DNA from: an uncultured Bacteroidales bacterium
GTDB taxonomy: Bacteria > Bacteroidota > Bacteroidia > Bacteroidales > Paludibacteraceae
NCBI GenBank assembly: GCA_903901975.1
Contig: CAIUTB010000128.1
Coordinates: 1-41,130, forward strand
Reading direction: 5' to 3'
Length of the DNA stretch: 41,130 bases
Part shown: positions 1 through 41,130 of the stretch, one piece after another
How the letters are laid out: every line of letters starts with the position of its first letter
Position numbering within the stretch: position 1 is the first letter of the stretch
Notes under the pieces: generated by a model
Seen by the model: only the letters and a program-made list of their open reading frames with translations
Databases searched by the model: none
What the model was told of the DNA's origin: nothing
Program-made: the position numbers and the translations under genes

Positions 1-40
1 AGAGAAAACATATTTGCCCGAATGCATATTTTTTTTCGAG

Positions 41-73
41 CAAATGTAAGTCAATTCAAATCAAAAAATCAAA
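41..73 (-). promoter_or_regulatory. Bacteroidota-type promoter reading leftward out of the window
   Basis: On the minus strand TACATTTG (48-41) matches the TAnnTTTG -7 consensus of the Bacteroidota housekeeping sigma factor, and TTTG (73-70) lies 21 bases upstream as a -33 box. It would drive a gene to the left of base 1, which cannot be seen here. Confidence 0.45.
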
Positions 74-494
74 GAACGGATCTATATTTCTGTATTTCAA
101 TACAATACAGATGTATGTTAAAAGTTAACGCAACGCTACTAGTTGTTAATGTTGAGTTGTTTAAAAATGATCCATGTGGTATCTCATTTGCAGGATAAGT
201 GAGATTTCCCGGATCAATTGGTGGAGGAACATCAGACCCTGAATATTCTACTATAGAAACATTCGTGAGATCCAATGTACTTAGTGAGGTTAAATTGTCC
301 TGCATAAATTTAAAATCACTTGCATCAATCTTACCTGTTATTGTAAGTTCAGTTACAGTAGTTTTCTCAGTAGCTGACAACATAGTTGTTAACGTTCCAG
401 CCGTTTGCACATTGATAGTCTTAGAAACTTGTGCTGTTAATAAAGTTGTAAGTATTGTGAAAATACAAAATGTCAATAGATATTTCATAAACAT
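69..494 (-). CDS. Shortened BspA-like leucine-rich repeat surface protein (N-terminal fragment)
   Basis: The ORF encodes 141 residues. Residues 1-21 form a signal peptide (start at M1 or M3), followed by a region typical of Bacteroidales BspA-like surface proteins: a 'TAGTL...TELTITGKIDASDF' segment, one leucine-rich unit (LSTLDLTNVSIVEY) and the usual YPANEIPxGSF motif at about residues 100-110. In the family this motif is followed by many TLTSVxLP repeats and often a C-terminal secretion tail. Here the similarity stops at NNSTLT and the frame runs out after about 27 unrelated residues. The product is therefore probably a truncated remnant, exported but without the adhesive repeats. A TATCTTTG element at 769-762 could drive it with a long leader. 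The family call is from pattern recognition. The truncation is seen directly, but I cannot tell whether the fragment is still functional. Confidence 0.55.
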   Translation of the reverse strand: MFMKYLLTFCIFTILTTLLTAQVSKTINVQTAGTLTTMLSATEKTTVTELTITGKIDASDFKFMQDNLTSLSTLDLTNVSIVEYSGSDVPPPIDPGNLTYPANEIPHGSFLNNSTLTTSSVALTFNIHLYCIEIQKYRSVL

Positions 495-565
495 TTATAT
501 TTTAGAGCCTAATAACATGTTGATTGTATTGATTTTCTTTTCTCTTTTGATTTTTCCTCTACTTT

Positions 566-617
566 TGCCTAACGACCGAGACTCTGGGCATTTGGCGGTG
601 GGTACCGTTATACGGCA
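566..617. other. GC-rich foldback resembling an integron attC-like end
   Basis: Within AT-rich sequence, TGCCTAACG (566-574) is complementary to CGTTA-TAC-GGCA (606-617) with a 3-nt bulge. ACC (575-577) can then pair with GGT (601-603), leaving two unpaired bases. GCCTAAC fits the RYYYAAC half of an attC core site, and GTTATAC is a looser match to the other half. No integrase or cassette gene is visible, so this may be a decayed cassette end or just a structured leader. Confidence 0.2.
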
Positions 618-761
618 TATTCCATTTGTGTGAATGTTCATTGTTGCCCTATGACTTTGAGTGAATACTGGGAAAAACTGAAGAAATCATGGTCAGTTGG
701 CTAATCTGGACTATTCATAACATTCAGAACAAACAAAATACTTATTCTTTTAATCTGACCT

Positions 762-769
762 CAAAGATA
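762..769 (-). promoter_or_regulatory. Possible promoter for the leftward BspA-like fragment
   Basis: The minus strand reads TATCTTTG, a perfect TAnnTTTG match, with a weak CAAT/ATTG-like -33 element about 20 bases upstream. Transcription would begin near 755 and leave an unusually long leader of about 260 nt before the start at 494. Confidence 0.3.
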
Positions 770-883
770 TGAAACCTAATTAACACCACCAATGTTTTGT
801 GCAACTTTTTTAAAAGGTTTTTTTTCTGAAAATGCCCGAAAATTTTCCCCAATTATATCGCTTTTAGTAATAATGCTAAAAAC

Positions 884-917
884 AACTCCCCGATACGCAT
901 CAGCATATCGGGGAGTT
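884..917 (-). terminator. Rho-independent terminator of the GGGtGRT operon
   Basis: A perfect 12-bp stem (884-895 with 906-917, AACTCCCCGATA) encloses a 10-nt loop. On the minus strand it is followed by GTTTTTA. It lies about 40 bases beyond the stop codon at 958 and closes the leftward operon. The plus strand lacks a good T-run. Confidence 0.85.
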
Positions 918-930
918 TCTATTCTTAAAG

Positions 931-952
931 TCCCCTTTAGGGGATTTAGGGG
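931..952. repeat. Short G-rich repeat (TTTAGGGG twice, with a CCCC/GGGG foldback)
   Basis: TTTAGGGG occurs at 936-943 and 945-952, and TCCCC (931-935) can pair with GGGGA (940-944). It sits between the stop codon of the GGGtGRT gene and its terminator, so it would be in the 3' UTR. Similar CCCCTTTAGGGG segments are, as I recall, scattered between genes in Bacteroidota. That is memory, not a search. Confidence 0.4.
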
Positions 953-957
953 TTGTT

Positions 958-1953
958 TTATTTCGCCATTTCAATAGCTACAGCCACCTGTACAGTAGCT
1001 CCAACCATTGGGTTATTACCCATTCCAAGGAATCCCATCATTTCCACGTGAGCTGGAACTGAAGAAGAACCTGCAAACTGAGCATCACCGTGCATACGTC
1101 CCATCGTGTCGGTCATTCCGTACGAAGCCGGCCCGGCGCCCATATTGTCCGGGTGAAGAGTACGGCCTGTACCACCACCTGAAGCCACTGAGAAGTATTT
1201 TTTACCTTGTTCGATACATTCTTTTTTGTATGTGCCGGCAACCGGATGCTGGAAGCGAGTTGGGTTGGTTGAGTTACCAGTGATTGATACGTCAACACCT
1301 TCGGCACGCATGATAGCTACACCTTCGCGAACATCGTCAGCGCCATAACATTTTACAGCAGCACGTGGGCCATCGGAGTAGGCTTTGGTACGAACTACTT
1401 TCAATTCACCGCTATAGTAATCGAAATCAGTTTGTACATACGTAAATCCGTTGATACGTGAAATAATCATAGCGGCATCTTTACCCAATCCGTTTAGGAT
1501 AACGCGTAAAGGCTCGTTACGAACTTTGTTGGCCGATAAGGCGATACCAATGGCACCTTCGGCAGCTGCAAATGATTCGTGTCCGGCAAGGAATGCAAAA
1601 CATTTCGTTTCGTTGCGTAGCAACATGGCAGCCAGGTTACCGTGGCCGATACCTACCTTACGGTCTTCGGCTACCGAACCGGGGATACAGAATGACTGCA
1701 AGCCGATACCGATTGCTTCGGCAGCTTCAGCAGCAGTAGTCGCACCTTTTTTAATAGCGATGGCTGCACCTACTACGTAAGCCCATTTTGCGTTTTCGAA
1801 CGCTATATTTTGAATACTTTCGCAAATTGCGTAAGGATCAATATTTTTAGCCGTGCAAATTGCTTTGGCTTCGTCGATATCCTGGATACCGTATGTATTA
1901 AGAGCCGCATTGACTTTGTCGATACGACGGTCGTAACTTTCAAATAATGGCAT
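958..1953 (-). CDS. GGGtGRT family protein
   Basis: The product has 331 residues. It carries the family-defining motif GGGTGRT at residues 259-265, within a C-terminal third rich in glycine, methionine and alanine (GPASYGMTDTMGRMHGDAQF). Other blocks, such as GHGNLAAMLLRNETKCFAFLAGHESFAAAEGA (about 103-135), look like a buried enzyme core. There is no signal peptide or membrane segment, so it should be cytoplasmic. The biochemical role of the family is not established to my knowledge. It lies 90 bases downstream of, and probably in one transcript with, an IscU-like protein gene. This pairing recurs in Bacteroidota and anaerobes, suggesting an iron-sulfur or redox task. Codon use differs from the neighbours (more GCA, GGC and CGT), consistent with high expression. 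A strong terminator follows. Confidence 0.85.
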   Translation of the reverse strand: MPLFESYDRRIDKVNAALNTYGIQDIDEAKAICTAKNIDPYAICESIQNIAFENAKWAYVVGAAIAIKKGATTAAEAAEAIGIGLQSFCIPGSVAEDRKVGIGHGNLAAMLLRNETKCFAFLAGHESFAAAEGAIGIALSANKVRNEPLRVILNGLGKDAAMIISRINGFTYVQTDFDYYSGELKVVRTKAYSDGPRAAVKCYGADDVREGVAIMRAEGVDVSITGNSTNPTRFQHPVAGTYKKECIEQGKKYFSVASGGGTGRTLHPDNMGAGPASYGMTDTMGRMHGDAQFAGSSSVPAHVEMMGFLGMGNNPMVGATVQVAVAIEMAK

Positions 1954-2005
1954 AATATTTTAATTTGAAGATGAATAAATTTGATAATTAGTTAATTGGT
2001 AGTTC

Positions 2006-2036
2006 ACTGTCAACTAATAACTGTCAACTGTCAACT
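2006..2036. repeat. Short direct repeat (CTGTCAA heptamer)
   Basis: CTGTCAA occurs at 2007-2013, 2021-2027 and 2028-2034, the last two in tandem. The array fills much of the 90-base gap between the two genes of the minus-strand operon, so it would be transcribed. It resembles common short Bacteroidota intergenic repeats and has the same 7-bp period as the array at 7227-7268. Confidence 0.5.
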
Positions 2037-2043
2037 GATTTGA

Positions 2044-2736
2044 CTATTCGTGTCTTGGGTCGATATATCTCACAGCATTATCAAAGCGACCGTATTTGCT
2101 GGTCGATTTTTTCAACGCTTCATTTGCATCCATACCTTTTTTTACCAAATCCATCATATGACCAAAACGTACGAATTCGTATCCGCAAGCTTCACCATCT
2201 TCGTCTAATGCCATACGGTTGATATAACCTTCGGCCATTTCCAAATAACGAACCCCTTTTGCATTTGTGCTAAACATAGTTCCAACCTGCGAGCGCAAGC
2301 CTTTGCCTAAGTCTTCCAACCCTGCACCGATAGGTAAACCACCTTCAGAGAAAGCAGATTGTGTGCGTCCGTAAACAATTTGAAGGAACAATTCCCGCAT
2401 GGCCACATTGATAGCATCACATACCAGGTCAGTGTTCAATGCTTCTAAAATTGTTTTTCCGGTAAGAATTTCGGCAGCCATTGCAGCTGAATGGGTCATA
2501 CCCGAGCAACCGATTGTTTCAACTAATGCTTCTTCGATGATACCTTCTTTTACATTCAAGGTCAATTTGCAGGCACCTTGTTGAGGAGCGCACCAACCCA
2601 CACCGTGAGTCAAGCCTGAAATGTCTTTAATTTCTTTTGATTTCACCCATTTACCTTCTTCAGGAATGGGAGCAGGACCGTGATCCGGGCCTTTTTTTAC
2701 AACACACATGTGTTCTACTTCGTGGGAATAAATCAT
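2044..2736 (-). CDS. IscU/NifU-N-like iron-sulfur cluster scaffold protein
   Basis: The product has 230 residues. The central region resembles the IscU fold. Cys49 and Cys56 (GWCAPQQGAC) precede a beta-hairpin (KLTLNVKEGIIEEALVET), followed by the IscU-like signature IGCSGMTHSAAMAAEIL with Cys77, then Cys106 in a helix. These Cys residues could hold a nascent Fe-S cluster. The protein is longer than IscU (about 130 residues), with an extra C-terminal region that includes YGRTQSAFSEGGLPIGAG and ends near a RYIDPRHE tail. It is the first gene of a two-gene leftward operon with the GGGtGRT protein. A promoter (TACTTTTG, 2804-2797) lies just upstream. No isc/suf partner genes are nearby, so the client is unknown. 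The family call is fairly sure; true scaffold activity is inferred. Confidence 0.75.
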   Translation of the reverse strand: MIYSHEVEHMCVVKKGPDHGPAPIPEEGKWVKSKEIKDISGLTHGVGWCAPQQGACKLTLNVKEGIIEEALVETIGCSGMTHSAAMAAEILTGKTILEALNTDLVCDAINVAMRELFLQIVYGRTQSAFSEGGLPIGAGLEDLGKGLRSQVGTMFSTNAKGVRYLEMAEGYINRMALDEDGEACGYEFVRFGHMMDLVKKGMDANEALKKSTSKYGRFDNAVRYIDPRHE

Positions 2737-2796
2737 ACTGTTGTTATTTAGTTAGTATAAAAAATAGTTTGATAAATGTATTCTCAAATTCGAGCG

Positions 2797-2827
2797 CAAA
2801 AGTACTCTTTTTTTGTCACTTTTCAAC
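2797..2827 (-). promoter_or_regulatory. Promoter of the IscU-like/GGGtGRT operon
   Basis: The minus strand reads TACTTTTG at 2804-2797 with GTTG at 2827-2824, spaced 19 bases. This gives a leader of about 50 nt to the start codon at 2736. Confidence 0.6.
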
Positions 2828-2850
2828 CCCTTTTATTGTATAATATGCGC

Positions 2851-2881
2851 TTTGTTTTGAACTTTTTTATCTGTATATTTG
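2851..2881 (+). promoter_or_regulatory. Promoter of the GNAT gene
   Basis: TTTG (2851-2854), a 19-base spacer and TATATTTG (2874-2881) match the Bacteroidota -33/-7 consensus. The start codon at 2937 lies about 50 bases beyond the predicted transcription start. It is back to back with the promoter at 2797-2827. Confidence 0.65.
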
Positions 2882-2936
2882 TTGTGTTAATAAAACCTCG
2901 GATTCCTTTGATAAATCACACCTTAAATCAGAGAAT

Positions 2937-3509
2937 ATGCTTAATTTTCATCGCATTACCTGTGTTAACTGTCCGCATTTTTCAGATTTGTATAATCTCT
3001 ATATACAAGCTTTTCCACCTGAAGAGCGTCGGACATGGGGAGGATTGGAATATGAATTGACCTACGAAAAACGATTTTGTGCTCACGCTCTGGTTCAGAA
3101 CGATAAATTTGTAGGATTATTCAACTACTGGACTTTTGATCGCTTTTATTACATCGAACATGTTGCCATCAGTCAACAAATGCGTGGTCAGCATCTTGGA
3201 ACGGATGCAATGGAGATTTTTAAGTCGCAAACTAAATTGCCTATTGTCATTGAAGTTGAGTTGCCGACTAATGTGGATGCAATCAGTCGTATTCGGTTTT
3301 ATGAAAAACTTGGTTTTTCGGTTGTGTCGCATAAATATGCTCAACCGCCCTACGAAGGTGATGGTTTTCTTATTTCTATGCAGCTAATGAGTAATGATTT
3401 GCATTTTGCTGATTCACATTTTGAGTTGATAAAAGAAACACTTTATGATAAAGTATATCATTATGAGTTGGAAAAAGATTCAATTCCCAATAATTCAATT
3501 TCCAATTAA
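2937..3509 (+). CDS. GNAT family N-acetyltransferase
   Basis: The product has 190 residues and is cytoplasmic. It shows the GNAT order: an N-terminal helix with AFPPEERR (about 25-32), strands around residues 55-80 ending in YYIEHVAIS, the acetyl-CoA pyrophosphate-binding loop QMRGQHLG (81-88, the Q/RxxGxG/A motif), and FYEKLGF (121-127), the usual motif B/C helix. It should transfer an acetyl group from acetyl-CoA to an amine, but the substrate cannot be inferred. The last residues (IPNNSISN) are encoded by the left arm of a hairpin repeat, so the C-terminus looks extended into repeat sequence and is probably not functional. The gene is single, with its own promoter, and converges on the amidohydrolase gene. 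Confidence 0.85.
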   Translation: MLNFHRITCVNCPHFSDLYNLYIQAFPPEERRTWGGLEYELTYEKRFCAHALVQNDKFVGLFNYWTFDRFYYIEHVAISQQMRGQHLGTDAMEIFKSQTKLPIVIEVELPTNVDAISRIRFYEKLGFSVVSHKYAQPPYEGDGFLISMQLMSNDLHFADSHFELIKETLYDKVYHYELEKDSIPNNSISN

Positions 3510-3526
3510 TTGAAAATTGGAAATTG
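3496..3526. terminator. Bidirectional hairpin between convergent genes, overlapping a stop codon
   Basis: A perfect 12-bp stem (3496-3507 with 3515-3526, CAATTTCCAATT) encloses a 7-nt loop. The TAA of the GNAT gene is bases 3507-3509, and the TAG of the opposing amidohydrolase (3529-3527) begins directly after the other arm. With only 17 bases between the genes, the hairpin probably ends both transcripts or stabilises their 3' ends, though neither side has a long T-run. Confidence 0.5.
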
Positions 3527-4711
3527 CTAAATTGAAAGAAACCGCCACGCCAGCCACACCATACCTCCTACACCAGTTTTGAATGCTTTTTCATCCATCT
3601 GAAAAGTGGCGCTGTGCAATCCACCGGTATTGGCATTCACTTCGCCTTTTATTCCAAATCGAAAAAAAGTACAGGGATATTGCTGTGTATAGAACGCAAA
3701 ATCTTCACCCGTCATGCGCATTTCCAACTTTCGTATATTATTTTCACCCACCCATTCCGAGGCAAATTCACTGGCTTTGAGGGTAATCTCATCATTGTTT
3801 ATTACGCAAGGATAGCCGTCGGGTATATCAATTTCCGCTGTGCAGCCATAAGCTGCACAGGTGTCGGTAATTATCCTGCGAATATGATTTTTTGCTTCCA
3901 ACCGCCACTTTTCGTCTACTGTTCGTAATGTTCCCGATAGCAAAACCTCGTGTGGAATAATATTCTGAGCTCCAGCGGCAACAATTTTTCCAAATGTAAG
4001 CACCATAGGCGTGAGCGGATGACATAACCGGCTACGAACCTGTTGCAATGAAACCAGGGTTTGGGCGCTTGCCAGTACAGTGTCATTACAAAGATGGGGT
4101 AACGCACCGTGTCCACCTTTTCCATGAACTTTCACATGAATTTCGTCGGCCGAAGCCATTATCATTCCCGGGAGAAAACCCATTGTTCCGGTTGGGTAAT
4201 CAACCGAAACGTGTTGTGCCAGTATCAATTCAGGTTTGAGTTCGTCAAAAAGGCCATCTTCAAGCATTAAACGAGCACCACCGGGAGCTTTTTCTTCACC
4301 GGGTTGGAAAATTAGCAAAACAGTTCCTTCAAATTCGTTTTTAAGCTCGTTCAAAATTTGCGCTACGCCAAGCAAACAAGACGTATGGGCATCATGACCA
4401 CAGGCGTGCATCACATTTTCATTGGTTGATTTCCAGGCAATATCAACCAATTCGCAAACTGGCAGTGCATCCATATCAGCTCGCAGGGCAATTACTTTTT
4501 TAGTCGGATTCCGGCCTTCTATTTTTCCCAATATACCTGTACCGGCAATTCCGGCTCTAAACGGTATCTCCATTTTGGTCAACTCATTTTGAATAAATTG
4601 ACTTGTTTCGAATTCTTCAAAAGATAGTTCGGGGTGGGAGTGAAGTTGACGGTAACAATCAACGACGTATTCAAAATATTTTGTGCTAAGTTCCTGAATT
4701 TTAGTTTTCAT
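3527..4711 (-). CDS. M20 family amidohydrolase (N-acyl-amino acid or peptide hydrolase)
   Basis: The product has 394 residues, the normal length for the M20D/hippuricase-type amidohydrolases. Visible motifs are LRADMDALP (76-84), HACGHDAH (102-109, supplying the Cys and His metal ligands), QPGEEKAPGGA (136-146, with the catalytic and ligand Glu pair), an AQHVS His at 167, the dimerisation-domain GKGGHGALPH segment and a C-terminal MTGEDFAFY motif. These enzymes use two metal ions to cleave N-acyl groups from amino acids or small peptides in the cytosol. The exact substrate cannot be decided from sequence. There is no signal peptide. It is a single gene with a probable promoter at 4740-4733, divergent from the DUF1573 gene. 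Confidence 0.88.
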   Translation of the reverse strand: MKTKIQELSTKYFEYVVDCYRQLHSHPELSFEEFETSQFIQNELTKMEIPFRAGIAGTGILGKIEGRNPTKKVIALRADMDALPVCELVDIAWKSTNENVMHACGHDAHTSCLLGVAQILNELKNEFEGTVLLIFQPGEEKAPGGARLMLEDGLFDELKPELILAQHVSVDYPTGTMGFLPGMIMASADEIHVKVHGKGGHGALPHLCNDTVLASAQTLVSLQQVRSRLCHPLTPMVLTFGKIVAAGAQNIIPHEVLLSGTLRTVDEKWRLEAKNHIRRIITDTCAAYGCTAEIDIPDGYPCVINNDEITLKASEFASEWVGENNIRKLEMRMTGEDFAFYTQQYPCTFFRFGIKGEVNANTGGLHSATFQMDEKAFKTGVGGMVWLAWRFLSI

Positions 4712-4732
4712 ATTTTACTTGATTTTAAAATA

Positions 4733-4740
4733 CAAAAGTA
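4733..4740 (-). promoter_or_regulatory. -7 element for the amidohydrolase gene
   Basis: The minus strand reads TACTTTTG, a perfect TAnnTTTG match 21 bases upstream of the start codon at 4711. No clear TTTG box is seen about 20 bases further up. Confidence 0.45.
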
Positions 4741-4889
4741 AACATTTTTACCTTATTAACTCCTTTTTTTGAATGATGATAGAAACTGACAAAGTTTCTG
4801 TAAATGCTGTTATACTATAAATAATCAGTTCTTTAACTAAATTTATACAGAATAATTTTTATTTAGAGAATAATCAACGACATTTTTTA

Positions 4890-4897
4890 TACTTTTG
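4890..4897 (+). promoter_or_regulatory. -7 element for the DUF1573 gene
   Basis: TACTTTTG is a perfect -7 match. The start codon follows at 4945, giving a leader of about 40 nt. The -33 box is not recognisable. Confidence 0.5.
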
Positions 4898-4944
4898 CAT
4901 ATCTCAAAATTAATGAGAAGCCAAATTAATTAATTCAGTTTAGT

Positions 4945-6024
4945 ATGAAAAAGTATAGTTTTCTCTTGTTCTGCCTCCTAATTTCATTGGTAGCACTTTC
5001 ACAAAAACCTGTTATTACCTTCGACGAAAAATCATATGATTTTGGAAAAGTGAACGAAGAAGATGGTAAAATTACACATGTTTTTGATTTTGTAAATAAA
5101 GGAAATTCACCTTTGGTAATCAACAGAGCACAAGCTCAATGTGGTTGCACTACTCCTGTGTGGACGAAAGAACCCATTGAGCCGGGCAAAAAAGGAAACA
5201 TTTCGGTGACTTATAATCCACAAGGACGGCCTGGGAATTTTACCAAATCAATTACCGTGTACAGCAATGCGGCTGAAGAACAATTCGTATTGACAATTCG
5301 TGGAGAGGTGATTCCAAAGCCATCCATTGAAAATAATGCTTATCCTGTAACGATGGGTAGTTTGGGTTTGAAATCGAAAGTGGTTCAAATGAATAATGTG
5401 GATAAAGGAAAATTACAAGAACGGGTTTTAGCCATTCAGAATAATAGTAAAACTGCATTGAAACCTTCTATCGAAGGACTTCCACCTTATTTGACGGCTA
5501 CTATTTCACCTGAAACATTGAATCCAAATCAGGAAGGGAAAATAACTTTTAACTTCGATTCCAAAAAATGTTCACAATGGGGACCGATTACGGATGATAT
5601 TTTTGTGGTATTAAATGGAGCAAAAAAAATAGCTGAAGAATACCGGATAATGATAGCCGCTAATGTGGTTGAAGATTTTGGTAAATTAACTCTGGATCAA
5701 AAACGCAAATCGCCAATTCTTGAAATACAGGAACACACTATCAATCTGGGAACTATCAATATAAATGGGACAAAAACAGCCAATTTTAAAGCAAATAATA
5801 AAGGTCAGAATAACCTCGAAATTCGCAGAATTATCAACAACAATAAAGAACTGAGCGTAAAAGCACGCAAATTATCGGTTCAGAGCGGGCGCTCTACTGA
5901 TATTCAGGTTAGTCTCGATACCAAAGGTCTTGTAGTTGGGGAATACAAGAAATCATTTACAGTTCAAACCAATGATCCGGAAAATAGTTTCATTATTCTG
6001 GTTGTTGGTTGGAAAGTGAAATAA
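4945..6024 (+). CDS. DUF1573 domain-containing exported protein
   Basis: The product has 359 residues. A signal peptide (1-20, ending LVALSQ) is followed by a typical DUF1573 module at about 28-115: YDFGKVNEEDG, F-V/N-K-GN-PLVI, then AQCGCTTP with Cys66 and Cys68, then a PG(R)FTKSITVYSN strand. Two further Ig-like/ASPM-SPD-2-Hydin-like beta-sandwich regions fill the rest (about 120-240 and 245-359), the last again with LGTININGTKTANFKANNKG and ending in a QTNDPENSFIILVVGW strand. DUF1573 proteins are common in Bacteroidota, exported, and of unknown function. The CGC motif may bind metal or form a disulfide. A weak terminator-like hairpin follows, and meaB starts 69 bases further on. Confidence 0.82.
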   Translation: MKKYSFLLFCLLISLVALSQKPVITFDEKSYDFGKVNEEDGKITHVFDFVNKGNSPLVINRAQAQCGCTTPVWTKEPIEPGKKGNISVTYNPQGRPGNFTKSITVYSNAAEEQFVLTIRGEVIPKPSIENNAYPVTMGSLGLKSKVVQMNNVDKGKLQERVLAIQNNSKTALKPSIEGLPPYLTATISPETLNPNQEGKITFNFDSKKCSQWGPITDDIFVVLNGAKKIAEEYRIMIAANVVEDFGKLTLDQKRKSPILEIQEHTINLGTININGTKTANFKANNKGQNNLEIRRIINNNKELSVKARKLSVQSGRSTDIQVSLDTKGLVVGEYKKSFTVQTNDPENSFIILVVGWKVK

Positions 6025-6046
6025 CACGAATTCAACGAAAAACAAC

Positions 6047-6074
6047 AAAGAGCCGGGAACAATCTTGGCTCTTT
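6047..6074 (+). terminator. Probable terminator after the DUF1573 gene
   Basis: AAAGAGCC (6047-6054) pairs with GGCTCTTT (6067-6074) around a 12-nt loop, followed by only a short T stretch. It lies 23 bases past the stop codon and 20 bases before the meaB start, so it may be leaky and allow read-through into meaB. Confidence 0.55.
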
Positions 6075-6093
6075 TAGTATAGTCTTAACTTTT

Positions 6094-7203
6094 ATGCAGC
6101 ACAATCAAAAACAACATCCCGAGAACGATCCGACATATAAAGCTTTGAGCGTAAATGAAGGTGTTGTAAATGCTCCAACCCTAAATCCATATCGGAAGTC
6201 TGCTCCTAAGCGTCGTCAGTACACTGCTGCTGAATTTGTTGAAGGCATTATGAATGCTGATATTTCGATGTTGAGTCAGGCTTTGACTTTAGTTGAAAGT
6301 TCCTTGCCCGAACATCAGTTAATTGCACAGGAAGTGATTGAAAAATGCCTCCCTTTTGCCGGGAATTCCATTCGTTTAGGCATAACCGGTGTTCCCGGAG
6401 CTGGGAAAAGTACTTTTATCGAAGCCTTGGGTATGAATTTGGTTCGTGACGGTCATAAACTCGCGGTTTTGGCGATTGACCCCAGTAGTGAACGTTCAAA
6501 AGGAAGTATTTTAGGTGATAAAACCCGTATGGAAGAACTTTCTGTAGCGAAAAATGCCTTTATTCGCCCTTCACCTTCATCCGGTTCGCTGGGTGGAGTA
6601 GCCCGTAAAACCAGAGAAAGTATAATACTTTGCGAAGCAGCTGGTTTTAATACAATTTTTGTAGAAACAGTTGGCGTTGGACAATCTGAAACTTCGGTTC
6701 ATTCTATGGTCGATTTCTTTTTGTTGATTCAAATAGCCGGTGCCGGCGACGAACTTCAGGGCATAAAACGTGGCATTATGGAAATGGCCGATGGTATTGC
6801 AATAAATAAATGCGATGGTTCTAATACCGACAAAGCCAATGTGGCACGAACTCAATACCAGAATGCTTTGCATTTATTTCCTGCACCCGAATCAGGCTGG
6901 ACTCCTGAAGCTATAACCTGTTCGGCAATTGAACTCAACGGTATTCAGGAGCTATGGGAAATGGTGAAGCGCTATGTAGAATTTGTGAAATCAAACCGTT
7001 ATTTTAATTCTAAACGCATTTCACAATCAAAATACTGGATGTACGAAACCATTAATGAGCAACTTAAATCTAATTTCTATCAAAATCCCGAAATCCAAAA
7101 CCGTTTAGTTGAAAACGAAAAGAAAGTTTTATCTGACGAGATTAGCTCATTTGTTGCTGCTAAAAATCTTCTTGACAGCTATTTCGGAGAAAAAAACAAC
7201 TAA
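6094..7203 (+). CDS. meaB: Methylmalonyl-CoA mutase-associated GTPase MeaB
   Basis: The product has 369 residues and belongs to the G3E/ArgK family of P-loop GTPases. Walker A is GVPGAGKST (99-107). DPSSERSKGSILGDKTRM (129-146) forms the base and switch I region, ETVGVGQSE (191-199) holds the switch II glycines, and NKCD (238-241) is the guanine-recognition motif (NKxD). MeaB protects adenosylcobalamin-dependent methylmalonyl-CoA mutase and gates cofactor loading, linking to propionate or succinate metabolism in fermentative Bacteroidales. The mutase subunit genes are not in the window, so the partner must be elsewhere. The N-terminal 45 residues are polar and probably disordered, and the C-terminal helices (330-365) are the dimerisation region. 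No own promoter is clear. Confidence 0.93.
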   Translation: MQHNQKQHPENDPTYKALSVNEGVVNAPTLNPYRKSAPKRRQYTAAEFVEGIMNADISMLSQALTLVESSLPEHQLIAQEVIEKCLPFAGNSIRLGITGVPGAGKSTFIEALGMNLVRDGHKLAVLAIDPSSERSKGSILGDKTRMEELSVAKNAFIRPSPSSGSLGGVARKTRESIILCEAAGFNTIFVETVGVGQSETSVHSMVDFFLLIQIAGAGDELQGIKRGIMEMADGIAINKCDGSNTDKANVARTQYQNALHLFPAPESGWTPEAITCSAIELNGIQELWEMVKRYVEFVKSNRYFNSKRISQSKYWMYETINEQLKSNFYQNPEIQNRLVENEKKVLSDEISSFVAAKNLLDSYFGEKNN

Positions 7204-7226
7204 GTTTTGTGTTCTGGTTCGGTAAT

Positions 7227-7268
7227 ACGAAACACGAAACACGAAACACGAAACACGAAACACGAAAC
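7227..7268. repeat. Six tandem copies of ACGAAAC directly before a methyltransferase start codon
   Basis: Six perfect 7-bp units occupy 7227-7268, and the next base is the A of the ATG at 7269. A 7-bp unit is not a multiple of three and is prone to slipped-strand changes. Copy number would therefore alter the spacing to any ribosome-binding or promoter element, or the frame of the upstream GTG start at 7209. Similar arrays occur between genes in Bacteroidota, as far as I recall. Confidence 0.9.
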
Positions 7269-8000
7269 ATGCAACAAAACATCATATATCAACAATCGTG
7301 TCTGGATGGATTAAAACAGCTCCCTGATGCTTGTGTTGATTTAATCTTTACTGATCCTCCTTATTATCAATATAGAGCGCAAAATGTTCAAGGGCTTAAA
7401 AATCACAAAGATGTGGTAACTGAATTCGATTTTGACGGATTTGAGTCGGAAGAAGAATATCTGCATTTTTTGGAAGAAGTGCTGACTGAATGTTTTCGCG
7501 TTTGCAAACTCGGTGCTGCAGGTTACCTTTGGTGTGGCGACGATTTTGTTTCTTATCTCAACCGAATGGTCAGTCGCGTCGGTTTTCAGTTTCGCAAAGT
7601 TATTCACTGGCATAAAACCAATCCTTTTCCGGCTATTTACACCCGAAAAATGTATGGTAACAGCATGGAAATGTTAGTCCACTTCTCGAAAGGCACACCA
7701 AAAACATGGAATCATAAACCTGTAAACGAAATGCATAACTTTATTCAATCACCTATTTGCATGGGTAAAGAACGAACCAAGCATAAAACGCAGAAACCCT
7801 TGAAAGTTTGTCTTCCGTTTATTGAAATTAGTAGCAATGAAGGTGATTTAGTGCTCGATCCGTTTATGGGTTCAGGAAGTACAGCCGTGGCAGCAAGTAT
7901 ACTGAAACGAAATTACATTGGTTACGAACTAAGTGAGGAATTTTGCAAAATAGCGGAAGAAAGAATACAAAAAGTCAGTAACTTTATTCCTTTTGTGTAG
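7269..8000 (+). CDS. Beta-class site-specific DNA methyltransferase (N6-adenine or N4-cytosine)
   Basis: From the ATG at 7269 the product has 243 residues. The catalytic motif IV DPPY lies at 29-32, and the SAM-binding motif I DPFMGSGST at 197-205, near the C-terminus. This IV-before-I order is that of beta-class methyltransferases (N6_N4_Mtase). KTQKP (motif X-like) precedes motif I as expected, and the final GYELSEEFCKIAEERI helix is typical. DPPY allows N6-adenine or N4-cytosine methylation. The size is small, so the target-recognition region (about 60-170) is compact. No restriction enzyme gene is adjacent, so it looks like a solitary enzyme. A GTG at 7209 would extend it by 20 residues read from the heptamer array (NTKHETRNTKHETRN), which I consider less likely. 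It ends one base short of the opposing lptC stop. Confidence 0.87.
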   Translation: MQQNIIYQQSCLDGLKQLPDACVDLIFTDPPYYQYRAQNVQGLKNHKDVVTEFDFDGFESEEEYLHFLEEVLTECFRVCKLGAAGYLWCGDDFVSYLNRMVSRVGFQFRKVIHWHKTNPFPAIYTRKMYGNSMEMLVHFSKGTPKTWNHKPVNEMHNFIQSPICMGKERTKHKTQKPLKVCLPFIEISSNEGDLVLDPFMGSGSTAVAASILKRNYIGYELSEEFCKIAEERIQKVSNFIPFV

Positions 8001-8001
8001 C

Positions 8002-8652
8002 TTAAGGAGCAGTATTTGTTGACCCATCACCTTCTTTGTCATTAACAGGGAAAATTCCTTGAGGTCTTTTTATCAGATATTTAGACATGGTTTGGTTTGA
8101 TTCAAAGCCAATTCCGGTAATAATACGAGTTGCCTGTGTTATTTTAATTAGCGTATCGGAATAGAATTTTTCCTGTCGCTGATTCCAAAAAAGTTGTTCC
8201 GTTTCAAAAAGTTCACCCTGGAGATTAATAGCCCTTACCTTTCCACGCAACTCCCAAAGTTGCTCATTCTCATTGAATTTTGCATACAAACTGTGAATGT
8301 TGGCATCTACTTTTAATGATTGATCAAAACGCTCCAAATGAATCCCTTTTGGAAATTCCCAATAAGGTGGCATGGCACGATCATAAATGTCCCAGCGTGA
8401 AGCGGATATGCGATATCGTGTAATTCCGGAATCGGAAATCACTGTGGTTATTTCTGTGGCATGAAGTCTGGGTATCTTAGTACGGTCTGTTACAGCCGCA
8501 ATTTTATCGGCTTTATCGGAATTGCTAACACATGAAAAAACAAAAAACAGCAGAAAAACAATAGCTACTGTTTCTTTCCAACTGTTTTTTAAAATAGTAC
8601 GAAATTCCGGTCTCATTTTTATCGGTTTAAGAGTTTGAGCACCGTGCATCAT
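8002..8652 (-). CDS. lptC: LPS export ABC transporter periplasmic protein LptC
   Basis: The product has 216 residues. It has a short basic N-terminus, one hydrophobic segment (about 29-42, AIVFLLFFVFSC) and a periplasmic beta-jellyroll of the LptC/OstA type at about 60-190: LHATEITTVISDSGITRYRISA, then FDQSLKVDANIHSLYAKFNENEQLWELRGKV and GELFETEQLFWNQRQEKFYSD. This last segment is the classic LptC strand pair in which LPS is passed toward LptA and LptD. Cys41 in FVFSC looks like a lipobox, so the protein may be lipid-anchored. The start may be M13 (MRPEFRT), but the ATG at 8652 overlaps the upstream stop as TAATG, suggesting translational coupling. It is the last gene of the leftward hisG-coaX-OMP-lptC run. 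Confidence 0.88.
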   Translation of the reverse strand: MMHGAQTLKPIKMRPEFRTILKNSWKETVAIVFLLFFVFSCVSNSDKADKIAAVTDRTKIPRLHATEITTVISDSGITRYRISASRWDIYDRAMPPYWEFPKGIHLERFDQSLKVDANIHSLYAKFNENEQLWELRGKVRAINLQGELFETEQLFWNQRQEKFYSDTLIKITQATRIITGIGFESNQTMSKYLIKRPQGIFPVNDKEGDGSTNTAP

Positions 8653-9902
8653 TATAGTTTACGTTTAAAGAACCAATGTTCGTTAAAGGTAAAGTTAAAG
8701 GTGAGTTTGTAATATTCTTCGTTCAACAAGCTTGTCGAACCTATTTTCCCATATTCCAACGATGCATTTAGAACAGTACTGCTATTTTTAAGTGGCAATC
8801 CTACACCAACTGAGAAACCGTAATTTTTTGGTAATTGCTGACCGTTTACATTGAAATATGAATCGCTCATATTAAAACCAGCACGATAGTGCACGTGGTC
8901 TGAGTATTTTCTGCTGATTGGATTTGGCATATAATCAACTCCAATAGATATTTTCGAGCGGTTTCCTAAGCTGTCTGTTTTACCTGAGAATTGTGCATCC
9001 TTCCATTGTTGGATACTGTAGTCAATTCCTATCGAAAGTTTTTTATCATATGTATAATATAATCCAAGCCCGTAAATTCCGGGAGTTTCAAAACTACTGG
9101 ATGAATCTGTTGGTTCTACAAGTATACCTGCTAAAGTTTTTTTGAAATTACCATTTAATTTTGTCTTTGGTTCAAAAATAACACCAAGGGTTACATCGTG
9201 TTTTTTTGCAAATGTATTATAAAATTGCGCTCCTAAACGATATCTGAAACTGCTGGCTTTCAGTGTATTATATTCAGTTGTAGAAGTGAAACCACTTGTT
9301 GCACCATAACTTACATCCCTGGAATTGTTGATTGTTCCAAACATATAATAGCCATTTGCACCCAATGAAATATGATTAAACAAATTTGCAGAAAGCCCCA
9401 TGTAAACCTGACTAAAACCACCACTACCGTTGTAACTTTTGGTATTTGAAATTGTATCATTCTTGGGTTGATTAATTGTAATCGTACTACCATTATTGTA
9501 AAAGTCATACCCAACGAACGAATAAGGCAGAGCTCCTGCACTGAACCCCAACCATTTAGTTACTGGAAATTGCAAACTGAGGTATTCCAGATTTCCATTT
9601 GCTTTGGTTATGCCACCCCGAGAATCAGAAAAATGTGACATCATCCCTGCGACACCAAGATCGAACATAAAAGTCATGCTGTCAACACAACTGTAGGAAG
9701 CCGGATTAACCGAGTTGATACCAGTATTTAAGCGTGATCCAATCGATACGCCTCCCATAGCACGTTGTTCACCGTTATTTGTATCACTTATATCACCAAA
9801 ACCAAAACGGGTATATGGTGAATTTGTATTGTTCTGGCTTTGAACCAGTTGTGCGAAAAATAAAATTGAAAGTGTGAAGGTTAGTAACTTAATTTTGTAC
9901 AT
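8652..9902 (-). CDS. Outer membrane beta-barrel protein of the coaX-lptC locus
   Basis: I take the start at 9902 (MYKIKLLTF), which gives 416 residues with a clean signal peptide ending VQSQ. The in-frame ATG at 9929 adds nine non-signal residues. The mature N-terminus NSPYTRFGFGDI and the run of alternating aromatic/polar strands (SVNPASYS, GFSAGALPYSFVGYDFY, SLGANGYYMFGTI) that ends in a strand with a terminal aromatic-hydrophobic pattern indicate an outer membrane barrel, distantly like FadL/OmpP1 porins. The gene is conserved between coaX and lptC in Bacteroidales, but its substrate is unknown. It overlaps coaX by 14 bases and lptC by one base, a tightly coupled operon. A role linked to envelope or LPS biogenesis is only suggested by this context. 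Confidence 0.8.
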   Translation of the reverse strand: MYKIKLLTFTLSILFFAQLVQSQNNTNSPYTRFGFGDISDTNNGEQRAMGGVSIGSRLNTGINSVNPASYSCVDSMTFMFDLGVAGMMSHFSDSRGGITKANGNLEYLSLQFPVTKWLGFSAGALPYSFVGYDFYNNGSTITINQPKNDTISNTKSYNGSGGFSQVYMGLSANLFNHISLGANGYYMFGTINNSRDVSYGATSGFTSTTEYNTLKASSFRYRLGAQFYNTFAKKHDVTLGVIFEPKTKLNGNFKKTLAGILVEPTDSSSSFETPGIYGLGLYYTYDKKLSIGIDYSIQQWKDAQFSGKTDSLGNRSKISIGVDYMPNPISRKYSDHVHYRAGFNMSDSYFNVNGQQLPKNYGFSVGVGLPLKNSSTVLNASLEYGKIGSTSLLNEEYYKLTFNFTFNEHWFFKRKL

Positions 9903-10617
9903 TATATTGAAGTATACGGTTGAGTCCAATTAATACTAAATTTTTTTCTGCAAAGATGGGGCTTTTTAGTTTGGTATCAAAGTAAAAAGTGCTACCACCT
10001 GTTAAAAATACTGAAAGTTGTGGATATTTAATTTTTAATGTACTTATGTAACCATCAATTTCAAATATGATACCATAAAGTGCTCCTGAAACTAAAGCTG
10101 AATTGGTGTCTACTCCCAAGAGAGGACTTTCCGAATTTATCTGAACCAAAGGTAATCGTTGAGTAAATTCATGCAGCGATCGCAATCTCAGATTTATACC
10201 AGGTGCAATATTACCCCCCAAATATTCTTTTTTGGAATTGATAAAATCATACGTTATAGCTGTTCCGGCATCAATAACCAAAATATCCTTACTTGGTTTT
10301 AAAAAACTGGCTCCTATAACTGATGCTAAACGATCTTTCCCCAACGTCTCGGGTGATTCATACAAATTCTGTATTGGAAGCTTTGTGAAATGAGTTAATT
10401 CAATGAAAAAGTGAGATTTTTTTTTAAGTATTATAATAACTTCATCATTTTCGGTAACGACGCTTGAAAAAATACAATTCTTAATTGGAAAATTTTCAAA
10501 AAGTTTAGTTATTTCATTTTGCCCGAAAATGTCAAAATGAAAATTCTCAACCAATTCTGAATGGTTGAATATGGCTGCTTTTGTACTTGAGTTTCCCCTA
10601 TCAATACACAAATTCAC
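9889..10617 (-). CDS. coaX: Type III pantothenate kinase
   Basis: The product has 242 residues, normal for CoaX. Motifs of the ASKHA fold are visible: the phosphate-1 loop DRGNSSTK (6-13), GKDR (93-96, with the catalytic or substrate-binding region), the phosphate-2 loop DAGTAITYD (116-124), GGNIAPG (134-140) and a C-terminal LTGGS adenosine loop. It phosphorylates pantothenate in the first step of coenzyme A synthesis, in the cytosol, and type III enzymes need a monovalent cation and are not feedback-inhibited by CoA. It lies 43 bases downstream of hisG and overlaps the outer membrane protein gene. The first loop reads DRGN rather than the commoner DIGN. Confidence 0.93.
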   Translation of the reverse strand: MNLCIDRGNSSTKAAIFNHSELVENFHFDIFGQNEITKLFENFPIKNCIFSSVVTENDEVIIILKKKSHFFIELTHFTKLPIQNLYESPETLGKDRLASVIGASFLKPSKDILVIDAGTAITYDFINSKKEYLGGNIAPGINLRLRSLHEFTQRLPLVQINSESPLLGVDTNSALVSGALYGIIFEIDGYISTLKIKYPQLSVFLTGGSTFYFDTKLKSPIFAEKNLVLIGLNRILQYNVQN

Positions 10618-10660
10618 ATTACAAACATTTAAATTTAAAAAGATAATCGCAATTCAAGTA

Positions 10661-11512
10661 CTAAAGAATCATTTTTTCAATAGGAATTACCAGAATTCCT
10701 TCAGCACCCAGTGCTTTCAGCTTCCCAATAATGTCCCAGAACCGCTTTTCATCTATAACAGCATGTAGTGAGTTCCAACCTTCTTTTGCCAATGGCATTA
10801 TCGTCGGGCTTTTCATACCAGGAAGCACTTCAATAATTTTATCAATATTTTCAGTCGGCACGTTCATCAAAACATATTTTTTGTCCTCAGCCATCTGAAC
10901 AGATTCGATTCGGAAGATTAACTCATCCAGAATGGCTTGTTTCTCACTCGATAATTTAGGATTTGAAATGAGCAAAGCTTCCGACTTCATTAGTACCTCT
11001 ACTTCTTTCAAGTGGTTTGTTATTAATGTGCTGCCAGAACTAACTATATCAAAAATAGCATCTGCTAATCCGATACTTGGCGCAATTTCTACCGAACCGG
11101 TAATAATATGTATATCAGCTTTTACTTTTTTTTCTTTCAGAAAATCACTTAAAATTTCAGGATATGAAGTTGCAATTATTTTGCCATTAAACCAGTTAAT
11201 GCCTTTGTAATCAATTTCTTTTGGGATAGCGAGCGACAAGCGACATTTGCTGAAACCAAGTCTCTTTGTAATAACCGCATTTTTCTTTTTTTCGGCATAT
11301 TCATTTTCACCCACAATTCCAACATCGGCTGCCCCATCGGCTACAGATTGCGGAATATCATCATCTCTTAAAAACAATACTTCAAGTGGAAAATTTTTGG
11401 CTGGTAGGAGTAGTAATCTTTTGCCGGATTCAAGTTTTATCCCAGTTTCCGATAATAATAACATAGTTTCATCGTATAACCTCCCTTTTGCCTGTACTGC
11501 AATTCGTAACAT
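10661..11512 (-). CDS. hisG: ATP phosphoribosyltransferase, long form
   Basis: The product has 283 residues, the hexameric long form. The periplasmic-binding-like catalytic domains include VQAKGRL at the N-terminus, GAADVGIVGENEY (60-72) and the PRPP-binding loop DIVSSGSTL (155-163). The C-terminal ACT-like regulatory domain (about 205-283) contains the KYVLMNVP, LPGMKSPTIMPLA and HAVIDEKRFWDIIGKLKALGAEGILVIPIEKMI segments, where histidine binds for feedback inhibition. It catalyses the first step of histidine synthesis, joining ATP and PRPP. No other his gene follows; instead coaX does. In many Bacteroidales hisG leads a hisGDCB operon, so here the rest of the pathway must lie elsewhere. No leader peptide or attenuator is seen upstream. 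Confidence 0.95.
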   Translation of the reverse strand: MLRIAVQAKGRLYDETMLLLSETGIKLESGKRLLLLPAKNFPLEVLFLRDDDIPQSVADGAADVGIVGENEYAEKKKNAVITKRLGFSKCRLSLAIPKEIDYKGINWFNGKIIATSYPEILSDFLKEKKVKADIHIITGSVEIAPSIGLADAIFDIVSSGSTLITNHLKEVEVLMKSEALLISNPKLSSEKQAILDELIFRIESVQMAEDKKYVLMNVPTENIDKIIEVLPGMKSPTIMPLAKEGWNSLHAVIDEKRFWDIIGKLKALGAEGILVIPIEKMIL

Positions 11513-11543
11513 ATTCTAATTAGTTGATTTTAATTATGGTCTG

Positions 11544-11551
11544 CAAAGGTA
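11544..11551 (-). promoter_or_regulatory. -7 element for the hisG-coaX-OMP-lptC run
   Basis: The minus strand reads TACCTTTG, a TAnnTTTG match about 32 bases upstream of the hisG start at 11512. No TTTG box is clear upstream, as the sequence there overlaps the terminator of the preceding lipoprotein gene. Confidence 0.5.
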
Positions 11552-11588
11552 CAAAAAATGAATGAAATTAGACTTACAGTAATAAAAT

Positions 11589-11615
11589 AAGGTCCGTTAT
11601 AAAATAACGAACCTT
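11589..11615 (-). terminator. Terminator of the first small lipoprotein gene
   Basis: A 12-position stem with one mismatch (11589-11600 with 11604-11615) closes on an AAA loop. On the minus strand it is followed by ATTTTATTAC. It lies about 40 bases beyond the TAA of the 51-residue lipoprotein gene and separates it from hisG. Confidence 0.7.
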
Positions 11616-11655
11616 ACCTAGCTTGCAAGAATTTCTTTTTGCGTTAGCCCTACAG

Positions 11656-11811
11656 TTATTTTTTAACTGTTGTGTCAACTTTAGCGGTATCAACTTTAGC
11701 AGAATCAACATTAACTGTTGTTGAATCAACTTTTGTAGCTTCGTCAGCTTTTTTAGGAGCACAAGAAGCAAGAGCCATAGCTACCACAAAAAATAATAAT
11801 ACTTTTTTCAT
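11656..11811 (-). CDS. Tiny lipoprotein, paralogue A (51 residues)
   Basis: This is a short gene, below usual ORF cutoffs. It encodes a basic N-terminus (MKKV), a hydrophobic signal and a perfect lipobox ALASC with Cys17, followed by APKKAD and a low-complexity acidic/threonine tail with repeated VDS/VDT steps (KVDSTTVNVDSAKVDTAKV), ending VKK. It should be a lipidated, exported peptide of about 34 mature residues. Function is unknown. The gene is supported by three things: a -7 promoter element at 11870-11863, a terminator at 11589-11615, and a close paralogue immediately upstream at 12060-12221 with the same layout. Such VDST/DTT-rich mini-lipoproteins are found in Bacteroidota as uncharacterised proteins. 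Confidence 0.8.
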   Translation of the reverse strand: MKKVLLFFVVAMALASCAPKKADEATKVDSTTVNVDSAKVDTAKVDTTVKK

Positions 11812-11862
11812 TTTTTAAACTTTTAAAATTTAACATGTTTGTTTTGCAATTCAAAATCGATG

Positions 11863-11870
11863 CAAATGTA
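11863..11870 (-). promoter_or_regulatory. Promoter -7 element of lipoprotein gene A
   Basis: The minus strand reads TACATTTG (11870-11863), giving a leader of about 45 nt to the ATG at 11811. The leader from here to the start codon is nearly identical to that of lipoprotein gene B, including the segment GCATCGATTTTGAAT. Confidence 0.65.
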
Positions 11871-11999
11871 CATTATTTTTTTATTCTACATTAATAATTA
11901 TCACTTTTTTTTAAAATATTTTTTGGTTTATGTTAAATATATGCCTTTTTGGGCAAATTCTACCAAAAAAAATGCTTTTGAGAGAAAAAAAATAAAAAA

Positions 12000-12028
12000 A
12001 AGTCTGAAGAAATTAATTCTTCAGACTT
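12000..12028 (-). terminator. Strong terminator of lipoprotein gene B
   Basis: A perfect 12-bp stem (AAGTCTGAAGAA, 12000-12011, with 12017-12028) has a 5-nt loop. On the minus strand it is followed by a T-rich run of more than 15 bases (rc of 11983-11999). It lies 32 bases beyond the stop of the 53-residue lipoprotein gene. Confidence 0.9.
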
Positions 12029-12059
12029 CAAATTTCGTAAAATAATACGGAATCTTTAA

Positions 12060-12221
12060 TTACTTCTTAACTGCAGTTGTATCAGCTACAACAGTTGAGT
12101 CAGCTTTTACAGAATCAACAGCTACAACAGTTGAATCAGTTTTAGGAGCATCATCAGCTTTTTTAGGAGCACATGAAGCGAAAGCCAAAGCTACAACGCA
12201 AAACAAAAATACTTTTTTCAT
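12060..12221 (-). CDS. Tiny lipoprotein, paralogue B (53 residues)
   Basis: The encoded peptide starts MKKVFLFCVVALAFASC, with the lipobox Cys at 17, then APKKADDAPKTD and a repeated DSTVVA/VDSVKA tail ending AVKK. Its first 22 residues are nearly the same as paralogue A, and the tails share composition and period rather than exact sequence. Both are predicted membrane-anchored lipopeptides of unknown role, perhaps cell-envelope spacers. The gene has its own promoter (TATCTTTG, 12282-12275) and strong terminator, so A and B are separate transcription units produced by a tandem duplication that included the promoter and leader. No enzyme motif is present. Confidence 0.82.
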   Translation of the reverse strand: MKKVFLFCVVALAFASCAPKKADDAPKTDSTVVAVDSVKADSTVVADTTAVKK

Positions 12222-12241
12222 TACTTTAAAACTTTAAAAAT

Positions 12242-12253
12242 TTAACATGTTAA
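12242..12253. promoter_or_regulatory. 12-bp palindrome in the leader of lipoprotein gene B
   Basis: TTAACATGTTAA is a perfect palindrome lying between the promoter and the start codon. The same position in gene A has TTAACATG followed by TTTG, so one half is lost. It could be a protein-binding site or a short RNA foldback near the start of translation. No such regulator can be named. Confidence 0.3.
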
Positions 12254-12274
12254 TTTTGCTATTCAAAATCGATG

Positions 12275-12282
12275 CAAAGATA
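12275..12282 (-). promoter_or_regulatory. Promoter -7 element of lipoprotein gene B
   Basis: The minus strand reads TATCTTTG (12282-12275), a perfect match. The predicted leader to the ATG at 12221 is about 45-50 nt and matches that of gene A. Confidence 0.65.
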
Positions 12283-12376
12283 CATCATTTTTTTATTGTG
12301 TATTATTAAATAACATCTTTTTTTTACTTTATATTAAAATAAATTTTAAGTATCTAAATGTCAATTAATTGTGAGC

Positions 12377-14089
12377 TTATTTTGCTGTAGAATATAGGTA
12401 TCTCTTTATACTTTTCTTAGGAGTTTTTTCAAATTCATGTGGATAAAGTTGAATTTTAGATACACTTTCGTAGGCTGCCACCATAGAATTTAATGTTTTT
12501 CTATTTTCTTCCATCAATTCTTCAAGCTGATTTTGATCAACATTCTCGTCGGCATCCACAGCTTCATAATCAGGGCATACCAATGCAATGAGTTTCCCAT
12601 TACTTTCAATAATCAGACTTTCCATCACATAAGGCATATTATTAAGTTTGGCTTCAATTTCTTCCGGGTAAATGTTTTGGCCACTTGCGCCCAAAATCAT
12701 TGTTTTGTTTCGACCGCGGATAAAGATGTTCTTTTCAGCATCAATAGTTCCAAGGTCACCGGTATGAAGCCAACCTTCTTTGTCCATGATTTGTTTTGTA
12801 GCCTCCGGATTTTTAAAATACCCTGACATCAAATTTTCACCACGTACGCAAATTTCACCAACTCCGGTTTCATTATCCTTGTTTATTAATTTTGCTTCCA
12901 TCGTGTCGAGAAGTTTTCCGGCTGATTTTGCCACAAAATCTTTACTGTCGGAAAAACTGATAAGCGGCGCGCACTCTGTCATTCCATAACCTACTGTATA
13001 TGGAAATTTAATTTTTGCAAAAAACTCTTCTACTTCTGCATTTAATGGTGCTCCACCTACTACAATCTGCGAAAAATCACCTCCAAATGCATCCATCAAT
13101 TTTTTGCGTATCTGAGCCAAAATCGGTTGATCAAGGAAAGGAATACTCAATACCCAACGCATGGAGGGTTTAGCCAACAAAGGTTGAATTTGTTTTTTGT
13201 AGATTTTTTCAACAATCAGAGGTACCAGAAATACCACATTAGGTTTTATTTCAGCAAATGCATTTAATAAAATTTTGGGTGAGGGAACCTTGCCAATAAA
13301 ATAGATGTGACAACCTGAAACTGTTGTGGTCAGAAACTCAAATGCACAACCATAAGCATGTGCCAAAGGTAGGAACGAGATAATACGATAGCGTGGTGCA
13401 ACTACTCCGGTGCGAATACCAAAAGTAATATTGCCTGCCATTGCATTCCCAGAGGTCAATACACCCTTACTAAAACCGGTAGTTCCCGACGTATAATTAA
13501 TGGATACAATTTCAGTATTGGACTTATCAATGTATCTTACATGGTCACGGAAAAAGCCTTGAGGGTATTTGGCATGAAAAAGACTATTAATATAGTCAGG
13601 TTGTAAATATTTTACTACCATTTTTTCATATATTACAGATTCTGCTCCTTCGGGTTTAGGTTCTTTATTTAATAAGCTAATACAGTTGAATTCGGTAAGT
13701 GAGAAAACAGCTTTTACAGTAGTCAGTTTTTCTTCTTCCAGATTTTCCCAAATATTATCACCTGTAAAAAGCAGAGTCGATTCAGAGTGATTAGTTATAT
13801 GATGAACATCGTTTGGATTAAAGTCTTGTAAAATTGGCACTACAACTGCTCCATAAGTAACTGTGGCCAGATAGGTTATTGCCCAGTTAGCATTATTTCT
13901 ACCGATAAGTGCTACTTTGTCGTTGGGTTGAAGTTTACATTGCTCAAATAAAATATGCAATTTAGCAACCCGTTTGGCAACATCCGCATAAGTCATTGTG
14001 AGATCTTCGCCATAATTGCTGTAAGCAGGTAATTCCCAGTTATTCCTGAACGAATCTTCGAAAAGTCGAATAAAATTTTCCTGAATCAT
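12377..14089 (-). CDS. AMP-dependent long-chain acyl-CoA synthetase
   Basis: The product has 570 residues and belongs to the ANL adenylating superfamily. Core motifs are intact: the P-loop-like YTSGTTGFSKG (199-209), the A5 motif GYGMTE (367-372), GWLHTGD (439-445) and RGRNKTMILGASGQNIYPEEIE (458-479), where the hinge and the A8 segment lie. The C-terminal Lys in KTPKKSIKRYLY would activate the adenylate. The enzyme activates a carboxylic acid, most likely a long-chain fatty acid, with ATP and CoA. It has no signal peptide and would act at the inner membrane face. It is a single gene divergent from pheT. The exact chain length is not inferable. Related enzymes can charge other acids, so I leave the symbol blank. 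Confidence 0.88.
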   Translation of the reverse strand: MIQENFIRLFEDSFRNNWELPAYSNYGEDLTMTYADVAKRVAKLHILFEQCKLQPNDKVALIGRNNANWAITYLATVTYGAVVVPILQDFNPNDVHHITNHSESTLLFTGDNIWENLEEEKLTTVKAVFSLTEFNCISLLNKEPKPEGAESVIYEKMVVKYLQPDYINSLFHAKYPQGFFRDHVRYIDKSNTEIVSINYTSGTTGFSKGVLTSGNAMAGNITFGIRTGVVAPRYRIISFLPLAHAYGCAFEFLTTTVSGCHIYFIGKVPSPKILLNAFAEIKPNVVFLVPLIVEKIYKKQIQPLLAKPSMRWVLSIPFLDQPILAQIRKKLMDAFGGDFSQIVVGGAPLNAEVEEFFAKIKFPYTVGYGMTECAPLISFSDSKDFVAKSAGKLLDTMEAKLINKDNETGVGEICVRGENLMSGYFKNPEATKQIMDKEGWLHTGDLGTIDAEKNIFIRGRNKTMILGASGQNIYPEEIEAKLNNMPYVMESLIIESNGKLIALVCPDYEAVDADENVDQNQLEELMEENRKTLNSMVAAYESVSKIQLYPHEFEKTPKKSIKRYLYSTAK

Positions 14090-14129
14090 AATCTTGTGTT
14101 TTTTAGTGATGTTTGATTTTAAGAATGGG

Positions 14130-14137
14130 CAAAAATA
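14130..14137 (-). promoter_or_regulatory. -7 element for the acyl-CoA synthetase gene
   Basis: The minus strand reads TATTTTTG, with TTCG about 18 bases upstream as a weak -33 box. The start codon at 14089 is about 40 bases downstream. Confidence 0.45.
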
Positions 14138-14255
14138 ATGAATAAATACAGGTTTCGAACTTTTTTGTGCGGAAATTTTGCATAATTGATCTAAACATAG
14201 AAATGTAAACTGTTCATTTAGCAGGTTTTCAGTTCGCTAACTTTAAAAATAATCG

Positions 14256-14263
14256 TATCTTTG
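14256..14263 (+). promoter_or_regulatory. -7 element for pheT
   Basis: TATCTTTG is a perfect -7 match, 30 bases upstream of the pheT start at 14294. An upstream in-frame ATG at 14261 overlaps this element and so cannot be the start of translation. Confidence 0.55.
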
Positions 14264-14293
14264 TGGCTTCAAAAAAAATACAATCAATTTGTT

Positions 14294-16753
14294 ATGAATA
14301 TATCGTATAACTGGCTGAAAAACTACATTAATATTGATGTAAGTCCTGATGATTTGTCGAAAGCACTGACTTCCATTGGTTTGGAAGTGGGGGGAGTAGA
14401 AGAAGTTCAAACAGTAAAAGGCGGACTGGAAGGCCTGGTAATTGGGGAAGTGCTGACTTGTGCCAACCATGAAAATTCAGACCATTTACATGTTACTACT
14501 GTAAACCTAGGTAGTGAGGAACCTGTACAAATTGTTTGTGGAGCACCTAATGTTGCTGCCGGACAAAAAGTGGTTGTTGCAACCGTTGGAACTATTCTTT
14601 ATTCAGGCGACGAAAGTTTTACGATTAAACGCTCTAAAATTCGTGGTGTTGAATCTCTGGGAATGATTTGTGCAGAAGATGAAATTGGTATTGGAACCAG
14701 TCACGATGGAATTATTGTGTTGCCGGCTGATGCAGTTGTTGGAACTTTAGCCAAAGATTACTACGGTATTAAAAGCGATTATTTATTGGAAGTGGATATC
14801 ACGCCAAACCGTATTGACGCAGCTTCACATTTTGGGGTGGCTCGCGATTTAGCAGCCTTTTTTGCATTAAAAGATAAGTCGGTGAAACTACTCAGACCTT
14901 CAGTTGACGCTTTTGCTGTACAAAATACAAATCTTACTATCCCGGTTACGGTTGAAAATATGGAAGCTTGTCCGCGTTATTCGGCAGTAACTATTTCGGG
15001 AGTGAAAGTAACCGAATCACCAGAATGGCTGAAAAATGCATTGTTGATTATCGGACTTCGCCCTATCAATAATATTGTGGATGTTACAAATTATGTACTT
15101 CATGAATTAGGAAAACCGCTTCACGCTTTCGATGCCGATAAAATTAAAGGTGGCGAAGTGCGTGTAAAAACAATGGCAGATGGAACTCCTTTCACCACCC
15201 TGGATGGAACTGAGCGTAAACTTAATTCAGCCGATTTGATGATTTGCAATGGCGAAGCGCCAATGTGCATTGCTGGTGTATTTGGTGGATTGGATTCGGG
15301 CGTGACGGAAATTACTCAAAATGTATTTTTGGAAAGTGCTTATTTCAATCCGGTTTCGATTCGGAAAACAGCTCGTCGTCATGGATTAAACACTGATGCT
15401 TCTTTCCGTTTTGAGCGTGGTTGCGATCCAACAAATACGATTTATATACTTAAACGTTGTGCTTTACTGATTCAGGAAGTGGCCGGAGGGCAAATTTCGA
15501 GTGAAATTGTTGATGTTTATCCGGAAGAAGTTAAACCTTTTGAAGTTGAGGTTTCTTTGCGTAAAATTAATACACTGATTGGAAAAGCTATTGGCAAGGA
15601 TAATATTGAAACCATTTTGACTGCCTTGGAGATGAAAATTGTAAGTCAGAACGAAGAAGGTTATGTGCTTAACGTTCCGGCTTATCGGGTTGATGTACAA
15701 CGCGATGTGGATGTAATTGAAGATATTCTCCGTATTTATGGTTATAATAATGTGGAAATTGGCGAAACACTGAAATCGACCTTGAGTTATAGCTCAAATC
15801 CGGATAGTTACAAGCTTCAAAATCTCATTTCAGAACAACTTACAGCTCAGGGATTCAATGAAATTTTAAACAATTCGCTTACAAAAGGAGGCTATTATAC
15901 AGACTTAACTTCATTCCCCGCTGCCCACAGCGTAAAAATCATTAATTCGTTGAGTTCCGACCTGAGCGTTTTGCGTCAAACTTTGCTTTTTGGTGGATTG
16001 GAAAACATAAATCGCAATGTCAACCGTCGTAATGCTGATTTGAAATTCTACGAATTCGGAAATTGCTATTATTTTAATGCCGACAATAAAAAAGAAGGCG
16101 AAACACTGGCAGCTTATTCTGAAGATTTCCATTTGGGATTGTGGCTTACCGGAGATAAATTTGCTCAATCATGGACAACTGCTGACCAAAAATCGAGTAT
16201 TTATGAACTCAAAGCTTATATCGAAAATATTTTCAAACGTTTAGGTTTCAATTTCCTAAAACTGGTTAGCGGTGAATATGCCGATGACCTGCTGAGTGAA
16301 GCATTGACCATTTATAGCCTACGTGGCAATAAACTGGCTGTTTATGGTATTGTTCATCCAAAAATCCGTAAAGTTGCCGACATTGATCAGGAAGTGTATT
16401 TTGCAGACCTGAACTGGAATACAATTCTATCGGAGCTTAGTGAACACAAAGTTCAATACAGCGAATTATCGAAATTCCCAGAAGTGAAACGTGATTTAGC
16501 TATGTTGCTTGATAAGTCCGTTACTTTTGCCGAAATAGAAAAAATAGCTTACGAAACTGAACGCAAGATACTGAAAAAAGTAAACTTGTTTGATGTTTAC
16601 GAAGGTAAAAATCTGGAAGCCGGTAAAAAGTCTTATGCAGTGAGTTTCTTATTGCAGGACGATAGCAAAACACTGACCGATGGACAAATTGAAAGTATTA
16701 TGAAAAAACTGCTCGGAAACTTTGAAAGTAAACTCGGAGCAAAACTCAGATAG
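14294..16753 (+). CDS. pheT: Phenylalanine--tRNA ligase beta subunit
   Basis: From the ATG at 14294 (MNISYNWLKNYI) the product has 819 residues, the usual bacterial length. An EMAP/Trbp111-like tRNA-binding OB domain (about 40-150, with VCGAPNVAAGQKV) is followed by the B3/B4 editing domain (about 205-390), the B5 domain (about 400-475), the catalytic-like core and a C-terminal FDX-ACB anticodon-binding domain (about 725-819, starting FPEVKRDLAMLLD). It pairs with PheS to charge tRNA-Phe. pheS is not adjacent, so the two subunits are encoded apart, as is usual in Bacteroidales. The PLP enzyme gene begins immediately after the stop codon. I reject the longer start at 14261 because it lies in the promoter. 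Confidence 0.96.
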   Translation: MNISYNWLKNYINIDVSPDDLSKALTSIGLEVGGVEEVQTVKGGLEGLVIGEVLTCANHENSDHLHVTTVNLGSEEPVQIVCGAPNVAAGQKVVVATVGTILYSGDESFTIKRSKIRGVESLGMICAEDEIGIGTSHDGIIVLPADAVVGTLAKDYYGIKSDYLLEVDITPNRIDAASHFGVARDLAAFFALKDKSVKLLRPSVDAFAVQNTNLTIPVTVENMEACPRYSAVTISGVKVTESPEWLKNALLIIGLRPINNIVDVTNYVLHELGKPLHAFDADKIKGGEVRVKTMADGTPFTTLDGTERKLNSADLMICNGEAPMCIAGVFGGLDSGVTEITQNVFLESAYFNPVSIRKTARRHGLNTDASFRFERGCDPTNTIYILKRCALLIQEVAGGQISSEIVDVYPEEVKPFEVEVSLRKINTLIGKAIGKDNIETILTALEMKIVSQNEEGYVLNVPAYRVDVQRDVDVIEDILRIYGYNNVEIGETLKSTLSYSSNPDSYKLQNLISEQLTAQGFNEILNNSLTKGGYYTDLTSFPAAHSVKIINSLSSDLSVLRQTLLFGGLENINRNVNRRNADLKFYEFGNCYYFNADNKKEGETLAAYSEDFHLGLWLTGDKFAQSWTTADQKSSIYELKAYIENIFKRLGFNFLKLVSGEYADDLLSEALTIYSLRGNKLAVYGIVHPKIRKVADIDQEVYFADLNWNTILSELSEHKVQYSELSKFPEVKRDLAMLLDKSVTFAEIEKIAYETERKILKKVNLFDVYEGKNLEAGKKSYAVSFLLQDDSKTLTDGQIESIMKKLLGNFESKLGAKLR

Positions 16754-17986
16754 ATGGAAGAAAAACATAGTAATTCAAAACTTTTACATACACCTTATCC
16801 GAAGCCCGATGCATACAAAGCATTGAGTATGCCGGTTTATCATTCTGCAGCTTATGAATTTGAGTCGGCAGAACAGATGGAGTTGGCATTCACAGGTAAA
16901 GCTGCGGATCATACCTATTCACGCATTACCAATCCAACCGTTCAGTACTTTGAAGATCGGGTTAGAGCAATTACATGTGCATTTAGTGTAACAGCATTGA
17001 ATTCCGGTATGGCTGCTATTTCCAATACTATTATTACACTGGCAAAATCGGGAAGTAATATTATTACTTCACGTCATTTATTTGGTAATACCTATTCGTT
17101 TTTTGCATCGACACTAGAGGCATTTGGTGTGGAAATACGGTTTTGTAACCTCACGAATGTTGATGAAGTTGAAGCGCATATTGACGCTAATACCTGTGCT
17201 GTTTTTTTGGAAATAATCACAAATCCACAAATGGAAGTTGTTGATTTAAAGGCTATTTCTGCGGTGGCGAAACAAAAAGGAGTACCTATAATTGCTGATA
17301 CAACAATTGTTCCATTTTGTGCTTTTAAAGCAAAGGATTTTGGCATAAATATAGAAATAGTTTCCAGTACGAAATATATTTCGGGCGGTGCGACAAGTCT
17401 GGGTGGATTAATTATTGATTATTGTAATTTTGACTGGCTTTCGTCGCCTAAATTGCATGTAATGGCTAAAGAATTCGGACCTGCTGCCTTTACTGCCAAA
17501 CTTCGAAAGGAAATTCACCGCAATCTGGGATCATATATGACTCCTCATGCAGCTTATATGCAGACATTGGGACTCGAAACGCTTTCATTACGCTATGAAC
17601 GGGCTACTTCTACCTGCAAACAGTTGGTTGAGAGACTAGAAAAGCTTCCCGAAATAGAATCAGTGAATTATACGGGATTACATTCGAACAAGTTTCATGA
17701 TTTAAGTAAGGAACAGTTTGGTTCCCGACCCGGAGCTATGTTTACTTTTGACCTTTCGTCCCGCGATGCTTGTTTCGCGTTTATGAATAAGTTAAAACTG
17801 ATTAAACGTGCAACTAACCTATTTGATAATAAAACATTAGCTATTCATCCGGCCAGTACTATTTTCGGAACTTTTACAGCGGAAGTCCGTCGTGAAATGA
17901 ATGTTTCTGATAAGACAATCCGTATTTCAGTTGGATTGGAAGATGTGGACGATTTGTTTTCAGATATAAAACATGCAATAAAGTAA
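16754..17986 (+). CDS. Cys/Met metabolism PLP-dependent enzyme, O-acetylhomoserine sulfhydrylase-like
   Basis: The product has 410 residues and belongs to the fold-type I trans-sulfuration family. The cofactor-phosphate motif HTYSRITNPT lies at 53-62 (YSR at 55-57), ALNSGMAAISNTI at about 78-90 holds the phosphate, and the Schiff-base lysine is Lys207 in SSTKYISGGA. The C-terminus has the substrate-carboxylate region (LAIHPASTIFGTF, then IRISVGLEDVDDLFSDI). The YSRITNPT form and absence of a signal peptide point to a cytosolic O-acetylhomoserine (thiol) lyase, making homocysteine or cysteine, but cystathionine gamma-synthase or gamma-lyase activity cannot be excluded. The ATG directly abuts the pheT TAG with no spacer, so translation may be coupled to pheT. 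A strong terminator follows. Confidence 0.85.
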   Translation: MEEKHSNSKLLHTPYPKPDAYKALSMPVYHSAAYEFESAEQMELAFTGKAADHTYSRITNPTVQYFEDRVRAITCAFSVTALNSGMAAISNTIITLAKSGSNIITSRHLFGNTYSFFASTLEAFGVEIRFCNLTNVDEVEAHIDANTCAVFLEIITNPQMEVVDLKAISAVAKQKGVPIIADTTIVPFCAFKAKDFGINIEIVSSTKYISGGATSLGGLIIDYCNFDWLSSPKLHVMAKEFGPAAFTAKLRKEIHRNLGSYMTPHAAYMQTLGLETLSLRYERATSTCKQLVERLEKLPEIESVNYTGLHSNKFHDLSKEQFGSRPGAMFTFDLSSRDACFAFMNKLKLIKRATNLFDNKTLAIHPASTIFGTFTAEVRREMNVSDKTIRISVGLEDVDDLFSDIKHAIK

Positions 17987-18010
17987 TAATCTTTCCAATT
18001 AGGGATTTGA

Positions 18011-18044
18011 AGTGTGAATTGATTAATCAATTCACGCTTTTTTT
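18011..18044 (+). terminator. Rho-independent terminator after pheT and the PLP enzyme gene
   Basis: The 22-bp palindrome at 18014-18035 (GTGAATTGATT and its reverse complement) folds, with flanking pairs, into an 11-bp stem (18011-18021 with 18028-18038, one T-G pair), followed by seven T (18038-18044). Confidence 0.88.
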
Positions 18045-18402
18045 GCGCTAATAATCTGTAAAATCGAATACTATATGCTTAAATTGTGTAAATATTTTAG
18101 ATCTGTTTTTTAATTTTTTTTTTTTGAAATTAATTTTCTATTAAAAAGTATCGCATTATTTTTAGTTTATTCGGAAATTTATTGCTACAAATTACTAAAA
18201 CGTATTACATGACATCTTGGCAATATTAGTTTAGGTATTGATTATTAGATTTCTGAGTCTGTAAATTCACAAAAAAAATTACATTTAATCTGAATGGTTT
18301 TTAAGATTAGTTGAACAATTCTAATCACTTGTAGAATAATTCCTTTTATGTAGCATATATTACTACAATTGCCTGAATATCAATAATATAAATAATAGTA
18401 TG

Positions 18403-18410
18403 TATTTTTG
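18403..18410 (+). promoter_or_regulatory. -7 element for the giant adhesin gene
   Basis: TATTTTTG is a TAnnTTTG match 33 bases upstream of the ATG at 18444. No distinct TTTG box is seen. Confidence 0.45.
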
Positions 18411-18443
18411 TTTCATGAAATGTGAACAAGCTATTATTCGTTT

Positions 18444-21400
18444 ATGAAAAGGTTTCTAACACATATTTTTTTGTTAGCTATACTGAGTGGTCTGAGTATC
18501 AATTTTGCATATTCTGGAAGTCCAAACTTATTTTTTTCTACAGAGGCATATTTTGTTAAAAATGATTTATTGCCCGATGCATCATTTAATTCAACTGCAG
18601 ATACAAGTACTGTGAATGGCCAATCCATACTGAAAGTTTGCAGCAATACAACAGCAGAAGTAACCTTTACAAATACTTCAACTACTATTTTAACGAATTC
18701 GAGTTATACCATTGACTGGGGGGATAATTCACTCCCATTTTCATCTTCAAGTTGGGTTAAGCTGAGTCATAATTATAATATTGGATTTTGGACAATGACT
18801 TATACCGTTAAAGGCAATAAAGGTGCAGTTGTTATTAAAAAAATCAATATGTATGTTGGTTCAAATCCTGCAGTCTCTTTAGGAAGTCCTGGTAATACCG
18901 ATAATTGTAGTAATGTTTCACTTACATTTCCCATCACCGGTACTGAAAATAATCCACCGGGAACTACTTATACTGTAACTTTTAATGATGGAACAACTCC
19001 CCAGACTTTTACACATCCTGCTCCATCAGAGATTACGCACACCTTTATCAAAAGTTCATGTGGAATGACTAGTTACAATGGCACTATTCCTTATTACAAC
19101 TCATTTTCAGCAAGCATAATAGCTTCTAACGTATGTGGTGTCACTGCTGTTAATGTGGTACCGATTTATATTTCTACTTCACCAATAGTCGACTTTTCTT
19201 TGCAAAAGACAGTGGTTTCAACGAATACTTCAGTAAACCTTACAAATACAACATCTGGATATGTAAATGTTGGCGCTAACTGCTCGATTGTACCAAAAAT
19301 TGTATGGGTAATTACCCCTTCTACAGGGTTTACGTTAAAAAGCGGTTCGCTCGGAAATGATTTCGGACAGGATAATTCAAATCTTTGGATAAATGGAAGC
19401 GATGTCATCCTGCCGATATTCAACTCTCCAGGAATATACACTATCAAATTACGAGTGGATACAAAACGATGTGGAAATGACCAAATTGAGAAAACAATTT
19501 GTGTGGAATCTCCACTTGATCCACAGTTTTCACTTGATGTAAGTGCAGGCTGTTCTCCGGTTGCGGTGAATGCAATTAATCAAACCGATTTATCCAAAAC
19601 CTGCAACTCTAGTACATTATGGGATGTTACTTATTCGCCTGATAACTGTGGAAGTTCACCTACCGAATGGAGTTTTTCCAAAGGCACTACTAAGCAATCG
19701 AATAACCCCTCATTCAGCTTTGTTACTCCCGGCATTTATAAAATTAAGCTGAGTATGACCAACAGTAGCGGAACAACAATGAAAGAACAAACAGTTGTTG
19801 TAAAAAAACGACCAACTGCAACTATTGATCCTATTTCTGATTTTTGTGGAACAGCTTCATTCATACCTAAAGCAACTATAAACAACTGTACTTTCGAAAC
19901 CGGAACACTGACTTATTCATGGAGTTTTGAAGGTGGATATCCTTCAACTTCAAATAAGCTTGATCAGGGAACCATCGTATATAATTCTCCGGGAGTTTAC
20001 AAAGTTATATTAACTGTAACGAACGAATGTGGTTCAGTAACTTCCAGTAGTAATGAATTTACGGTTAATGCTTTACCATATATAAATGATATTTCAAATC
20101 AACTTAAAAACACTCAACAGCTATCAGATGCAATCACGTTTAGTGGAAGCAATCAAACCATTTACAACTGGACTAATGACAATTCACAGATTGGTCTTGC
20201 TGCTTCCGGAACAGGCAATATTGGTACATTTAATGTTCAGAATCCCACTAATTCGGTTATTAAAGCATATATCACTGTTACACCCAAAAATAATGTAACA
20301 AATTGTGTTGGAGTAGCTAAAACATTTAGTATTACAGTTAATCCAGCGGGCGATTTATACCAACCTCTAAATCAGGTTGTGACAAATGGAGGAAGTACAA
20401 CTCAGGTTTTATTTACAACAGCTAATTCAGGTGGCACAACTACTTATCAATGGACAAATGACAGACCTGAAATTGGACTTGATGCTTCTGGTTATGGCAA
20501 TATACATTCATTTACTGCCATCAATAATTCAAATTCACCTATTGTTGCGACAGTTACGGTAACTCCGTCCTTTGGAAATGGAGGTTTAATTTCGACAGGT
20601 GCTTCAAAATCATTCAATATTACGGTAATTCCAACAGCCAACATGAAACAACCTTCCAATGTTGAAATTTGTAATGGCGTTACTACTTTCGATATACTAT
20701 TTTCTTCGTTTATTGAAGGAGATATGAAATATAACTGGACAAACGATAACAAAACTATCGGACTGCCAGAATCGGGTGAAGGTACTATCAAAGGTTTTAA
20801 AGCCTTAAATACAGATACCATTACGAAGATAGCAACTATTTCGGTTACTCCGGTTTATACTTTTGCCGAAGTGAGTACTACTGGATTTACTCAGAAATTT
20901 ACGATATCAGTGAATCCGGCAGCTGTAATAACTAATCAACCACAATCGAGTTATATTTGTCGCGGAGGTAAGATAGTTCCGTTGAAAGTTGCTTATGTTT
21001 ATGGAGTTGGTAAACCTTCCTTTCAATGGTTCTCAAATACTTCAAACTCAACTTTTAACGGGTCAATTATTGTAGGTGCAACTTCAGATACATATAATCC
21101 TAGTTCAGACGCTGCGGGAATAACTTATTACTATTGTGTAATAAGCTTACCAAAAGGAGTTTGTTCAAGTATTGCTTCCGATGTTGCTACTGTAGCTGTA
21201 AACGATGCGGCTGTAATAACAGTGAATCCAGCCCGGTTGCAAAATATATGTGTTGGAGGAACTGTTGAAAGTCCGTTGAAAGTAGAATTTAATGGAGGCT
21301 CCGGAACTCCAACATATCAATGGTATTCGAATACTTCCGACTCTAAAGTTGGAGCAAAATCAATTTTAGGCGCAACTAGTGCAACATACACACCTTCGAT

Positions 21401-24400
21401 ATTTACTAAAACCGGACACTATTATTATTTTGAGGAAATATCTATGACCGGTGACGGTTGTGGTTCAGCATCCAGCGATATAGCTGAAATTAACGTTGCT
21501 TCCGATCCGGTTGTTATAAATCAGCCACTTTCAAATCAAACAATTTGTCAGGGAACTGTTGCTGCTGATTTGTCGGTTCGGGCTAGTGGAGGATTAGGTA
21601 ATTATAAATACCAATGGTACGAAAACACAGTAAATGATAATTCTACAGGAAAAGCCATTTTAGGGGCAATAAGCAATATCTTAACTCCTTCAACAGATTT
21701 GACTGGAACCATGTATTACTATTGCCTGATTACACAGGAGAATGGTTTGAATTGTGCTGTTACAAGTTCTACAGGTAAAGTAATTGTAAATCATATTCCG
21801 GTAATTACGAAGAATCCGGTTTCTAATTCGCTTTGTTTGGGTGATAAACCAGATACATTGCATGTTTCATATACTTATGGAGTTGGACAGCCTACTTTTC
21901 AATGGTTTTCGAATACAATTAATTCAAATACTAATGGAGGAATTATTGTCAATGCAACAAGTTCTGTCTATTATCCTATTGCTGACGTAATTAGTAAAAT
22001 ATATTATTATTGCGAACTCAGTTTTGCAACAGGTGGAATTCCAAAACTTGTTTCCGATGTCGCATTTGTCTCTGTAAATCCGATTGCTGCAATATCAAAA
22101 CAGAATACAGTTATTTGTAGTGGAACTTCATTTTTTGTTTTACCTGACTCGCAAAATGGTGACATAGTTCCCGAAAATACAAGCTATACATGGTCAACTC
22201 CGCAACTAAATCCAGCAAATTCCGTAAATGGAGCAAATCTTCAATCAGTTCCAATCGCTGAAATATCTCAGAAACTTTATAATCTGACCGATAGTATAGC
22301 TACTGTAACTTATATTGTTACACCGGTAACAGGTTCATGTGTGGGCGAAAACTTCATCTTGTCAGCCAAGGTTTACCCTATGATTAAACCGAATGCTGTT
22401 GTAACTAATATTTCGTGTCATGGAGCTAAGAATGGTTCTATTCATACTAAAATAAGTGGTGGTTTAGCTTTTAAAAATGTTCAAAAATACAATGTATCCT
22501 GGATAGGTCCAAACGGATTTAGCTCACAGGAAAATGATATTGCAGGTCTGATTCCCGGCGATTACACGATAACAATTACCGATGCAGGCGGCTGTCCGGT
22601 TTCATACATTTATAGCATTAGTGAGCCCTATGAGTTGACTATTAATACTGATTCAAGAAGGGACATCAATTGTTTTAAAAGTGAAAATGGTCAAATTGAA
22701 GTTACTGTAAGTGGTGGAACTCCTCCTTACAATTATTATTGGACAAAGGATGGTTTGACTTTTGCCAATACTGAAGATATCTCCAATCTTGATCAGGGAG
22801 TTTATTCATTATTAGTTACCGATGCCAATGGATGTGGTATTAAGACAGCATCCTTTGTAATTTATGAGCCTCCAGCTTTACATATTTCTTTGCAAAATCA
22901 ACAAAATAATTTGTGTTTTGGTGACTCAATAGGTTCTGTTTCAATCAATGTTAATGGAGGTACCCCTTTTGAATTGAGTTCAGTAGTCATAGAATATAAT
23001 TATTTTTGGTCTGGTCCTAACGGGTTTACGAGCAAAAAAAAGAATTTATCTAATTTATCTGCTGGTAAATACCAGCTCACTGTTACTGATGCAAATGCCT
23101 GTAGTCAAACACTCGTTCTTGAAATTACACAACCAGAGGAATTGAAAGTTATAGTTGTGACTAAACCAATGACTTGCTATCAGGCAAACGATGCTTCCAT
23201 TTTATTAGATATTACGGGTGGTTTGAAACCTTATATTGTGAAATGGGATAATTTGGGTAGTGGTATTTTTCAGGAAAATCTTAATTCGGGTGATTATATT
23301 GCCACTATCATTGATGCAAATAACTGTCAGAAAGCAATTAAAGTAAATATTCAGGATGCAAATTTTTCAATAAATCCGGTTATCAAAAATGTTTCATGTT
23401 TTGGAGCGCATGATGGCAGTATAAACCTGAATATAACAGGAGGCTTAAATCCAGTTACATTAATTTGGGATGACAATTTAAATGCTGGAAATCAACGAAA
23501 TAAACTAGGACCTGGCATCTATAGCGTTTCCATACGCGATGGTGCTCCTTGTAATATCCGTGAAACATTTATGATTTCAGAACCACAGCAAATCAATATC
23601 ACCGCCAAAATTATTAATGCTTTTCAATGTGATAACCCCAATAGCGGTTTTGTTGATTTGACTGTAACAGGAGGAACCCCCCCCTATAGCTATGAGTGGT
23701 CAGATGGAAGCCATTCTGAAGATTTGAGTAATATTCCAGCCGGAAAATACTCAGTCATTGTAACGGATTCAAAAGCTTGTACTCAAACAACTCAATTTGA
23801 AATTATCCGTCAGGATCCATTATCTGTTTCATTGAATTCTCAGAATGTAATGAACTTTAGTTTCAATAAACTGGCTAAACGTTTCACTGCGAATATCTCG
23901 GGAGGTTTTGCTCCTTACCACTTGCATTGGAATAAGGGAATTGTAGAGGGTAAAAACAATGAAATTATGGAAACCTCCCAAAGTACCATTGTTGACCTTC
24001 AGGTGACAGATAGCATTGGCTGTACATTAGATTATTCATTTAATGTTGTTGTGGCAGATGTTGGGATTTCGTATGATGCGGTTGATTGCAGTAAATCCAG
24101 ATATCAATTTAGTTCTATGTCTAGTTCATTCGAAGATAATAATTATAGTTATTTCTGGGGTTTCGGTGACGGAGAATCATCTAATGCCAAAAATCCTGTT
24201 CACAATTATACCCGTAATGGAGAATTTCAGGTACAGTTAGTAATTTCAAATGGAATATTATCCAGCAGTTTTCAAACAATGGTGGTTGTAAATCTTGTAA
24301 ATATACTATCGCTCGATCGGGCTGCGAAATTTTGTTTCGGCGATTCAGTAGTAATATCCGCTAGGGGTGCCCATTCATACAAATGGAGCAACGGTTCTGT

Positions 24401-24992
24401 AGATAATAAAATCAGCATTAAAGAAGTAGGTCAATACAGTGTTATCGGAACATCATTGTTGGGTTGTAATGATACTCTTAAATTTAACGCAACTACTTAT
24501 GATTTAATGAGCTATTCCATTTTTACTGAAAGTGAGGAAAAAATTACTGAGGATTTGGAAGTTCCTTTTTGGAGCGAATATGTTCCATATTCCACATATC
24601 ACTGGGTTTTTGGTGACGGAACAACCGATGATGGTAATAGAGTTACCCATAAATTCAAAATCAGTCAACTTGGATACTACGATGTTAGGTTAACAGCTAC
24701 TAATCCAAATGGTTGTCACGAATATGCCAGCAAACGTGTATGGGTGAAAACTCCGATTGAAATGCCGAATACATTCACTCCAAACGGTGATGGAATCAAT
24801 GATTTACTCTTAAAAGGTTGGCATGTTAAAATATATAATAGAAATGGAATAGTTTTGTATGATGGGAATGAGGGTTGGAATGGAACATATAATGGTCAGC
24901 AGGTATCACCGGGTGTTTATTACTATTTAATTAATTATCCTACTGCCACAGGAATTAAAACAGAATCAGGATATGTTCGGGTTGTTAGATAA
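18444..24992 (+). CDS. Giant T9SS-secreted adhesin with PKD, Ig-like and SprB repeats (2182 residues)
   Basis: Residues 1-24 are a signal peptide. PKD-like modules follow (near 65-125, 410-455 and 490-541), then three tandem PKD-like units with the signature WTND..IGL..SG.G.I (around 575, 670 and 765). Next come four Ig-like units of about 95 residues (roughly 829-1212), each with a QWF/YSNT-like core and a TYYYC-like strand. A further PKD-like unit follows (1213-1313), then seven SprB-type repeats (about 1315-1872) with the motif GG(T/L)xPYxxxW...L..G.Y.(V/I).(V/I)TDA.GC. Two classical PKD domains (WGFGDGE near 1890, WVFGDGT near 2050) precede the C-terminal type B T9SS sorting domain (about 2105-2182), which starts PNTFTPNGDGINDLL and ends YVRVVR. 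It should cross the outer membrane by type IX secretion and act as a surface adhesin. The adjacent PorP/SprF protein is its likely partner. Confidence 0.9.
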   Translation: MKRFLTHIFLLAILSGLSINFAYSGSPNLFFSTEAYFVKNDLLPDASFNSTADTSTVNGQSILKVCSNTTAEVTFTNTSTTILTNSSYTIDWGDNSLPFSSSSWVKLSHNYNIGFWTMTYTVKGNKGAVVIKKINMYVGSNPAVSLGSPGNTDNCSNVSLTFPITGTENNPPGTTYTVTFNDGTTPQTFTHPAPSEITHTFIKSSCGMTSYNGTIPYYNSFSASIIASNVCGVTAVNVVPIYISTSPIVDFSLQKTVVSTNTSVNLTNTTSGYVNVGANCSIVPKIVWVITPSTGFTLKSGSLGNDFGQDNSNLWINGSDVILPIFNSPGIYTIKLRVDTKRCGNDQIEKTICVESPLDPQFSLDVSAGCSPVAVNAINQTDLSKTCNSSTLWDVTYSPDNCGSSPTEWSFSKGTTKQSNNPSFSFVTPGIYKIKLSMTNSSGTTMKEQTVVVKKRPTATIDPISDFCGTASFIPKATINNCTFETGTLTYSWSFEGGYPSTSNKLDQGTIVYNSPGVYKVILTVTNECGSVTSSSNEFTVNALPYINDISNQLKNTQQLSDAITFSGSNQTIYNWTNDNSQIGLAASGTGNIGTFNVQNPTNSVIKAYITVTPKNNVTNCVGVAKTFSITVNPAGDLYQPLNQVVTNGGSTTQVLFTTANSGGTTTYQWTNDRPEIGLDASGYGNIHSFTAINNSNSPIVATVTVTPSFGNGGLISTGASKSFNITVIPTANMKQPSNVEICNGVTTFDILFSSFIEGDMKYNWTNDNKTIGLPESGEGTIKGFKALNTDTITKIATISVTPVYTFAEVSTTGFTQKFTISVNPAAVITNQPQSSYICRGGKIVPLKVAYVYGVGKPSFQWFSNTSNSTFNGSIIVGATSDTYNPSSDAAGITYYYCVISLPKGVCSSIASDVATVAVNDAAVITVNPARLQNICVGGTVESPLKVEFNGGSGTPTYQWYSNTSDSKVGAKSILGATSATYTPSIFTKTGHYYYFEEISMTGDGCGSASSDIAEINVASDPVVINQPLSNQTICQGTVAADLSVRASGGLGNYKYQWYENTVNDNSTGKAILGAISNILTPSTDLTGTMYYYCLITQENGLNCAVTSSTGKVIVNHIPVITKNPVSNSLCLGDKPDTLHVSYTYGVGQPTFQWFSNTINSNTNGGIIVNATSSVYYPIADVISKIYYYCELSFATGGIPKLVSDVAFVSVNPIAAISKQNTVICSGTSFFVLPDSQNGDIVPENTSYTWSTPQLNPANSVNGANLQSVPIAEISQKLYNLTDSIATVTYIVTPVTGSCVGENFILSAKVYPMIKPNAVVTNISCHGAKNGSIHTKISGGLAFKNVQKYNVSWIGPNGFSSQENDIAGLIPGDYTITITDAGGCPVSYIYSISEPYELTINTDSRRDINCFKSENGQIEVTVSGGTPPYNYYWTKDGLTFANTEDISNLDQGVYSLLVTDANGCGIKTASFVIYEPPALHISLQNQQNNLCFGDSIGSVSINVNGGTPFELSSVVIEYNYFWSGPNGFTSKKKNLSNLSAGKYQLTVTDANACSQTLVLEITQPEELKVIVVTKPMTCYQANDASILLDITGGLKPYIVKWDNLGSGIFQENLNSGDYIATIIDANNCQKAIKVNIQDANFSINPVIKNVSCFGAHDGSINLNITGGLNPVTLIWDDNLNAGNQRNKLGPGIYSVSIRDGAPCNIRETFMISEPQQINITAKIINAFQCDNPNSGFVDLTVTGGTPPYSYEWSDGSHSEDLSNIPAGKYSVIVTDSKACTQTTQFEIIRQDPLSVSLNSQNVMNFSFNKLAKRFTANISGGFAPYHLHWNKGIVEGKNNEIMETSQSTIVDLQVTDSIGCTLDYSFNVVVADVGISYDAVDCSKSRYQFSSMSSSFEDNNYSYFWGFGDGESSNAKNPVHNYTRNGEFQVQLVISNGILSSSFQTMVVVNLVNILSLDRAAKFCFGDSVVISARGAHSYKWSNGSVDNKISIKEVGQYSVIGTSLLGCNDTLKFNATTYDLMSYSIFTESEEKITEDLEVPFWSEYVPYSTYHWVFGDGTTDDGNRVTHKFKISQLGYYDVRLTATNPNGCHEYASKRVWVKTPIEMPNTFTPNGDGINDLLLKGWHVKIYNRNGIVLYDGNEGWNGTYNGQQVSPGVYYYLINYPTATGIKTESGYVRVVR

Positions 24993-25008
24993 AAAAAAGA
25001 ATATTTCT

Positions 25009-25911
25009 ATGAAACGTGCATTTACAATATTATCGTTCATACTATATTGGTTGTTGGGCAATGCGCAATACAATATACGAATAAATAATATTCTGGATAA
25101 TTCATATTATATAAATCCGGCAGCGATTAATGATGAATATCAAGCCATCTTCAGTATTTCAGCCCGGAAACAATGGATTGGATTTCCGGGTGCACCAAGT
25201 ACCTATTATGCAACTGGCACAATGTTTCTACCTAAAAGCAATGCTCAGTTTGGAGTGAATGTGTATTCTGATAAAGTCGGGTATAATACTATTTCAAATA
25301 TCTCAGCATCTTATGCATATCAAATAAATCTCAATAAAGAATGGCAGCTTAATCTTGGGCTGGGAGCAAGTTACCAATGCTTGTCATACGACCGAAATCA
25401 GCTAATTGCAATGACATTAGATGATCCGGCAATATATAATAACTTGCTGCAGCAAACAAATTATAATTGCGATTTGGGTTTTGAATTAAAAAATGAATTA
25501 TGGAGAATTGGAGTTTCCGGTCAGAATTTGTTGTCCGCTTTGGTTAAAGAAAATAATATTCTGTCAAATGCGAATTATGCTTATGTTGTTTATCGGAAAA
25601 AGGAAGATCAGCTAATAAATCTGCAATATGGATTAGACGCAATTCAGTATGGCAGTATTGTCCAAATGGAACTTAGCCTTACTTCATTTTTTAAATTTTA
25701 CGACGAAGCCGATTTATTCCATGTAGGTGTATTTTACCGGACTCAAAGCGAAATGGGAGTAGTATTAGGATACAACCTTTCTGAGAGCTTAAATCTGGCT
25801 TACAGCTATGATTTCAACGTAAGTGGAATAAGCCAGAATACTGTTGGATCACATGAGTTAATCGTTTCGTATAAGCTTAATAAGGTTAATTTTAAACCAT
25901 ATAGGTATTAA
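25009..25911 (+). CDS. PorP/SprF family type IX secretion system membrane protein
   Basis: The chosen ATG at 25009 gives 300 residues and a clean signal peptide (MKRAFTILSFILYWLLGNAQ). An in-frame ATG at 24973 overlaps the adhesin gene and would add 12 charged residues, so I reject it. The mature protein has the PorP/SprF hallmarks: SYYINPAAIN near the N-terminus, a KQWIGFPGAPSTYYA segment, then repeated beta-barrel strands (FGVNVYSDKVGYNT, LNLGLGASYQCLSYD) and a final FNVSGISQNTVGSHELIVSYKL region. Members of this family are outer membrane proteins that assist secretion or surface attachment of one type B-tailed T9SS cargo, such as SprF for SprB. It begins 16 bases after the adhesin stop, so the two are co-transcribed. 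Confidence 0.92.
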   Translation: MKRAFTILSFILYWLLGNAQYNIRINNILDNSYYINPAAINDEYQAIFSISARKQWIGFPGAPSTYYATGTMFLPKSNAQFGVNVYSDKVGYNTISNISASYAYQINLNKEWQLNLGLGASYQCLSYDRNQLIAMTLDDPAIYNNLLQQTNYNCDLGFELKNELWRIGVSGQNLLSALVKENNILSNANYAYVVYRKKEDQLINLQYGLDAIQYGSIVQMELSLTSFFKFYDEADLFHVGVFYRTQSEMGVVLGYNLSESLNLAYSYDFNVSGISQNTVGSHELIVSYKLNKVNFKPYRY

Positions 25912-25949
25912 ATTTCAGTAAAATATTGTTTGCCAATTTTGTTAGTTAG

Positions 25950-25980
25950 ACCCCGCCAACATAAGTGACGGGGTTTGTTT
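25950..25980 (+). terminator. Terminator of the adhesin/PorP-SprF operon
   Basis: ACCCCGCCA (25950-25958) pairs with TGACGGGGT (25966-25974) with one C-A mismatch and a 7-nt loop, followed by TTTGTTT. It is the only GC-rich foldback in an AT-rich region, 38 bases after the stop codon. Confidence 0.85.
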
Positions 25981-26351
25981 GTTAAATATATTGGATTTCA
26001 TAAGTCAAATGTTACTTTTTCTGAAAAATATTTTGTATTTCATTTGATTTTGTTTCAATTTATATACTTAACCGAATAAATGTACGTTATATTTATAACA
26101 AACAAGAACCTGAAAACCCTTGTGACATTTTCGAAAGCTTTAAGTGTTATTGTAGGCAAAATTTGTGAGTTTGAAACTCAAAGAATTAGATTGTCTTACA
26201 AATCAACTTCAGAATCGAATGATTTTTGCACATAATGCTTATATAATTGTAATAATTTAGTTGTTTTTATACAAAATCAAAATATTTGAATGAGCTATAT
26301 TGCTAATAAACAACTATTTGCAAAAAAAATGAAATTAAAAATTGTAAAAAC

Positions 26352-26383
26352 ATTGAACAGTAATGATTTTGTTATTATTTTTG
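26352..26383 (+). promoter_or_regulatory. Promoter of the exbB-exbD-tonB operon
   Basis: ATTG (26352-26355), a 20-base spacer and TATTTTTG (26376-26383) fit the Bacteroidota consensus. Transcription would start near 26390, leaving a leader of about 110 nt before the ATG at 26500. Confidence 0.5.
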
Positions 26384-26499
26384 TGGTCATTTTAGATATC
26401 TAAGTAAAATAGCTTTAACAAGAAATTATAATATAAACACAACAAATACAAATAGTCTTAAAAATAAATTATCAAAATTAATACTTAAAAAAAAACGTT

Positions 26500-27321
26500 A
26501 TGGCAAAGAATCAAAATCAACCAAAAAAAAGCAACTCATTTGCATTCGTAAAGTCTTCAGGAATGATCATGTTAGCCTGTTTTATTCTCGCAGTGCTTAT
26601 TTACAAATTTATTTTCGGTGATGCTTCACACTTCGAAGGTGGTTTATCTGAAGGACACCCAAAACCAGGTGACTTGTTAGGCACAATCTACAAAGGTGGC
26701 GTTATTGTACCGCTTATTCAAACTTTATTGTTAACAGTATTAGCTTTAAGCGTTGAACGTTTTTTCGCAATCAAAACTGCACAGGGTACAGGTAAACTGG
26801 TTAAATTTGTTGAAGATATCAAAGCAAATTTATCAAAAGGAGACCTAAAAGCTGCAAAAGAAGTATGTGACAAACAACAAGGTTCAGTTGCTAATGTTGT
26901 AAACTCGGCATTAATAAAATACGCTGAAGTTGAAGAAGACAAAGCATTATCGAAAGAACAACAAATCCTTGCTATCCAGAAAGAAGTAGAAGAAGCAACT
27001 TCGTTGGAACTTCCAATGTTAAGCCAGAATCTTCCTATTATTGCAACGATCACTACCTTAGGTACTTTGATGGGGCTGTTAGGAACAGTAATTGGTATGA
27101 TCCGTTCATTTGCTGCCTTAGCCGGTGCTGGTGGTACTGACTCTATCGCACTTTCTGCAGGTATCTCAGAAGCACTTATCAATACAGCTTTCGGGATCTT
27201 AACAGGTGCCTTGGCAGTAATTTCGTACAACTATTTTACCAGCAAAATTGATACAATTACTTATTCAATTGACGAAGTAGGTTTCTCAATTGTTCAAACA
27301 TTTGCTGCAACTCACAAATAA
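26500..27321 (+). CDS. exbB: ExbB/TolQ/MotA family proton channel subunit
   Basis: The product has 273 residues. Hydrophobic segments lie at about 19-37, 66-86, 180-203 and 222-244. The signature region TTLGTLMGLLGTVIGMIRSF (185-204) and a Thr-rich last segment (LINTAFGILTGALAVISY) are those of the ExbB/TolQ/MotA pore, where five subunits surround an ExbD dimer. The cytoplasmic loop (about 90-175) contains helical segments with DLKAAKEVCDKQQG. ExbB uses proton flow across the inner membrane to drive TonB-dependent transport or another energised envelope process. It is the first gene of a seven-gene run that continues with two ExbD and two TonB proteins. The extra N-terminal membrane segment is common in Bacteroidota versions. 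Confidence 0.92.
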   Translation: MAKNQNQPKKSNSFAFVKSSGMIMLACFILAVLIYKFIFGDASHFEGGLSEGHPKPGDLLGTIYKGGVIVPLIQTLLLTVLALSVERFFAIKTAQGTGKLVKFVEDIKANLSKGDLKAAKEVCDKQQGSVANVVNSALIKYAEVEEDKALSKEQQILAIQKEVEEATSLELPMLSQNLPIIATITTLGTLMGLLGTVIGMIRSFAALAGAGGTDSIALSAGISEALINTAFGILTGALAVISYNYFTSKIDTITYSIDEVGFSIVQTFAATHK

Positions 27322-27344
27322 TTCACCTAAAATAACGCGAAATT

Positions 27345-27953
27345 ATGTCTAAAGTAAAAGTAGCAAGGAAAAGTACCCGTATCGATATGACCGCGATGAG
27401 CGATGTTACAGTACTGTTGCTGACTTTCTTCATGTTAACGTCAACGTTCGTGAAAAAAGAGCCGGTACAGGTAACAACTCCCGCGTCAGTATCCGAAATC
27501 AAAATACCTGAAACCAATATTCTGGCAATTCTTATTGACCCGGCTGGAAAGGTATTTATGAGTATGGATAAGCAAGGCGATATGGTGGAAACCTTGACCA
27601 AGGTGGGCAAAGATTATGGTGTTACATTTACTGCTGAAGAAATTCAGAAGTTTAAGGTGTCATCCACATTCGGAGTTCCGATTAAAAAAATGAAGGATTA
27701 TTTGGCTCTTAAAGCTACTGATCAGGATAAAGTGCTTGCAACATTAGGTATTCCTACTGATAGTCTCGACAATCAGTTTAAATCATGGGTTAAAAATGCC
27801 AGAGCAACAAATCCTGATTTCCGAATCGCAATAAAAGCCGATGCAAAAACTCCGTATAAAGTAATTAAAGATGTAATGACTTCTCTGCAGGATTTGAGAG
27901 AAAATCGTTATAATCTGATTACATCATTGAAGAACGAAACAGCTAATAAATAA
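27345..27953 (+). CDS. exbD: ExbD/TolR family biopolymer transport protein (first copy)
   Basis: The product has 202 residues. The short basic cytoplasmic N-terminus (KVARKSTRIDM) is followed by one membrane helix (about 20-36) starting with the conserved proton-carrying Asp20 (AMSDVTVLLLTFFML). The periplasmic part (about 40-200) is longer than in E. coli ExbD (141 residues in total) and ends in the TolR-like IAIKADAKTPYKVIKDVMTSLQD element. It forms the axial dimer inside the ExbB pentamer. It lies 23 bases after exbB and six bases before the second exbD. Confidence 0.9.
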   Translation: MSKVKVARKSTRIDMTAMSDVTVLLLTFFMLTSTFVKKEPVQVTTPASVSEIKIPETNILAILIDPAGKVFMSMDKQGDMVETLTKVGKDYGVTFTAEEIQKFKVSSTFGVPIKKMKDYLALKATDQDKVLATLGIPTDSLDNQFKSWVKNARATNPDFRIAIKADAKTPYKVIKDVMTSLQDLRENRYNLITSLKNETANK

Positions 27954-27959
27954 GAAATC

Positions 27960-28619
27960 ATGTCTGAAATACAAACTAACGACACCGGAGGAAAACATAA
28001 AAAAGGTGGAAGTAAACAGAAGAAAATCAGTGTTTTCGTTGATTTTACTCCCATGGTTGATATGAACATGTTGTTAATAACATTCTTCATGTTATGTACC
28101 TCCTTGAGTAAACCTCAAACTATGGAGATCAGTATGCCGAGTAATGATAAGAAACTCAGTAAAGATGACCAACCACCCGTAAAAGCATCACAAGCTATTA
28201 CATTGGTATTGTCGGGTGGTGATTCAGTTTTCTATTACGAAGGATTACCTAATTACAAAGATTATAAATCGTTGAAATTAACTTCTTATAGTGCTGATGG
28301 TATCAGGGAATTTCTTTTGAAGCGTAATACAGAAGCTGTTATCAAAATCAACGAACTGAAAGAGAAAAAAGCACAACTGAAAATTTCGCAGGATCAGTAC
28401 ACTAAGCAAGCTTCTGAGATAAAAGGTGGGAAAAACACACCGGTAGTAATTATTAAGGCAGCCGACCAGGCAACGTACAAAAATCTGATTGATGCATTGG
28501 ATGAAATGCAGATTTGCAACATTGGAAAATACGTAATCGATAAAATTACTCCCAGTGAAAAATTTCTAATCAAAAATTATCAGACAAAAGGTGCGCTCTC
28601 TGCGAATACAGCAAAATAA
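27960..28619 (+). CDS. exbD: ExbD/TolR family biopolymer transport protein (second copy)
   Basis: The product has 219 residues. A lysine-rich N-terminus (KHKKGGSKQKK) leads to a membrane helix beginning with Asp34 in FTPMVDMNMLLITFFMLC, the conserved proton-relay position. The periplasmic domain carries a low-complexity KINELKEKKAQLKISQDQYTK helix and ends in the VVIIKAADQATYKNLIDALDEMQ element. It differs clearly from the first ExbD copy, so the pair may form a heterodimer in one ExbB pore or serve separate pores. Two ExbD genes in a row are usual in Bacteroidota versions of this operon. It is 25 bases before the first tonB gene. Confidence 0.9.
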   Translation: MSEIQTNDTGGKHKKGGSKQKKISVFVDFTPMVDMNMLLITFFMLCTSLSKPQTMEISMPSNDKKLSKDDQPPVKASQAITLVLSGGDSVFYYEGLPNYKDYKSLKLTSYSADGIREFLLKRNTEAVIKINELKEKKAQLKISQDQYTKQASEIKGGKNTPVVIIKAADQATYKNLIDALDEMQICNIGKYVIDKITPSEKFLIKNYQTKGALSANTAK

Positions 28620-28644
28620 TTAAACGCCTTAAAAACTAAAAAAA

Positions 28645-29445
28645 ATGGCTAAAATTGATTTAACATCCCTGGAGTGGCGTGAACTTATTTTTCAGGGTAA
28701 GAATAAGGAATACGGTGCATATAGAATGCGCAGCGAATCTGACAGACGACACAATATCTCAATAATGATTATTGCAGTTGTGGCAGTTGTTGGCTTCAGT
28801 CTTCCCCGACTTATCGAAATGGTTAAGCCAAAACAAGTAGATAAAATAACTGATGTTACTACTTTTGCAAAATTAGAAAAAGCTGAAGTTAAAAATGACA
28901 TCAAAAAGGTAGAACCGGTTGAGCCTCCACCTGCATTAAAAAGTTCGATTAAATTCGTTGCTCCTGTCATCAAAAAAGACGAGGAAGTAAAGGACGAAGA
29001 TCAAATGAAGAGTCAGGAAGAACTGAACAATACCAAAGTGGCAATTTCGGTTGCCGATGTAAAAGGTGTTGATAATGGAAAAATTGATATTGCTGATGTA
29101 AAACAGGCTGTAACGCAAGAAGAAGAGGATAAAGTATATCAGGTTATTGAGCAAATGCCTCAATTCCCCGGTGGTGAGCAAGAACTTCTGAATTATATCA
29201 ATAAAAATATCAAATATCCCGTTATTGCTCAGGAAAACGGTGTTCAGGGAAAAGTAATTTTACGATTCGTAGTTTCCAAAACCGGTATGGTTGATAGAGT
29301 TGAAGTAGTTCGACCACTTGATCCTGCTTGTGATAAAGAAGCAATCCGGGTAGTGAAATCACTTCCAAGGTTTATACCTGGCAAACAAAATGGTGTGAAT
29401 GTAGCGGTGTGGTATACACTTCCGGTTACTTACAAATTGGAGTAG
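28645..29445 (+). CDS. tonB: Energy transducer TonB (first copy)
   Basis: The product has 266 residues. The Bacteroidota-type cytoplasmic N-terminus (EWRELIFQGKNKEYGAYRMR) precedes one membrane helix (about 38-53). The linker has KVEPVEPPPA and a charged spacer (KKDEEVKDEDQMKSQEE). The C-terminal TonB domain (about 169-266) begins EQMPQFPGGEQELLNYI and contains the YPVIAQENGVQGKVILRFVVSKTG and ARVVKSLPRFIPGKQNG-like strands; it would contact the TonB box of outer membrane receptors. The linker is short for TonB. It is almost identical in both end domains to the next gene, which is a tandem duplicate with a diverged middle. Confidence 0.92.
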   Translation: MAKIDLTSLEWRELIFQGKNKEYGAYRMRSESDRRHNISIMIIAVVAVVGFSLPRLIEMVKPKQVDKITDVTTFAKLEKAEVKNDIKKVEPVEPPPALKSSIKFVAPVIKKDEEVKDEDQMKSQEELNNTKVAISVADVKGVDNGKIDIADVKQAVTQEEEDKVYQVIEQMPQFPGGEQELLNYINKNIKYPVIAQENGVQGKVILRFVVSKTGMVDRVEVVRPLDPACDKEAIRVVKSLPRFIPGKQNGVNVAVWYTLPVTYKLE

Positions 29446-29483
29446 AAGTAAAAATTGTACTATAATAAATTTTAGCTTTCGAA

Positions 29484-29503
29484 TCTGAATAAGCGTATTC
29501 AGA
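29484..29503 (+). other. Intergenic hairpin between the two tonB genes
   Basis: TCTGAATA (29484-29491) pairs with TATTCAGA (29496-29503) around a 4-nt AGCG loop. There is no T-run after it, so it is unlikely to end transcription. It lies in the only large gap (116 bases) in the operon and could be an mRNA processing or stability element that sets different levels of the two TonB proteins. Confidence 0.4.
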
Positions 29504-29561
29504 ATAAATGTCACTATCTGGGTTTTCAGTAAAGTTATTTAACTTTTAATAGATAGAAAAG

Positions 29562-30374
29562 ATGGCTAAAATTAATTTAACGTCAGTAGAATGGCGTGAA
29601 CTTATTTTTCAAGGAAAAAATAAGGAGTATGGTGCATATAAAATGCGCAGTGAATCTGAAAGTAGACATAATATAGCAATTTTAATTGTTGTATTTATGA
29701 CTGTTGTTGGGTTAAATATACCCAAACTAATAAATTTGGTCAAGCCAAATCTACAAAATGTTTCAGAAGGCTATGGTTTAATGGACATCTCTCAAATTGA
29801 GAGAACAGAAGAGCTTGTTGTTAAGCCAATTGAACCGATAGCTCCACCACCTTCACAATTCATTAAAACTATTCAGTTTTTACCGCCTGTTATTGAAGAA
29901 GATGACAAGGTAAATTCAGATGAAGGAATGAAGGATATGGCAATGGTCAACAAATCGGACGCTGTTATTTCAATTGTTGACGAAATTGGGTCACCCACTG
30001 GTACGGTTGATAAATCTAACCTAAAAGAAGGTGTAACCGGTACATTTGGTGATGAAGATGTTATACAAACAACTATTGAACAAATGCCGGTATTTCCGGG
30101 TGGTGAACAGGAACTGCTGAATTATATTGGCCGAAATGTAAGATATCCAATTATTGACCAGGAAAATAACGTTCAGGGAAAAGTGATTCTACGGTTTGTA
30201 GTTAGCAAAACCGGTTCGGTAGATAGGGTTGAAGTAATCCGGTCACTTTCATCTAGTTCTGATAATGAAGCGGTACGTGTAGTAAAATCACTTCCTAGAT
30301 TTATCCCCGGAAAACAGAATGGTAAAAACGTCTCAGTTTGGTTCACATTGCCGGTAACTTTTAAATTAGAATAG
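29562..30374 (+). CDS. tonB: Energy transducer TonB (second copy, tandem paralogue)
   Basis: The product has 270 residues. The N-terminus (MAKINLTSVEWRELIFQGK) and C-terminal TonB domain (about 173-270) closely match those of the first copy, but the membrane helix and the spacer (NLQNVSEGYGLMDISQIERTEELVVK...) are different. A PIEPIAPPPSQ Pro-rich segment crosses the periplasm. The two proteins would share ExbB/ExbD and perhaps serve different receptors. The gene is separated from the first by 116 bases and followed after five bases by the substrate-binding lipoprotein gene. The N-terminal and C-terminal similarity could be maintained by gene conversion. Confidence 0.92.
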   Translation: MAKINLTSVEWRELIFQGKNKEYGAYKMRSESESRHNIAILIVVFMTVVGLNIPKLINLVKPNLQNVSEGYGLMDISQIERTEELVVKPIEPIAPPPSQFIKTIQFLPPVIEEDDKVNSDEGMKDMAMVNKSDAVISIVDEIGSPTGTVDKSNLKEGVTGTFGDEDVIQTTIEQMPVFPGGEQELLNYIGRNVRYPIIDQENNVQGKVILRFVVSKTGSVDRVEVIRSLSSSSDNEAVRVVKSLPRFIPGKQNGKNVSVWFTLPVTFKLE

Positions 30375-30379
30375 TATTC

Positions 30380-31321
30380 ATGTTCAAGTTCAAAATTCTG
30401 TCTGTTTTTTTTCTTTTACTATTTTTCTCGTGCCAGAAACAGGTAAAAGATAAATTTACAGATACATATACTTCAGGTGTAATTCCCATTGCAGTTGATG
30501 AGAATTTCAAACCGATTGTACAAGAAGAGATAGATGTTTTTGAAGCTTTAACTCCAAAAGCACGTTTAATACCAAACTATACAACTGAGGTTAATGCTTT
30601 AAATCTTTTATTGAAAGATAGTGTCCGATTGGCTATTGCCACTCGTCCACTATCTTCAAAAGAAGTGCAGTATTTGAACAGTAAATCGTTTTATCCACAC
30701 TCTTATAAATTTGCAACCGATGGTCTTGCGCTGATAGTCAACAATCATAATCCCGATTCATTGATTACTGTAAGCGATATCCGGAGAATTCTGACAGGGC
30801 AGGCATTAAACTGGACTGATATTTATCCCAAATCCAAATTAGGAAAATTTCAGGTAGTTTTTGATAACCAAAACTCAAGTACGATTCGTTATGCAACAGA
30901 TTCCATTTGTGGCGGAAAACACTTGTCGAAAAAACTATTTGCACAGAATAATAATCTTGAGGTTATTGATTTTGTTTCTAAAACGCCTAATGCTATTGGA
31001 GTAATTGGTGTAAATTGGTTGGGTAACCGAAAGGATACAAGCAATCTTTCATTCCGTAATGAAATACGAGTAATGTCGGTTAGTCAGGCATCTGAGGCAA
31101 CTATTGCCGATAGTTATAAACCATTTCAGGCTTACTTATTTTACGGATATTATCCCTTAACCCGATTTGTATATGTTATATTGAATGATCCACGTGGGTC
31201 TTTACCTTCAGGCTTTACTTCATTCCTAACTTCCGATCGTGGACAGCGCATTATATTAAAATCAGGTCTTGTACCAGCCACACAACCCGTTCGCATTGTG
31301 CATGTAAAAGACGAACAATAA
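30380..31321 (+). CDS. PstS-like substrate-binding lipoprotein
   Basis: The product has 313 residues with a lipobox LFFSC (Cys18). The rest matches the phosphate-binding protein fold (PBP_like, PstS family): SGVIPIAVDENFKPIVQEE at the start of the first lobe, SVRLAIATRPLSSKEVQYL, then TDGLALIVNNHNPDSLITVSDIRRILTGQALNWTDI, the classic PstS inter-lobe segment, and NAIGVIGVNWLG later. There is no ABC transporter gene nearby, and it sits in the ExbB/ExbD/TonB operon. It may therefore be a ligand-binding sensor or accessory of the TonB machine rather than a phosphate importer part. The ligand is unknown. Confidence 0.83.
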   Translation: MFKFKILSVFFLLLFFSCQKQVKDKFTDTYTSGVIPIAVDENFKPIVQEEIDVFEALTPKARLIPNYTTEVNALNLLLKDSVRLAIATRPLSSKEVQYLNSKSFYPHSYKFATDGLALIVNNHNPDSLITVSDIRRILTGQALNWTDIYPKSKLGKFQVVFDNQNSSTIRYATDSICGGKHLSKKLFAQNNNLEVIDFVSKTPNAIGVIGVNWLGNRKDTSNLSFRNEIRVMSVSQASEATIADSYKPFQAYLFYGYYPLTRFVYVILNDPRGSLPSGFTSFLTSDRGQRIILKSGLVPATQPVRIVHVKDEQ

Positions 31322-31352
31322 AAATAACAATTTATTAATTAAAACAAGCTAC

Positions 31353-32981
31353 ATGAAACGTAACTTTCTATTTGTTTTCTTTGCTGTAATTTCAGCTTCA
31401 ATTTCAGCCGCCGAGCCTGCCCAGGGTATTGCTTATTACAAAGCGGGCTTTCCTCAGGTTGCCAAACCTCTTTTGTTGAAAGAGTATGCTACTGATACTT
31501 TAACCCGTTCAGAAACTTGTTTTTATCTTGGAAATATCTATTTTGGTGAAAATAAGGTTGACTCAGCTGAAATATATTTTAAAAAGGGCTTAATTGGGAA
31601 ACAGGTCAATGTGTTGAATACTGTTGGTTTAGCTATGTTGAAAATGAAATCGAACCTTAAAGATGCTGATGCAGATATTATTGCAGTATTGAAGCTTCCT
31701 GCAAGTAGGAAGAATCCAGATTACTCAATTGCTGCTGCCAATGCGTATTTATTCAACGGACTAATAGAACAGGCTACTAACTATATGGAAAAAGCCAAGA
31801 GTATAAAGCTTAAATATTCCGCTTTAGCTGTATTGGCTGGCGATATTGAATTGGCCAAAAAAGATGTAGGAAAGGCATGCGGTAATTATGATATGGCCAT
31901 ATTGTATGACGAAAATTGCAAAGAAGCATATATCAAATATGCTCGTGCTTATAAAAATGTAAACACGCCCCTTGCTATTGAAATGTTGAACAGGTTGAAA
32001 CAAAAAGAACCTGCATTTTTGTTGGCTGACAAGGAGTTAGCTGATATTTATTATGCAAATAACGATTTTGATAAAGCTGCTCAATTATATGCCAATTATC
32101 TCAAATCAGGAAATTCATCAGTATCTGATTTGACTAAATATGCCATGACTATCTTTTTGAACAAAGACTATACAAAATCGTTGGAAATTTCGAAAATGGG
32201 ATTGCAAAAAGATTCACATAACCCCGCATTTAATCGATTGGCTATGTATAATAATGTAGCTTTGGAAAAATATGACGATGCAATTAAGTATGCAGATTTG
32301 TTTTTCAATAAATCAGATAATCCTGATATTTCATATTATGATTACACCTATTATGGTCAGGCTTTACGTTCAACAAAACAATATGATTTAGCAATCGAAC
32401 AATTTAAGAAAGCACTCAAACTTGATTCAACACAAATTGGCTTCTGGAAAGATATTTCTGATATGTATGGTGAAAAACCTGATTATCCAAATCAAATCTC
32501 GAATTATATTATTTATATGAATGCCTTAGCTCCAGAGAAGAAAACTGCTGATATTATTGTTACTTTAGGAAAGATGTATTACAGTTTAGGCAATGCGGAA
32601 ACTTCGACTGCTGATTTAAAGAAAAGCTCATTGTTGAAGGCTGATAGTATTTTTGGACTGGTAGCATCTCTAGAACCAACGGCTTATAGAGGAAATATGT
32701 GGAGAGCACGTACAAATTTTGCATTAGATCCCGAATCAACAATCGGATTAGCAAAACCTTTTTACGAACAAACTGTAACTTTGGTTGAAGCTAAAGCTGA
32801 TGTAAGATATAATCCGGTAATTTTGGAGTGTTCAAGGTATCTAGGATATTATTATTTTTTAAAAAAAGATTACGTTCAATCTAAAATTTATTGGAACAAA
32901 ATATTGTTAATTGATTCTAAAAATGAATTAGCTCTGAAGGCTATTGAAGGTATTGACAAAGCATTGAAAGGGAAAAAATAA
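31353..32981 (+). CDS. Exported tetratricopeptide repeat protein of the tonB operon
   Basis: The product has 542 residues. A signal peptide (about 1-20, ending SISAA) is followed by an array of TPR helices over most of the length, with the repeating A/G-x-Y and LA-x-x-Y pattern (for example YLGNIYFGENKVDSAEIYFKKGL, LADIYYANNDFDKAAQLYANYL, YYGQALRSTKQYDLAIEQFKKALKLDS). It should be a periplasmic scaffold. It is the last gene of the run that starts with exbB, so its partner may be the PstS-like lipoprotein or TonB itself. A terminator follows at 33003-33039. Its enzymatic function is none that I can see. Confidence 0.82.
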   Translation: MKRNFLFVFFAVISASISAAEPAQGIAYYKAGFPQVAKPLLLKEYATDTLTRSETCFYLGNIYFGENKVDSAEIYFKKGLIGKQVNVLNTVGLAMLKMKSNLKDADADIIAVLKLPASRKNPDYSIAAANAYLFNGLIEQATNYMEKAKSIKLKYSALAVLAGDIELAKKDVGKACGNYDMAILYDENCKEAYIKYARAYKNVNTPLAIEMLNRLKQKEPAFLLADKELADIYYANNDFDKAAQLYANYLKSGNSSVSDLTKYAMTIFLNKDYTKSLEISKMGLQKDSHNPAFNRLAMYNNVALEKYDDAIKYADLFFNKSDNPDISYYDYTYYGQALRSTKQYDLAIEQFKKALKLDSTQIGFWKDISDMYGEKPDYPNQISNYIIYMNALAPEKKTADIIVTLGKMYYSLGNAETSTADLKKSSLLKADSIFGLVASLEPTAYRGNMWRARTNFALDPESTIGLAKPFYEQTVTLVEAKADVRYNPVILECSRYLGYYYFLKKDYVQSKIYWNKILLIDSKNELALKAIEGIDKALKGKK

Positions 32982-33002
32982 TAGCTATTTAAAACAAATG
33001 AG

Positions 33003-33039
33003 GCTGTCTCAATTTTTATTTTGAGTCAGCTTTATTTTT
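33003..33039 (+). terminator. Terminator of the exbB-to-TPR operon
   Basis: GCTGTCTCAA (33003-33012) pairs with TTGAGTCAGC (33021-33030) with one T-T mismatch and an 8-nt loop. It is followed by TTTATTTTT. Confidence 0.8.
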
Positions 33040-33186
33040 GTTATTACTCAATGTTCTGAAGTCTTCTCTTTTAAATATGTAATATTGCTAATAATTGCAA
33101 ATAATTAGAAATACTAATTTCACGTTAAAATAGTTAATTAAGTATTTTTTTTATATTCAATATTAGAATAAAAAATAAAAAAATAG

Positions 33187-33194
33187 TATTTTTG
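33187..33194 (+). promoter_or_regulatory. -7 element for the bactofilin/actin-like pair
   Basis: TATTTTTG is a perfect -7 match. No TTTG box is seen about 20 bases upstream. Transcription starting near 33201 would leave a leader of about 140 nt before the ATG at 33343. Confidence 0.4.
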
Positions 33195-33342
33195 TCCATT
33201 CAGTTAATATTCAATTAATGTAGGATACTACAAGACTTTCGGATTTAGTTCTACACTGACATTGGAAATTATATAAATAATATTACATCTGTAAATAGAA
33301 TGACATTAAAAAATGTTATTTTGTTTCTAAAAAACATTTAAT

Positions 33343-33921
33343 ATGGATGTTTTAAGAATTAAGAGAAAAGGAGAGAAGTCAGTTTTGAATTTTAAAAAAT
33401 CATTATCAATAGACAATAAAAATAAGGATTTAACTAATATCGTAGAAAGAGTTAATCAGTTTCAAGCAGGATCCCAAATTACCGGACAGTTAGTAAGTCA
33501 GAATAGTTGTTATTTTAATGGAGTGATTAATGGAAATATTGAAATCCATAATAAGCTGGTATTAGGTGAAAACTCAGAAGTAAATGGTGATGTGTTTGCT
33601 AAGAATTTACTTATAAAAGGTAAAGTACATGGAAATATCACGGTTGAAAACAAAATTATTTTAAGTAGTAGTGCGAGTGTTAAATCAAAAAATTTATACA
33701 CCAACCTTTTAGAAGTTGAAAATGGAGCTGTTTTAAATATTAACAACCTTGTTATGCAAGCTTCTTCAAAAAATGCTGCTTTGTTTCCAAAACTGCCTGA
33801 TTTTTCAAATAATGCTAATAAGCCAATTAATGAAAGTAAACCGATAAATTTATCGCGCGAAATTAACTCCAATACTAATGATGATGACTCATTCTTCTTT
33901 AAAATTTTTCAAAACCAATAA
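33343..33921 (+). CDS. Bactofilin-like polymer-forming cytoskeletal protein
   Basis: The product has 192 residues. The central region (about 43-138) shows the bactofilin pattern: short beta-helical turns with small residues and glycine every five to seven residues (GSQITGQLVSQNSCYFNGVI, NGNIEIHNKLVLGENSEV, NGDVFAKNLLIKGKVHGNI). Bactofilins polymerise without nucleotide into filaments at the membrane and scaffold cell-wall enzymes or polarity proteins. The basic N-terminal tail (RIKRKGEK) may bind the membrane. The C-terminal tail (about 140-192) is polar and then ends in the aromatic segment SFFFKIFQNQ. The actin-like gene starts 27 bases downstream and is probably co-transcribed, suggesting that the two cytoskeletal proteins work together. 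The family call is secure; the function in this organism is inferred. Confidence 0.87.
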   Translation: MDVLRIKRKGEKSVLNFKKSLSIDNKNKDLTNIVERVNQFQAGSQITGQLVSQNSCYFNGVINGNIEIHNKLVLGENSEVNGDVFAKNLLIKGKVHGNITVENKIILSSSASVKSKNLYTNLLEVENGAVLNINNLVMQASSKNAALFPKLPDFSNNANKPINESKPINLSREINSNTNDDDSFFFKIFQNQ

Positions 33922-33948
33922 AACCAACAATTAATTAAATTAATAAAA

Positions 33949-34986
33949 ATGGAAAAGTCTTTTATTATCCCCAGTGTTTTCGAAGAAAACTCAATGCTTT
34001 TTTCTAAAGTTGCAGACAATTTTATTGATGGTATTAGAATAGTACATTTTAAGGAAAAAGATTATATTATTGGAAACCTGGCATTGAAAGAAGGAGGAGC
34101 ACCACATAAGCTACTCAATAGTTCTGCAGAAGATATTGATTATCAATTATTAGCATTGTCTTCCATTCTTATTGCTTCAATGGGGAGCTTTCTGAAACTA
34201 GAAGTTACTATTGGTTTTCCAAATACAACCTATCAGTTGTACAAGAAAAATGCTGAAAAATTCTTCACAGGAAGTCACACCATTTTCTTTGATGGAAGAA
34301 CATTTGGAAAAGATGAGATAGAAAAAGTTGAAATTAGTGTTGATCAGGTAAACGTAATCACTGAAATTGAAGGATGTAGCATTGCAGTAAGAAACACATT
34401 CAACGAAAAGGAGGATTTCTTTATTGCAAGTTTAGGTTTTGGTACTTTTGAAACTGCACTTTCTACCAACAGTGGTATTGTTCACCGTACAGCTTATAGT
34501 ACCAAAGGTGTTTCCTATGCCGTTAATTTGCTTGAAAATGAATTACAGAAAGATTATTATTTGAATATGCTTACCGATCAGCAGATTGAAAGAGCATTTC
34601 AACGTGGTTTAATCGTTTCGAACCGTAAGAAAATTGATATTACTGATCTTCGTGCGAAAGCATTGAAAAGTTATTATACCGAAGTAATTTCACCTGCAAT
34701 CCGTAAGAAATTCAACGATGAAGATTATGTGAATACCAAGAAAATATATCTTGCCGGTGGTGGAGCTATGTATCCTGAATTGGTTGAACTCTTCAAAAAA
34801 GAGTTTCAAGATGTTTTAGAAGTGTTGGTTTATCCTGAACCTTTTATGTGCGCTGCAAAGGGATATTGTCTGAATTCATTAGATAAAGCAAGAATGAATG
34901 ATTCAGAAAAACAGGATAAAATTGCTTACGTAGGCATTGATTTGGGTAACTCAAATACAGCAATCGTAATTAATACAATTGATTAA
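33949..34986 (+). CDS. Actin-like (ParM-type) ATPase, apparently circularly permuted
   Basis: The product has 345 residues. By eye it follows ParM: IIPSVFEEN (6-14) matches the strand after the ParM phosphate-1 loop; IDYQLLALSSILIASMG...VTIGFPNTTY (63-95) matches the IA/IB interface segment; FFIASLGFGTFETALS (157-172) sits at phosphate-2; STKGVSYAVNLLENEL (184-199) matches the following helix; and KIYLAGGGAMYPELVELF (265-282) is the adenosine loop. The phosphate-1 strand-loop-strand is missing from the N-terminus and instead occurs at the C-terminal end, YVGIDLGNSNTAIVI (327-341), after a 15-residue linker. The Asp expected in phosphate-2 (DLGGTT in ParM) is Ser161 (SLGFGT), which may slow or abolish hydrolysis. 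It should be a cytosolic filament protein. It is preceded by bactofilin and followed by a terminator. The permutation is an inference from alignment by eye, though the motif order is seen directly. Confidence 0.78.
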   Translation: MEKSFIIPSVFEENSMLFSKVADNFIDGIRIVHFKEKDYIIGNLALKEGGAPHKLLNSSAEDIDYQLLALSSILIASMGSFLKLEVTIGFPNTTYQLYKKNAEKFFTGSHTIFFDGRTFGKDEIEKVEISVDQVNVITEIEGCSIAVRNTFNEKEDFFIASLGFGTFETALSTNSGIVHRTAYSTKGVSYAVNLLENELQKDYYLNMLTDQQIERAFQRGLIVSNRKKIDITDLRAKALKSYYTEVISPAIRKKFNDEDYVNTKKIYLAGGGAMYPELVELFKKEFQDVLEVLVYPEPFMCAAKGYCLNSLDKARMNDSEKQDKIAYVGIDLGNSNTAIVINTID

Positions 34987-35010
34987 AGAAATTTCATTGC
35001 AATAATAAAA

Positions 35011-35039
35011 AAAGCGGATAAGAATTATCCGCTTTTTTT
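35011..35039 (+). terminator. Terminator of the bactofilin/actin-like pair
   Basis: A perfect 11-bp stem (AAAGCGGATAA, 35011-35021, with 35025-35035) has a GAA loop and is followed by a T-run (seven T in all, 35033-35039). It isolates the actin-like gene from the sigma-54 activator gene. Confidence 0.92.
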
Positions 35040-35137
35040 ATCTAATTAAATATGACGTTGTCGAGCAATTATAAATGTTTCTATATCAATTGTTTGAAAT
35101 TTAGGAAGCTAAATGTTCAAAATCAGCTAGAATTTTG

Positions 35138-35145
35138 TAATTTTG
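35138..35145 (+). promoter_or_regulatory. -7 element for the sigma-54 activator-lptE-secG run
   Basis: TAATTTTG matches TAnnTTTG. TGTT lies 20 bases upstream as a weak -33 element. The ATG at 35191 is about 45 bases downstream. Confidence 0.45.
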
Positions 35146-35190
35146 TCCTGTATTAGTATGCCATATTTACATTCTTCGTTTTAATATATT

Positions 35191-36486
35191 ATGCAACTAT
35201 ATGAAATTCAAGCAGTAAAACAGCGTTTCGGAATAATCGGAACTTCAGAATTGCTGAATAGGGCAATTGACATTGCAGTGCAAGTAGCACCAACAGATTT
35301 ATCTGTATTAATAACCGGTGAAAGTGGTGTTGGAAAAGAAAATTTCCCTCAAATTATTCATTTCTACAGTCACCGAAAACATGGACCTTATATTGCCGTA
35401 AACTGTGGCGCTATACCTGAAGGAACTATTGATTCCGAGCTTTTTGGTCACGAAAAAGGTTCATTCACCGGTGCTACTGCTGATCGGAAAGGTTATTTTG
35501 AAGTAGCCGATGGTGGTACTATTTTTTTGGATGAAGTGGGAGAGTTACCACTTTCCACCCAAGTTAGGTTGTTACGTGTTTTGGAAGCCGGTGAATTCAT
35601 TAAGGTGGGCTCGTCAAAGACTCAGAAAACGAATGTAAGAGTTGTAGCAGCTACTAATCTTAATATGTCCCAGGCAACACGTGAAGGCAAGTTTCGTGAA
35701 GATTTATTTTACCGTTTAAACACAGTTCCTATTGCTGTACCCGCTTTACGTGAACGGAATGAAGATATTGTGTTGTTGTTTAGAAAATTTGCATCTGATT
35801 TTGCTGAAAAATACCGAATGCCCGCAGTTAAGCTGACCGAAGATGCTAAACAGTTATTGTCGAATTTCTATTGGAATGGAAATGTTCGCCAATTAAAAAA
35901 TATTACAGAACAGATTTCGGTGATTGAACAACAACGTGAAATTTCGAGTCAAATTTTAAAGAATTATCTTCCTAAGGATGAGATTGAACGATTGCCTGCT
36001 CTACTTTCGAAATCATTTAGTGATAGCAAGATATTTAATAATGAACGCGAAATTCTTTATCAGGTTCTTTTTGATATGAAAAAAGATATGAATGATCTGA
36101 AAAAGTTAGTGCACGATATTATGAATAATCAATCTGTTGATATTCAGGGTTCTGACATTAATTTTCAGTCTGCTTTTTTAAATCAAAATGATAATTATTT
36201 TAGTGGTTCAACTAATGGGGTTGATATTATTTCGGATAAACCTGACCGTGAAAATGTACAAATTGCAAACAGTGCTGATAAAGCTACAGACTTTCAGGAT
36301 GCTGATGAATACCATGTGATGGAATCCAATAAAAAACCCACCACATTAGCCGAAATGGAAAAACAAATGATTTCTGATTCACTTGAAAAATACAGGGGCA
36401 AAAAGAAATTAGCTGCTAAAGAATTGGCAGTTTCCGAAAGAACATTGTATCGTAAAATTAAAGAATATGGTCTTGATGATCTATAG
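35191..36486 (+). CDS. Sigma-54-dependent transcriptional activator without receiver domain
   Basis: The product has 431 residues. It begins almost directly with the AAA+ domain: Walker A GESGVGKE (43-50), the sigma-54 contact loop GSFTGA (90-95, GAFTGA in most family members), Walker B TIFLDEVG (110-117), a RVVAATN sensor and a FREDLFYRLN arginine-finger region. A long polar linker (about 255-395) is followed by a Fis-type helix-turn-helix near the C-terminus (KKLAAKELAVSERTLYRKIKEYGL). There is no N-terminal receiver or GAF domain, so control must come through the linker, a partner protein or expression level. It precedes lptE and secG, as in other Bacteroidales, which suggests envelope stress or secretion genes among its targets. 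The Ser in GSFTGA is compatible with sigma-54 contact. Confidence 0.9.
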   Translation: MQLYEIQAVKQRFGIIGTSELLNRAIDIAVQVAPTDLSVLITGESGVGKENFPQIIHFYSHRKHGPYIAVNCGAIPEGTIDSELFGHEKGSFTGATADRKGYFEVADGGTIFLDEVGELPLSTQVRLLRVLEAGEFIKVGSSKTQKTNVRVVAATNLNMSQATREGKFREDLFYRLNTVPIAVPALRERNEDIVLLFRKFASDFAEKYRMPAVKLTEDAKQLLSNFYWNGNVRQLKNITEQISVIEQQREISSQILKNYLPKDEIERLPALLSKSFSDSKIFNNEREILYQVLFDMKKDMNDLKKLVHDIMNNQSVDIQGSDINFQSAFLNQNDNYFSGSTNGVDIISDKPDRENVQIANSADKATDFQDADEYHVMESNKKPTTLAEMEKQMISDSLEKYRGKKKLAAKELAVSERTLYRKIKEYGLDDL

Positions 36487-36500
36487 TTTATAAATACAAC

Positions 36501-37025
36501 ATGAAAATAATTTTATCAAAACTGACTTTATTACTGGTTATTTTCTTTGTAGGGATTTCTATGACTTCCTGTTTGATTTCCTACAAATTTAATGGATCAT
36601 CCATTGATTATACTAAAACCCGAACCATATCTATTTCTGACTTTCCAAATACAGCTGAACTGGTTTATCCGCCTTTGTCACAACAGTTTTCAGAAAATTT
36701 GAGAGATATTTATATCCGCCAAACCCGCTTGCAACAAATCAAAAAAGGTGGTGATTTGCATATTGAAGGTGAAATTGTTGGTTATCAGTTGACCCCAATG
36801 GCTATTAGTGCCGATTCATATTCATCCCAAACCAAATTGACAATGACCATTAAGGTTCGGTTCTCAAACAATAAAAATCCGCAGGATGATTTTGAAAAAA
36901 CATACTCAACTTTCCAAAATTTTGATAGCAGCAAAATGCTGACCGATGTACAGGATGAATTATCCAAAACGATGATATCTGAAATAGTTGATAATATTTA
37001 CAACGATACTGTTGCAAAATGGTAA
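36501..37025 (+). CDS. lptE: LPS assembly lipoprotein LptE
   Basis: The product has 174 residues. The signal peptide ends in the lipobox MTSC (Cys24), so it is lipidated. The remainder matches the LptE fold: YKFNGSSIDYTKTRTISISDFPN, PPLSQQFSENLRDIYIRQTRLQQI (a helix), then GGDLHIEGEIVGYQLTPMAISA and TKLTMTIKVRFSNNKN strands. LptE plugs the LptD barrel in the outer membrane and helps insert LPS at the surface. It lies 14 bases after the activator gene and upstream of a TPR-like gene and secG. lptC is also in the window, at 8 kb, in a different operon, while LptD and the ATPase are not seen. Confidence 0.9.
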   Translation: MKIILSKLTLLLVIFFVGISMTSCLISYKFNGSSIDYTKTRTISISDFPNTAELVYPPLSQQFSENLRDIYIRQTRLQQIKKGGDLHIEGEIVGYQLTPMAISADSYSSQTKLTMTIKVRFSNNKNPQDDFEKTYSTFQNFDSSKMLTDVQDELSKTMISEIVDNIYNDTVAKW

Positions 37026-37055
37026 TTTGAAGCTGTTTACCTTTAAAACATTACT

Positions 37056-37715
37056 ATGACGCATAGAGATTTTATATCGCTTGTCAAACAGCCCAAAACT
37101 GTAAAAACAGAACTTGTTACTGATTTGAAAGCAATGCTGGAAAACTATCCGTATTTTGTTGCTCCCCGATTGATGCTGGCTTTTGCGCTAAATCAATCAA
37201 AAGATATTAATTCAAAGGCTTTTCTGACTGAATCGGCGGTCTATTGCGCTGACCGAGAATGGTTTTATAATTACATTTTTACCGAAAATGTTTTGTCCGA
37301 ACAGCCTGTCCGTCACGAACGTATCAGTAAAAATTCGGGTAATTACTTTGATATGATTAATGCCATTGAATCGGAAGGTGCTGATACTAAACAATCGTTG
37401 AAAAATTTGGCTCAAAAACTTAAGGAGGCACGTGCAATCGTAGCGAGAACAGAAATACCAAAGAATTCAAAATCAATTGAACCAGAAAAAACAACTGATG
37501 TAATGATTGATGATGAAATTTCGATTAAGATTGATCTAGTGCCTATTGAGACTGAAATCTCAGAAAATATTGCCAAAAAACTCATTGCTGAAAGAAAATA
37601 CGCCGATGCGATTGAAATTTTGAGAGCTTTAAATTTGAATAATCCGAAAAAAAGTGTTTACTTTGCAGACCAAATTCGTTTTTTGGAAAAAGTGATTTTA
37701 AATTCAAAAAAATAA
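37056..37715 (+). CDS. TPR-like conserved protein of the lptE-secG locus
   Basis: The product has 219 residues. It has no signal peptide or membrane segment. The N-terminal part (1-95) is helical, with YPYFVAPRLMLAFALNQSKD and WFYNYIFTEN. The middle (about 120-170) is polar, and the C-terminal part looks like a single TPR hairpin (IAKKLIAERKYADAIEILRALNLNNP, about 183-208). The gene is conserved between lptE and secG in Bacteroidales and is of unknown function. It begins 30 bases after lptE and ends eight bases before secG, so it is surely translated in the same operon. Its position between two envelope-biogenesis genes suggests, but does not prove, a helper role in secretion or LPS assembly. 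Confidence 0.75.
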   Translation: MTHRDFISLVKQPKTVKTELVTDLKAMLENYPYFVAPRLMLAFALNQSKDINSKAFLTESAVYCADREWFYNYIFTENVLSEQPVRHERISKNSGNYFDMINAIESEGADTKQSLKNLAQKLKEARAIVARTEIPKNSKSIEPEKTTDVMIDDEISIKIDLVPIETEISENIAKKLIAERKYADAIEILRALNLNNPKKSVYFADQIRFLEKVILNSKK

Positions 37716-37723
37716 AAATTATT

Positions 37724-38092
37724 ATGTACACGGTTCTTATTGTTTTAATTGTTATTGCCTCAATTTTACTAACTTTATTTGTATTAGTACAAAACTCAAA
37801 AGGAGGTGGTTTAGCTGCCGGTTTTTCTTCTTCAAACCAAATTATGGGTGTTCGAAAGACTACTGATTTTGTAGAAAAAGCAACTTGGGGTCTTGTAATT
37901 GCAGTAGTTGTTCTGTCGGTACTGGCTGTAGGTGTTCATAAACATGAACGTGCAGCTAATCCAAACGAATCTGAAATAAACAAAGAACAGGTTCAACATG
38001 CAAAACAAACTGATCCGAATGTTGCAGCACCAAACTTTGGTGAAAACCCTCAGGCAACACCTGCAAAGCCAGGAACTCCAGCAAAAAAATAA
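37724..38092 (+). CDS. secG: Preprotein translocase subunit SecG
   Basis: The product has 122 residues. It has two membrane helices: MYTVLIVLIVIASILLTLFVLVQ (1-23) and ATWGLVIAVVVLSVLAVGV (about 53-71). Between them is the conserved SecG motif NSKGGGLAAGFSSSNQIMG. The periplasmic or cytosolic tail is a Pro/Ala-rich polar extension common in Bacteroidota SecG. It forms part of the SecYEG channel, helping SecA-driven export. It is the last gene of the operon and is followed by a strong terminator. Confidence 0.93.
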   Translation: MYTVLIVLIVIASILLTLFVLVQNSKGGGLAAGFSSSNQIMGVRKTTDFVEKATWGLVIAVVVLSVLAVGVHKHERAANPNESEINKEQVQHAKQTDPNVAAPNFGENPQATPAKPGTPAKK

Positions 38093-38113
38093 TTATTTTC
38101 ACAATATTTGGAA

Positions 38114-38150
38114 AAAGCGTATCAGATTTTTTTGATACGCTTTCTTTTTT
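38114..38150 (+). terminator. Terminator after secG
   Basis: AAAGCGTATCA (38114-38124) pairs perfectly with TGATACGCTTT (38133-38143), 11 bp with an 8-nt loop, followed by CTTTTTT. It is one of the strongest hairpins in the window. Confidence 0.92.
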
Positions 38151-38183
38151 CAGTATTTTTAGCGTCAATTTGAAAATCCGCAT

Positions 38184-38816
38184 ATGAATTTTATTAACAT
38201 AATCGATTATGTAGGCACATTTGCTTTTGCAATTAGTGGAATTCGGTTGGCGTCTGCAAAGCAATTCGATTGGTTTGGAGCATATGTTGTGGGATTGGTA
38301 ACAGCAATCGGTGGAGGTACAACGCGCGATTTACTGCTGAATATAACTCCATTTTGGATGCTTCAACCGTCATATCTTATTGTTACCGGATTCGCATTGC
38401 TTTTTGTGATTTTGTTGGGCAAACATCTTATTCGACTCAACAATACTTTCTTTATTTTCGATGCTATTGGATTGGGTTTATTTGTGGTGGTTGGTATTGA
38501 GAAAACGCTGGCAGCTCATTTCCCTTTTTGGGTGGCCATTGTGATGGGAATGATAACCGGTTCGGTGGGTGGAATTATACGTGATATTTTGATTAATGAA
38601 GTTCCGCTTATTTTCAGAAAAGACATTTATGCTTTAGCTTGCGTGGTAGGAGGTTTAGTCTATTATACCTGTTTTATGTTTAATTTTAAACCGGAATTTG
38701 CCCAGTTTTTAGCTGCATTTTCAATTATTCTCACCCGTATTCTGGCAGTACGTTTTCATATCAGCATTCCCGTGTTGAAAGGGAATGATACCGATTTGCC
38801 ATCGAAAATTTTATAA
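38184..38816 (+). CDS. TRIC-family (UPF0126) cation channel protein
   Basis: The product has 210 residues with about seven hydrophobic helices. Two glycine-rich motifs, GGGTTRD (43-49) and GGIIRD (129-134), occur in the two inverted repeats of the trimeric intracellular cation (TRIC)-like family, where they line the pore. The prokaryotic proteins form trimers and conduct monovalent cations, though their physiological role is unclear. There is no signal peptide beyond the first helix. The gene begins 91 bases after secG, beyond the terminator, and is followed after 14 bases by the DUF3109 gene, with which it may be co-transcribed. No clear TAnnTTTG promoter is visible between the terminator and the start. 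Confidence 0.88.
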   Translation: MNFINIIDYVGTFAFAISGIRLASAKQFDWFGAYVVGLVTAIGGGTTRDLLLNITPFWMLQPSYLIVTGFALLFVILLGKHLIRLNNTFFIFDAIGLGLFVVVGIEKTLAAHFPFWVAIVMGMITGSVGGIIRDILINEVPLIFRKDIYALACVVGGLVYYTCFMFNFKPEFAQFLAAFSIILTRILAVRFHISIPVLKGNDTDLPSKIL

Positions 38817-38830
38817 TAATATAAAACACT

Positions 38831-39403
38831 ATGCTTCAAATAGATGATACCATTATAAGTCTGGATTTGCTGGACGAGCAATTTGTTTGTGATTTGACTT
38901 CATGCAAAGGAATTTGCTGTATTGAGGGTGATGATGGCGCTCCACTCGAGCCTGAAGAAGTGAAAGTTATTCAGGATTTGTTACCGCTGATTTGGGATGA
39001 TTTATCAGATGTTTCAAAAGAAGTTATTAATAAACAGGGAGTTTCGTATATTGATGACGATGGCGAACCAGTTACTTCCATTGTAAATGGAGCTGAATGT
39101 GTTTTTACATTTACCGATACAAATGGAATTTGTAAATGTGCTATTGAAAAAGCATTTCGAGAGGGGAAAACAGATTTTTATAAACCAATTTCCTGCCATT
39201 TATATCCAGTCAGATTACAAAAATACAATGAATATATAGCTGTTAATTATCATCGTTGGAGTGTTTGTAATTGTGCAAGGAAATTAGGTGTAAAATTAAA
39301 AGTGCCTGTATATCAGTTTCTAAAAGAACCATTGATTCGTAAATTTGGATCTGAATGGTTTGAACAGTTGGAAATTGCAGATGCTGAATTAAAAAACAGA
39401 TAA
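38831..39403 (+). CDS. DUF3109 family cysteine-rich protein
   Basis: The product has 190 residues. It is cytoplasmic, with no signal. Its cysteines are clustered: FVCDLTSCKGICC (Cys20, 25, 29, 30), ECVFTF, GICKCAIEKAF, SCHLYPVRL and VCNCARK. The pattern CxxxxCKGxCC near the N-terminus resembles YkgJ-type putative metal-binding (zinc or iron-sulfur) proteins. This matches the DUF3109 family (Bacteroidota), of unknown function. It could hold a metal cluster, and SCHLYPVRL suggests a metal or peptide site. It lies between the TRIC-like channel and cinA with 14- and 4-base gaps, so the three are probably one operon. Confidence 0.85.
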   Translation: MLQIDDTIISLDLLDEQFVCDLTSCKGICCIEGDDGAPLEPEEVKVIQDLLPLIWDDLSDVSKEVINKQGVSYIDDDGEPVTSIVNGAECVFTFTDTNGICKCAIEKAFREGKTDFYKPISCHLYPVRLQKYNEYIAVNYHRWSVCNCARKLGVKLKVPVYQFLKEPLIRKFGSEWFEQLEIADAELKNR

Positions 39404-39407
39404 TATT

Positions 39408-40658
39408 ATGGTGTCAAGTCGTGTAAAAATAGAGTTAATAACTATCGGTGACGAAATTCTGATAGGGCAGATTGTAGATACTAATTCGGCCTGGATGGCT
39501 ACTGAACTGAATAAATCCGGTTTTGAGCTGGCGCAGATAACATCGGTGCATGACGATGCTAATCATATCATTGAATCATTGGATTTTGCTTTAAGACGGG
39601 CGGACGTTGTACTTTTTACAGGAGGAATCGGTCCGACAAAAGATGATATTACCAAACAAACCTTATGTAAATATTTTGATACGAAACTGGTTTTTGATGA
39701 GTCGGTTATTCACAATATTGAAAAACTGTTTTCAACCCGTCCAAATTTTGTAATGAATGAATTGACTCGTTTACAGGCAATGGTTCCTGAGAATTGTACA
39801 GTTATTCAGAATTTGGTTGGAACTGCACCTGTGACCTGGTTTGAGAAAGATGGAAAAGTAATTGTTTCAATGCCCGGAGTGCCCTACGAAATGAAGAATG
39901 TAATGAGTACGGAAATAATTCCGCGCCTGCAAAAGCATTTCAAAACACCGGTTTTACTGCATAAAACGGTTCAGGTTTACGGTTATGGAGAGTCCGCTCT
40001 GGCACTTTTAATTGCCGACTGGGAGAACGAATTGCCTGAATACATCAGTCTGGCTTATTTGCCCAATTCCGGCATTGTAAAATTACGTTTGAGTGGTTTG
40101 ATGGACGATGTACTTACATTGGAATTTGCCATGAATCAACAAATTGATAAACTTACACAAATTCTTGGAAATGCTATTGTAGTTTATGAGGATATCCTGA
40201 TAGAAAAATTGATTGGTAATTTGTTGAAATCAAAAAACTTGATGGTGGCAACTGCTGAAAGTTGTACCGGAGGAAATATTGCTCATCAATTTACATTAAT
40301 ACCCGGCAGTTCTGAATTTTTCAAAGGCTCTGTTGTAGCTTATTCCAATGAAATAAAAACCAATGTTTTGCAGGTTTCTACTGAAGATTTGGAAAATTAC
40401 GGTGCGGTAAGTCAGGCTGTGGTTGAACAAATGGCAATTGGCATTCGTAAGTTGCTAAAGGCTGATGTGTCAATCGCCACTTCCGGAATTGCAGGCCCTA
40501 CGGGTGGTACGCCCGAAAAACCGGTTGGAACTGTTTGGATTTCAGTGAGTTCTGAAGAGCTGACTTTAAGTCGTGAATTTAGGTTTGGATCGCTTCGCGA
40601 GCAAAATATAATCAGGTCAACACAGGCTGCATTGCTGATGTTGAAAGAAATAATTTGA
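39408..40658 (+). CDS. cinA: CinA, nicotinamide-nucleotide amidohydrolase (full length)
   Basis: The product has 416 residues and two domains. The N-terminal MoaB/MoeA-like domain (about 5-170) contains GDEIL (14-18), the TGGIGPTKDD motif (71-80) and MPGVPYEM; in other bacteria it has ADP-ribose pyrophosphatase activity. The C-terminal PncC domain (about 255-416) has the TAESCTGGN motif (from about 282) and SGIAGPTGGTPEKPVGTVW (from about 359), where the nucleotide-deamidating site lies. It recycles nicotinamide mononucleotide for NAD synthesis and is called competence/damage-inducible in some bacteria. The start ATG is four bases after the DUF3109 stop, indicating the same operon. No terminator is clear before rpmB. 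Confidence 0.93.
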   Translation: MVSSRVKIELITIGDEILIGQIVDTNSAWMATELNKSGFELAQITSVHDDANHIIESLDFALRRADVVLFTGGIGPTKDDITKQTLCKYFDTKLVFDESVIHNIEKLFSTRPNFVMNELTRLQAMVPENCTVIQNLVGTAPVTWFEKDGKVIVSMPGVPYEMKNVMSTEIIPRLQKHFKTPVLLHKTVQVYGYGESALALLIADWENELPEYISLAYLPNSGIVKLRLSGLMDDVLTLEFAMNQQIDKLTQILGNAIVVYEDILIEKLIGNLLKSKNLMVATAESCTGGNIAHQFTLIPGSSEFFKGSVVAYSNEIKTNVLQVSTEDLENYGAVSQAVVEQMAIGIRKLLKADVSIATSGIAGPTGGTPEKPVGTVWISVSSEELTLSREFRFGSLREQNIIRSTQAALLMLKEII

Positions 40659-40738
40659 TTTAAAGTTCAATAAATCAGCATAATAATGTGTTTTGTTGTC
40701 AGAATTGTTGTTTTTGTTGAAATTAATACAAGAAATTA

Positions 40739-40770
40739 TTTGTTCAGGTGAAAAATATAGTGTACTTTTG
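40739..40770 (+). promoter_or_regulatory. Promoter of rpmB-rpmG
   Basis: TTTG (40739-40742), a 20-base spacer and TACTTTTG (40763-40770) are a perfect match to the Bacteroidota consensus. The ATG of rpmB is at 40816, so the leader is about 40 nt. Confidence 0.75.
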
Positions 40771-40815
40771 CACACTGTTTTTGAGAAAAAATGTAAACAA
40801 TAAAAAGATATAGAA

Positions 40816-41055
40816 ATGTCAAAAATTTGTCAGATTACCGGTAAAAAAGCAATGGTAGGAAATAACGTATCACACTCAAAACGTCGTACCAAAAGAACAT
40901 TTGATGTGAACCTGTTTACCAAAAAATTCTATTGGGTAGAGCAAGATACCTGGATTAGCCTGAATGTTTCAGCTAACGGACTACGTACTATCAACAAAAT
41001 TGGATTGGATGCTGCCATTAAAAAAGCGTCAGATAAAGGGTATTTATACGCATAA
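40816..41055 (+). CDS. rpmB: 50S ribosomal protein L28
   Basis: The product has 79 residues, the normal length. It starts [29 protein letters not shown], the typical L28 N-terminus (basic, Cys5), and ends [20 protein letters not shown]. It is part of the large ribosomal subunit, near the L1 stalk and E-site. It has a strong promoter upstream and is followed after 17 bases by rpmG, the usual L28-L33 pair. Confidence 0.96.
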
Positions 41056-41072
41056 TTTAGGAGAATTAAACC

Positions 41073-41130
41073 ATGGCTAAAAAATCGAAAGAAGCAAGAA
41101 TCCAAGTAATTTTGGAATGCACAGAGCATA
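41073..41130 (+). CDS. rpmG: 50S ribosomal protein L33 (5' part, cut by the window end)
   Basis: Nineteen codons are seen: MAKKSKEARIQVILECTEH. This is the start of L33, with the ILECTEH motif containing the first Cys of the zinc ribbon. The gene runs off the right end. A GGAG (41060-41063) about ten bases before the ATG resembles a Shine-Dalgarno site, uncommon in this genome. It forms the expected L28-L33 ribosomal operon. Confidence 0.9.
   Translation, partial: MAKKSKEARIQVILECTEH

Follow-up and report, generated by a model that had tools for sequence, protein, structure and literature searches.

Evidence for natural circular permutation in a bacterial actin-like protein and for its recurrent bactofilin partner in Bacteroidota

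Can an actin-like protein carry the first element of its nucleotide-binding site at the end of its chain? The fold of actins is also that of Hsp70s and sugar kinases, and we know of no case within it in which the phosphate-1 hairpin does not lie ahead of the remaining chain core. The question is raised by a gene on a contig of an uncultured Bacteroidales bacterium, analyzed here over a stretch of 41,130 nucleotides (the window; features in Table 1). A sequence-only reading of the window had proposed that this gene encodes a circular permutation of ParM, and the observations on which it drew were confirmed: the sole phosphate-1 motif, GIDLGNSNTAIV, lies at residues 329 to 340 of 345; the N terminus opens with FIIPSV, at the segment after phosphate-1; and the reading frame is intact, its ATG 27 bases after the stop codon of a bactofilin gene and its end followed by a terminator-like hairpin recognized by eye. 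In Pfam, residues 3 to 139 match positions 17 to 145 of the 148 positions of the ALP_N profile (PF17989; E = 4.6e-11), with 43.6 bits against a curated cutoff of 26.3, and residues 182 to 274 match MreB-like_C (PF21522). Because the ALP_N match begins at profile position 17, the first 16 positions, which hold phosphate-1, have no N-terminal counterpart; with that motif near the other end of the chain, the protein is classed as a permuted ALP_N variant and not as an ordinary member. It is present in a single copy in its genome. Identification as an ordinary MreB was rejected, given that the genome encodes a separate, full-length MreB elsewhere and that the MreB_Mbl profile scores 18.1 bits, below its cutoff of 27.

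Table 1. Positions of the genes, motifs, and candidate signals of the bactofilin-actin locus within the window
Feature	Coordinates	Strand	Basis or remark
Inverted repeat resembling a terminator, 3' of the upstream TPR gene	33000..33030	+	Overlapped by the 19-base match to the G017 empty site
TATTTTTGTCC, possible promoter of the two-gene unit	33187..33197	+	Fits the -7 consensus TAnnTTTG
Bactofilin gene, 192 aa, partner upstream of the actin gene, same strand	33343..33921	+	PF04519, E 1.3e-19
Gene of the actin-like protein read as a circular permutant, 345 aa	33949..34986	+	ORF, Pfam, conservation, AlphaFold, hhalign
FIIPSV, residues 5-10, strand after phosphate-1 in ALP_N, here the N terminus	33961..33978	+	Profile position 17 onward
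E139, paired with the Glu of MreB HEPMAAA	34363..34365	+	48/48; MreB alignment
Phosphate-2 region SLGFGTFE, residues 161-168, Ser in place of the MreB Asp	34429..34452	+	Aligned to MreB DLGGGTSE
GGGA, residues 270-273, presumed adenosine-motif glycines	34756..34767	+	Conservation, 48 relatives
Last helix before the linker, residues 298-317	34840..34899	+	DSSP on the AlphaFold model
C-terminal beta hairpin with the relocated phosphate-1, residues 325-343 (predicted)	34921..34977	+	Model, alignment, conservation
Phosphate-1 motif GIDLGNSNTAIV, residues 329-340	34933-34968	+	Sole phosphate-1 motif of the actin-like protein
Intrinsic terminator-like hairpin and T-run, 3' of the actin gene	35007..35039	+	Seen by eye

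The order of the segments was examined by moving the tail segment to the front of the chain and rescoring the protein against ALP_N, with a shuffled segment as the control. The score of the window protein rose from 43.6 bits in native order to 54.9, against 42.4 for one shuffle, and that of a Salinibacter relative (L047) from 50.8 to 60.0, against 51.1 for one shuffle; a third protein (L005), rescored without a shuffled control, rose from 54.3 to 64.7. In all three, the move shifted the start of the match from profile position 17 to position 1, with a gain of 9 to 11 bits, and the rearranged window protein covered positions 1 to 145 (E = 1.5e-14). Global hhalign against Bacteroidales MreB, with a profile made from 17 of 25 MreB loci by a selection pattern that required a particular N-terminal motif, gave the native order a score of 28.2 and the moved order one of 40.3, with 20 shuffled controls ranging from 2.0 to 21.5. 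The moved order aligned end to end (residues 1 to 345 with MreB 3 to 338); in the native order, residues 314 to 345 were paired with MreB 1 to 28, and the phosphate-1 tail segment alone aligned to MreB 9 to 25. Only the global mode separates the two orders, since local-mode hhalign gives 47.2 for the native order, 47.2 for the moved order, and 47.1 to 47.2 for shuffled controls. A profile search of the PDB with HMMER, in which single stretches score just 2.6 to 8.9 bits, paired profile positions 158 to 206 with MreB 162 to 209, positions 265 to 305 with 290 to 328, and, weakly (2.6 bits), positions 319 to 335 with MreB 13 to 29. The same segments are thus present in rotated order, with one copy of each, as in a circular permutant.

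This arrangement characterizes a family. The C-terminal DxGNSNT-type phosphate-1 is present in 130 of 131 family loci (L001 to L014 and L017 to L133, some of them one gene fetched twice; 98 distinct frames), the lone exception being a fragment at a contig end. A second, N-terminal DxGxxxT in homologs had been named by the sequence-only reading as the observation that would count against it; no phosphate-1-like pattern occurs within the first 150 residues of any of the 130 relatives' frames examined. With the arrangement kept in 130 of 131 loci, it is no accident of assembly, and the earlier assertion that the gene is not a misassembled end stands; an artefact of assembly or gene calling was rejected for this reason. 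In a 48-row alignment of relatives, S9, E139, G163, G165, E168, G270, G271, G329, D331, G333, and N334 are invariant, and G272 and T337 are each conserved in 47 rows.

A whole-protein search of 295 genomes of the order, for which the motif was not a bait, found a copy in 15, the window's genome included; in 14 of them the copy is intact, and all 14 intact copies, counting that of the window, have a C-terminal phosphate-1. The copy of the fifteenth genome (G065) is frame-broken (L015 and L016), and its pieces still contain the C-terminal motif. An ALP_N search of 296 genomes of the phylum, likewise without the motif as bait, gave 11 matches in 10 genomes, a figure that is not a census, as the search at first look missed the window's own genome; all 11 begin at profile positions 16 to 21 and carry the C-terminal motif. 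The family profile, likewise not dependent on the motif alone, found a copy in a minority of 395 phylum genomes (24), with 26 places matched, 1 of them a 141-base contig-end fragment without the tail. A scan of a collection of 84,980 species returned 111 relatives, 80 of which were kept; the C-terminal motif is present in 80 of 80 partly by construction, because phosphate-1 was one of the two baits. The kept relatives belong to Bacteroidota, broadly defined; Salinibacter, Balneolaceae, Ignavibacteriaceae, and Melioribacteraceae are among them. Genera with named strains that carry the gene are Cyclobacterium, Odoribacter, Sphingobacterium, and Parapedobacter, and the carriers include Cyclobacterium lianum, Salinibacter altiplanensis, Odoribacter lunatus, and Sphingobacterium alkalisoli. 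No nonpermuted close relative was found in these searches, which covered phyla outside Bacteroidota only through the motif-baited scan of 84,980 species.

AlphaFold2, given the 48-row alignment, predicts a confident actin fold for the window protein (pLDDT 92.4, pTM 0.91). In the model, the first strand spans residues 2 to 8, the last long helix 298 to 317, and a C-terminal hairpin 325 to 332 and 336 to 343. By blocks, pLDDT is 72 over residues 311 to 320, the linker and the least certain part, 82 over 321 to 330, 94 over 331 to 340, and 83 over 341 to 345. The AlphaFold model of the Cyclobacterium lianum protein (pLDDT 93.1, pTM 0.92) has the same hairpin, at 321 to 326 and 330 to 336. The best Foldseek matches of the window model are Ta0583 (2fsj; E = 3.6e-15) and pCBH ParM, with query TM scores of 0.65 to 0.73; the first eleven rows include Ta0583, pCBH ParM, pSK41 ParM, Dh-cParM1, and CorM, and MreB is also matched. 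Foldseek is a sequential aligner, so that the position of the tail hairpin in the phosphate-1 place of the fold is a prediction of the model. Sequence, profile scores with their shuffled controls, and a fold predicted with confidence all point to natural circular permutation of an actin-like protein. This conclusion is close to certain, about as firm as one drawn from sequence and modeling can be; the function of the protein is what we infer from them.

The window protein is read as a permutant of a bacterial or archaeal actin-like protein of the ALP_N type, with the phosphate-1 strand-loop-strand, which opens other actins, relocated to the end of the chain. There it is joined to the last helix through a linker that, between the conserved S310 and G329, measures 11 to 32 residues in the 48 relatives, and the hairpin would fold back into domain IA at the position it usually holds, so that each chain has one complete ATP site. 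In the alignment to MreB, E139 falls opposite the Glu of HEPMAAA and S161 opposite the phosphate-2 Asp, a position held by Ser in 45, Gly in 2, and Cys in 1 of the 48 relatives. The glycines of GGGA we take to be the adenosine motif. From actin biochemistry, loss of the phosphate-2 Asp should slow or change hydrolysis. Since the Glu of the MreB HEP type is kept and the Asp is mostly replaced by Ser, the protein is expected to bind ATP with slow or altered hydrolysis and to form fairly stable filaments. Judged from the sequence and the model, binding of ATP and polymerization into an ATP-dependent filament are reasonably likely.

The bactofilin gene served the sequence-only reading merely as a landmark for the start of the actin gene; its position was correct, but its role was missed, as it is a recurrent partner. 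In 40 of the 80 kept loci, the actin is directly adjoined by a same-strand bactofilin, which lies upstream in 15 and downstream in 25. Neighbor clustering accounts for 39 of these (14 upstream and 25 downstream); the remaining one (L018, upstream) rests on tblastn and its reading frame. In one further locus (L089), bactofilin is one gene away. Both flanks are in view and no bactofilin lies next door in 29 loci, and 10 have too little flank to judge. All 10 representative bactofilin neighbors examined are PF04519 proteins in Pfam. In a tree of the 48 rows, the upstream and downstream arrangements are mostly separate: the upstream order is found in the window's clade and also in Parapedobacter indicus, which is placed beside downstream rows without full support, and the downstream order in Cyclobacteriaceae, Roseivirgaceae, Salinibacter, L066, one Balneolaceae row, and one Ignavibacteriaceae row. 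The presence of both gene orders on the tree indicates that the partners have been kept, or brought together, in either order. The link with bactofilin is strong, not universal, and a functional connection between the two proteins is very likely.

A terminal Trp is found in 23 of the 25 downstream-paired bactofilins. These 23 are far from independent, as 14 come from Cyclobacterium and its close kin; 4 come from the Roseivirga group, 3 from the Salinibacter group, and 1 each from Balneolaceae and Ignavibacteriaceae. Apart from the Trp, the downstream tails vary among groups (L034, L047, L050, L084, L094, and others). Neither the 14 clustered upstream-paired bactofilins nor the window's own have a terminal Trp; several tails of the upstream type end in a common FLN-AI-QLP-DD-SSL-aromatic pattern. 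Fifty-nine bactofilins, drawn from a phylum sample and from 12 genomes that carry the actin, were compared: the Trp end is present in 9 of the 11 that have the actin close by versus 1 of 48 without it, and the Fisher p of 4.2e-8 is indicative at most because the sequences are related. The comparison is post hoc, since the 12 genomes were picked after the pattern was noticed and the paired side consists largely of the same genes; its fresh part is the unpaired side, that is, the other bactofilins of those genomes and the phylum sample. Not all listed matches yielded loci, and of the 60 loci taken, one short locus that did not fit the frame rule (L215) was dropped. A first pass with a cruder frame rule gave 8 of 9 paired versus 1 of 51 unpaired. 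The paired copies without Trp lie one gene from the actin (L199) and about 1.2 kb beyond it (L249). A 426-residue bactofilin frame ending in Trp (L222/L253) has no permuted actin within the 6.9 kb read; its genome, that of L048, also holds a paired copy at another place. The C-terminal peptide of ParR binds ParM, and it is on the analogy with this peptide that we tentatively propose contact between the actin and bactofilin through the bactofilin tail.

Against this background, other explanations of the locus can be weighed. A truncation artefact, in which an N-terminal phosphate-1 was lost or miscalled and the C-terminal DxGNSNT resembles it by chance, has in its favor the abrupt N terminus, just 7 residues ahead of Pro8, but is scarcely credible: the tail motif is common to all but one of the family loci and conserved across the 48 rows, the N-terminal motif is found in none, and the ALP_N match improves when the tail is moved and not when the segment is shuffled. 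A domain-swapped permutant, in which the filament is built by strand exchange as the hairpin of one subunit fills the phosphate-1 slot of its neighbor, would suit a hairpin that sits at the free chain end behind a variable linker of 11 to 32 residues; it is nevertheless quite improbable, as the shortest linkers have only 11 residues and the single-chain model places the hairpin well (pLDDT 82, 94, and 83 over residues 321 to 345), a monomer prediction being compatible with a swap as well. The permutation might itself be functional and not neutral: with half of the ATP pocket on a tethered C-terminal hairpin, the binding of nucleotide would be coupled to docking of the strand, in cis or in the adjacent subunit, and to capture of the tail of bactofilin, and assembly of the actin would be gated by a nucleotide-free scaffold polymer, which we regard as improbable.

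It is very unlikely that the protein is a DNA segregation actin of the ParM type with a partner other than bactofilin, to which its adjacency would be incidental. Its fold is closest to Ta0583 and ParM, and 29 of 80 loci with both flanks in view have no adjacent bactofilin; but no match was found among 72,556 plasmid or 50,697 phage records, none of the 47 stretches of viral contigs that fit a pattern encodes a relative, bactofilin recurs on either side of the actin in distant clades, and the ten neighbors examined in bactofilin-free loci belong to different, unrelated families, one of them to none. A plasmid or phage family was rejected on the same record searches. A ParM operon was set aside on the immediate neighbors, which in the window are bactofilin and a sigma-54 activator, with no ParR gene next door. 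Many actin-fold proteins do not form filaments, and a nonpolymerizing ATPase that controls bactofilin assembly as a monomeric switch or regulator would be in keeping with the replacement of the phosphate-2 Asp in 48 of 48 relatives, which may make for an unusual cycle. This reading is unlikely, with a chance still worth bearing in mind; against it stand best structural matches that include filament-forming actin-like proteins (6izr and 9rmi, by their entry titles), as the other best matches presumably are. The explanation preferred here, a natural ALP_N-type permutant that works with bactofilin, is probable as a whole. In the two-part cytoskeleton that these proteins would form, bactofilin, a polymer that needs no nucleotide, would anchor the actin or nucleate it, possibly via the bactofilin C-terminal tail. 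Bactofilin filaments are described as nonpolar and nucleotide independent in a paper on bactofilin membrane binding (PMC12448750).

Comparison with known systems broadens the earlier proposal. The permutation stands on motif order, profiles, and fold; the attribution to ParM is too narrow, because the protein matches the ALP_N family and no plasmid record, and its fold is matched best by both Ta0583 and pCBH ParM. With ALP_N proteins it shares the ALP_N domain and the predicted actin fold, but it differs from them in its C-terminal phosphate-1, the Ser in place of the phosphate-2 Asp, and the bactofilin neighbor. The archaeal actin homolog Ta0583 and pCBH ParM (6izr and 6ixw) differ from the window protein in chain order and share 12 to 16% identity with it. 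The nearest solved sequence by profile is Dh-cParM1 (8x1i; E = 8.3e-4; eighth in Foldseek), although that match covers only part of the chain, family positions 36 to 144. CorM of Anabaena (9rmi; rank 11 in Foldseek) is likewise an actin-like filament protein, but its partner, by the entry title, is CorR and not bactofilin. The partner protein has an ordinary bactofilin domain (PF04519); what sets these bactofilins apart from others is the adjoining actin gene and, in most downstream-type members, the terminal Trp. In titles and the beginnings of abstracts among the papers listed, a scope that leaves out most subscription papers and all preprints, no description was found of a natural permuted bacterial actin, in agreement with the sequence-only reading, or of its pairing with bactofilin; for the permuted actin, this statement excludes a review (PMC7203096) that was matched on the words "circularly permuted" and MreB. 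A natural permutant spread across a phylum would mean that the chain can start anew within the catalytic sheet and that both the fold and its ATP site withstand this, a tolerance that bears on folding order and on the dependence of filament contacts on the termini. The data suggest that the rearranged actin works with a bactofilin scaffold; as a candidate two-part cytoskeleton of Bacteroidota, the pair can be put to the test in named strains.

In the window, the bactofilin-actin pair is a compact unit of two genes between a TPR gene that ends at position 32981 and a sigma-54 activator gene that starts at position 35191. The -7 element of Bacteroidota has the consensus TAnnTTTG, and TATTTTTGTCC is, by its sequence, a possible promoter of the pair. 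In a congener (G017), the TPR gene and the activator are 212 bases apart and the pair is absent; the gap shares a 19-base stretch with the TPR-side hairpin region of the window and a 16-base stretch with the sequence preceding the activator, each with one mismatch. The TPR gene adjoins the activator in 9 of 29 same-genus loci and is unmatched in the other 20, and none of the 29 gave a match to bactofilin or the actin at the site. In congeners, the TPR, activator, and LptE genes that flank the pair occur together, and a search of 35 other genomes of the genus yielded no permuted actin. Given the empty site in congeners and the absence of the actin from the 35 genomes, it is probable that this lineage acquired the pair as one unit or that the other lineages lost it. 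Elsewhere in the window, positions 18444 to 25911 encode a 2182-aa protein that has SprB and PKD repeats and carries a type IX secretion signal of the CHU_C kind; a PorP/SprF gene comes next.

Individual members of the family show further variation. Two copies of the permuted actin are present in each of two genomes, G476 (L116 and L132) and G524 (L117 and L133). The copy at L092, beside a bactofilin gene, is truncated or broken at its 5' end: its match starts at query residue 84, and approximately the first 83 residues are not in frame. L014 and L086, the same protein, extend about 130 residues beyond phosphate-1; this tail is rich in Lys, Glu, and His and ends in EPDFS. In several relatives that lack an adjacent bactofilin, the tail is short and its last residues are FEPTFS, FKPAFS, or KFK, which may be a binding peptide peculiar to them.
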